From: Patescibacteria group bacterium
GTDB lineage: Bacteria; Patescibacteriota; Patescibacteriia; UBA9570
DNA: 34,748 nucleotides
Direction: 5' to 3'
Assembly: GCA_024277435.1 (NCBI GenBank)
Contig: JAJRVJ010000002.1
Location: 1-34,748 of the forward strand
The notes under the pieces: generated by a model
The model's input: only the letters and a program-made list of their open reading frames with translations
Told to the model about the DNA's origin: nothing
Databases searched by the model: none
Shown: one piece after another, positions 1-34,748 of the stretch
Numbering within the stretch: the first letter of the stretch is position 1
How the letters are laid out: every line of letters starts with the position of its first letter
Made by a program: the position numbers and the translations under genes

Positions 1-73
1 TCGCTCGTTTGCTCTTCTGTGCGCGTATTCCTGATTCTATTATTTGTCGTTCGAAGTATGTTAGTTTAGCCAT
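1..73 (-). CDS. Partial CDS at window edge, possible IS30-like transposase N-terminus
   Basis: The minus strand opens with ATG at 73 and runs off the left edge after 24 codons, reading MAKLTYFERQIIESGIRAQK and then SKRA. A pattern of L-T-x-x-E-R-Q-x-I-E followed by a basic stretch is what the first helices of the helix-turn-helix of IS30-family transposases look like, so I read it as the start of a transposase cut by the edge. The frame stays open upstream to base 289, so a longer form starting at GTG 250 (83 codons so far) is possible; that extra part matches nothing I recognise. Twenty-four residues are too few for a firm family call. Assembly breaks at insertion sequences are common, which fits. 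Confidence 0.4.
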   Translation of the reverse strand, partial: MAKLTYFERQIIESGIRAQKSKRA

Positions 74-155
74 AGACCCATAGGTTATAGGGTCATTACT
101 ATATTGTCTTACAGGTGGGGCATTATGTTTAGAATTCGGCACGTGCCTTATAGCA

Positions 156-184
156 TTGACAAAACAATCTTTTTTCAGTACAAT
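156..184 (+). promoter_or_regulatory. Consensus-type sigma70 promoter
   Basis: TTGACA at 156-161 and TACAAT at 179-184 are separated by exactly 17 bases. It points right, towards the GC-rich gene starting at 408, and would give a leader of about 215 bases. It lies in AT-rich DNA antisense to the open edge frame, so it could also be chance or belong to a mobile element. Confidence 0.45.
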
Positions 185-334
185 GTTCAACAATTTATCT
201 GCAGTCAAATTTGGTCTGCTATTAGTACTGTCACCATTTTTATGTAACACGAGGTGGACTCTAGTAGTAGGCTTGTTTTGGCACGGCCATTACATCCTGC
301 CCTTTACATAAAATTCAGCAAGACTAACAAACAA

Positions 335-343
335 CCCCCCCCC
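335..343. repeat. Nine-base poly-C tract
   Basis: A run of nine C stands 65 bases upstream of the 408 gene, in an otherwise AT-rich stretch close to where the base composition changes. Such tracts slip in replication and in sequencing. The rest of 74-393 holds the promoter above, a 10-bp palindrome GGCACGTGCC at 138-147, and nothing else I can name. Confidence 0.6.
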
Positions 344-393
344 TACATGAGGACAGTTCCTAGTAATTTGGTTCTGGTTCCCAAGCACCTGAA

Positions 394-399
394 GAGAGG
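394..399 (+). promoter_or_regulatory. Shine-Dalgarno site (GAGAGG) for the MopE-like gene
   Basis: GAGAGG lies 8 bases before the ATG at 408 and decides that start. It matters because the AT-rich genes of this window mostly lack such sites. Confidence 0.7.
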
Positions 400-407
400 T
401 TTCTGAG

Positions 408-2672
408 ATGCGTAATCCCCTTCTGAGTCTGATGGCGGCCTTCGTGGTTGCTTTCCTCGGCCTGCCGGTTTCGGCCCTGGCCACCACCTCCTGCCCCTTC
501 ACCCCAGTGCACGCGACGGACAATGTCGCGGCGTCTGGATTCGACGCCAACGCGGACAACGCGGCGGATGGTGACGTGAGCTCGTACACGACTCCCAGCT
601 ACACGGGAGCTTACATCGAGTTCTACAACGACACTAGCGCTGAGTTTGAGGCGGTGGAGATCACCACCTATGTCTCGGGCAGTTGCTCGGGCACGGTGGA
701 CCTGACCCTGGCGTACGATGCCACGGGTTCGGGGAGCTTCACTACCTGGGGCTCGCAGTCCTTCACTATGTCGGACGGCGGCAGCGCTGAGTTCGACCTC
801 ACCTCGTCCCCGGTGACCACCACCCACTGGCGGATCACCTTCGACAGCTACTCGAGTTGCACGCCGGGTATCTACGAGTTTACTCAGTCCTTGGCGGATT
901 GTGACGGTGACGGTGAGAACGACACCGATAATGGTGGCGACGACTGCGATGATGATGACAGCTCCATCAACACCAGCGCTACGGAAACGTGCGATGGCGT
1001 GGATGAGGACTGCGACGGTACGGTCGACAACGGCTTCGACGCTGACTCCGACGGGGTGACTACCTGTGGGTCCGACGGGATCCCCAGCACTTCCGACGAC
1101 GACTGCGACGACACAGACAGCAGTCAGTTCCCCGGCAACACGGAGACGTGTGACGCCGTGGACAATGACTGCGACGGCGATATCGACAACGGCTTCGACG
1201 CGGACGGCGATGGCTACACCACCTGCGGTGCGGACGGGGTGGCTTCCACCTCGGACGACGACTGTGACGACGGGGCGGCTTCCACTTACCCCGGCGCTGC
1301 CGATTCCTGCGATGGAGTGGACAGCGACTGCGACGGAACGGTTGAAGTAGACGGTGACGGTGACGGATCGTACGACTGCGACGACTGCGACGATGCAGAC
1401 GCCAACAACTTCCCCGGCAACAGCGAAAGCTGCGACGGCGTGGACAACAACTGCGACGGTTCGCCCGAAGCAGATGAAGTTGACTCCGACGGCGATGGCC
1501 AAATGGAGTGCGACGGCGACTGTGATGACGGTGATGATACCGTGTACACAGGCGCCACCGAGCTCTGCGACGGTCAGGACAACGACTGCGACGGAGTCCT
1601 CTGGGATGATGAAGTGGATCTCGACGAGGACGGCTACGTCGTCTGCCAAGAGGATGCCGATGGCTGGGACGGGGATAGCTCCCCTACCGGCTATGAGGAC
1701 TGTGACGACGACAACCTCGACATCAACCCCGGCGCCACCGAGATCACCTACGACGGCGTGGACAACGACTGCGACAGCTCCACCCTCGACGATGATCTCG
1801 ACGAGGACGGCTTCAACGTGGACAACGACTGCGACGACGGAGATGCCGATGTCAACCCCGACGCGGAAGAGCTCTGCAACGGCTTCGACGACAACTGCGA
1901 CGAGCAGGTCGACGAGGGTTACCCCGACGACAACGCCAATGGCATCGCCGACTGTCAGGAGACTGACGATGACGAGGACGGCTGGGCCGAGTTCGAGGGC
2001 GATTGCAACGACAACGACGCGACGGTTCACCCCGACGCCGAGGAGTTGTGCGACCTCATCGACAACAACTGCAACGAGCAGGTGGATGAGGGCTTCGACG
2101 CGGACGGCGATGGCTACTTCGACGCCGTGGAATGCTCGTACGGAGCGGACTGCGACGACGTAGATGCTGACGTCAACCCCGATGCCGAGGAGCTCTGCAA
2201 CGGTTTCGATGACACCTGCAACGGTGTGATCGACGAGGGCTTCGACCAGGACTTCGACGGGTTCACCATCTGTCAGGACTACTGCGACGATACGGACGAC
2301 ACCATTTACCCTGGTGCGCTTGACGAGTGCGGTGACGGTGTGGACTCGGACTGTGACGGCTTCGTGGAGGAGGATGCCGACAATGACGGCTACTTCAACT
2401 GCGATCCACAGGAGTGCGACGACACGGACGACACTGTCTACGAAGGCGCCGAGGAGATCTGCGACGATCTCATCGACCAGGACTGCGACGGAGTCGATGA
2501 GGAGTGCGAGCTCATCATCGAGATCGCGCCGACGCCCACCATGGTGACCGGCAGCGGTTGCATGTCCGCAAGGGCAGACATCGCCGCTCCCGTCCAGTTC
2601 GGGAGCAACGGTTACATGGGTTGGGTCTTGCTGGTCCTGTGTTTGGTGCTTCCGCGAAGGCGGCGGCGCTAA
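408..2672 (+). CDS. Secreted MopE-like Cys/Asp-repeat protein with MYXO-CTERM-like tail
   Basis: This 754-aa exported protein begins with a signal peptide (about residues 1-26, cleavage near SALA-TT). Residues 27-163 form a beta-rich, Ser/Thr/Tyr-rich domain that could be a galactose-binding-like (F5/8C type) fold. From 164 to about 698 there are about eleven tandem units of the type CDGxDNDCDG followed by DxDGDGY and CDDxD, the pattern of the MopE putative metal-binding motif family and of calcium-binding thrombospondin-3 repeats. The tail has Gly-Cys near 716, a hydrophobic span near 728-748 and ends in PRRRRR, like MYXO-CTERM sorting signals that anchor proteins at the surface of myxobacteria. 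Base composition is very GC-rich, unlike genes beyond 4.8 kb. The role is probably metal- or calcium-stabilised surface adhesion or binding; the ligand is unknown. Confidence 0.85.
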   Translation: MRNPLLSLMAAFVVAFLGLPVSALATTSCPFTPVHATDNVAASGFDANADNAADGDVSSYTTPSYTGAYIEFYNDTSAEFEAVEITTYVSGSCSGTVDLTLAYDATGSGSFTTWGSQSFTMSDGGSAEFDLTSSPVTTTHWRITFDSYSSCTPGIYEFTQSLADCDGDGENDTDNGGDDCDDDDSSINTSATETCDGVDEDCDGTVDNGFDADSDGVTTCGSDGIPSTSDDDCDDTDSSQFPGNTETCDAVDNDCDGDIDNGFDADGDGYTTCGADGVASTSDDDCDDGAASTYPGAADSCDGVDSDCDGTVEVDGDGDGSYDCDDCDDADANNFPGNSESCDGVDNNCDGSPEADEVDSDGDGQMECDGDCDDGDDTVYTGATELCDGQDNDCDGVLWDDEVDLDEDGYVVCQEDADGWDGDSSPTGYEDCDDDNLDINPGATEITYDGVDNDCDSSTLDDDLDEDGFNVDNDCDDGDADVNPDAEELCNGFDDNCDEQVDEGYPDDNANGIADCQETDDDEDGWAEFEGDCNDNDATVHPDAEELCDLIDNNCNEQVDEGFDADGDGYFDAVECSYGADCDDVDADVNPDAEELCNGFDDTCNGVIDEGFDQDFDGFTICQDYCDDTDDTIYPGALDECGDGVDSDCDGFVEEDADNDGYFNCDPQECDDTDDTVYEGAEEICDDLIDQDCDGVDEECELIIEIAPTPTMVTGSGCMSARADIAAPVQFGSNGYMGWVLLVLCLVLPRRRRR

Positions 2673-2691
2673 GCCGGGGAGACCCGGGTTT

Positions 2692-2730
2692 GGGGAGTTG
2701 GTGGACTGTATTTTAGTTCGCCGACTCCCC
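2692..2730 (+). terminator. Hairpin after the MopE-like gene
   Basis: GGGGAGTTGG at 2692-2701 pairs with CCGACTCCCC at 2721-2730 (ten pairs, one G-T) around a 19-base loop, 20 bases after the stop codon. A smaller hairpin, CCGGG-GAGA-CCCGG, sits at 2674-2687. The T-run is poor (ATTTTT only at 2744-2750), so termination strength is uncertain. Confidence 0.5.
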
Positions 2731-2765
2731 TGCCCATCCCTACTATTTTTATGAATTACTTACAG

Positions 2766-2796
2766 TAATACGTTCAAAAATATTCAATAATACGTT
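2766..2796 (+). repeat. Direct repeat TAATACGTT x2, operator-like
   Basis: TAATACGTT occurs at 2766-2774 and again at 2788-2796. The starts are 22 bases apart, close to two turns of the helix, so a dimeric regulator could bind both on one face. The site lies in the AT-rich gap between the two GC-rich genes, 108 bases before the second. No convincing -35/-10 pair could be assigned there. Confidence 0.4.
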
Positions 2797-2891
2797 ATTT
2801 AATATTTTGGGATGTATTAACAGACCATAAAAACAGAAATCAAAAAATCACAATCTAGCCAGAAGGAATCATCCTATCCTGACACAGCTCT

Positions 2892-2897
2892 GAGGAG
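2892..2897 (+). promoter_or_regulatory. Shine-Dalgarno site (GAGGAG) for the 589-aa gene
   Basis: GAGGAG lies 6 bases before ATG 2904 and fixes that start. Confidence 0.75.
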
Positions 2898-2903
2898 AGT
2901 TCG

Positions 2904-4673
2904 ATGAATACCAAGTACAACGTCCGGTGGCTTCTGTCGCTGATGTGCGGCGTCTTCGCGATGCTGATCTGCCTATCCCCCACCACGGCGCTGGCTGAGG
3001 AGACTGCCACGATCACTATCCGGGACGAAATCCCGGCCCCTGGCTACTACGCCGGCGGGATCGAGGTGGAGACGGATACGACACCCAGTACCGGCTGCTC
3101 ACCCACCCTGCCCGAGGCCCACGTGGCACTGAAGGGTGCGGGCGATGTGCCGGTGCCGGTGAAGGCTGATACCATCTTCGCGATCGGCGTCTATCAGCCG
3201 AACGTGATGGAACCCGGTATCTACGAGTTGGTTCCCAACTCCTGTCGGCATTTGTCGGGCGTGGCTGAGGGAGACCCCCCAGTCTTCTACCCGATCACCG
3301 ACCCGCCGCTCCAGCGGCCGATGATCGGGTTCACCGTCTACAACACCGTGCCGCGGCCCAATGTCTGGGTGGCGGCGATGGCGGTAGACAGTGATCCGCG
3401 CCCGGAAACGTGCGCGGATGAGTTGCCGCTGGACTTTGCGCGGATGCTGCCGCTCGAGGCGGTAGAGGATTTCCGCGTGGGCACCGGGTATACCGGAAAG
3501 TTCTTCGTGGGAACCTACTACTACTCGGGCCGCGGCAAGACCGTCAAGCTCCTGGCAGACAGCTGCCGAGAGATCGACGGCGCGCTGGCCGATATCGACG
3601 AGACGGTGTATTCCGTCCCGTTTTACGACGGCACCCTCGTCATCACTCCGCCGCGCAAGCAGCCGCGTACGTTCCCCTCCCTTCGGGTGCAGGAGTACGA
3701 CGCGGCCGATTACACGGTGCTGATGTGGAAGGGTCACATCAAGTGTAGCGAGATTAACCCCGGTGCCGTCATGGGTCGCTTCGGCTTCCCGCCGCGTGGC
3801 GAGGATGACAGCGTCCGCGCGGTGTGGGCTGGCGACTACACCCTGGCTACGTACATGAGGTACGGTGAAAGCCAGCTCGTGTACCAGGGTGCTTGCCAGC
3901 ACGTCACCGTCGGGTTCAACGAGGAGGTGCGCTACCGGCCGAACTTGTCCCTCAACCAGGAGATGGCCGAGCGCTACTTTCGTGAGTGGGACAGCATTCC
4001 CATGGAGGGAAACCTCTTGTTCGGTGCTGGCCTGCGGTTCGATGATCCGCGCGAAGGTGTGGTGGTGAGCTCCGGCCTTACGGTTGTGGGCAAGATGGCG
4101 CCGATTCCCACCTACTGGTTAGACGCAGATCCCGACTGGACGGCCGGCTACCAGTTCATGGTGGACTTGCGGAAGTTCGCTGCCTACAACCCGGCGCTGA
4201 GCTGGGGGATTGGCGGTTTCATGCAGAAGCAGCTGCACCACCAGAGTGATGCTGGTATGATTGAGGCGCAGTTCGACCTCGGGCTGATGCTGGGTACCGG
4301 AGCGCATGGCGCGAGCTGTGCCTACGACAGCACGGTTGAGGACTTCGACCTGCGCTGCTACGGTCCGCTCAGTGCTGAGGGTTCGATCCCGGCCGGGTTC
4401 AGCAGCTTCTACGGTGGCTTCACGGCTGCCGTGGGGTTTCGCTGGAATGTGGATAACTCCGGCTGGTACATCGGTGCGGACGTCTGGGGTATGCTCCAGT
4501 TGTACATGCCGATGAATTACGCCACCGAGTCTGGACTCACGGCTGGAGGTGCGAACCAGGCCGAGGTGTTGCTCAGCGACGGCACCACGGTGAGCGTGCC
4601 GTACCGCTGGCGGCAGGGCCTCATCCCCGGCGGGATGATCGTGCCCGCCATCTCGGTGGGGCGCCGGTTCTAG
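2904..4673 (+). CDS. Exported protein of unknown function, possible outer-membrane protein
   Basis: The 589-aa product starts with a basic N-terminus and a hydrophobic signal segment, cleaved probably after ALA near residue 31. I recognise no family. Residues 32-330 contain paired Cys residues within repeats of similar layout (ETCADELP, SCREIDG, KCSEINPG, ACQHVT), suggesting three or more related beta domains with disulfides. The last 220 residues alternate hydrophobic and polar residues, are rich in Gly, Tyr and Trp, and end in ISVGRRF; a C-terminal Phe after such strands is typical of beta-barrel outer-membrane proteins. That would need an outer membrane, which Patescibacteria are not thought to have. 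Composition is GC-rich like the preceding gene, so the two probably share an origin. Confidence 0.75.
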   Translation: MNTKYNVRWLLSLMCGVFAMLICLSPTTALAEETATITIRDEIPAPGYYAGGIEVETDTTPSTGCSPTLPEAHVALKGAGDVPVPVKADTIFAIGVYQPNVMEPGIYELVPNSCRHLSGVAEGDPPVFYPITDPPLQRPMIGFTVYNTVPRPNVWVAAMAVDSDPRPETCADELPLDFARMLPLEAVEDFRVGTGYTGKFFVGTYYYSGRGKTVKLLADSCREIDGALADIDETVYSVPFYDGTLVITPPRKQPRTFPSLRVQEYDAADYTVLMWKGHIKCSEINPGAVMGRFGFPPRGEDDSVRAVWAGDYTLATYMRYGESQLVYQGACQHVTVGFNEEVRYRPNLSLNQEMAERYFREWDSIPMEGNLLFGAGLRFDDPREGVVVSSGLTVVGKMAPIPTYWLDADPDWTAGYQFMVDLRKFAAYNPALSWGIGGFMQKQLHHQSDAGMIEAQFDLGLMLGTGAHGASCAYDSTVEDFDLRCYGPLSAEGSIPAGFSSFYGGFTAAVGFRWNVDNSGWYIGADVWGMLQLYMPMNYATESGLTAGGANQAEVLLSDGTTVSVPYRWRQGLIPGGMIVPAISVGRRF

Positions 4674-4679
4674 AAAAGT

Positions 4680-4748
4680 AAGGAGGATAAAAGAGGGGTG
4701 GCCGACAATTCAGTCAGTCACCCCTCCGTCCTTATATCTATCTACTAA
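4680..4748 (+). other. Orphan perfect Shine-Dalgarno with 16-codon GTG frame
   Basis: AAGGAGG at 4680-4686 begins six bases after the preceding stop. The only start at reach is GTG 4698, giving 16 codons up to TAA at 4746-4748. It may be the remnant of a third gene cut off at the end of the GC-rich island, or a chance sequence inside the 3' untranslated region, since a terminator-like hairpin overlaps it. Confidence 0.3.
4693..4726 (+). terminator. Terminator-like hairpin ending the GC-rich island
   Basis: GAGGGGTG at 4693-4700 pairs perfectly with CACCCCTC at 4719-4726, with an 18-base loop, 20 bases after the stop of the 589-aa gene. The tail CGTCCTTATAT is only weakly U-rich. Confidence 0.5.
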
Positions 4749-4773
4749 GGTAATTATAAGAACGGTATTAAAA

Positions 4774-4809
4774 ATAAGAACCTACCATTCATTCATGGTA
4801 GGTTCTTAT
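4774..4809 (-). terminator. Rho-independent terminator of the M23 peptidase gene
   Basis: ATAAGAACCTACCA at 4774-4787 and its exact complement at 4796-4809 form a 14-bp stem with an 8-base loop. On the minus strand the stem is followed by TTTTT, and it lies 23 bases past the peptidase stop, so it reads as a strong intrinsic terminator for that gene. It also marks the first clear sequence of the AT-rich genome. Confidence 0.85.
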
Positions 4810-4832
4810 GTGTGTAGAGTTATAATTTCTAT

Positions 4833-6125
4833 TCACGGCAAGTACAGTAATGGATCTACGGGAATATTATTTAAGCGCACGCCAAAATGGACATGTGGTC
4901 CGGTTGTAAATTTTCCAGCACCAGGGGTTCCAGGGGTTCCGCCAACAGCCGCAATAGTTTGACCCTTTTCTACTACTTGCTCCGGCTCAACATATATAGC
5001 ACTTACATGGGCGTACATTGTAGAGTAACCTTCTGGATGCACTATAGTTACATAAGCAAAATTGGGAGTACCGTCAAATTTTGTTATGGCAACCACACCG
5101 CTATCCGCGGCTTTTACAGGAGTTCCCTGAGATGAAGCAATGTCAATGGCATCATGTTGAAAATATCGCCGATAAATATATGCCGGATCACGAAATGTTG
5201 TTGTAATGACGCCGCGCACTGGCCAATCGGGATTAAATTCTGTTGGCAGTGTAATAGGCTTGCTTGTGGAGGTATTCGTGTTAGTATCTTGATCGCCAGC
5301 AGGGTTACTTGCTTTTTTTAGGCTTGTAAGTTCATCTAATGTTTTACGAGCACTTTTCTCGAGTGTAGTTAAGGACGAGTTTATTTCTGCCTGCTCTGCC
5401 TGAATTTCGGCTACGAGGGCCTTGAATTTCTCTTCATCCTCTTCAACCTCGGTTTTAAGATTTTCTTTTACAGCTATTTGGCTTGATAACGTTTCTTCTT
5501 GTACTACAAGCTCTACCTTTTTTTCTTTTTGATCTTCACGATTATCTTTAAGGTCAATCTTCTCTTCTTGTAGCTCAGCTTTTAAATCCTGAAGATCATT
5601 AAGTGTAGATTTAAATTCTGAATTTACCGACTCTGTATATTGTATGGATGCAGATACTTCAGACAGTGTATTATTGCCAGCTAACCGTTCAAGGTAGGTT
5701 TGATTATCAAAGCGGTGTAGCTCAACAATAAGATCACCAATTTGATCTTTTTTATCATCAACATCCACTTCGGTATCGTTGATTTCAATTTGCAGAATTT
5801 CAATAGAGGCATCAAGTTCTTCAATCTTATTTTCAGTAGCTTCTTTTTCGGTTTCTACACGGCCTATGTTTGCATCTAATACTTCAAGTTGACTCTCAAG
5901 TGTTAATGCCTCCTGTTGCTTGGATTTGATATTTTCTTTATATACGGTAACTTTGTCTTGTAGTTCACTGTAGTTTTTTTGGCGCTTATCAATTTTTGAT
6001 TGCAATTTATCTAGCGCAGATTGTTTCGAATCAATATCGGCTTGCTCTACAGAATGCACTGATAGCGGCGCAATAAGTAGCGCAATAATGAGAATTCGTA
6101 CAATTGTTGTTAAGTTACTTTTCAT
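4833..6125 (-). CDS. Coiled-coil M23 metallopeptidase (EnvC/NlpD-like murein hydrolase)
   Basis: The 430-aa protein has a signal peptide (about 1-25), a long Lys/Glu/Gln-rich coiled coil from about 27 to 270, a short Thr/Ser linker and a C-terminal LytM/M23 domain. The zinc-site signatures HDAID (near 325) and HVHFG (near 410) are both present, so the fold should be catalytically competent: cleavage of peptide bridges in peptidoglycan during growth or division. The layout matches EnvC-like proteins, in which the coiled coil places or restrains the hydrolase. The gene follows gltX by 8 bases but has its own -10 box inside the end of gltX, and a strong terminator behind it. M23 membership is clear; whether it is an enzyme or an activator is not. 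Confidence 0.92.
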   Translation of the reverse strand: MKSNLTTIVRILIIALLIAPLSVHSVEQADIDSKQSALDKLQSKIDKRQKNYSELQDKVTVYKENIKSKQQEALTLESQLEVLDANIGRVETEKEATENKIEELDASIEILQIEINDTEVDVDDKKDQIGDLIVELHRFDNQTYLERLAGNNTLSEVSASIQYTESVNSEFKSTLNDLQDLKAELQEEKIDLKDNREDQKEKKVELVVQEETLSSQIAVKENLKTEVEEDEEKFKALVAEIQAEQAEINSSLTTLEKSARKTLDELTSLKKASNPAGDQDTNTNTSTSKPITLPTEFNPDWPVRGVITTTFRDPAYIYRRYFQHDAIDIASSQGTPVKAADSGVVAITKFDGTPNFAYVTIVHPEGYSTMYAHVSAIYVEPEQVVEKGQTIAAVGGTPGTPGAGKFTTGPHVHFGVRLNNIPVDPLLYLP

Positions 6126-6132
6126 AGGGTGT

Positions 6133-6138
6133 ATTATA
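6133..6138 (-). promoter_or_regulatory. Extended -10 box (TGC-TATAAT) of the M23 gene
   Basis: On the minus strand TATAAT, preceded by TGC, ends 7 bases before the ATG at 6125, so the mRNA should start at or next to the start codon. There is no Shine-Dalgarno and no clear -35. The box overlaps the gltX stop region. Confidence 0.65.
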
Positions 6139-7543
6139 GCAAAGATATAGCTTTTTTTATACGTTGCAACGTAGCTTCTTTTCCTAACACACTAGCTACT
6201 TCAAATGGCGATGGTGAAGCTTTTGTTCCGGTTAGTGAGTATCGTAATGGCCAGAGAACGTCGCCATTGCCAAATGGTTGGTCTTTAATCCATGTGATTA
6301 TTATTGTGTTCATATGCTCTGCAGTCCAATCCTCAATTTTCTCTAGTTCATCATGAACGAGTTGTAAGTAATTTTTTGTGTCTTCAGCACTATTCTTTTT
6401 CCAAATTAAATCTTCAGTAGAATATTCAAGTGTTTCTGAAAAAAAGAATTTTGTCCCCTCTTCAATGTCAGAAAAGCGTTTAAGACGTTCTTGCTCTAGT
6501 GCTACAATTTTTGTGAGATATTCAGTGGATTGATCGTCTGGTAGATATGGCTTGCAAGCTGCGAGTAGATCTTCTACCGACATATTTCGAATGTAGTGCC
6601 CGTTATACCAATCGAGTTTCTCGGTATCGAATATCGGATTAGCAGTGTTGATGTTTGTAAGTTCAAATACCTTAATGAGTTCTTCGGTGGTAAAGAATTC
6701 TTCTTCCGTTTTCGGATTCCAGCCAAGAAATGCAATGAAGTTAATAACTGCTTCAGGTAGGTATCCCTGATCTCTATATTCTAGCAAGGAAGCTGCGCCT
6801 TCACGCTTCGATAGCTTTCCGCCACCCTTATTGATAAATAGAGAGAGATGGGCAAATTTTGGTGGCTCCCAACCAAATGCTTTATACAGTACAATGTGTT
6901 TTGGTGTTGAAGGAATCCACTCTTCACCACGAATAACATATGTAACTTCGCTATCATGGTCGTCTACAACATTTGCTAAATGATATGTTGGAAATCCATC
7001 AGACTTTAATAATACCTGATCATCAAGTTCAGAATTATTAAATGTAATATCGCCTCGAACAAGGTCGTTTACTGTAACACTCCCCTCTTGCGGTATGTTT
7101 AAACGCACAACATGAGATTCTCCGGCACTAATTTTATCTGCAACTTCTTCAGCAGAAAGTTTAGCGCAGGTTTTATCATATTTAGGCGCTCGGTTTTTCT
7201 TGCGTTGTAATTGACGCATTGTTTCAAGGCGCTCAGGTGAACAGAAGCAATTATATGCCTTTCCGGCATCAATCAACATTTGAGCATGCTCTCGATAGAT
7301 ATCTGTGCGTGATGATTGATATATTACATCACCGTCCCATTCCATGCTTAGCCAGCGGAGCCCTTCAAATATACTCTCCTCGGCATCTTCCTTATAGCGT
7401 GATTGATCCGTATCTTCAATGCGAAGAATAAACTTTCCATTATGTTTGCGCGCCCAGAGATATGCGTAAAGGGCTGTACGAGCCCCACCAATATGGAGGT
7501 TACCAGTTGGTGATGGAGCGAATCGAGTGACAACGTTTTTCAT
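6134..7543 (-). CDS. gltX: Glutamyl-tRNA synthetase
   Basis: This 469-aa cytoplasmic class I synthetase charges tRNA-Glu. The N-terminal signature FAPSPTGNLHIGG carries the HIGH motif, and KLSKREG near residue 243 is the KMSKS motif. The Cys-x-Cys at YNCFCSPE near residue 100 is part of the zinc-binding region found in many GluRSs. The tail after about 330 matches the helical anticodon-binding region. Length is normal. The start ATG overlaps the stop of the upstream glycosyltransferase gene (ATGA), so the two are translationally coupled. Whether it also charges tRNA-Gln (non-discriminating, with GatCAB) cannot be told from this window. Confidence 0.97.
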   Translation of the reverse strand: MKNVVTRFAPSPTGNLHIGGARTALYAYLWARKHNGKFILRIEDTDQSRYKEDAEESIFEGLRWLSMEWDGDVIYQSSRTDIYREHAQMLIDAGKAYNCFCSPERLETMRQLQRKKNRAPKYDKTCAKLSAEEVADKISAGESHVVRLNIPQEGSVTVNDLVRGDITFNNSELDDQVLLKSDGFPTYHLANVVDDHDSEVTYVIRGEEWIPSTPKHIVLYKAFGWEPPKFAHLSLFINKGGGKLSKREGAASLLEYRDQGYLPEAVINFIAFLGWNPKTEEEFFTTEELIKVFELTNINTANPIFDTEKLDWYNGHYIRNMSVEDLLAACKPYLPDDQSTEYLTKIVALEQERLKRFSDIEEGTKFFFSETLEYSTEDLIWKKNSAEDTKNYLQLVHDELEKIEDWTAEHMNTIIITWIKDQPFGNGDVLWPLRYSLTGTKASPSPFEVASVLGKEATLQRIKKAISLL

Positions 7544-8241
7544 GATTGTGTAGAGAATTTATCGGCTAATATATACAGTGGAAATATCACAGTTGCAGTA
7601 ATAATACGCTGCAAGCGACTAGGTTGCTTAATGAGTCGCCAGAGCCATTCTAACCCAATCTTACGAATAAATAAAGGTGCCCGCTTCTGTTTATTGGTAA
7701 GAAAATCAATTCCCCCACCTACAGTGAGTATAATTTTAGTGTTTTTGTATTTGGCGGCATTATGTTCAATCCAATATTCTTGACGAGGTGCTCCAAGGGC
7801 CACGAGAATAATATCCGGAGTAGAAGTGAAATTGTTTTCTGTAACTTCTACTACACAATTTGAATAGGTGTTGTGAATAGCTTTTTGGATATCTGCGATT
7901 TGTGACAAACCTCCCGGATTATATACTATCCCAACAGTGTACCTATGTTTATGAGCTTCCTGTAGTAGTGCGTGCATTGTATCTGTTCCTGTAATACGCT
8001 CCTTGAGACTTGTTAGTAGTATTAACCCTTGTCCGTCGGGGGTGCGTATATTAGCTGATTGCAAGGCATTACGTAGGCGTGTATTGCTACGAGCCGCAAC
8101 TAGTATTTCGGGATTAGGGGTCATTACTACGATTGTCTCGTTGCTATCACGTAAATGCGTACGAATGTCATTAAAGAATGTTTCGCTGGTAATGTTATGT
8201 ATTGGTATTCCAAATACTTTAATAGAAGGATATTTTTGCAT
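7540..8241 (-). CDS. WecG/TagA/CpsF-family glycosyltransferase
   Basis: The 233-aa protein spans the whole family fold: KVFGIPIHNIT at the start, NPEILVAA, the substrate-binding RTPDGQG near residue 68, RITGTD near 86, the glycine turn in VALGAPRQEYWI near 150, VGGGIDF, and the diagnostic RAPLFIRKIGLEWLWRL with KQPSR near the end. Members (TagA, WecG) transfer N-acetylmannosamine or a related sugar onto a lipid-linked GlcNAc at the membrane when making teichoic-acid linkers or surface glycans. The acceptor and sugar here are not known. It is the first gene of a leftward unit with gltX. A usual Ile/Gly after PDG is Gln here (PDGQG), a minor difference. Confidence 0.93.
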   Translation of the reverse strand: MQKYPSIKVFGIPIHNITSETFFNDIRTHLRDSNETIVVMTPNPEILVAARSNTRLRNALQSANIRTPDGQGLILLTSLKERITGTDTMHALLQEAHKHRYTVGIVYNPGGLSQIADIQKAIHNTYSNCVVEVTENNFTSTPDIILVALGAPRQEYWIEHNAAKYKNTKIILTVGGGIDFLTNKQKRAPLFIRKIGLEWLWRLIKQPSRLQRIITATVIFPLYILADKFSTQS

Positions 8242-8252
8242 AGAGTTATAGC

Positions 8253-8281
8253 TTGAAGTATAGCAAGTATTCCAGTATACT
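8253..8281 (+). promoter_or_regulatory. Promoter TTGAAG-17-TATACT of the lysozyme-like gene
   Basis: TTGAAG at 8253-8258 and TATACT at 8276-8281 are 17 bases apart. The start codon at 8291 is 9 bases after the -10, implying a leaderless or nearly leaderless mRNA. A minus-strand TATACT (AGTATA at 8257-8262) overlaps the -35 and would serve the divergent glycosyltransferase gene, so the two promoters probably compete. Confidence 0.65.
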
Positions 8282-8290
8282 TATAGGGTT

Positions 8291-9781
8291 ATGAGGCATT
8301 CTACTCAATTAGCCAAAAGAACATTATTTGTACTAGTATTAGGTATTTTTACCTTATCAGCTTCTGCTGCTCAAGCTGCTTTTAATCCGAATAAAGTGAT
8401 TTCTAAGGCAGACTTAGAAGATTACAACACAATGAGCGTAACGGCCATTCAGAATTTTTTGCAAAAACAAGGTGGAATTCTCAAAAATTATCAAACTAAA
8501 GATGTTGATGGCGCGAATCGGTCGGCAGCGGAAATAATTTACAATGCCGCATATCGTCATCAAATTAATCCTCAATATTTATTAGTTCGCATTCAAACAG
8601 AATCTAGTTTAGTAACGGGCAGTAATGCAAATTTAATTCCCTGGGCTACAGGATTAGGGGTGTGTGATAGTTGTAGCAAGAGTAATCCGAAGGTACTAAA
8701 ATACAAGGGTTTTGCTAAGCAAGTAGATGGATCGGCTGATTTAATGAGGAACGGGTATTTGGCAGCACTCTACTCTGGAGGGTCAACAGTATCTGGATGG
8801 AAGGTGGGGGTTCCCAAAACATCATCAGACGGAGTAACAATTATTCCGCAAAATAATGCAACTGCTGCCTTGTATACATATACTCCGTGGGTTGGATATC
8901 ATGGTGGTAATTCTAGCGTTGGTGGCAATTCACTTGTATTTGATTTATTTAAAAGATTTTTTCCAAATCGCGCTTCATTAGATATTGATTATCCAAATTC
9001 CTCGCTATTGCAAGATGTGCACACTGGCGCGGTGTATAAATTGGAGGGTGGTAAATTGCGGCCAATTACTTCGTACACTGCATTACTTATTAATTATGAT
9101 ACAAATAGAATTATTCCTGTAGATTCGTCAGTAATTAATCGCTATGAAGAGGGTTCTGTAATTGCTGTGCCTAAATTTATTCTCGTGCAAGATGAAAATG
9201 GTGGCATCCATCTTATTGATAAACGTCATAAGCGTCGCGCTATTACTTCTCGTGAATCTTTTTATAATTTAGGATATAATCCCGAGGAGGTATTACCAAT
9301 TACCAATGCTGAGTTGGCGAGTATTCCAGAGGGCGCACCTATAACAGATGCGGATCGCTATCCTATTGGTGGATTGGTGCAAAATACAACCGGAGCGGTA
9401 ATGTATTATGATCAGAATAATGAGGTGCATGAAATTTGGGATCGATCAATCATGGAAACGCGGTTTAAGGGTTTTGTAGTGCATCCGGAATCAGAGTCGT
9501 TTTTTGCTAATGCTAATAGCGGAGATCCAATTATTTTTGAGGATGGTACATTAGTAAAGATACCTTATCGTGATACGATTTATGTTATAGATAATGGCCG
9601 AAAGCGTGCAGTTCCTTCTACGAAAATGTTAAATAAATTAGGAGGATTTGAAAGTGTCGTCGAAACAACTAAGCCGGTACTACAGTTACACGAAACTGGT
9701 AGGGACTTTGTAAAGAACTCAAATAAGAAGAAAAAGAGTAAGAAAAAAAAGGGCAAGAAAAAAACTAAGAAAAAAAGCTAG
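8291..9781 (+). CDS. Exported lysozyme-like surface protein with repeat region and poly-Lys tail
   Basis: The 496-aa product has a signal peptide (1-30, SASAAQA-AF). Residues 31-220 resemble the lytic-transglycosylase-like domain that opens many Patescibacteria surface proteins: the phrase AAEIIYNAAYRHQINPQYLLV with RIQTESSLV carries a candidate catalytic Glu, followed by WATGLGVCDSC and AALYTYTPWV. Residues 235-470 hold four related units of about 50-60 residues (a strand such as DVHTGAVYKLEGGKLRPI or LVKIPYRDTIYVIDNGRKRA), which look like wall- or glycan-binding beta repeats. The last 20 residues are nearly all Lys and Ser and could bind anionic polymer or nucleic acid. The role is probably peptidoglycan remodelling or attachment to a host cell; no experiment is implied. 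Confidence 0.75.
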   Translation: MRHSTQLAKRTLFVLVLGIFTLSASAAQAAFNPNKVISKADLEDYNTMSVTAIQNFLQKQGGILKNYQTKDVDGANRSAAEIIYNAAYRHQINPQYLLVRIQTESSLVTGSNANLIPWATGLGVCDSCSKSNPKVLKYKGFAKQVDGSADLMRNGYLAALYSGGSTVSGWKVGVPKTSSDGVTIIPQNNATAALYTYTPWVGYHGGNSSVGGNSLVFDLFKRFFPNRASLDIDYPNSSLLQDVHTGAVYKLEGGKLRPITSYTALLINYDTNRIIPVDSSVINRYEEGSVIAVPKFILVQDENGGIHLIDKRHKRRAITSRESFYNLGYNPEEVLPITNAELASIPEGAPITDADRYPIGGLVQNTTGAVMYYDQNNEVHEIWDRSIMETRFKGFVVHPESESFFANANSGDPIIFEDGTLVKIPYRDTIYVIDNGRKRAVPSTKMLNKLGGFESVVETTKPVLQLHETGRDFVKNSNKKKKSKKKKGKKKTKKKS

Positions 9782-9788
9782 TTCAATT

Positions 9789-10592
9789 ATGCCATTAGTA
9801 TTTTCAGCAATCATCCCACACTCACCAGTTACTATTCCAGAGATAGGTGGTGACAAAACAACTGATGTTGCCATCACGCTTGGTAGCATTAAGGAGTTGG
9901 AGGGCGAATTGTATGTTATGCAGCCAGATACATTATTTATTGTTTCACCGCATGCCCCAGTGGCGGACGCATCTTTTTCGCTTAATTTAGCACAGGGGTT
10001 TACTGCTAGTTTTCAAGAATTTGGTGAGATAACTATTCATCATGAATTTCCTTGTGACATTGAACTGATTAGTAAAATTCGTGAGTATACAGATAGTCAT
10101 AATGAATCACCTCCGGTGAATGTGATTAGTCAGCCGTTATTGGATTACGGATCTTCAGTGGCGTTACATCATCTTACTGCTCATATGAAGTCTGTAAAAA
10201 TTGTACCAATAAGTATTTCATTGCTTAGCATTCAGCAACATTTTGCCTTTGGAGAAATATTACGAATAGTTGCAACGCAAACAAATAAGCGCGTTGCATT
10301 AATCGTTACTACGGAATTAGCTCAAAGCATAACTCAGGAAGCTCCTGGTGGCTATCATCCAGATGGACAATCGTTTGATCAAAAAATTCAATCAATGATT
10401 ACTGGTCAAGCATTTGCTGATATTTTAAAAATAAATCCTGAGCTTGTACGTAATGCGTATGCCGATCAAGCATATAAATCCTTAGCTATTGTATTTGGTG
10501 CATTGGCTGATACTGGTTCAGATTCACACTTGTTATCATACGAGCATCCGCATGGCGTAGGCATGCTTGTATCTCAGTTTAATCTTATTTAA
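9789..10592 (+). CDS. Class III extradiol dioxygenase-like (LigB/AmmeMemoRadiSam B-type) protein
   Basis: The 267-aa protein begins SAIIPHSPVTIPEIGG and continues with DTLFIVSPHAP, both characteristic of the LigB superfamily, where such His residues sit in or near the metal pocket. Later parts (VALIVTTELAQS, the PDGQSFDQKI region, and a final YEHPHGVGMLVS) match the same fold. Proteins like this are commonly labelled AmmeMemoRadiSam system protein B, but neither of the partner genes (AMMECR1 or radical SAM) is in the window, and the family's usual Asp/Ser-His after the central strand reads TTELAQS here. The substrate is unknown and an aromatic ring-cleavage role is unlikely in such a reduced genome. 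It starts 7 bases after the preceding stop with no Shine-Dalgarno, so it is probably cotranscribed. Confidence 0.7.
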   Translation: MPLVFSAIIPHSPVTIPEIGGDKTTDVAITLGSIKELEGELYVMQPDTLFIVSPHAPVADASFSLNLAQGFTASFQEFGEITIHHEFPCDIELISKIREYTDSHNESPPVNVISQPLLDYGSSVALHHLTAHMKSVKIVPISISLLSIQQHFAFGEILRIVATQTNKRVALIVTTELAQSITQEAPGGYHPDGQSFDQKIQSMITGQAFADILKINPELVRNAYADQAYKSLAIVFGALADTGSDSHLLSYEHPHGVGMLVSQFNLI

Positions 10593-10596
10593 TACT

Positions 10597-12216
10597 ATGT
10601 ACGTTAATGTCATTCCGCTGATTCGCAGTATTCGCGGTAAGGATAGTTTTACGTATAGTCTTGAAGAACGCATTAAAGGAGGAGTTGTTCGTGGGCAGTT
10701 GGTACAAATCCCCTGGCGTTCGAAATTTGTTACAGGAGTGGTTCATGAAATAGATGTCGTGAAGCCAACTTTTGCAACCAAGCCTATTAAGAAATTGCTC
10801 GATGTATCACTGGATAGCATGTATATGGATTTTATAGAGTGGATCGCAGAATATTACTGCATTGCATTAAGTCATGCTGCGAAACTTTCTATCCCTGAAG
10901 CCCCTAAGAAGAAATATGCGCTGAATAAAGATGAGACGAATATGCGGGACGTTCGAACATTAACTGTTTCGCGTAACCGCATTTCGGTTGTGCAAAAGAC
11001 ATTTCAATCGTTACGGGAATCTCATGAATCTCAGACTGTGCTCTATCAAAAATACCCGGAGGTTGTTGCGCTTATTAGTGGTTATGCCAAGAATGGTTCG
11101 GTGGCAATTATTGTTCCCGAAGAATCATACATAGATGAATTAAGGGGTCATCTTCATTCCTATGCACCTCACATTATTACATCTCATCTAAATAAAACAG
11201 AGATGTATTCTTTATGGAAATCGGCTGTTCAGTCTGAAGCTACCGCGTATATTGGAACGAAGCGATTAGCATTTTTTCCACTGCATGCGTTTGATACAAT
11301 TTGTATTATAGATCCAGAGGATCAATCACATAAACAATGGGATGGAAATCCCCGCTATCATACACAAACAATAGCTGAGGCGTGGCGAGAGTTAAGCGCA
11401 TCGCATGTTGTGTATTTTTCTCAGGCACCTCGTTTAGATCAGTTTGCATCGGTAGAGATGAATATGAATTTATTAAGCGAAGATCTATTGCCGGATATGC
11501 GCATAATTGATTTATCCGATAATCATTTTTATTCGAAAGACATACCATTAACATTACAGATTGTAGAGCGTTGTCGTGAAGCTAGCGTGGTGTTTTTATG
11601 GTTAAATAAGAAATCCGGCTACGATTATTTAGTGTGTGATGATTGTGGTACCCTCTCAGAGGATGCCTCTATTACGGTATGTTCAAGTTGTGGCGGGAAA
11701 AATATGCAGTCACGCGGGTATGGTACAACGCGGTTAGCGGCTGGCTTAGCTGAGTTATTTCCAGATCGACCCATCATTGAGCTCACGAAGGATTCTGAAA
11801 TAATAGCAATTGAGTACGATAAGAATCCTATTATTATTGGAACGCGGTATGCTGATTCACGGGTGCAATGGCAACGAGTTGATTATCAGGTGATTGTTGC
11901 CACAGATTACTTGTTGAGTCAGCCGGAGTTTCGTTCAGCAGAGTTGGCTCTGCAGCAATTTATACGTATTCGCAACCGCTGTGTTCGGTTAGATGTGCAA
12001 ACATATTCACCTGAACACCCTGTTATAAAGGCGTTAGGACAGTTGTTTGCAAAATCTTGGTATGAAAATGAATTACAATTACGAGAGCGCTTTAAATTAC
12101 CCCCAGCTCATTTTAGGGCTGAGATTCGTCATCGGGATACCGCTGAGCAACGCGTAATTACTGAGCTTGATCAATTACCTGATAATCCGGACTGGTTAGT
12201 TGACAGGGAAATTTAG
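10597..12216 (+). CDS. priA: Degenerate primosomal protein N' (PriA-like) without Walker motifs
   Basis: The 539-aa protein aligns by eye along most of PriA: the DNA 3'-end-binding domain at the N-terminus (YVNVIPLIR, GQLVQIPWR), a helicase-like core (SVAIIVPEES, ATAYIGTKRLAFFPL, FDTICIIDPEDQSHKQ, NPRYHT), one zinc ribbon (CDDCG and CSSCG) and ELFPDRPIIEL. PriA normally restarts collapsed replication forks as a DEAH helicase. Here no G-x-x-G-S-G-K-T is found before VAIIVPEES, the DEEH box reads DPED, GSATPS reads FSQAPR, and the final Q-x-x-G-R-A-G-R is absent (QFIRIRNRC). Only four of the usual eight zinc Cys remain. It is probably a DNA-binding or scaffold protein without ATPase activity. 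An upstream ATG at 10567 is in frame but overlaps the previous gene; 10597, with a 4-base gap, gives the conserved start. It precedes def and fmt as in many bacteria. Confidence 0.85.
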   Translation: MYVNVIPLIRSIRGKDSFTYSLEERIKGGVVRGQLVQIPWRSKFVTGVVHEIDVVKPTFATKPIKKLLDVSLDSMYMDFIEWIAEYYCIALSHAAKLSIPEAPKKKYALNKDETNMRDVRTLTVSRNRISVVQKTFQSLRESHESQTVLYQKYPEVVALISGYAKNGSVAIIVPEESYIDELRGHLHSYAPHIITSHLNKTEMYSLWKSAVQSEATAYIGTKRLAFFPLHAFDTICIIDPEDQSHKQWDGNPRYHTQTIAEAWRELSASHVVYFSQAPRLDQFASVEMNMNLLSEDLLPDMRIIDLSDNHFYSKDIPLTLQIVERCREASVVFLWLNKKSGYDYLVCDDCGTLSEDASITVCSSCGGKNMQSRGYGTTRLAAGLAELFPDRPIIELTKDSEIIAIEYDKNPIIIGTRYADSRVQWQRVDYQVIVATDYLLSQPEFRSAELALQQFIRIRNRCVRLDVQTYSPEHPVIKALGQLFAKSWYENELQLRERFKLPPAHFRAEIRHRDTAEQRVITELDQLPDNPDWLVDREI

Positions 12217-12229
12217 AGGGTGCTAAAGT
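12200..12229 (+). promoter_or_regulatory. Promoter TTGACA-18-TAAAGT of def
   Basis: A perfect -35 TTGACA at 12200-12205, inside the end of priA, and TAAAGT at 12224-12229 are 18 bases apart. ATG 12239 lies 9 bases later with no Shine-Dalgarno, so the def message is probably leaderless. Confidence 0.6.
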
Positions 12230-12238
12230 AATCTTCGT

Positions 12239-12703
12239 ATGAGCGTATTACCACTTACAATTCAACCAAACGATATCTTGCATAAGGTTTCAGAGGATTT
12301 ACCACTAGATGCGCTGGATCAATACCTGTCACTTGGCGATGATATGGTGGAAACAATGTTGGAAAATGATGGGATTGGTTTAGCAGCGGTTCAGATAGGA
12401 AAGAATTTGAATTTGTTTACTGTTAATAAAGATGTTACCGGGGAAGATGAGCATTGGATTCTTTGTAATCCTACAATAACATTTCAATCCAAAAATACCG
12501 CAGTTATGGAAGAGGGGTGTTTGTCATGTCCGAAGATTTACGGATCAGTACGTCGTCCCGTAAAAGTGAGGGTTACTGCATATACCTTAACAGGTGAGAA
12601 AAAAATATTTAAAGCTAAGGGTTTGTTAGCAAAAGTATTTCAGCACGAAATTGATCATTTACAGGGCACGCTTATTATGGATAAATTCGAAGATGGCAAC
12701 TAA
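12239..12703 (+). CDS. def: Peptide deformylase
   Basis: This 154-aa metalloenzyme removes the formyl group from the N-terminal Met of new proteins. All three signatures are present: GIGLAAVQIG near 45 (GxGLAAxQ), EEGCLSCP near 91 (EGCLS, with the metal Cys) and HEIDHLQG near 136 (HExxH with catalytic Glu). Length is typical, and the enzyme should be active. It lies between priA and fmt, the usual order, and overlaps fmt by 11 bases. The partner transformylase is encoded next door, so formylation and deformylation are kept together. Confidence 0.97.
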   Translation: MSVLPLTIQPNDILHKVSEDLPLDALDQYLSLGDDMVETMLENDGIGLAAVQIGKNLNLFTVNKDVTGEDEHWILCNPTITFQSKNTAVMEEGCLSCPKIYGSVRRPVKVRVTAYTLTGEKKIFKAKGLLAKVFQHEIDHLQGTLIMDKFEDGN

Positions 12704-13538
12704 GATAGTGGATATTGTATTTTTTGGTACCTCGGACTTTGGAATTCCCACATTGCAGGCGCTACTGGAAGCTCATTGGTGTAAAGTAATTGCGGTTGTA
12801 ACGCAACCTGATCGTCCTGTGGGAAGAAAACAGCAACTGCAGAGCACACCCATTAAGGAGTTTGCTGAGGAGAAGGGGTTGTTGGTAATTCATGAGTTGG
12901 GAATGGTTCCCGACGCAGATGTTGGTGTACTAGTTTCCTATGGCGCAATATTGCCACAGTCTGTATTAGATAAGTTTCCATATGGGATTATTAACGTACA
13001 TCCATCATTATTGCCGCAATGGCGTGGACCCGCTCCAATGCAATACGCGTTATTACATGGTGACACTGTTACCGGTGTTTCAATAATGAAATTAGATAAG
13101 GGTGTTGATACTGGTCCATTATTATCACAGGAGCAGTACGCTATTCCTCAGGATTATTCTTTGCCCGAACTGAGTAAACACTTGGAGGTTATGGGTGCGC
13201 ACATGCTTGAACGGGATTTACGAAAGTATATAGATGGTGAGATTGAGCTAAAACAACAAGTATCAGAAGGTGTATCGCGTTCACATATCATTAAACGTAG
13301 CGATGGAAAAATTACTGGAAGTGACGATCCGCGTGTAGTGGTAAATACCTTGCGTGCATATACTCCGTGGCCTGGTGTGTTCGGGTTTTGGAATAAAAAG
13401 CGTATCAAAATATTAGACGCTCATTTAGATGGTGAAGATCTTATTTTAGATAAAGTTCAAATTGAGGGTAAGCAACCTATGAAGTTTGATGATTTTAAGC
13501 GAGGTTACCAGGATTTTTTATTTACGGATATTGTCTAA
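12693..13538 (+). CDS. fmt: Methionyl-tRNA formyltransferase
   Basis: The 281-aa protein transfers the formyl group from 10-formyl-THF to Met-tRNAi. Signatures are IVFFGTSDFG at the start, VTQPDRPVGR, the catalytic INVHPSLLP near 102 followed by QWRGPAPMQYALLHGD, and the Asp in LDKGVDTGPLL. The C-terminal tRNA-binding domain (after about 200) is shorter than in E. coli Fmt (about 315 aa overall). I chose ATG 12693 because the family begins MATKIVDIVFFG here; the in-frame ATG at 12651 would add 14 residues inside def. The 11-base overlap with def suggests coupled translation. Its last 21 bases overlap the convergent glycosyltransferase gene. Confidence 0.95.
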   Translation: MATKIVDIVFFGTSDFGIPTLQALLEAHWCKVIAVVTQPDRPVGRKQQLQSTPIKEFAEEKGLLVIHELGMVPDADVGVLVSYGAILPQSVLDKFPYGIINVHPSLLPQWRGPAPMQYALLHGDTVTGVSIMKLDKGVDTGPLLSQEQYAIPQDYSLPELSKHLEVMGAHMLERDLRKYIDGEIELKQQVSEGVSRSHIIKRSDGKITGSDDPRVVVNTLRAYTPWPGVFGFWNKKRIKILDAHLDGEDLILDKVQIEGKQPMKFDDFKRGYQDFLFTDIV

Positions 13539-14261
13539 TTGGTTCTTCCAGGCTTTATCGCGTGCAGACATTGAGAGAAAGTTAAGAAAATACGGAACTA
13601 CCGATAGATCAAGATCCTGATAGCGGCGGGCTGATGTTTTTACACGATTATTGAAAATCCACTTAACTTTTCCGTATGGATGAAGTTTTTTAGCGAGATT
13701 GAGATCTTCTCCAAATTTTAAATTCTCATCAATTCCAGTAGTTTTATCATACACGGATTTACGTACTGCCATATTATTTGCCGTTAACGCCATAACGCCA
13801 CCGGCTAAAAACCATGATAATGCAACTAGGCTACGTTCGAATACGCGTACGATCCAGTTAATATAAAAATCTCTATCGTAAAATAAATAGCCACTTGAAA
13901 TAGCCACGGTATCTTGGTGATTATCTAAGTAAGATACAATGCGTTTTAACCAGTGTTTTGAAACTTCTACATCAGCATCAGTTGAAGCGATGATGTCACC
14001 GCGAGCAATCGACCAACCCTTGCGGCGAGCAGCTCCAACACCGGGAGTTTTTTCTTGCACGATAATTACTTCGGGAAAGGTTTTCGCAATTTTTATGGTA
14101 TTATCTGTGCAATTATTGTCTACGAGAATTATTTCATAATCGCCGTTTGGTAGCGATTGTTCAATGAGACTTCGTAAACAACGAGCAATTGTATTTTCCT
14201 CGTTATACGCTGGTACTACAACAGATACTCTAATGTTTCTTTCTGGCTTTTTCTGTGACAT
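13518..14261 (-). CDS. Family 2 glycosyltransferase
   Basis: The 247-aa protein has a GT-A fold: VSVVVPAYNEENTIARCLRSL at the start, EIILVDNNCTDNT near 45, GVGAARRKGW, and the metal-binding DADVE (in ASTDADVEVS) near 95. A short hydrophobic segment around 140-160 (LVALSWFLAGGVMALTAN) and ENLKFGEDLNLAKKL (the ED base region) follow. It probably adds a sugar to a lipid or polysaccharide at the membrane face; donor and acceptor are unknown. It overlaps the upstream membrane glycosyltransferase by 32 bases and the end of fmt by 21, so it is the last gene of a tightly packed leftward cluster. Confidence 0.9.
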   Translation of the reverse strand: MSQKKPERNIRVSVVVPAYNEENTIARCLRSLIEQSLPNGDYEIILVDNNCTDNTIKIAKTFPEVIIVQEKTPGVGAARRKGWSIARGDIIASTDADVEVSKHWLKRIVSYLDNHQDTVAISSGYLFYDRDFYINWIVRVFERSLVALSWFLAGGVMALTANNMAVRKSVYDKTTGIDENLKFGEDLNLAKKLHPYGKVKWIFNNRVKTSARRYQDLDLSVVPYFLNFLSMSARDKAWKNQLDNIRK

Positions 14262-15720
14262 AAAATCCCATATATTTACCTAACATTAATCGGGTTTGAG
14301 CATCAATGGCTGGAATTGATCCAAAAATTGTCATTGATATTGGCAGTAGAGCCCATTGCAAAATCATAAATGCATATTTAGAAAAGCGATGATGCGTTGG
14401 CCGCTGCGGCAAGATCAATGTACCAAGAATTACCGACAATAACAATCCTACATTAGCAATGGTAAGCATGAATTGAAGAATATACGGTGCGGTTTGCGCT
14501 ATTACTGTAGTTTGCGTTTCAGCATCAAGAGCAGCTAATGGTAGGTATCCGAGAATGAATATCAGTACCGTTGCTGTACCCCAAGACCACATTCCTTCAA
14601 GTTGATTAAATAAATGGTACGCACGGGTTTTGAGTGAAATGTTTTTAGCCCTACTAAAATACCAAATCATATAAGGGATATTCTCACTACCCCAGGCCCA
14701 GCGACGCTGTTGTTTATACAGGTTCACAAGACTTTTCCACCACGTGTCAGCTAATACAGTATCCATATGTACTGGCATATGTAACGGCGTCACTTCATAA
14801 TCCCCATCGTAGTGCAGTAGACATTGTAAGAAGATTCGTGAGTCGTCAGAAATAATATCTTTTTCCCACCAACCAACATCTATTATAGCTTTAAATGGCA
14901 TGCTATGAGAGGAAAATGTAAATAGCCGTTCCGGACGAGCTTGTTCCGCCATTAACCAGAAGGTTGTTCCGGTTGCAGCTACTCGCATAATAGCGGGTGC
15001 GTCCCAGATATTATTGCTAAACATTGGAATGGGCTGATAACTGGAGCGCGTAGGATTAGGATGAGATAAATATGTGTGCGTGAGGTACGAGAAAAATTGC
15101 GGTTCGATACATGTATCAACATCAAATACTGAAACTACTACATTTTCGTACGGAATAGTATTTGGATCAATTATTGTGTCTTTTACAATTTTACCTGCCC
15201 AAGTAAGATTAGCTCCCTTAGCTGCTATTTCACCTGGTAAATTATCTGGGTGTGATGTAACAATTAACGAATGGAATAGTTCACCGTATTTTTCTTGCAT
15301 GGCTTTACCATTTTCAATTGAGCTTGAAAAACGCTCTTCGCCAGCTAGTACCACAATCATACGATCTTTAGGATAGTCGGCCTTTGCTAAGCATTCAAAA
15401 GTTGTTTCTACCACTTCCCTACCCTCGGAGGCGTTTGGAATTAATACTAAATGATACACGTCGCGGTAGTTCTCAAAATCTTGTTCACAGCGCTTTAGCC
15501 ATTGTACACTCATTACATGTTTATATTTTCGAAATGAAATGATAAGAAATGTGCTGATATAGATAACCTTACTCATCCAGTAAAAATCAAAAATGATAAT
15601 AAAGTACACCATCCATAGCGGTTTAATGAATGAGAGTGCAACTGAGCTAATGAGCGTAATCCATACCAAGCTCGCAGGTAGCATTTCAAGGAGACGATAT
15701 TTTGTATAGCGTGAAATCAT
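14230..15720 (-). CDS. Membrane-bound cellulose-synthase-like family 2 glycosyltransferase
   Basis: The 496-aa protein has two N-terminal membrane spans (about 10-65), a cytoplasmic GT-A domain and three or four C-terminal spans (about 370-480). Within the catalytic domain, SVFDVDTCIEP (near 198) supplies the metal-binding D-x-D, DIISDDSRIF (near 290) the catalytic Asp, and QQRRWAWG (near 340) the QxxRW motif of processive synthases. It probably polymerises or transfers a sugar and may help export the product. Start and stop overlap its neighbours (4 bases with the permease gene, 32 with the second transferase). Closest general type is BcsA/ICA-like or dolichol-P-mannose-like synthases; the polymer is unknown. 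Confidence 0.88.
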   Translation of the reverse strand: MISRYTKYRLLEMLPASLVWITLISSVALSFIKPLWMVYFIIIFDFYWMSKVIYISTFLIISFRKYKHVMSVQWLKRCEQDFENYRDVYHLVLIPNASEGREVVETTFECLAKADYPKDRMIVVLAGEERFSSSIENGKAMQEKYGELFHSLIVTSHPDNLPGEIAAKGANLTWAGKIVKDTIIDPNTIPYENVVVSVFDVDTCIEPQFFSYLTHTYLSHPNPTRSSYQPIPMFSNNIWDAPAIMRVAATGTTFWLMAEQARPERLFTFSSHSMPFKAIIDVGWWEKDIISDDSRIFLQCLLHYDGDYEVTPLHMPVHMDTVLADTWWKSLVNLYKQQRRWAWGSENIPYMIWYFSRAKNISLKTRAYHLFNQLEGMWSWGTATVLIFILGYLPLAALDAETQTTVIAQTAPYILQFMLTIANVGLLLSVILGTLILPQRPTHHRFSKYAFMILQWALLPISMTIFGSIPAIDAQTRLMLGKYMGFYVTEKARKKH

Positions 15721-16889
15721 AGTAATGAGAATTTATTTAGAACAACATATGCCTCATATAGCATTCCTAGGATAAATATTCCATATACAATGATATGCAT
15801 GACACGGGATTGAGTAATGCTGTATTCAGCAGGCCGACCCTGTTGTTTTGAGGCCGCTCTATGCATGTGCATAATAATAATTCCATTCACACCACCAATA
15901 AGAGCGCCGGAAATACCTAGGATTTCTATAAATGACAAAAATCCGAATAGCACTACAACATATGGCGGAATCATTACAATTGCCCAGGCCAAAAGGGGGT
16001 GAAAGGTGAAGTCGTACTGGAATACTTCTTTAAGTACTAGCGCAACTGCTAAGAACGATGTTGTCATGGCGAGTATACCAAAAATGGAGCCAAATATTTG
16101 AGCGGATTGACCCATAACAACTCCTAATCCAGCAACTGTACTTTCTGTTGTATCAGGGCCAGTGATACCAATCACAATTGTGACAAATACTATGTATAGT
16201 AGGAGCGGGATTAAGGATCCAAGAATAACGGCCTTACGCATCATTTGCAAATTGTCTCGCAATATATTTTTCATATCAGGAATAGCTGATGCAGCACCGA
16301 ATGCGAATAAGATTACTCCATACGGTAGAAAAAGAGCGCTAGCATTAAAATCTGCATAGTAAGTAGGTGTAATATATTGCAGGCCAATAATCGCAAGTAT
16401 GCCGATTAATGTAAGTAAACTCACAACCATGAATTTCTCTAAATTAGCTACAGCTTGCAAGCCAATTAAAATTGCCACCGCCATAATGATAGCGAAGATC
16501 GTAGCGTATATAATTGCTGATCCACCAAATATAGGAGCTAGCATGCCATGCAGTAGATTTCCAACTTCTAGGATATAGGCTGCTAGTGAGCCATATAATC
16601 CAATGAACATCGCGCTGGTACCAATGATTTTCCAGCGCTTACCAAGATACTTTTCAATATAGGCAGGAAATTGATGTGTACCTTTTGTACTCAGCACCAC
16701 TTCGCCATACGCTAAATTTACTAAGAGCGATACTAACCCTAATGCAATAATATATATAATGCCAACACTATAACCAGATTGGCTAACGACATAGGGTATA
16801 CCAAAAATACCCGCTCCGATTGCGGTTCCTATTAGTAGCGCGACGGCTGCGAATAGATTACCGGGTGAATGACCGGAACGGGTAAGCAT
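15717..16889 (-). CDS. Amino-acid permease (aromatic/neutral AAAP-like)
   Basis: The 390-aa protein has about eleven membrane spans. The opening GNLFAAVALLIGTAIGAGIFGIPYV holds the G-A-G-I-F-G-x-P helix break found in APC-superfamily carriers, and Trp/Tyr permeases and the SLC38 type share this layout. It probably imports amino acids by proton symport, which would suit an organism with few biosynthetic genes, but specificity cannot be read. It is followed with a 4-base overlap by the membrane glycosyltransferase and preceded by a lipoprotein gene 18 bases upstream, so it is likely cotranscribed with both. The association with glycosyltransferases may be only positional. Confidence 0.85.
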   Translation of the reverse strand: MLTRSGHSPGNLFAAVALLIGTAIGAGIFGIPYVVSQSGYSVGIIYIIALGLVSLLVNLAYGEVVLSTKGTHQFPAYIEKYLGKRWKIIGTSAMFIGLYGSLAAYILEVGNLLHGMLAPIFGGSAIIYATIFAIIMAVAILIGLQAVANLEKFMVVSLLTLIGILAIIGLQYITPTYYADFNASALFLPYGVILFAFGAASAIPDMKNILRDNLQMMRKAVILGSLIPLLLYIVFVTIVIGITGPDTTESTVAGLGVVMGQSAQIFGSIFGILAMTTSFLAVALVLKEVFQYDFTFHPLLAWAIVMIPPYVVVLFGFLSFIEILGISGALIGGVNGIIIMHMHRAASKQQGRPAEYSITQSRVMHIIVYGIFILGMLYEAYVVLNKFSLL

Positions 16890-16907
16890 TAGGGTATGTT
16901 GATGTCT

Positions 16908-17429
16908 TTAGAACTCGAGATCGAACTCGTCTTCTTCAGCTTCAAGTTCTTCAAGTTGCTCATCTGTAAGAGATGGTTCGTATACAAGTTCGTATTCAAG
17001 TACGCCTTGATCTTGGTACTCAGTTAAGTACAGTGTGAAAATTTCTGGATTATCTTCTTCACCGCGTAATAATTCCATATAGTCTGTAGCATCTTCACTG
17101 ATTTCCCATCCATCAGACTCTAGTGCATCTAAGTAGAATTCACGTACAGCTTCTTGATCGTCGGATGTTTGATACGTAACATCTGTTTCGTATTCATTTG
17201 ATGAATAGTAGCTACGTACTGAATCTGGATAACGCTCTACTACGGTTAAGTCCTTACCATAAACATCTTCATCAACAAGTTCAATTTCATCATAATAATC
17301 GTCTTCATATACAGCTGCATCGGCGTTACTATTTGATGTATCAGTTGTTGATTCGGTTATTGAATTAACACATCCTGTTGCCAATAAGCTGCTCGCAAGT
17401 AGAAGTGCTAATAATGAGTATCGTTTCAT
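16908..17429 (-). CDS. Acidic lipoprotein of unknown function
   Basis: The 173-aa product starts with a short basic end, a hydrophobic helix and the lipobox LLATGC, so Cys 20 should be lipidated and the protein held on the outer face of the membrane. The mature part is very acidic, with runs such as YEDDYYDEIELVDED and a Glu/Asp-rich C-terminus. Residues 60-150 form a small alpha/beta domain (VYPDSV-like start, EAVREFYLDALESDGWEI, then strands) that resembles other small lipoproteins in which a YxxxLxxxGW motif recurs. No function can be assigned. It heads the leftward cluster with the permease and glycosyltransferases. Confidence 0.8.
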   Translation of the reverse strand: MKRYSLLALLLASSLLATGCVNSITESTTDTSNSNADAAVYEDDYYDEIELVDEDVYGKDLTVVERYPDSVRSYYSSNEYETDVTYQTSDDQEAVREFYLDALESDGWEISEDATDYMELLRGEEDNPEIFTLYLTEYQDQGVLEYELVYEPSLTDEQLEELEAEEDEFDLEF

Positions 17430-17434
17430 ATTTT

Positions 17435-17440
17435 ATTATA
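17435..17440 (-). promoter_or_regulatory. -10 box TATAAT of the lipoprotein gene
   Basis: TATAAT on the minus strand ends 5 bases before ATG 17429, with no Shine-Dalgarno. This is the shortest gap among the leaderless candidates in the window. Confidence 0.6.
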
Positions 17441-17476
17441 CCTATATTTAGATAATTAGACGTATCGTAGTATACC

Positions 17477-20400
17477 TTATTCACTAGCTGTTGTGAAGCT
17501 AATATTTTTTGACCATTTACCTTTTAATGTAGAGCTTTTGAATGCTCGTACCTTTACCGTGTACGTAGTTAATGGTGCAAGTGATTCTAGTGATTTGGAC
17601 TTGGATTTTGAAGTGTATATTATTGATGTACCTGATGATGTATTCGTTAGTTTTATTTTGTAATGCTTGATTTTACGCTTCACTTTATTAAAGCGCACAG
17701 TAGCAGTTGTTGATGTAACAGCATTAACGCGTACATTACTTACTTTGGATGGAAGTGTGCGAAGGAGTTTTCGTACAGTATAGTTAGTATTGCCACTCGT
17801 ATTTTCAGCACGTACTTTTATATAATATTTTTGGTTACTCACTATTTTTGAGGTGAGTTTTTTCTTATTCTTTGTAGTAGTTGCAGTACCTTTATTTGTA
17901 GCTTTTTTGTTCGTTCCATATTTTACGCGAAATGTATCAGCGGTCCCCTTCCACTGTACGGTGAGATTTTTTACTCCTCGCTTTTTTAATTTTAGCTTTG
18001 TTGGCTGTGCTGGTACAGTTGTTGTTTTTACTATATTAGAATAGTTAGTTTCTTCAGCGCTTACCAGTACAGCTTTTACCTTAACGTAGATGTTTGTACT
18101 TGCGGCTAGTTCAGTGAGAGTTATGGTTTGTTCTGTGCTAGTGAGGGTTCCTAAATTCGTAGCATTAGAATCTGTGCCATAACTAATAACGTAGTTTTTA
18201 GTATTTTCATTAGTAAATGACCAGCTAGCTGTTAGCGAGCCCCGTTTTATTGAGCTAAATGAAATATTGCCAGGCCTAGTACTGTAATCTCCTAATAGAT
18301 AGTTTACTGCTTCAGTAATGAGTTGTGTTCGTGAATTACGCAATTCAACGGTCTCTAAACCGAAGCCTAGCCAGATAGATCGATGATTGCTATCCACGCT
18401 TACTGCTGCTGATTCGTTGTTACTGTTGTATGTAGCAATGCTTGAGGCGCCTCCGGATTGAACATCTCCCCAATCTGGTAAGAGGCCAATAACATAATTT
18501 GGACCCTGTATATTTTCAGAGTACTCTACAAGATCTATAATGATTTCGGAAAATATTCCTGCACCTGTAAGAGTACTACCTCCATCATCCCCGGAATACG
18601 TGGACGCACTACCATCTGATGGTTCGGCGGATATTCCTAGGTAGTCTGTGAAGATTATATCGCTCACAGATTCATTTTCAATATAATACAACGTATCTTG
18701 CCCGCTAATTACTATATTTCCGCCATTATCGAGATAGTCCTGAATGATAGATTGTTTGGCATTGCTGAGTGATAGTTCTCCTACAGACCAGATGACAGTA
18801 TCAAATTTTTGTAAGTATTCACTAGATGGTACCTGACTCCGAACGCTATGACCATTCATTGTGTCATACCGCATAAAATTAATTTCCGCATCATTAAGCG
18901 CTCGTTGATACCACCACGATAAGGTGTTCCCAAAAGACCAATCACCTGTATCATTTACATATAAAACATTAGCGAGAGTAACATTTATGCTTACAGTTCC
19001 GTATGTATCGCTAGAGGCTGTTACAGTTGCACTTCCCGCTATAGTACCTGCTGTAAGAATAACTTCGGCAAGTCCATTTGAATCTGTTGTTATAGAGGAT
19101 TCATTAAGGGAACCCGCGGTAGTTGATATATTAATAGTGGCGTTATTAACAAAATCGCCGTTTGTATCCATTACTCTAATGGAGAGCGGTAGCGTTGAAG
19201 ATCCATCGGCTGGTAATTCTTGAAGATGTATTGTTGGCGCACTACCGCTGGTGCCATCGGCATAATTTGCAATAATACGTATTGAGTTACTTAGAGCTCC
19301 TGTGGCAGTATTTGCATTTACCAATCCGCTTCCAACATATTGATCACGCCCAGATGTTTCCAAATCTGTAGCAGTAGATTCCAATACATATTTTACTTGA
19401 TCAGGAGAAAATGAATTATGCGCATCAAGAATTAGTGCTGCAACTCCAGCAACGTGTGGTGCTGCCATGGATGTTCCGCTAAATGATACGTATGTGCCGT
19501 CGTATACACTGCAATTGCATGCTGCGCTAAGTACCGATGATCCTGGCGCTGCAATATCAACTGTTCCATAATTGGAAAAATATGATCGCCGAGTTCCCAT
19601 GTTTTCGTCGGGATTAGATAGGTCGGAGGTCTCTTGAATAGCTGCAACACTAATAGATTTTTCAAAACCCGCCGGATACGAAATTTCTTGTAACGCTTCG
19701 TTTCCAGCGGCGGAAATAACAACTACGCCAGAATCCCACGCGTTATTTACAGCCGTTTGTAGCGTACTATCAAAATAGGCAGAGCCGATACTCATATTGA
19801 TCACATCTGCGCCATTATTTACTGCAAAATCGATACCGGAAGCAATATCTGCTGTAGTACCCGATCCAGCAGCATTTAATGCGCGTACGGCCATAATTTG
19901 AGCTCCTGGAGCTACTCCTACAACTCCAACAGTATTATTTGTAGCTGCGATAGTGCCCGCTACATGGGTTCCGTGTGCATTGTAATCGAGCGGGTCATTG
20001 TCGCGACCGTCGCCATCACCGCTGGTATCTGAGGATGCAAAATCATATCCATGATTACCACACGCAACATCTGATCCATCAATGCTACACAAATCACCTG
20101 GTGCATCCCACATGCTATTTATGAGATCTTCATGATTATAATCAACTCCTGTGTCAATAACCGCAACTACTATGCCTGATCCATCATATCCGTTCGTTGT
20201 GCTAGCTCCTCCACTCCAAGATTGTACGCCGCTCACGCCTACACCCCATGGCTCACTTTGTGCCAATGTAGTATAGATATAATTTGGTTGAATGCCGACA
20301 ATGTCGGAATGATTTTTTAGTGCATCCAGCAATTCTTCGGTACTATGCGCAGTTGAGCTGAGTAATGAAAAGTTATCAGTAGTAATTACCGTGGTTTGCT

Positions 20401-20587
20401 GGTCTAGCATTGATAGATTTTTAGCTGGTTGACCATTTTCGTTCCAATGAATAATAACTTCACCATCAACGTACGGTGGTTGGTCAATAGATATTGGGTT
20501 GTCATTGCGATCAGCTTGTACTGCAATCGGTATAAAAAAAATTGCAGTACAGAGTGCAATGAGTATATCCTTTGTGAGGGTACGCAT
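17477..20587 (-). CDS. Secreted subtilisin-like (S8) protease with invasin-like and FnIII domains
   Basis: The 1036-aa exported protein has a signal peptide (1-25), a propeptide-like region (about 35-105, ending IQPNYIY), and an S8 catalytic domain from about 110 to 420. The triad is intact: AVIDTGVD (Asp near 146), NAHGTHVAG (His near 205), GTSMAAPHVAG (Ser near 375), plus oxyanion Asn in SAAGNE near 296. After it come a Big/invasin-like beta domain (445-540, ending SVTLANVLYVND), a Rossmann-like insert (545-750: VIWSVGELSLS, NGGNIVISGQD) and three fibronectin type III domains (about 755-1036), Lys/Thr-rich and suited to surface binding. Likely role: processing or digesting proteins at the surface of this cell or of a host. 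It is the last gene of the rplY operon, 8 bases after the preceding one. Confidence 0.93.
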   Translation of the reverse strand: MRTLTKDILIALCTAIFFIPIAVQADRNDNPISIDQPPYVDGEVIIHWNENGQPAKNLSMLDQQTTVITTDNFSLLSSTAHSTEELLDALKNHSDIVGIQPNYIYTTLAQSEPWGVGVSGVQSWSGGASTTNGYDGSGIVVAVIDTGVDYNHEDLINSMWDAPGDLCSIDGSDVACGNHGYDFASSDTSGDGDGRDNDPLDYNAHGTHVAGTIAATNNTVGVVGVAPGAQIMAVRALNAAGSGTTADIASGIDFAVNNGADVINMSIGSAYFDSTLQTAVNNAWDSGVVVISAAGNEALQEISYPAGFEKSISVAAIQETSDLSNPDENMGTRRSYFSNYGTVDIAAPGSSVLSAACNCSVYDGTYVSFSGTSMAAPHVAGVAALILDAHNSFSPDQVKYVLESTATDLETSGRDQYVGSGLVNANTATGALSNSIRIIANYADGTSGSAPTIHLQELPADGSSTLPLSIRVMDTNGDFVNNATINISTTAGSLNESSITTDSNGLAEVILTAGTIAGSATVTASSDTYGTVSINVTLANVLYVNDTGDWSFGNTLSWWYQRALNDAEINFMRYDTMNGHSVRSQVPSSEYLQKFDTVIWSVGELSLSNAKQSIIQDYLDNGGNIVISGQDTLYYIENESVSDIIFTDYLGISAEPSDGSASTYSGDDGGSTLTGAGIFSEIIIDLVEYSENIQGPNYVIGLLPDWGDVQSGGASSIATYNSNNESAAVSVDSNHRSIWLGFGLETVELRNSRTQLITEAVNYLLGDYSTRPGNISFSSIKRGSLTASWSFTNENTKNYVISYGTDSNATNLGTLTSTEQTITLTELAASTNIYVKVKAVLVSAEETNYSNIVKTTTVPAQPTKLKLKKRGVKNLTVQWKGTADTFRVKYGTNKKATNKGTATTTKNKKKLTSKIVSNQKYYIKVRAENTSGNTNYTVRKLLRTLPSKVSNVRVNAVTSTTATVRFNKVKRKIKHYKIKLTNTSSGTSIIYTSKSKSKSLESLAPLTTYTVKVRAFKSSTLKGKWSKNISFTTASE

Positions 20588-20595
20588 ATTTTGGA

Positions 20596-21579
20596 TTACG
20601 TGTGGTTAGACTGCCTGTGTTGTCGAGCGATTAGTACGTATCCAATGATAATAAGTAAAATTGATATGATTAATACAATGCTGCTTGGAATGATGATGTA
20701 CAGAGCAAAGCTGTGTGTTGCCGCTTGAATAATATTACTAGCCAGAGTATACCAACCTTCTTTTAATGATGTATTGGATAAAATTGTTGATTGCAAGTAC
20801 GCACTTCCGCCAAACCATAAACCTACGCCATACAGTGCGCTGCTAATGGCGGGTGCAAGGAATGTAAATCCAATTCCGCGAATGCGCGATCCCCATCCTT
20901 TAAATAGTGCTGCTATGAAAAGAATGCATAATGCGAGTACAATCCAACTAATAATAATTATTATTCTTAGTGTTTGAATAGCCTTCTGAATTACGGCCGC
21001 TTGATCATTTACTATTACTACACGGTCTGATTGTAGGAGTGTATCTGTATTTACCGTCAGCTGCTCTATTGAAAGTTGTTCCTGATTAATCAGGTTAGCA
21101 AGCAATGTATTTACAGGAATTTCATCTGGAAGAACCGTATTAATGTACTCCGCTGGTAGTAGCTGTTCAATTCCGGGGAAAGATAACAGGAGAGGAATTA
21201 CCGCATCTTTAATTTCTCCTAGATAGATAGTTTGGTCTAGGTCCTTAATTTCAGTACCGGGCGCACTTATTAATTGCAATGCTGAGTGAATAAGTGTACT
21301 AGATTGTGTTTCAACCCAACTAGCTGGGATGTTAGCAATAGCAGATTGATAATTACTTACAAGTGTAGTATCTGTATCTGTCGCAGAAATTTTATCAAAT
21401 AACCAACTATTTTCTAAAGCGAGTTGATCGAGAAATCCTTCGTACGCATTTGCGCTTTGTAGCGTATGTTCATAGAAATTTGGTTGTAATAGAGTTTGAT
21501 TGATGGCTGTGAGCGTAATAACAAGAGGCCATGCAACACTGAGGATTAATGACAGTAGGGTGGTAATAAATTTACGCAT
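20596..21579 (-). CDS. Membrane protein of unknown function
   Basis: The 327-aa protein has an N-terminal membrane helix (about 5-25), an extracytoplasmic region of about 180 residues with many Leu, Gln and Thr, and three C-terminal membrane spans (about 208-230, 240-262 and 294-315) ending in RQHRQSNHT. The soluble part contains the pattern of helical segments with PAEYINTVLP and a loop of LINQEQLSIEQL; I know no family for it. Position between the second DUF3048 gene and the protease, with gaps of 9 and 8 bases, suggests it works with these at the envelope, for example as a membrane partner of the protease. That is inference. Confidence 0.75.
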   Translation of the reverse strand: MRKFITTLLSLILSVAWPLVITLTAINQTLLQPNFYEHTLQSANAYEGFLDQLALENSWLFDKISATDTDTTLVSNYQSAIANIPASWVETQSSTLIHSALQLISAPGTEIKDLDQTIYLGEIKDAVIPLLLSFPGIEQLLPAEYINTVLPDEIPVNTLLANLINQEQLSIEQLTVNTDTLLQSDRVVIVNDQAAVIQKAIQTLRIIIIISWIVLALCILFIAALFKGWGSRIRGIGFTFLAPAISSALYGVGLWFGGSAYLQSTILSNTSLKEGWYTLASNIIQAATHSFALYIIIPSSIVLIISILLIIIGYVLIARQHRQSNHT

Positions 21580-21588
21580 GTCAATATG

Positions 21589-22734
21589 TTATTTGTAGTC
21601 GATTGAGCCAGTTTCCGGTAAAAAAGAAATCCACGTAGTTCCAGGTGTTAGTTCAATCTCATCTCCACTTTCATCGTAATACAGTGTACGGCTTAAACGA
21701 TCGGGTTTTTCCCAAGTACCTTCAGTGACTATTCCGTTATTTGCAATATACGCTACACCTGTTCCTGTGACATTAAAATTCACTCTACCCTCATCACCCG
21801 CTGGAACACCTTGTGGAATTATCTGTACAATGACGTTTTTTGTGGTAATGTCTTCATCAGTATTTGCATCTACTTGTCTCTCCCCGCCATTATAACGAAT
21901 ATAGGCATTATCATCATAGTTATATTCGTAGTGCACTTTGTAGAGATCGCCAGATCCAAAATCAATGTCTACATAATGATCTTCTGGTTCTGTATCTGGG
22001 CTTTTGTCTTCGGTAAATTTCCAACTTGTAAAATCGTATTCATAATCAGTAAGCTCCTTATCTCGTACGGCAAAGAGAGTGAGCTCTTCTGATGTAAAGA
22101 GATTATGTGGGGCTACACGTGATGTGTCGCGGTAGAAAAATCGACTATCAGCTCCAAGTGCCGAGAAGTCTTTAATTTCTAAACCATCAATAGCAGCTAA
22201 TGCTTCCGGACTTCCGCCAGCATGTCCATAGAGGGCGTCGTATTCAGATACAAACTCTAAATAGGTTGGCCGAGAACTGCGTACCGGTCCAATTTTTTCA
22301 GGAAATTTAGCACTATATACTGCTAAAAATCGAGTGATTCCACCCTCAACAATTAATTCGTATACAACTTGAGCAGAACCTAATCCAAATTGCGGTCGCA
22401 CATTATCAAACGCAGCATTCTCAATCATAATCGCAACAGGTTGATTGCTAGCATCCTTTATCGGTACTAATACACCATCGATTGCACGTTGCTCTAGTTG
22501 ATCATCTACTTCCTCAACTATATCTTCTACAGTTTCTGGTTGTACATCTACATCAATTGAGCGAACAGTGGTATTTGTAACTTGTTTGTTATTTTGTTGA
22601 CCAATGGCATAGAAGATGCCAATCCAAACAACTGCGGCACATACTACAAGAATTACAGCAATGAATGTTAATTTAACATTCTTGTTATTTTTCCAGGCAT
22701 ACGTGATGCGTTGTAGTGGATTACGTCCTCCCAT
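21589..22734 (-). CDS. DUF3048 (YerB-like) membrane-anchored protein, copy 2
   Basis: The 381-aa protein has a basic cytoplasmic start, one membrane helix (about 20-45), an acidic linker and an extracellular DUF3048 domain. Family signatures are PVAIMIENAAFDNVRPQFGLGSAQVVYE (near 100), GGITRFLAVY, IGPVRSSRPTYLEF, HAGGSPEAL and APHNLFTS, with a C-terminal beta domain (WEKPDRLSRTLYYD, GTTWISFLP). YerB of Bacillus subtilis is the best-known relative; its reaction is unclear, although the fold is thought to sit in the cell envelope. The gene follows its paralogue with an 11-base gap, and both share the same layout. Confidence 0.92.
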   Translation of the reverse strand: MGGRNPLQRITYAWKNNKNVKLTFIAVILVVCAAVVWIGIFYAIGQQNNKQVTNTTVRSIDVDVQPETVEDIVEEVDDQLEQRAIDGVLVPIKDASNQPVAIMIENAAFDNVRPQFGLGSAQVVYELIVEGGITRFLAVYSAKFPEKIGPVRSSRPTYLEFVSEYDALYGHAGGSPEALAAIDGLEIKDFSALGADSRFFYRDTSRVAPHNLFTSEELTLFAVRDKELTDYEYDFTSWKFTEDKSPDTEPEDHYVDIDFGSGDLYKVHYEYNYDDNAYIRYNGGERQVDANTDEDITTKNVIVQIIPQGVPAGDEGRVNFNVTGTGVAYIANNGIVTEGTWEKPDRLSRTLYYDESGDEIELTPGTTWISFLPETGSIDYK

Positions 22735-22745
22735 ACGACGTGTAG

Positions 22746-23861
22746 TTAGTAAGTTACTTCTCGATCGTTTGGAACTACTTCAATCCAAGTGGTTCCAGCG
22801 TTGAATTTAATTTCTTCACCATCAGTATCATAGAATTTTGTACGATCCCCTCGTTCAACTTTCTCCCAACGACCTTCAACTGCTACACCATCTTGAAATA
22901 CAATTGCTTCTCCTTCACCTATTGTTACAACGTCGATTCTACCAGAATCTGCTTCGAGTAAACTTGTTTCCGCATATTGTACCGCGATATTTTTTGTTCT
23001 AATTTGCTCACTTGTATTAGCGTCAACATGTTCCTCGCCACCATTCCATCGCAGATAGCTGTTTGTATCACGATCATATTCCCATTCAACTAGATAATCT
23101 GTTGAAGAAAAATCAATTACTACATTATTTACTTCTTCTGGGCGATCTTGCTTTTCTGCATCATCTTTAAAGAGAAAAGGATCGTAATCTCCATTGCTCT
23201 CTACTTCAAGATCACGTAGGGCAAACGACATAAGTTCCGAAGTCGTAAACAAATTATGAGGTGCACCAATGTTGTCATCTCGATAATAGTATTGAGAGTA
23301 CCCAAACTGATTCAAATCTGTCATGTAATCGGAAGTACCAAGAATACCTAGTGCTTGGGGACTACCGCCAATATGAGCGAATATTCCACCATATTCTTCG
23401 GCCCAGTCTACAAAGTAATGTCGAGCACTACGAACCGGCCCAATACGTTCAATATCTTCACCGCCTGCGTATACTGCTAAAAATCGGGTAATTCCACCTT
23501 CTGCTAGAGTTTCATATACTAGATTGGCTTTTCCTAAAGCTGCCTGCGGACGGATAGAGCTAAGATTTTCAATAACGATAGCCACTGGCTGCAAGTTACT
23601 TGTTGTTACATTGGTTTCAACACCATCGATGCGGCGCGGCGATGTCTCACCTACTTGTGCTTCGTTATTGGCATTGCCGTTATTTCGATCATTTGTATTA
23701 TCTACACCATCTGTTCCGGTACCTGATGAGTATTGGAGTATAAGATAGAGTAGAACAAGAGCTAATACTAGTACAACTAGAACAGCGGTGATAATTTGTG
23801 CCTTTTTATTCTTTTTAAAGGACCACAATAGATCTTTGAGCTTATCTTGGAAATTTGCCAT
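22746..23861 (-). CDS. DUF3048 (YerB-like) membrane-anchored protein, copy 1
   Basis: The 371-aa paralogue of the next gene has a membrane helix at about 20-43, an Asn/Gly-rich linker (about 45-75) and the DUF3048 domain from about 80 on. The same signatures occur: PVAIVIENLSSIRPQAALGKANLVYE, GGITRFLAVY, IGPVRSARHYFVDW, HIGGSPQAL, APHNLFTT and GTTWIEVVPN. It has no lipobox and is anchored by the helix instead, as is the other copy. It starts 20 bases after the rplY stop with no promoter visible in the gap. Function is unknown; the tandem pair suggests a heteromer or two specialised copies. Confidence 0.92.
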   Translation of the reverse strand: MANFQDKLKDLLWSFKKNKKAQIITAVLVVLVLALVLLYLILQYSSGTGTDGVDNTNDRNNGNANNEAQVGETSPRRIDGVETNVTTSNLQPVAIVIENLSSIRPQAALGKANLVYETLAEGGITRFLAVYAGGEDIERIGPVRSARHYFVDWAEEYGGIFAHIGGSPQALGILGTSDYMTDLNQFGYSQYYYRDDNIGAPHNLFTTSELMSFALRDLEVESNGDYDPFLFKDDAEKQDRPEEVNNVVIDFSSTDYLVEWEYDRDTNSYLRWNGGEEHVDANTSEQIRTKNIAVQYAETSLLEADSGRIDVVTIGEGEAIVFQDGVAVEGRWEKVERGDRTKFYDTDGEEIKFNAGTTWIEVVPNDREVTY

Positions 23862-23881
23862 ACGCCAATAACGTAAATTAT

Positions 23882-24604
23882 TTATTCTTTAGATTCAGAT
23901 GATTCTTTACCATCTTCTTTTTTACCATCTTTAGCCGCTTCTTCACCTTCGCCCTCGGCATCTTCAGGTTTTTCTACTCCTTCAACCTTAGAAACATCAA
24001 CACTTATTTCCTCATCAAGTTCAGCAAGCTCTTCTTCAGTACGCGGTGGAGTAACAATTGCCACTACACGCTCAGGATCATCAAGAACGGTAATGGTATC
24101 TGGTATTTGTAAGTCGCTTACATGAATCGCGTCCTCAAAAGTATTTAATGCGCTAATATCAACTTGTACTTCACGGATTAAATTTTTTGGCAAACATTTA
24201 ACGCTAACATGGTCTCGGTTCTTAACCAATGTTCCGCCAAGTGTTTTTACAGCTACTGATTCATTAATAAAGTGCAATACAACTTCTGCATGAATCTCTT
24301 CTTCCATATTTACAGCAAAAAAATCAATGTGAATCACTTTGTCACTCACAGGATCTTTGTCGAGGTCGTGAATAAGTACTTTAACTGGCGACTCACTATC
24401 AATTGTGAGATCGATCAATGTACTTTCGCCTGCATTTTCGTAAGCCTTTAAAAAAGCTTGCTCTTCAATTTGAATATTCTTATTATCTTTTTTGTGACCG
24501 TACATTACGGCTGGAATAATTCCTTTTTCGCGAAGCCGTGAAGTTTTCTTCTTCTTTTCTGTGCGGGTCTCCGCTTGTAGTGCAATATCGTGTTGTTCAG
24601 ACAT
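23882..24604 (-). CDS. rplY: Large-subunit ribosomal protein L25 (TL5/CTC type)
   Basis: The 240-aa protein is the two-domain form of bL25: an N-terminal 5S-rRNA-binding beta barrel (GIIPAVMYGHKKDNKNI, then VLIHDLDKDPVSDKVIHIDF) and a C-terminal beta domain (AEVVLHFINESVAVK, DIPDTITVL-type turn). A final acidic, Lys/Glu-rich tail of about 45 residues is disordered. It helps hold 5S rRNA in the large subunit. In some CPR genomes the protein is absent, so its presence is of interest. Its likely -10 (CATAAT) lies about 45 bases upstream, so the gene has a real leader, unlike its neighbours. It leads an operon with the two DUF3048 genes, a membrane protein and the protease. Confidence 0.93.
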   Translation of the reverse strand: MSEQHDIALQAETRTEKKKKTSRLREKGIIPAVMYGHKKDNKNIQIEEQAFLKAYENAGESTLIDLTIDSESPVKVLIHDLDKDPVSDKVIHIDFFAVNMEEEIHAEVVLHFINESVAVKTLGGTLVKNRDHVSVKCLPKNLIREVQVDISALNTFEDAIHVSDLQIPDTITVLDDPERVVAIVTPPRTEEELAELDEEISVDVSKVEGVEKPEDAEGEGEEAAKDGKKEDGKESSESKE

Positions 24605-24670
24605 GTTCGTTTACCGTAAAAACGCAGTTCGGGTGCTGCAGTAGTTACATTATGATAGTTTATAATCTAA

Positions 24671-25006
24671 TTAAATTTGTCTTTGTTGACTTAATAGCTG
24701 TTTACAAATGTCCTCTTGCTGAAGAGCTTCATGTACTAATATAAGATCTTCCTCATTAAGTGCATCAGCTTGCGTGAATCGCATTACATCCGCCTCAGAC
24801 ATATCAGTAATTAGCCCCACAGAACTAATAAGTGGACCGGTAGTAAATACTACTGCAATAACCGAACCTTGGCAAGAGGTGCATTTAATATACAGCAACT
24901 GAGCATCCTTACGCTCGATAATTGTTTTAGCATTCAAAAAATCCTTACGAGCCTTACATCGTGGGCAATCTGTGAGGATGCGATTGAGTACTTCTTTTTT
25001 AACCAT
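24671..25006 (-). CDS. Small zinc-ribbon protein of unknown function
   Basis: The 112-aa cytoplasmic protein contains CPRC near residue 14 and CTSC near 44, spaced like a zinc ribbon, with a hydrophobic beta stretch (GSVIAVVFTTGP) and a C-terminal half of short helices ending in Gln-rich QLLSQQRQI. No family is recognised, though similar small ribbons recur in CPR genomes. I set the start at ATG 25006; an in-frame TTG at 25018 would add MQLS but lies in the promoter region. A textbook promoter stands just upstream, so the gene is transcribed on its own, 66 bases before rplY. Confidence 0.7.
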   Translation of the reverse strand: MVKKEVLNRILTDCPRCKARKDFLNAKTIIERKDAQLLYIKCTSCQGSVIAVVFTTGPLISSVGLITDMSEADVMRFTQADALNEEDLILVHEALQQEDICKQLLSQQRQI

Positions 25007-25017
25007 AGACAATTGCA

Positions 25018-25046
25018 AGTATAGGAAAATGACGTTGTAATGTCAA
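25018..25046 (-). promoter_or_regulatory. Promoter TTGACA-17-TATACT of the zinc-ribbon gene
   Basis: On the minus strand TTGACA (25046-25041) and TATACT (25023-25018) are 17 bases apart. The start codon at 25006 is 11 bases after the -10, leaving a leader of perhaps five bases. This is the best sigma70 match in the window. Confidence 0.8.
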
Positions 25047-25052
25047 GATGAT

Positions 25053-26147
25053 TTAATCTATTTGAATACGACAATTTTGTGCTATTCCAACTCCTATTGC
25101 CAGAGCTAGTAATGAGCTTCCTCCGGCACTTACAAATGGGAGTGGAATACCTGTAACGGGTAACACCCCTATATTCATACCAACGTTAATTCCTGCTTGA
25201 AAAAATATAATTAATGCCAAACCAATGCAGTAGTATTTACTAAAGGGATCGTTGGTTTTTTTGGCTATTATCCAGAGTCGCCACAGTAATATAGATAATA
25301 ATACAACTACTGCAGCAGCTCCAATAAAACCGAGCTCTTCAGCAATAACCGCAAAGATAAAATCAGATTCCCGTTCAGGTAAAAAATGAAGTTGGCTTTG
25401 CGTACCTAATCCTAGCCCCCTACCAAGCCATTGACCTGAACCAACTTAAATAATTGCTTGAGATACATTGTAGCCAGCTCCAAGTGGTTCGCTGGTAGGA
25501 TCGAGAAATGTAGAAATGCGCTCCTTCTGATAGTCTCTAAGAACAAATGACCAGCTTAATGTGGCAATAATAAGTCCGATACTTAATAAAATGCCTAATT
25601 GCTTCAATTTAATATTAGTGAGTAATAGCAAGCCGATAAATGCAAATGTAAATACAGCTGTTGATCCGAGATCTGGCTGTAGAAGTACTAGGATGGAATA
25701 TATACTGAGAACACCGAATGCTTGAAGGATGGTTTTCCAGGAAGAAAAACGAAATGTATGTTCACTAAAATAGCGGGCTAACCCTATCAGTAGAGTGATT
25801 TTTGCGAATTCTACAGGCTGAATACTAAATCCAGCAATTTGAAACCAGCCAGTTGTTCCTCGAATTGTAGTTCCTAGCAACAAAACTAGTAGTAGTAGGA
25901 TTGCTCCTGTGATATAGAATATCACCGCATATTGTTGAAAGACTCGATAGTTTATTGTACTAAACCCAAATAGTAGGCTTATTCCCATGATGCTGAAAAG
26001 AAGTTGCTTTGCGAATGCTGAAATGCCATCACTGGATTGACTGGATTGAATTCCATACATCATTATCACGCCAATGGTAAGAAGTAGGATTACGGCAGCA
26101 ATAATCCACCAGTCCATTCGTCTGATTCGTCGCAAATATTGCTGCAT
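25053..26147 (-). pseudogene. rodA: rodA (FtsW/RodA glycosyltransferase) interrupted by an in-frame TAA
   Basis: RodA polymerises lipid II glycan strands in cell elongation. Residues 1-233 (26147-25449) hold the first membrane spans of a SEDS protein, including SAFAKQLLFSIMG, GTTGWFQI with FSIQPVEFAKI (the conserved QPxE) and LQPDLGSTAV. TAA then stands at 25448-25446 in GYNVSQAII-stop-VGSGQWLGRG. The frame continues without shift for 130 codons to TAA at 25053, giving ERESDFIFAVIAEELGF (region of the catalytic Asp), NIGVLPVTGIPLPF and SAGGSS. The whole, 364 residues, is a normal length. A TCA or similar codon changed to TAA would explain it; a sequencing error is an alternative. If real, the protein is cut before its catalytic and lipid-contact loops and should be inactive. 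It follows the next gene upstream by 3 bases. Confidence 0.9.
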
Positions 26148-26150
26148 ATG

Positions 26151-27128
26151 TTATTCGTCTCCTGGGAGAATCAAATTCTCTGATTCAATATAATTAGTAT
26201 ACAGAATAAGTTCTGGTGAGGCATTAAATACAAATTGACGAGACCAGCTTACTGTAAATGGTAATTCATCAAACGTATCGAGATCATGCAATACTTGCTG
26301 ATGGACAGCAATAACATCATCATTTTCATTTCTCACAATAAGAACAGCATATACTGTACGATATCCAATTGATCCTATATTGGTAATTTTAGCTGTGGAT
26401 GATGTTATTGATTTCATTGGAACGTCCAGTTCTTCAGGTGCGTCTTCTTCGCTATCTGGTGTGAAAAATTCACCTTCTTCATCACTCTCAATATCCTCCT
26501 TAAGTCCAGTACCTGAAACCTCGCTATCCCCCACCTCACCTAAGCCAGTTTTGTCAGTCGTTTCTTCGAGAGTGCGTGTTAGTACTTTAGTTGGGGCTAA
26601 TGTAAGATCAGTAATTTCAAAGTCCGGCTGTGAACGCCTTCCATCAATTCTGCGCCATACTACATTATTCAATGATATATCTAGCGAAGTCGCCAAGCTA
26701 CTAGCCGGCACACCCTTTGCAATGATGTACAAATTTTCATTTGGCATGATTGTTCGTACCGGAAAAGTGAGCTGATCTCCACCGATGGTTAGTACGTATT
26801 CAAATTCACCTAAATATAGAGTATTTGGATTATTTAATACAACATAGGCATCGTAGCTTTCGTTACCAGATTCTAGAATATCTTGCCCAATTATTTTTAT
26901 TTCGGAAGGTCTAGTAAGTCCTGAAAATACACCGCTAGTTTGCCCTAGAGTTATTTCTGCGTCTTTGGATATGCGATAATCCTTTATATATATGATGATA
27001 TTAAATAATACGACAAGCCAAATGATAGATACGATAGCAATGCCTATGCCATAACCTATTTTTTCCACTTTACTGCGATTGGTAGATATCCAATACGCTG
27101 CTTTTAAATCACTGCCTTGTATATCCAT
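26151..27128 (-). CDS. Single-span membrane protein of unknown function, upstream of rodA
   Basis: The 325-aa protein has a cytoplasmic stretch of 20 residues, one membrane helix (about 25-48) and a large outside part. This contains two beta-sandwich-like halves (about 65-170, for example AYVVLNNPNTLYLGEFEYVLTI; and 240-320, for example TAKITNIGSIGYRTVYAVLIV), separated by an acidic Glu/Asp/Thr linker (about 180-240). The halves resemble each other in the pattern strand-Asn-loop-strand. It probably stands in the envelope and, being 3 bases from rodA, could help it or place it. It is of the kind conserved only in CPR; I cannot name a family. Confidence 0.75.
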   Translation of the reverse strand: MDIQGSDLKAAYWISTNRSKVEKIGYGIGIAIVSIIWLVVLFNIIIYIKDYRISKDAEITLGQTSGVFSGLTRPSEIKIIGQDILESGNESYDAYVVLNNPNTLYLGEFEYVLTIGGDQLTFPVRTIMPNENLYIIAKGVPASSLATSLDISLNNVVWRRIDGRRSQPDFEITDLTLAPTKVLTRTLEETTDKTGLGEVGDSEVSGTGLKEDIESDEEGEFFTPDSEEDAPEELDVPMKSITSSTAKITNIGSIGYRTVYAVLIVRNENDDVIAVHQQVLHDLDTFDELPFTVSWSRQFVFNASPELILYTNYIESENLILPGDE

Positions 27129-27174
27129 AATATCTAATCATTAGTGTACTGAAATTTTAACACCTAGTAAACCA

Positions 27175-27183
27175 TGCTATACT
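27175..27183 (+). promoter_or_regulatory. Extended -10 (TGC-TATACT) of the 107-aa gene
   Basis: TATACT at 27178-27183 with TGC before it points right. The start at 27216 is 32 bases further on, so this message has a short leader. Confidence 0.5.
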
Positions 27184-27215
27184 ATATGTAGTAAGATTAT
27201 TTATTTCATCCACAT

Positions 27216-27539
27216 ATGTTCGAAAGTAGTCAAGATGTTTTTTACTTAACAATTTCATTATGCGTCGCGGTATTTACAGGTTTCCTAGTTTGGATCATGT
27301 ATTATGTTGCTCAGATTTCTCGACAGAGCAACGAGATGATTACTGACTTTCGAATCAAGATGGAGGAGCTAGACGCTTCAGTAAAGGAACTTAAAGAAAA
27401 GGTCTCAAATTCTATAGACTCTATTTCAATGATTAGTGATCAAGTTGCGTCAGTGTTGGAGGTGGTAAAGAATTTCTCAGGCGGAGATAAAAAACGTAAG
27501 AAACGAACTCGTCGCAAGTTATCTAGTGACGACGAATAA
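27216..27539 (+). CDS. Small membrane-anchored coiled-coil protein (DUF948-like)
   Basis: The 107-aa protein has one membrane span (about 10-32), followed by a helix with heptads (MEELDASVKELKEKVSNSIDSISMI, residues 48-75) and a basic tail (DKKRKKRTRRKLSSDDE). Such small proteins are frequent in Patescibacteria and resemble the DUF948 group in layout. It is flanked by genes on the minus strand and seems to form its own unit. The basic tail could contact nucleic acid or a membrane; function is unknown. Confidence 0.7.
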   Translation: MFESSQDVFYLTISLCVAVFTGFLVWIMYYVAQISRQSNEMITDFRIKMEELDASVKELKEKVSNSIDSISMISDQVASVLEVVKNFSGGDKKRKKRTRRKLSSDDE

Positions 27540-27550
27540 TATACCCCGAG

Positions 27551-28021
27551 CTACTGCTTGGTAATAGCCTCCATAATTGGTGAGTCTGGTTGTAGATTTT
27601 GCCAATAAATAATGTGTTCTCGGTTTAACACCATGTGATTATAGGGTTGATGTAGATCCTCTGTAAGAGGTACTAATTGTAAACCTGATGCAACAGATTC
27701 GGTAAGTGCGTCATCGCTCACTTCTGTTTGTGCGCTTTGTAAATAATATACATCTGTTATCACAAAAGTATTTCTACCGTAGCGCTCCATTTGTCCAAAG
27801 AATGTTTGACCATTTGTAAGGGTAACCGCTTGATATGTATCGTTTTGATACAAGCTTTTATATTGCATACCCTGCAATCCAATTTTGGCGGCTGATAATA
27901 TCACGGCAAGTGCAATGCATGCATAGGTTAATCCTAGCATCCAATCTGGTAATTTGGATTTAGGATCTTTTTTTGTATCTTTCGAAGTGCTTTTAGATGG
28001 TTTTTTTGTTGTTTTAGTCAT
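27551..28021 (-). CDS. CPR-type single-span membrane protein of unknown function
   Basis: The 156-aa protein has a Lys/Thr/Ser-rich cytoplasmic start (to about 28), one membrane span (about 29-49) and an external beta domain with the phrase YQAVTLTNGQTFFGQMERYGRNTFVITDVYYLQ, and near the end NREHIIYWQNLQPDS. I recall similar proteins as conserved across Patescibacteria with no known role. I place the start at ATG 28021, not at 28066: the longer form would run through the divergent promoters and an unlikely MKALYHTMFYAILLT. With 28021, the -10 lies 7 bases upstream. It is divergent from dnaE, 43 bases away. Confidence 0.75.
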   Translation of the reverse strand: MTKTTKKPSKSTSKDTKKDPKSKLPDWMLGLTYACIALAVILSAAKIGLQGMQYKSLYQNDTYQAVTLTNGQTFFGQMERYGRNTFVITDVYYLQSAQTEVSDDALTESVASGLQLVPLTEDLHQPYNHMVLNREHIIYWQNLQPDSPIMEAITKQ

Positions 28022-28028
28022 GGTTAAT

Positions 28029-28034
28029 AGTATA
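28029..28034 (-). promoter_or_regulatory. -10 box (TGC-TATACT) of the 156-aa gene
   Basis: TATACT on the minus strand, with TGC ahead of it, ends 7 bases before ATG 28021. No Shine-Dalgarno is present, so the mRNA is probably leaderless. It faces the dnaE -10, 18 bases away. Confidence 0.65.
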
Positions 28035-28049
28035 GCATAGAACATGGTG

Positions 28050-28058
28050 TGGTATAAT
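28050..28058 (+). promoter_or_regulatory. Extended -10 (TGG-TATAAT) of dnaE
   Basis: TATAAT at 28053-28058, with TG at 28050-28051, ends 6 bases before ATG 28065. It implies a leaderless dnaE message and rules out the upstream in-frame ATG 28044, which lies before the promoter. Confidence 0.7.
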
Positions 28059-28064
28059 GCTTTC

Positions 28065-31000
28065 ATGAAATTTACGCATTTGCATGTTCATAGCCATTAT
28101 TCTCTATTAGATGGGCTACCGAAGATACCTGAGCTGGTTGCGCATGCAAAAGAACAAGGAATGACGCATTTAGCATTAACCGATCACGGGGCTTTATATG
28201 GCGCCATTGAGTTTTATTTAGAATGTGAGAAAAATGGCATAGTACCAATTATTGGCGTGGAAATGTATGTCGCTCAGCGGTCTATGCACGATAAGCAAGC
28301 TCGTTTAGATAATAAGCCTTATCATCTCGTGATATTAGCAGAAACGTACGAAGGTTATAAAAATTTAATGAAGCTTATTACGGCCGCCAACATTGATGGG
28401 TACTACTATAAACCAAGAGTAGATAAGGAGTTGTTGCGTAAACATTCAGAAGGATTAATTGCATTAAGCGCTTGCTTAAATGGCGAAGTTTCGCGCACCT
28501 TACTTCATAAAGGTATAGATGGGGCGGAAGGTACTGTAAGAGAATATATGGAAATATTTGGTGAAGGTAACTATTATTTGGAGTTGCAACATAACCCAAA
28601 TATCGACGAGCAGACTACTTTGAATAATGGATTGAAGGAATTGAGTGAACGTACTGGGGTGCCGCTTGTAGTAACAGCAGATAGCCATTACCTGAACCCA
28701 GAAGATTCCGAGGCTCAAGATATATTAGTGTGTATTCAGACAAAAAAGAATGTGACAGATGAAAATCGGATGTCTATGCGTAATGAGGATTACTCTGTGG
28801 CTAGCGCTGAACAAATGTATGAATGGTTTTCTGATACGCCAGAGGCTATTGAAAATACAATGAAGATTGCCGAGCGCTGCAAAGTGACTCTACCAATTGG
28901 TGAAATTCATATGCCACATTATGAATTACCCGAAGGAATCACTGCGCCTCAGCAGTTGCGGACACTATGTGAGGAAGGTATTCCTAAGCGATATTCTACT
29001 CCTGAAGATATACTAAAGGCCCAGAAGCGTTTAGATTATGAGTTAGAGGTTATTGGAAAAACGGGATATGAATCATACTTTCTGATCGTTCAAGATTTTG
29101 TAAATTGGTCGAGAGAACATGGAATCATGGTTGGTCCTGGGCGCGGAAGTGCTGCGGGTAGTATCGTTGCCTATCTTACCGGTATTACAGGGATTGATCC
29201 TATTAAATACGATTTATTATTCGAGCGATTTTTAAATCCTGATCGTGTAAGTATGCCTGATATCGATTTGGATTTTGCTGATGTGCGACGTGATGAAGTT
29301 CTTGGGTATGTAGAATCGAAGTACGGAAAGAGGCATGTAGCTCAAATTATTACATTTGGAACGATGGCTGCTCGTGCTGCAATACGAGATGTAGGTCGCG
29401 CTCTTGGTTTGAGTTACGGGTATTGTGATATGGTAGCCAAAATGATTCCGATGTTCACAATACTAGATGAAGCATTGGATGCAGTGCCGGAACTTAAGGA
29501 ATTATATCAATCCGACCCTGATGCCACTCGTCTATTAGATGCATCAAAGAAACTTGAAGGCGTTGTTCGTCATACATCTACTCATGCCTGTGGAGTAGTC
29601 ATTACTAAACTCCCTTTAGAAGAGTACACCCCCCTTCAGTATTCCTCTGCGGATGATAATGCGATTACTACCCAATATTCTGTATCCCCTATTGAAAAAC
29701 TCGGGCTATTGAAAATGGATTTTCTTGGCCTGAAGAATCTAACAATTATTGAAACAGCCATTGATATTATTCAAAAAACCACTGGTGATACTATCGATAT
29801 TGAAGCAATACCACTTACCGATAAATCTACATATCGCTTGTTAAAACAGGGAAAAACAACTGGTATTTTTCAACTGGAAAGTGCGGGGATGAAGAGAAAT
29901 TTGCGGCTACTTAAGCCTACAGATTTTGAAGATATTATCGCTATGGTGGCCTTGTATAGGCCTGGTCCTATGGAGAGGATACCAGATTATATTTCTGGTA
30001 AACATGGTAAACGTACCGTAACATATCTTCATCCTAAACTAGAGCCGATACTGGATAAGACATATGGAATTTTGGTATATCAAGAACAAGTAATGGCTCT
30101 GGCTCGAGATATGGCTGGTTTTAGTGCTGGTGAAGGTTACCTGATGATTAAGGCGGTTGCTAAGAAAATTAAATCTTTACTTGATGAGCAGAAAAAAATG
30201 TTTATTGATGGATGTATTAACAATGGTGTTGAGCGTAAGGTTGGAGATCAATTATGGGAATTTATTGAGCCATTCGCACGGTACGGATTTAATAAATCTC
30301 ATTCGGCTGGGTATGCATTAATTGCCTATCAAACAGCATATTTGAAAGCGAATTATCCAGTTCAATTCATGGCAAGTTTACTTACTTCAGATCAGGATGA
30401 TTCTAAGCGTATTGCCATTGAGGTTCAAGAGGCGCGAGAGATGGGTATTGAAATATTGCCACCAAATATTTCTGAAAGCCATGAAACATTTACGGTAGTT
30501 CAAGAAAGTTTAGATACACAACAACCTCGAATTCGTTTTGGTTTAGCCGCTATTAAGAATGTTGGTCATAAATTAATTGAAGCGTTAATAGAGGAGCGAG
30601 AATCAAATGGTCCGTTTGCGAATATTGAGGACTTTCTTTCTAGAATTAATCATAAAGATCTTAATCGTAAATCTCTGGAAAGCCTTATTAAGTGTGGTGC
30701 GATGGAGCAATTTGGTGCCACGGGTACGTTATTAGAGAATATTGATACTCTTTTACAGTTGAGTAAGCAAGCTCAAATGGAGCGTAATACAGGGCAGGCA
30801 AATTTATTTGGTCACCTACCTGTAGATAATAGTCCAAAATTACGATTGTCTGAATCTGAGGACATAGAAGAAAAGCAGTTGTTGCAGTGGGAGAAAGAAT
30901 TATTAGGGTTGTATGTATCAGCTCATCCATTAACGAAGTTATTTAAACGGCTTCCGGCCGATATTACTTCACTAGCTGAAGCTTTTCAGAGTAAGAATAA

Positions 31001-31451
31001 TACCCCTGTGGTGGTAACTGGCATTATTCAGGAGGTAAAACAGATTATTACAAAGAAGCAAGAAGCTATGCAGTTTATTCAAATTGAAGATCCTACTTCT
31101 GATGCAGAGATAATCGTATTTCCTTCCGCTATGGAGAATGTAAAAACCTTTATAAATGAAGGTGATGTTATACGTGTGTCTGGAAAAGTGAATAAGCGCA
31201 ATGGTGAAACTAAGATTGTCGCTGAAGAAATTGTTGCTTTTTCAAGTGAGTATATCCTTATTCAATTGACTGATTCATCAGATAAATCAGTGTTGGGTGA
31301 TATTCAAAAAATCTTGCAAAAGCACTCAGGAGCTTTGCCGGTATTTGTAGAAGTAAATGGACGTTCAATTAAAGCTAAATCTACTACCAGTGCCGAAACT
31401 TTATCAGAGTTAAAGCAACTACTTGGCGAAGCGGCGGTTCATTTGATATAA
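28065..31451 (+). CDS. dnaE: DNA polymerase III alpha subunit
   Basis: This is the 1128-aa replicative polymerase of the replisome. The PHP domain opens with FTHLHVHSHYSLLDG and continues with LTDHGALYGAIEFY and GVEMYVAQR. The polymerase core has GPGRGSAAGSIVAYLTGI near 360 and the catalytic PDIDLDF near 400, then the palm and thumb (YGFNKSHSAGYALIAYQTAYLKANYP near 745) and the C-terminal OB fold (VVVTGIIQEVK, QIEDPTSDAEIIVFPS, about 980-1065), followed by the tau-binding-like tail. Length is close to E. coli DnaE (1160). ATG 28065 gives the canonical start MKFTHLHVH and agrees with the promoter; the earlier ATG at 28044 is unlikely. The PHP His residues are largely kept, so proofreading or pyrophosphatase activity is possible. 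Confidence 0.97.
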   Translation: MKFTHLHVHSHYSLLDGLPKIPELVAHAKEQGMTHLALTDHGALYGAIEFYLECEKNGIVPIIGVEMYVAQRSMHDKQARLDNKPYHLVILAETYEGYKNLMKLITAANIDGYYYKPRVDKELLRKHSEGLIALSACLNGEVSRTLLHKGIDGAEGTVREYMEIFGEGNYYLELQHNPNIDEQTTLNNGLKELSERTGVPLVVTADSHYLNPEDSEAQDILVCIQTKKNVTDENRMSMRNEDYSVASAEQMYEWFSDTPEAIENTMKIAERCKVTLPIGEIHMPHYELPEGITAPQQLRTLCEEGIPKRYSTPEDILKAQKRLDYELEVIGKTGYESYFLIVQDFVNWSREHGIMVGPGRGSAAGSIVAYLTGITGIDPIKYDLLFERFLNPDRVSMPDIDLDFADVRRDEVLGYVESKYGKRHVAQIITFGTMAARAAIRDVGRALGLSYGYCDMVAKMIPMFTILDEALDAVPELKELYQSDPDATRLLDASKKLEGVVRHTSTHACGVVITKLPLEEYTPLQYSSADDNAITTQYSVSPIEKLGLLKMDFLGLKNLTIIETAIDIIQKTTGDTIDIEAIPLTDKSTYRLLKQGKTTGIFQLESAGMKRNLRLLKPTDFEDIIAMVALYRPGPMERIPDYISGKHGKRTVTYLHPKLEPILDKTYGILVYQEQVMALARDMAGFSAGEGYLMIKAVAKKIKSLLDEQKKMFIDGCINNGVERKVGDQLWEFIEPFARYGFNKSHSAGYALIAYQTAYLKANYPVQFMASLLTSDQDDSKRIAIEVQEAREMGIEILPPNISESHETFTVVQESLDTQQPRIRFGLAAIKNVGHKLIEALIEERESNGPFANIEDFLSRINHKDLNRKSLESLIKCGAMEQFGATGTLLENIDTLLQLSKQAQMERNTGQANLFGHLPVDNSPKLRLSESEDIEEKQLLQWEKELLGLYVSAHPLTKLFKRLPADITSLAEAFQSKNNTPVVVTGIIQEVKQIITKKQEAMQFIQIEDPTSDAEIIVFPSAMENVKTFINEGDVIRVSGKVNKRNGETKIVAEEIVAFSSEYILIQLTDSSDKSVLGDIQKILQKHSGALPVFVEVNGRSIKAKSTTSAETLSELKQLLGEAAVHLI

Positions 31452-31452
31452 T
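31447..31452 (+). promoter_or_regulatory. -10 box TATAAT of the baseplate-J-like gene
   Basis: TATAAT at 31447-31452 overlaps the dnaE stop codon (TAA 31449-31451). The ATG at 31460 is 7 bases later, in the leaderless pattern. The ATG at 31451 overlaps the box itself and is unlikely to be used. Confidence 0.6.
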
Positions 31453-31459
31453 GCATATG

Positions 31460-32584
31460 ATGGCTGAAAAAATTGAAAATAAGGCTAAATCACCTTCCGT
31501 AAAACGACGTAAGCCAAAGGCCTCTCATGTGCCACGGCGCTTTTCACCTCTCATAATATTATTTGCTGTATTTGTGATAGCGATGTTTTTATTGATTGTG
31601 TATATCGCTTTTAGTAAAACAACTATAACTGTAGATTTAAAAGAACGAGTTGAGTCGGTTGAGTTTCAGTATCAACCAAGTGACTTAGATGCCGACGAGC
31701 GTACAATTACATTAGAAGAGGAATTTACGTTTTCAGATTTTTCAGAATTCCAAGATGTTGAAGGGGTTGCTACCGGAACAGTAACTATTATTAATGACTA
31801 TGTTGCAGATCAACAGTTAGTAGAAACTACTCGCCTATTATCCGAAGATGGGGTGTTATTTAGGTTAGCGGAGAGTATTGTAGTACCGAGTGGTGGATCT
31901 ATTGATGTGGAAGTGTATGCTGATGAATCTGGATTAACTGGTGATATCGGCCCTACAACATTTGAGATAGTAAATTTACAACCAGTAAAAAAATCTGTTA
32001 TTTATGCCATGAGCGAGGATAGTATGACCGGAGGCGTTGGAAAAGAAGCGATTCTTAGAGATGAAGATATTAAAAGTGCTAAGAAAAAGGCTAAGCAAGA
32101 TTTGCGTAAAGAAGCTATACGTCAATTACAAGATGAATTGCGTTTAGAAGAGTCACTTTCAAGTGACCAAGTGAAAGTTGAAATTATAGGCCAAACTGTA
32201 GATCAAGAAGTTGGCAATACCGTTACGAATCTAACTGTACGTACGGAGGCTAAAGTAATAGTCTATTACTTTAATGAAGGAAAGCTGGAAGATGTTTTGG
32301 AACGCGATACAGAATTTAGTAAAGTTTCACTCAATGATGTTACCTATGCTATAGAAACTATTGGCGATCATGTGTTAGTGGTAGGTGTACTAGAGATGCC
32401 TTCTACAGGCGCAGATGTTATGGATACAGTAGATATGAGCCAATTAACGGGTAAGAGTCGAGAGGATATGATAGCCTATCTAGAATCATTTCAATCTGTA
32501 GAGGCGGTAGATATTAAATTCTCACCTTTTTGGATAGTTACATCACCACCAATAGTAGATCGTATTGAATTGGTTATCAAATAA
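31460..32584 (+). CDS. Baseplate-J-like membrane protein
   Basis: The 374-aa protein has a Lys/Arg-rich cytoplasmic part (about 1-27), one membrane span (about 28-51) and an outside part. From about 85 to 170 it carries the phrase ATGTVTIINDYVADQQLV, then TRLLSEDGVLFRL, VPSGGSIDVEVYAD and GDIGPTTFEIVNL, the signature I associate with proteins annotated as baseplate-J-like in Patescibacteria. A long basic helix (about 205-240, KKKAKQDLRKEAIRQLQDELR) and a beta region follow. In phages gpJ-type proteins form the baseplate wedge; in CPR a surface role, perhaps in pilus or wall assembly, is more likely. Start is set at 31460 by the promoter; 31457 or 31451 are alternatives. It follows dnaE directly. 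Confidence 0.8.
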   Translation: MAEKIENKAKSPSVKRRKPKASHVPRRFSPLIILFAVFVIAMFLLIVYIAFSKTTITVDLKERVESVEFQYQPSDLDADERTITLEEEFTFSDFSEFQDVEGVATGTVTIINDYVADQQLVETTRLLSEDGVLFRLAESIVVPSGGSIDVEVYADESGLTGDIGPTTFEIVNLQPVKKSVIYAMSEDSMTGGVGKEAILRDEDIKSAKKKAKQDLRKEAIRQLQDELRLEESLSSDQVKVEIIGQTVDQEVGNTVTNLTVRTEAKVIVYYFNEGKLEDVLERDTEFSKVSLNDVTYAIETIGDHVLVVGVLEMPSTGADVMDTVDMSQLTGKSREDMIAYLESFQSVEAVDIKFSPFWIVTSPPIVDRIELVIK

Positions 32585-32586
32585 TA

Positions 32587-32691
32587 ATGCCTAAAAAACC
32601 TGAGCATTTTGAACATCCACGAATCCTTGCTGCAGCAGCTACGGCGGTAGTTGTTACTATTGCACTTTTAGTGTTTGTGTATATACTGTAA
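32587..32691 (+). CDS. 34-aa membrane miniprotein
   Basis: ATG 32587 lies 2 bases after the preceding stop and gives 34 residues: a charged start (MPKKPEHFEHPR) and then a hydrophobic stretch (ILAAAATAVVVTIALLVFVY) long enough for one membrane span. TAA ends it at 32691, 3 bases before thrS. Position, spacing and clean composition (Lys/Pro/His head, Ala/Val/Leu helix) suggest a real gene, although it is short and its end overlaps the thrS promoter. Function is unknown; small single-span proteins may stabilise larger membrane complexes. Confidence 0.6.
   Translation: MPKKPEHFEHPRILAAAATAVVVTIALLVFVYIL
32660..32687 (+). promoter_or_regulatory. Promoter TTGCAC-16-TATACT of thrS
   Basis: TTGCAC at 32660-32665 and TATACT at 32682-32687 are 16 bases apart, inside the miniprotein gene. 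ATG 32695 is 7 bases after the -10, so the thrS mRNA is probably leaderless. No T-box or other leader is possible here. Confidence 0.6.
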
Positions 32692-32694
32692 TGC

Positions 32695-34443
32695 ATGTCG
32701 GAAGATAATTTATACAATTTGCGCCACTCCGCGGCTCATATGTTGGCGGCGGCGGCACTAAAGCTTTATCCGGGCACTAAACTTGGTACAGGACCTGTTG
32801 TGAAGAATGGATTCTATTATGATTTATTATTTCCAGAACCAATTACGGACGCAGATCTAAAGAAGCTTGAAAAGCAAATGAAAAAAACCATGTCTGGTAA
32901 TCATGATTTTGTACGCAAGCCGGTAAATAAAAAAGTAGCGTTGGATTTTTATAAAGACCAGCCTTTTAAACAGGAGTTGGTAGAAAAATTTTCTGCTGAG
33001 GGGCGTGATTTAACACTCTATGAATCTGGACCATTCACCGATTTATGTGAAGGCGGGCATATAGAGAATACGAAAGAATTGAATCCTAAGGCATTTAAGC
33101 TGACAAAATTAGCTGGCGCTTATTGGCAGGCAGATGAATCGCGACCACAGATGACTCGGGTGTACGGTGTATTATTTGAAACTCCGGAAGAATTGGCGGC
33201 CTATTTTGCACAAATGAAGGAGGCTGAAAAGCGTGATCACCGTAAATTAGGTAAAGAGCTTGAGCTATTTACAATGGACGAATCTATTGGGCCGGGCCTA
33301 CCGATGTTCTATCCGAAAGGTGCAATGCTACGTGAATTAGTAGAAAACTTCATGGATGAACAACAAAAAGCTTTAGATTATGTGAAAATTTGGATTCCGC
33401 ATATTGCTAAAGGTGAATTGTATAAGAAATCTGGTCACTTAGGAAAGTATGATGCGATGTTTGCTCCAATGAACATGGATGGTGTTGATTATTACTTGAA
33501 GCCAATGAATTGTCCGCATTTTATGACTCTTTATAAAACGCAACTGCACAGCTATCGTGACCTTCCTTTGCGTTGGGCTTGTACCACAACTGTATATAGA
33601 AATGAAAAATCCGGTGAGCTAGCTGGCTTAACTAGAGTACGTGGACTCACTCAAGATGACTGTCATGTATTTATGCGGGAAGATCAAATTGATCAAGAGT
33701 TTGATGTATTAATGGAGCTAATCGATCGTGTCTATAAAGCATTTGGTTTAGATGATTTTTGGGTGAGCGTTTCCATTCGTGATAAAGATGATTTAGATAA
33801 ATATTTAGGCGCTCCGAAGGTATGGGATACTGCTGAGGCTACCTTAGAAAAACTAGTAAAAAATAGAAATTGGGAATATAAAGTAGTTGAAGGAGAGGCT
33901 GCATTTTACGGTCCTAAACTTGATTTTATTGCTAAGGATGCAATTGGACGTGAATGGCAATTATCTACCTTACAACTCGATTTTAACCTCCCAGAGCGCT
34001 TTGAATTAGAGTATATAGCTGATGATGGTACAAAAAAACGCCCAGTTGTTGCTCATAGAGCGGTGATGGGATCAGTTGAGCGCTGGATGGGTATTATTAT
34101 CGAACATTTTGCAGGTAAATTCCCCGTATGGCTCTCCCCTATTCAGGTACAATTGATTGCTGTAGGTGGTGGACATGTTGAATATTGTGAAGCATTAGCA
34201 AAAGAATATAAAAGTCATGGGATTCGGGTTGAAGTAGGCGGTGATGATGAAACGGTTGGAAATAAAATTCGTAAAGCTGTGCAACAAAAAATCCCCTATC
34301 TTTTAGTTATTGGGGATCAAGAAGTGAAAGATTCAACTGTAGCGGTTCGTAAACGTGGTAGTAGAGATTCTGAAACTATGAGCTCAGAAGCGTTCATTGC
34401 GCTTGTTGAGGAAAAGAATTCCAGTAGGGATTTAGAAATTTAA
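32695..34443 (+). CDS. thrS: Threonyl-tRNA synthetase lacking the N-terminal TGS domain
   Basis: The 582-aa class II synthetase charges tRNA-Thr. It starts directly with the editing domain: HSAAHML (residues 11-17, the HxxxH) and the later DLCEGGHI (near 118), so serine editing should be possible. The catalytic domain shows motif 1 (near 215), motif 2 (YRNEKSGELAGLTRVRGLTQDDCHVF near 300) and motif 3 (VAHRAVMGSVERWMGI near 452); zinc ligands are Cys in MNCPHF near 272, a His near 322 and a His near 452. The anticodon-binding domain (VQLIAVGGGHVEYCEAL onwards) is complete. The usual 60-residue TGS domain seen in E. coli (642 aa) is absent, and the leaderless promoter fixes the short start, so it is not a misplaced start codon. 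Confidence 0.96.
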   Translation: MSEDNLYNLRHSAAHMLAAAALKLYPGTKLGTGPVVKNGFYYDLLFPEPITDADLKKLEKQMKKTMSGNHDFVRKPVNKKVALDFYKDQPFKQELVEKFSAEGRDLTLYESGPFTDLCEGGHIENTKELNPKAFKLTKLAGAYWQADESRPQMTRVYGVLFETPEELAAYFAQMKEAEKRDHRKLGKELELFTMDESIGPGLPMFYPKGAMLRELVENFMDEQQKALDYVKIWIPHIAKGELYKKSGHLGKYDAMFAPMNMDGVDYYLKPMNCPHFMTLYKTQLHSYRDLPLRWACTTTVYRNEKSGELAGLTRVRGLTQDDCHVFMREDQIDQEFDVLMELIDRVYKAFGLDDFWVSVSIRDKDDLDKYLGAPKVWDTAEATLEKLVKNRNWEYKVVEGEAAFYGPKLDFIAKDAIGREWQLSTLQLDFNLPERFELEYIADDGTKKRPVVAHRAVMGSVERWMGIIIEHFAGKFPVWLSPIQVQLIAVGGGHVEYCEALAKEYKSHGIRVEVGGDDETVGNKIRKAVQQKIPYLLVIGDQEVKDSTVAVRKRGSRDSETMSSEAFIALVEEKNSSRDLEI

Positions 34444-34453
34444 TATAGTATAG

Positions 34454-34520
34454 GGTCGATGCGACCGGACGTGGAACTGGCGAGCGTAGGCTCGTTTGTT
34501 CACACTTGTGTCCGGCCGCA
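34454..34520. other. Cluster of inverted repeats (structured GC-rich DNA or RNA)
   Basis: Behind thrS come GGTCG-ATG-CGACC (34454-34466) and, inside a larger stem, CGAGC-GTAG-GCTCG (34481-34494). The larger stem joins TGCGACCGGAC (34460-34470) with GTCCGGCCGCA (34510-34520), ten of eleven pairs. The first hairpin and the larger stem share bases and exclude each other. There is no U-run, so it is not a standard terminator. It could be a recombination or transposon end, or the 3' end of a GC-rich gene on the minus strand. Confidence 0.5.
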
Positions 34521-34534
34521 GACCCAGAAGAGGA

Positions 34535-34693
34535 TCAGCTCGAAGGGTCGATATCCTTGCCGATCTCGGCGTTGCTGATGGTGCGGAAGAGCGCGACGAG
34601 GCCATCGGTCGAGACCGTTTCATTTTGGGCGCGTAAAAAGTCGTTTTCTCTGCTATGATTAGCTTCAAATACATTGTTTAACCTGTTAAGAAG
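34535..34693 (-). pseudogene. Fragment of a minus-strand gene end, partly GC-rich
   Basis: A frame open from 34693 to a TGA at 34535 gives 52 codons without an ATG. Its last part, TVSTDGLVALFRTISNAEIG and then KDIDPSS-stop, has the codon use of a GC-rich coding sequence, while the first part (to about 34625) is AT-rich. It looks like the broken-off C-terminus of a foreign gene joined to local DNA. I recognise no family. An overlapping minus frame (34432-34674) has an ATG but runs into thrS and looks accidental. Confidence 0.35.
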
Positions 34694-34698
34694 CTAAT
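34658..34698. repeat. Inverted repeat ATTAGCTT / AAGCTAAT near right edge
   Basis: ATTAGCTT (34658-34665) and AAGCTAAT (34691-34698) face each other over 25 bases, with a smaller TTAAC-CT-GTTAA inside. On the plus strand it is followed by ATGATAAAAAAAA. It could be a weak terminator or the end of a mobile element. Beyond it, to 34748, there is only a 14-codon frame starting at ATG 34700 and nothing I can identify. Confidence 0.35.
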
Positions 34699-34748
34699 TA
34701 TGATAAAAAAAACGAAACAATCCTTATTGTCCAAAGTGCGCTAATCCA

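Follow-up and report, generated by a model that had tools for sequence, protein, structure and literature searches.

Two GC-rich genes in an AT-rich genome

Near one end of a contig from a Patescibacteria group bacterium, a tiny cell presumed to live as an epibiont, stand two neighboring genes whose base composition sets them apart from everything around them. Are they an artefact of assembly, a recent import, or long-standing residents, and what might they do? The window (the whole stretch of DNA analyzed, 34,748 bp) is contig C13 of a 1.33 Mb genome (G000) that is 97% complete with a contamination estimate of 0.6%; genome-wide scans took in 832 kb of the 1.33 Mb, as stretches. The reading developed below – to which we assign a probability of roughly 0.62 – is that the genes form a real, resident accessory locus of GC-rich origin, that gene 1 is adhesin-like, and that both genes, or ancestral forms of them, were acquired laterally.

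Gene 1 (408–2672, forward strand) encodes a putatively secreted MopE-repeat protein of 754 aa, and gene 2 (2904–4673, forward strand) an orphan, putatively secreted protein of 589 aa. The original prediction described both as GC-rich with GC-rich third positions, and so they are: GC is 0.62 and 0.63, and GC3 0.80 and 0.82, respectively. The DNA around them is otherwise 0.35–0.45 GC. Because open reading frames of the genome (at least 120 aa, from 491 kb) have a median GC3 of 0.30 and a 99th percentile of 0.78, the two genes are compositionally extreme: their composition is atypical of the genome, as is looked for in a laterally acquired island. Amino-acid bias was considered as the source of the high GC and is ruled out by the choice of Asp codons, of which GAC makes up 76% in gene 1 versus 21% in neighbor genes. 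The contig had also been described as AT-rich outside the two genes; this is mostly the case, except for a further GC-rich fragment (about 34451–34610) where the contig closes on the right, cut by the end of a second insertion sequence (IS; 34611–34748).

Each gene has its own Shine-Dalgarno site – AGAGG at 395–399 for gene 1 and GAGGAG at 2892–2897 for gene 2, both on the forward strand – and such sites are indeed rare elsewhere, being found by the same test in 8% of native genes (n = 284). Each is also followed by a G+C-rich hairpin on the forward strand: a terminator-like one 3' of gene 1 (2692–2730; GGGGAGTTGG...CCGACTCCCC) and another 3' of gene 2 (4693–4727; GAGGGGTG...CACCCCTC). The DNA separating the genes, correctly predicted to be AT-rich, has a GC content of 0.18–0.32 in 50-bp bins (2745–2880). 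Upstream of gene 1, AT-rich DNA holds a sigma-70-type promoter, TTGACA-N17-TACAAT (156–184, forward strand), which agrees with the consensus at 11 of 12 positions. To the right lies an M23 peptidase gene (4833–6125, reverse strand), native and AT-rich, which anchors the locus: its orthologue in another genus (G002) adjoins a GC-rich MopE gene.

Both borders tie the locus to its genome

A sharp composition step close to a contig end is what might be expected of an assembly or binning artefact, in which a GC-rich contaminant was joined to a CPR contig. The left border, however, is taken up by an IS30-like element, of which the left end lies in the window (1–140, reverse strand; transposase start with its Met codon at about 71–73). 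This end is repeated in the genome: it is 100% identical at contigs C2, C21 and C32, and 96% identical at C23. The HTH_38 match of this transposase start is weak (E = 0.018, a 25-aa fragment). Six right ends encode the transposase C-terminus (one each at C6 and C17, and both ends of C5 and C18), and the one that closes C6 sits about 140 bases behind ftsQ. The likely target duplication is the 3-bp ACG at 141–143, the IS being followed by ACGTGCC on C13 and preceded by CATTACG on C6. Only the C6 flank repeats ACG, as expected of a 3-bp target duplication; none of the remaining five right-end flanks shows it. With C6 joined to C13, the genes run serS – ddl-like – ftsQ – IS – MopE gene (gene 1) – gene 2 – M23 peptidase – gltX.

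The IS end held in common by several contigs, the join of C6 to C13 by IS, duplication and gene order, and the copies in a sister genus (where a GC-rich MopE gene occupies the same site on a 114-kb contig) together lead us to reject the chimera that the original prediction had allowed for: as far as sequence allows, it is ruled out. Class-wide copies within long contigs and the contamination estimate also speak against an artefact, which we consider extremely improbable. When a CPR contig shows a GC step of this kind, the step is no reason to remove the sequence as contamination.

A site occupied in three genera

In another genus of the same family (G002) the order is serS – ddl – ftsQ – MopE – peptidase – gltX, in the middle of the 114-kb contig, and the MopE gene has a GC3 of 0.83 versus a background of 0.34. 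A third genus (G003) carries a MopE gene of GC3 0.72 beside ftsQ at a contig end, where ftsQ is identified by FtsQ-type POTRA matches that fall slightly short of the cut-off. A GC-rich gene of this type is kept at the ftsQ–peptidase site across at least three genera of the family. Elsewhere, ftsQ adjoins the peptidase gene with nothing between (G007 and G008), or the two are separated by other, native-like genes (G004, G005 and G009), which marks the interval between them as variable.

The MopE proteins of G000 and G002 are about 26–30% identical, and both genes are GC-rich; the proteins have in common the head domain (z = 7.9 versus shuffles), the repeats and the tail. Near-identical homologues at the same locus in other CPR genomes had been named beforehand as the mark of a native gene. 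Homologues at the same locus largely answer to this description, but they are diverged rather than near-identical.

Gene 1, a probable surface adhesin

The gene 1 protein is matched by PF11617 in 11 stretches (E = 9e-90; 294.9 bits versus a gathering score of 27). A signal peptide (recognized by eye) is followed by a head domain, then by eleven repeats of MopE type, and last by a tail with Cys, helix and Arg cluster. The N-terminal head (471–911, forward strand) is predicted to be a CBM32 or F5/8-type-C jelly roll, on the basis of AlphaFold2, Foldseek and homology to the N-terminus of the G002 protein. The single-sequence AlphaFold2 model has a pLDDT of 57 and a pTM of 0.58, and its best matches in the PDB (Foldseek) are CBM32 and F5/8-type-C jelly rolls (E = 8e-4, probability 1.00, TM about 0.5). 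As these are the best solved matches of a single-sequence model, a CBM32-like, glycan-binding head is likely, although not proven. The head had no Pfam match in a profile search and was absent from 80 fetched named MopE loci.

Behind the head, PF11617 places the eleven MopE-type Asp/Cys repeats (942–2504, forward strand). In number and score (far over the curated cut-off), in being apparently exported, and in its best named relatives – mostly from Myxococcota and Deltaproteobacteria, about 36–44% identical in the best segment – the protein resembles the PF11617 MopE-repeat proteins common in Myxococcota. Among its named relatives is one from Falkowbacteria, a single hit suggesting that the class of the carrier is perhaps ABY1. 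It differs in that its carrier is a 1.3-Mb Patescibacteria-type genome, and in the CBM32-like head, absent from the fetched Myxococcota loci. MopE of Methylococcus has a copper site (PMC3423442).

The C-terminal tail (2559–2669, forward strand) runs from a Cys through a hydrophobic helix to RRRRR, is MYXO-CTERM-like by eye, and may act as a membrane anchor. While Cys, hydrophobic helix and Arg cluster are features of MYXO-CTERM/myxosortase substrates (PMC11980579), and the G002 homologue reaches 19.1 bits with TIGR03901 (MYXO-CTERM), just under the cut-off of 20, the gene 1 protein gave no TIGR03901 match at E ≤ 10. A motif scan of 832 kb of the 1.33 Mb (63%) found no candidate for the CPBP protease (myxosortase).

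Most likely the gene 1 product serves as a surface adhesin, attaching the cell through a sugar-binding head that an Asp-rich stalk links to a membrane tail, a role that rests on a single-sequence model of moderate confidence. The gene would be expressed from the AT-rich promoter at 156–184 and the protein exported via its signal peptide; the CBM32-like head would bind glycans, plausibly those of a host or neighbor cell; the eleven stiff, Asp-rich repeats – probably calcium-binding, with paired cysteines – would form the stalk; and the C-terminal hydrophobic helix with its arginine cluster would hold the protein in the membrane. CPR bacteria that live as epibionts depend on attachment to other cells, yet the proteins known to serve this purpose are few. 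A GC-rich surface-protein gene that recurs, in variable form, at a fixed site offers a list of candidate adhesins across one class.

Gene 2 encodes an orphan beta-rich protein

Gene 2 probably encodes a second exported, beta-rich protein, with a barrel-like C-terminal third and a Phe end. Hydrophobicity alternates in its C-terminal part as in a barrel (88 alternating windows versus 34 ± 11 in shuffles); the structural model (pLDDT 32) is too poor for a structure search or for judging the barrel. CPR bacteria are not known to have an outer membrane, so that a barrel, to function, would have to sit in a different membrane or play a different role.

The protein has no Pfam or NCBIfam match and no significant relative in the PDB. 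Nor was a credible relative found in genome contigs, viral scans, plasmids, phages and 381 genomes of the class, or in 379 genomes from the phylum to which a Myxococcota MopE carrier belongs. Within the class a single weak match turned up (G239, E = 0.003); it is interrupted by four stops and was rejected.

GC-rich MopE genes across the class, and other islands in the genome

MopE repeats had been taken as a mark of diderm bacteria such as Myxococcota. For this class that is wrong: PF11617 repeats are carried by 159 of 381 class genomes, and by 0 of 14 control genomes. In a comparison of 52 genomes – one locus each, picked by repeat score and not by GC – the median GC3 of MopE genes is 0.75 versus 0.48 for their neighbors (P = 3e-8). 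The MopE gene exceeds its neighbors by more than 0.2 in 30 of the 52, and in 17 of the 22 with AT-rich neighbors; in other class genomes MopE GC3 reaches down to 0.25. Several of the class loci lie deep inside contigs of 100–620 kb.

Nor are the two genes alone in their own genome. The 832 kb contain about 29 GC-rich islands bearing GC3-rich open reading frames, mostly single genes, among them acyltransferase-like, cNMP-binding and purine nucleoside phosphorylase genes; GC-rich segments make up 3% of the sequence. Most islands inspected consist of a single gene with an edge close to the start and a hairpin after the stop, and composition turns AT-rich within about 50 bp upstream of the start codon. 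This arrangement is what would be seen if promoterless cassettes – ribosome-binding site, open reading frame and hairpin – had been captured singly by a dedicated cassette or RNA-copying system. Yet no shared recombination site was recognized by eye and the hairpins resemble ordinary terminators, and we regard such a system as improbable.

Horizontally acquired genes and genomic islands, amounting to as much as 13% of genome length, have been described in Patescibacteria, ABY1 included (PMC12455944). The present islands are alike in being foreign genes, as we read them, in small Patescibacteria genomes, and differ in being single-gene and GC-rich, in the recurrent theme of MopE surface proteins, and in a site kept across genera. 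In the literature searched we found no work treating Patescibacteria together with MopE, and none on recurrent GC-rich MopE surface genes or their fixed site; gene transfer into Patescibacteria was already known (PMC12455944).

A probable lateral origin with long residence

Four lines of evidence point to a lateral origin: composition; ribosome-binding sites (a Shine-Dalgarno frequency of 63% versus 8–16% being counted as a foreign-like signal); accessory and variable placement; and the Myxococcota-type best matches of gene 1. The most likely history is one of lateral transfer followed by long residence. Genes 1 and 2, or their ancestors, would have been acquired from GC-rich bacteria as two single genes, each with its own ribosome-binding site and 3' hairpin, and placed between ftsQ and the convergent M23 peptidase gene; the dozens of other single-gene islands in the genome would have arrived likewise. 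If so, the recurrent GC-rich gene is also a marker of gene flow into the class.

The original prediction had offered a recent transfer as one of its two alternatives. A GC-rich source is still the likeliest explanation of the composition, but the event appears neither single nor clearly recent, and no donor was found. No close donor emerged for any island gene tested, the acyltransferase, cNMP-binding and purine nucleoside phosphorylase genes included (in one donor search several island proteins were joined end to end as a single query). One recent import of both genes in a single segment, with a Myxococcota host or prey cell as the donor, would fit the GC3 and the best named relatives of gene 1. 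Against it, gene 2 has no relative in the 379 genomes. Moreover, the DNA separating the genes is AT-rich, and the gene 1 head is unmatched in the 80 MopE loci but has a diverged homologue in a sister CPR genus. Such an event is disfavored, and we give it little credence. Nor does a donor promoter appear to have come along, for the DNA upstream of gene 1 is AT-rich while the corresponding DNA of 33 Myxococcota-type MopE genes has a GC content of 0.67.

The main rival to lateral origin with long residence is that these are native genes of the lineage. Selection, or a mutation or repair bias acting locally, would then keep their coding sequences GC-rich while leaving AT-rich promoters untouched. 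Same-locus homologues, at the MopE site and for a hydrolase-like gene near glgP, are GC-rich in sister genera although diverged. The hydrolase-like gene (15083–16153 of locus L230 and 7474–8454 of L277) is a good test case: it is GC-rich in both G000 and the sister genus (GC3 0.63 and 0.61) at 43–45% identity, and a weak relative, also GC-rich, occurs in G009. Homologues that are GC-rich at one and the same site with about 26–45% identity argue against a simple recent import, since ordinary imports should have drifted to AT. That composition shifts no more than about 50 bp from the start codon, unlike in Myxococcota MopE genes, favors native genes too, as does stop usage. GC-rich class genes with Shine-Dalgarno sites end in TAG 24 times, TAA 18 times and TGA 9 times (n = 51; loci L084, L076, L183, L171 and others) and are thus TGA-poor, as native genes are, with TAG unusually frequent; in sampled Myxococcota TGA accounts for 149 of 228 stops (P = 5e-10), a difference that counts against the lateral reading.

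Against native genes stand several observations: cytosolic-type genes with unrelated functions are just as GC-rich, other MopE genes of the class go down to GC3 0.25, and one G002 gene of GC3 0.76 has AT-rich homologues in G000 (0.26), a counter-example to kept-up GC. Such upkeep is also without a known mechanism. On balance we think a native origin unlikely, though it carries more weight than either the single transfer or the capture of cassettes. About equally tentative is a broader proposal: that accessory genes of the class, surface MopE genes included, stay GC-rich in AT-rich genomes past saturation of silent sites, with a composition step at gene edges, GC being held gene by gene via selection, via a bias of repair or conversion that acts locally, or because the genes are constantly replaced by way of a putative single-gene cassette route. 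If GC-richness is truly kept across diverged genera, the usual amelioration clock fails here, which is directly testable.

Insertion sequences around the islands

The element at the left end of the window resembles the IS30 family in its transposase ends, inverted terminal ends and short target duplication; the family call is tentative and draws on fragments, namely the 25-aa transposase start in the window, a C-terminal transposase fragment at the right ends, and the ACG duplication. It differs from the family in its insertion sites. Six insertions were compared: window 1–161, the ends of contigs C2, C21, C23 and C32, and one old copy on C31. In all six the IS lies 15–16 nt upstream of a TTGACA box that faces away from it, so that the element seems to aim just upstream of sigma-70 promoters. 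On C23 a GC-rich pair of genes, acyltransferase-like and P-loop-like (379–2234 of locus L065), stands directly behind a copy of the same element.

The second IS, of the kind at 34611–34748, has ends that abut DNA of more than 50% GC in 9 of 14 cases, GC-rich segments being about 3% of the genome. It cuts the 3' part of a purine nucleoside phosphorylase gene on contig C9 (112–888 of locus L290) and of another GC-rich gene on C12 (81–809 of L292): both are foreign-looking genes in decay.
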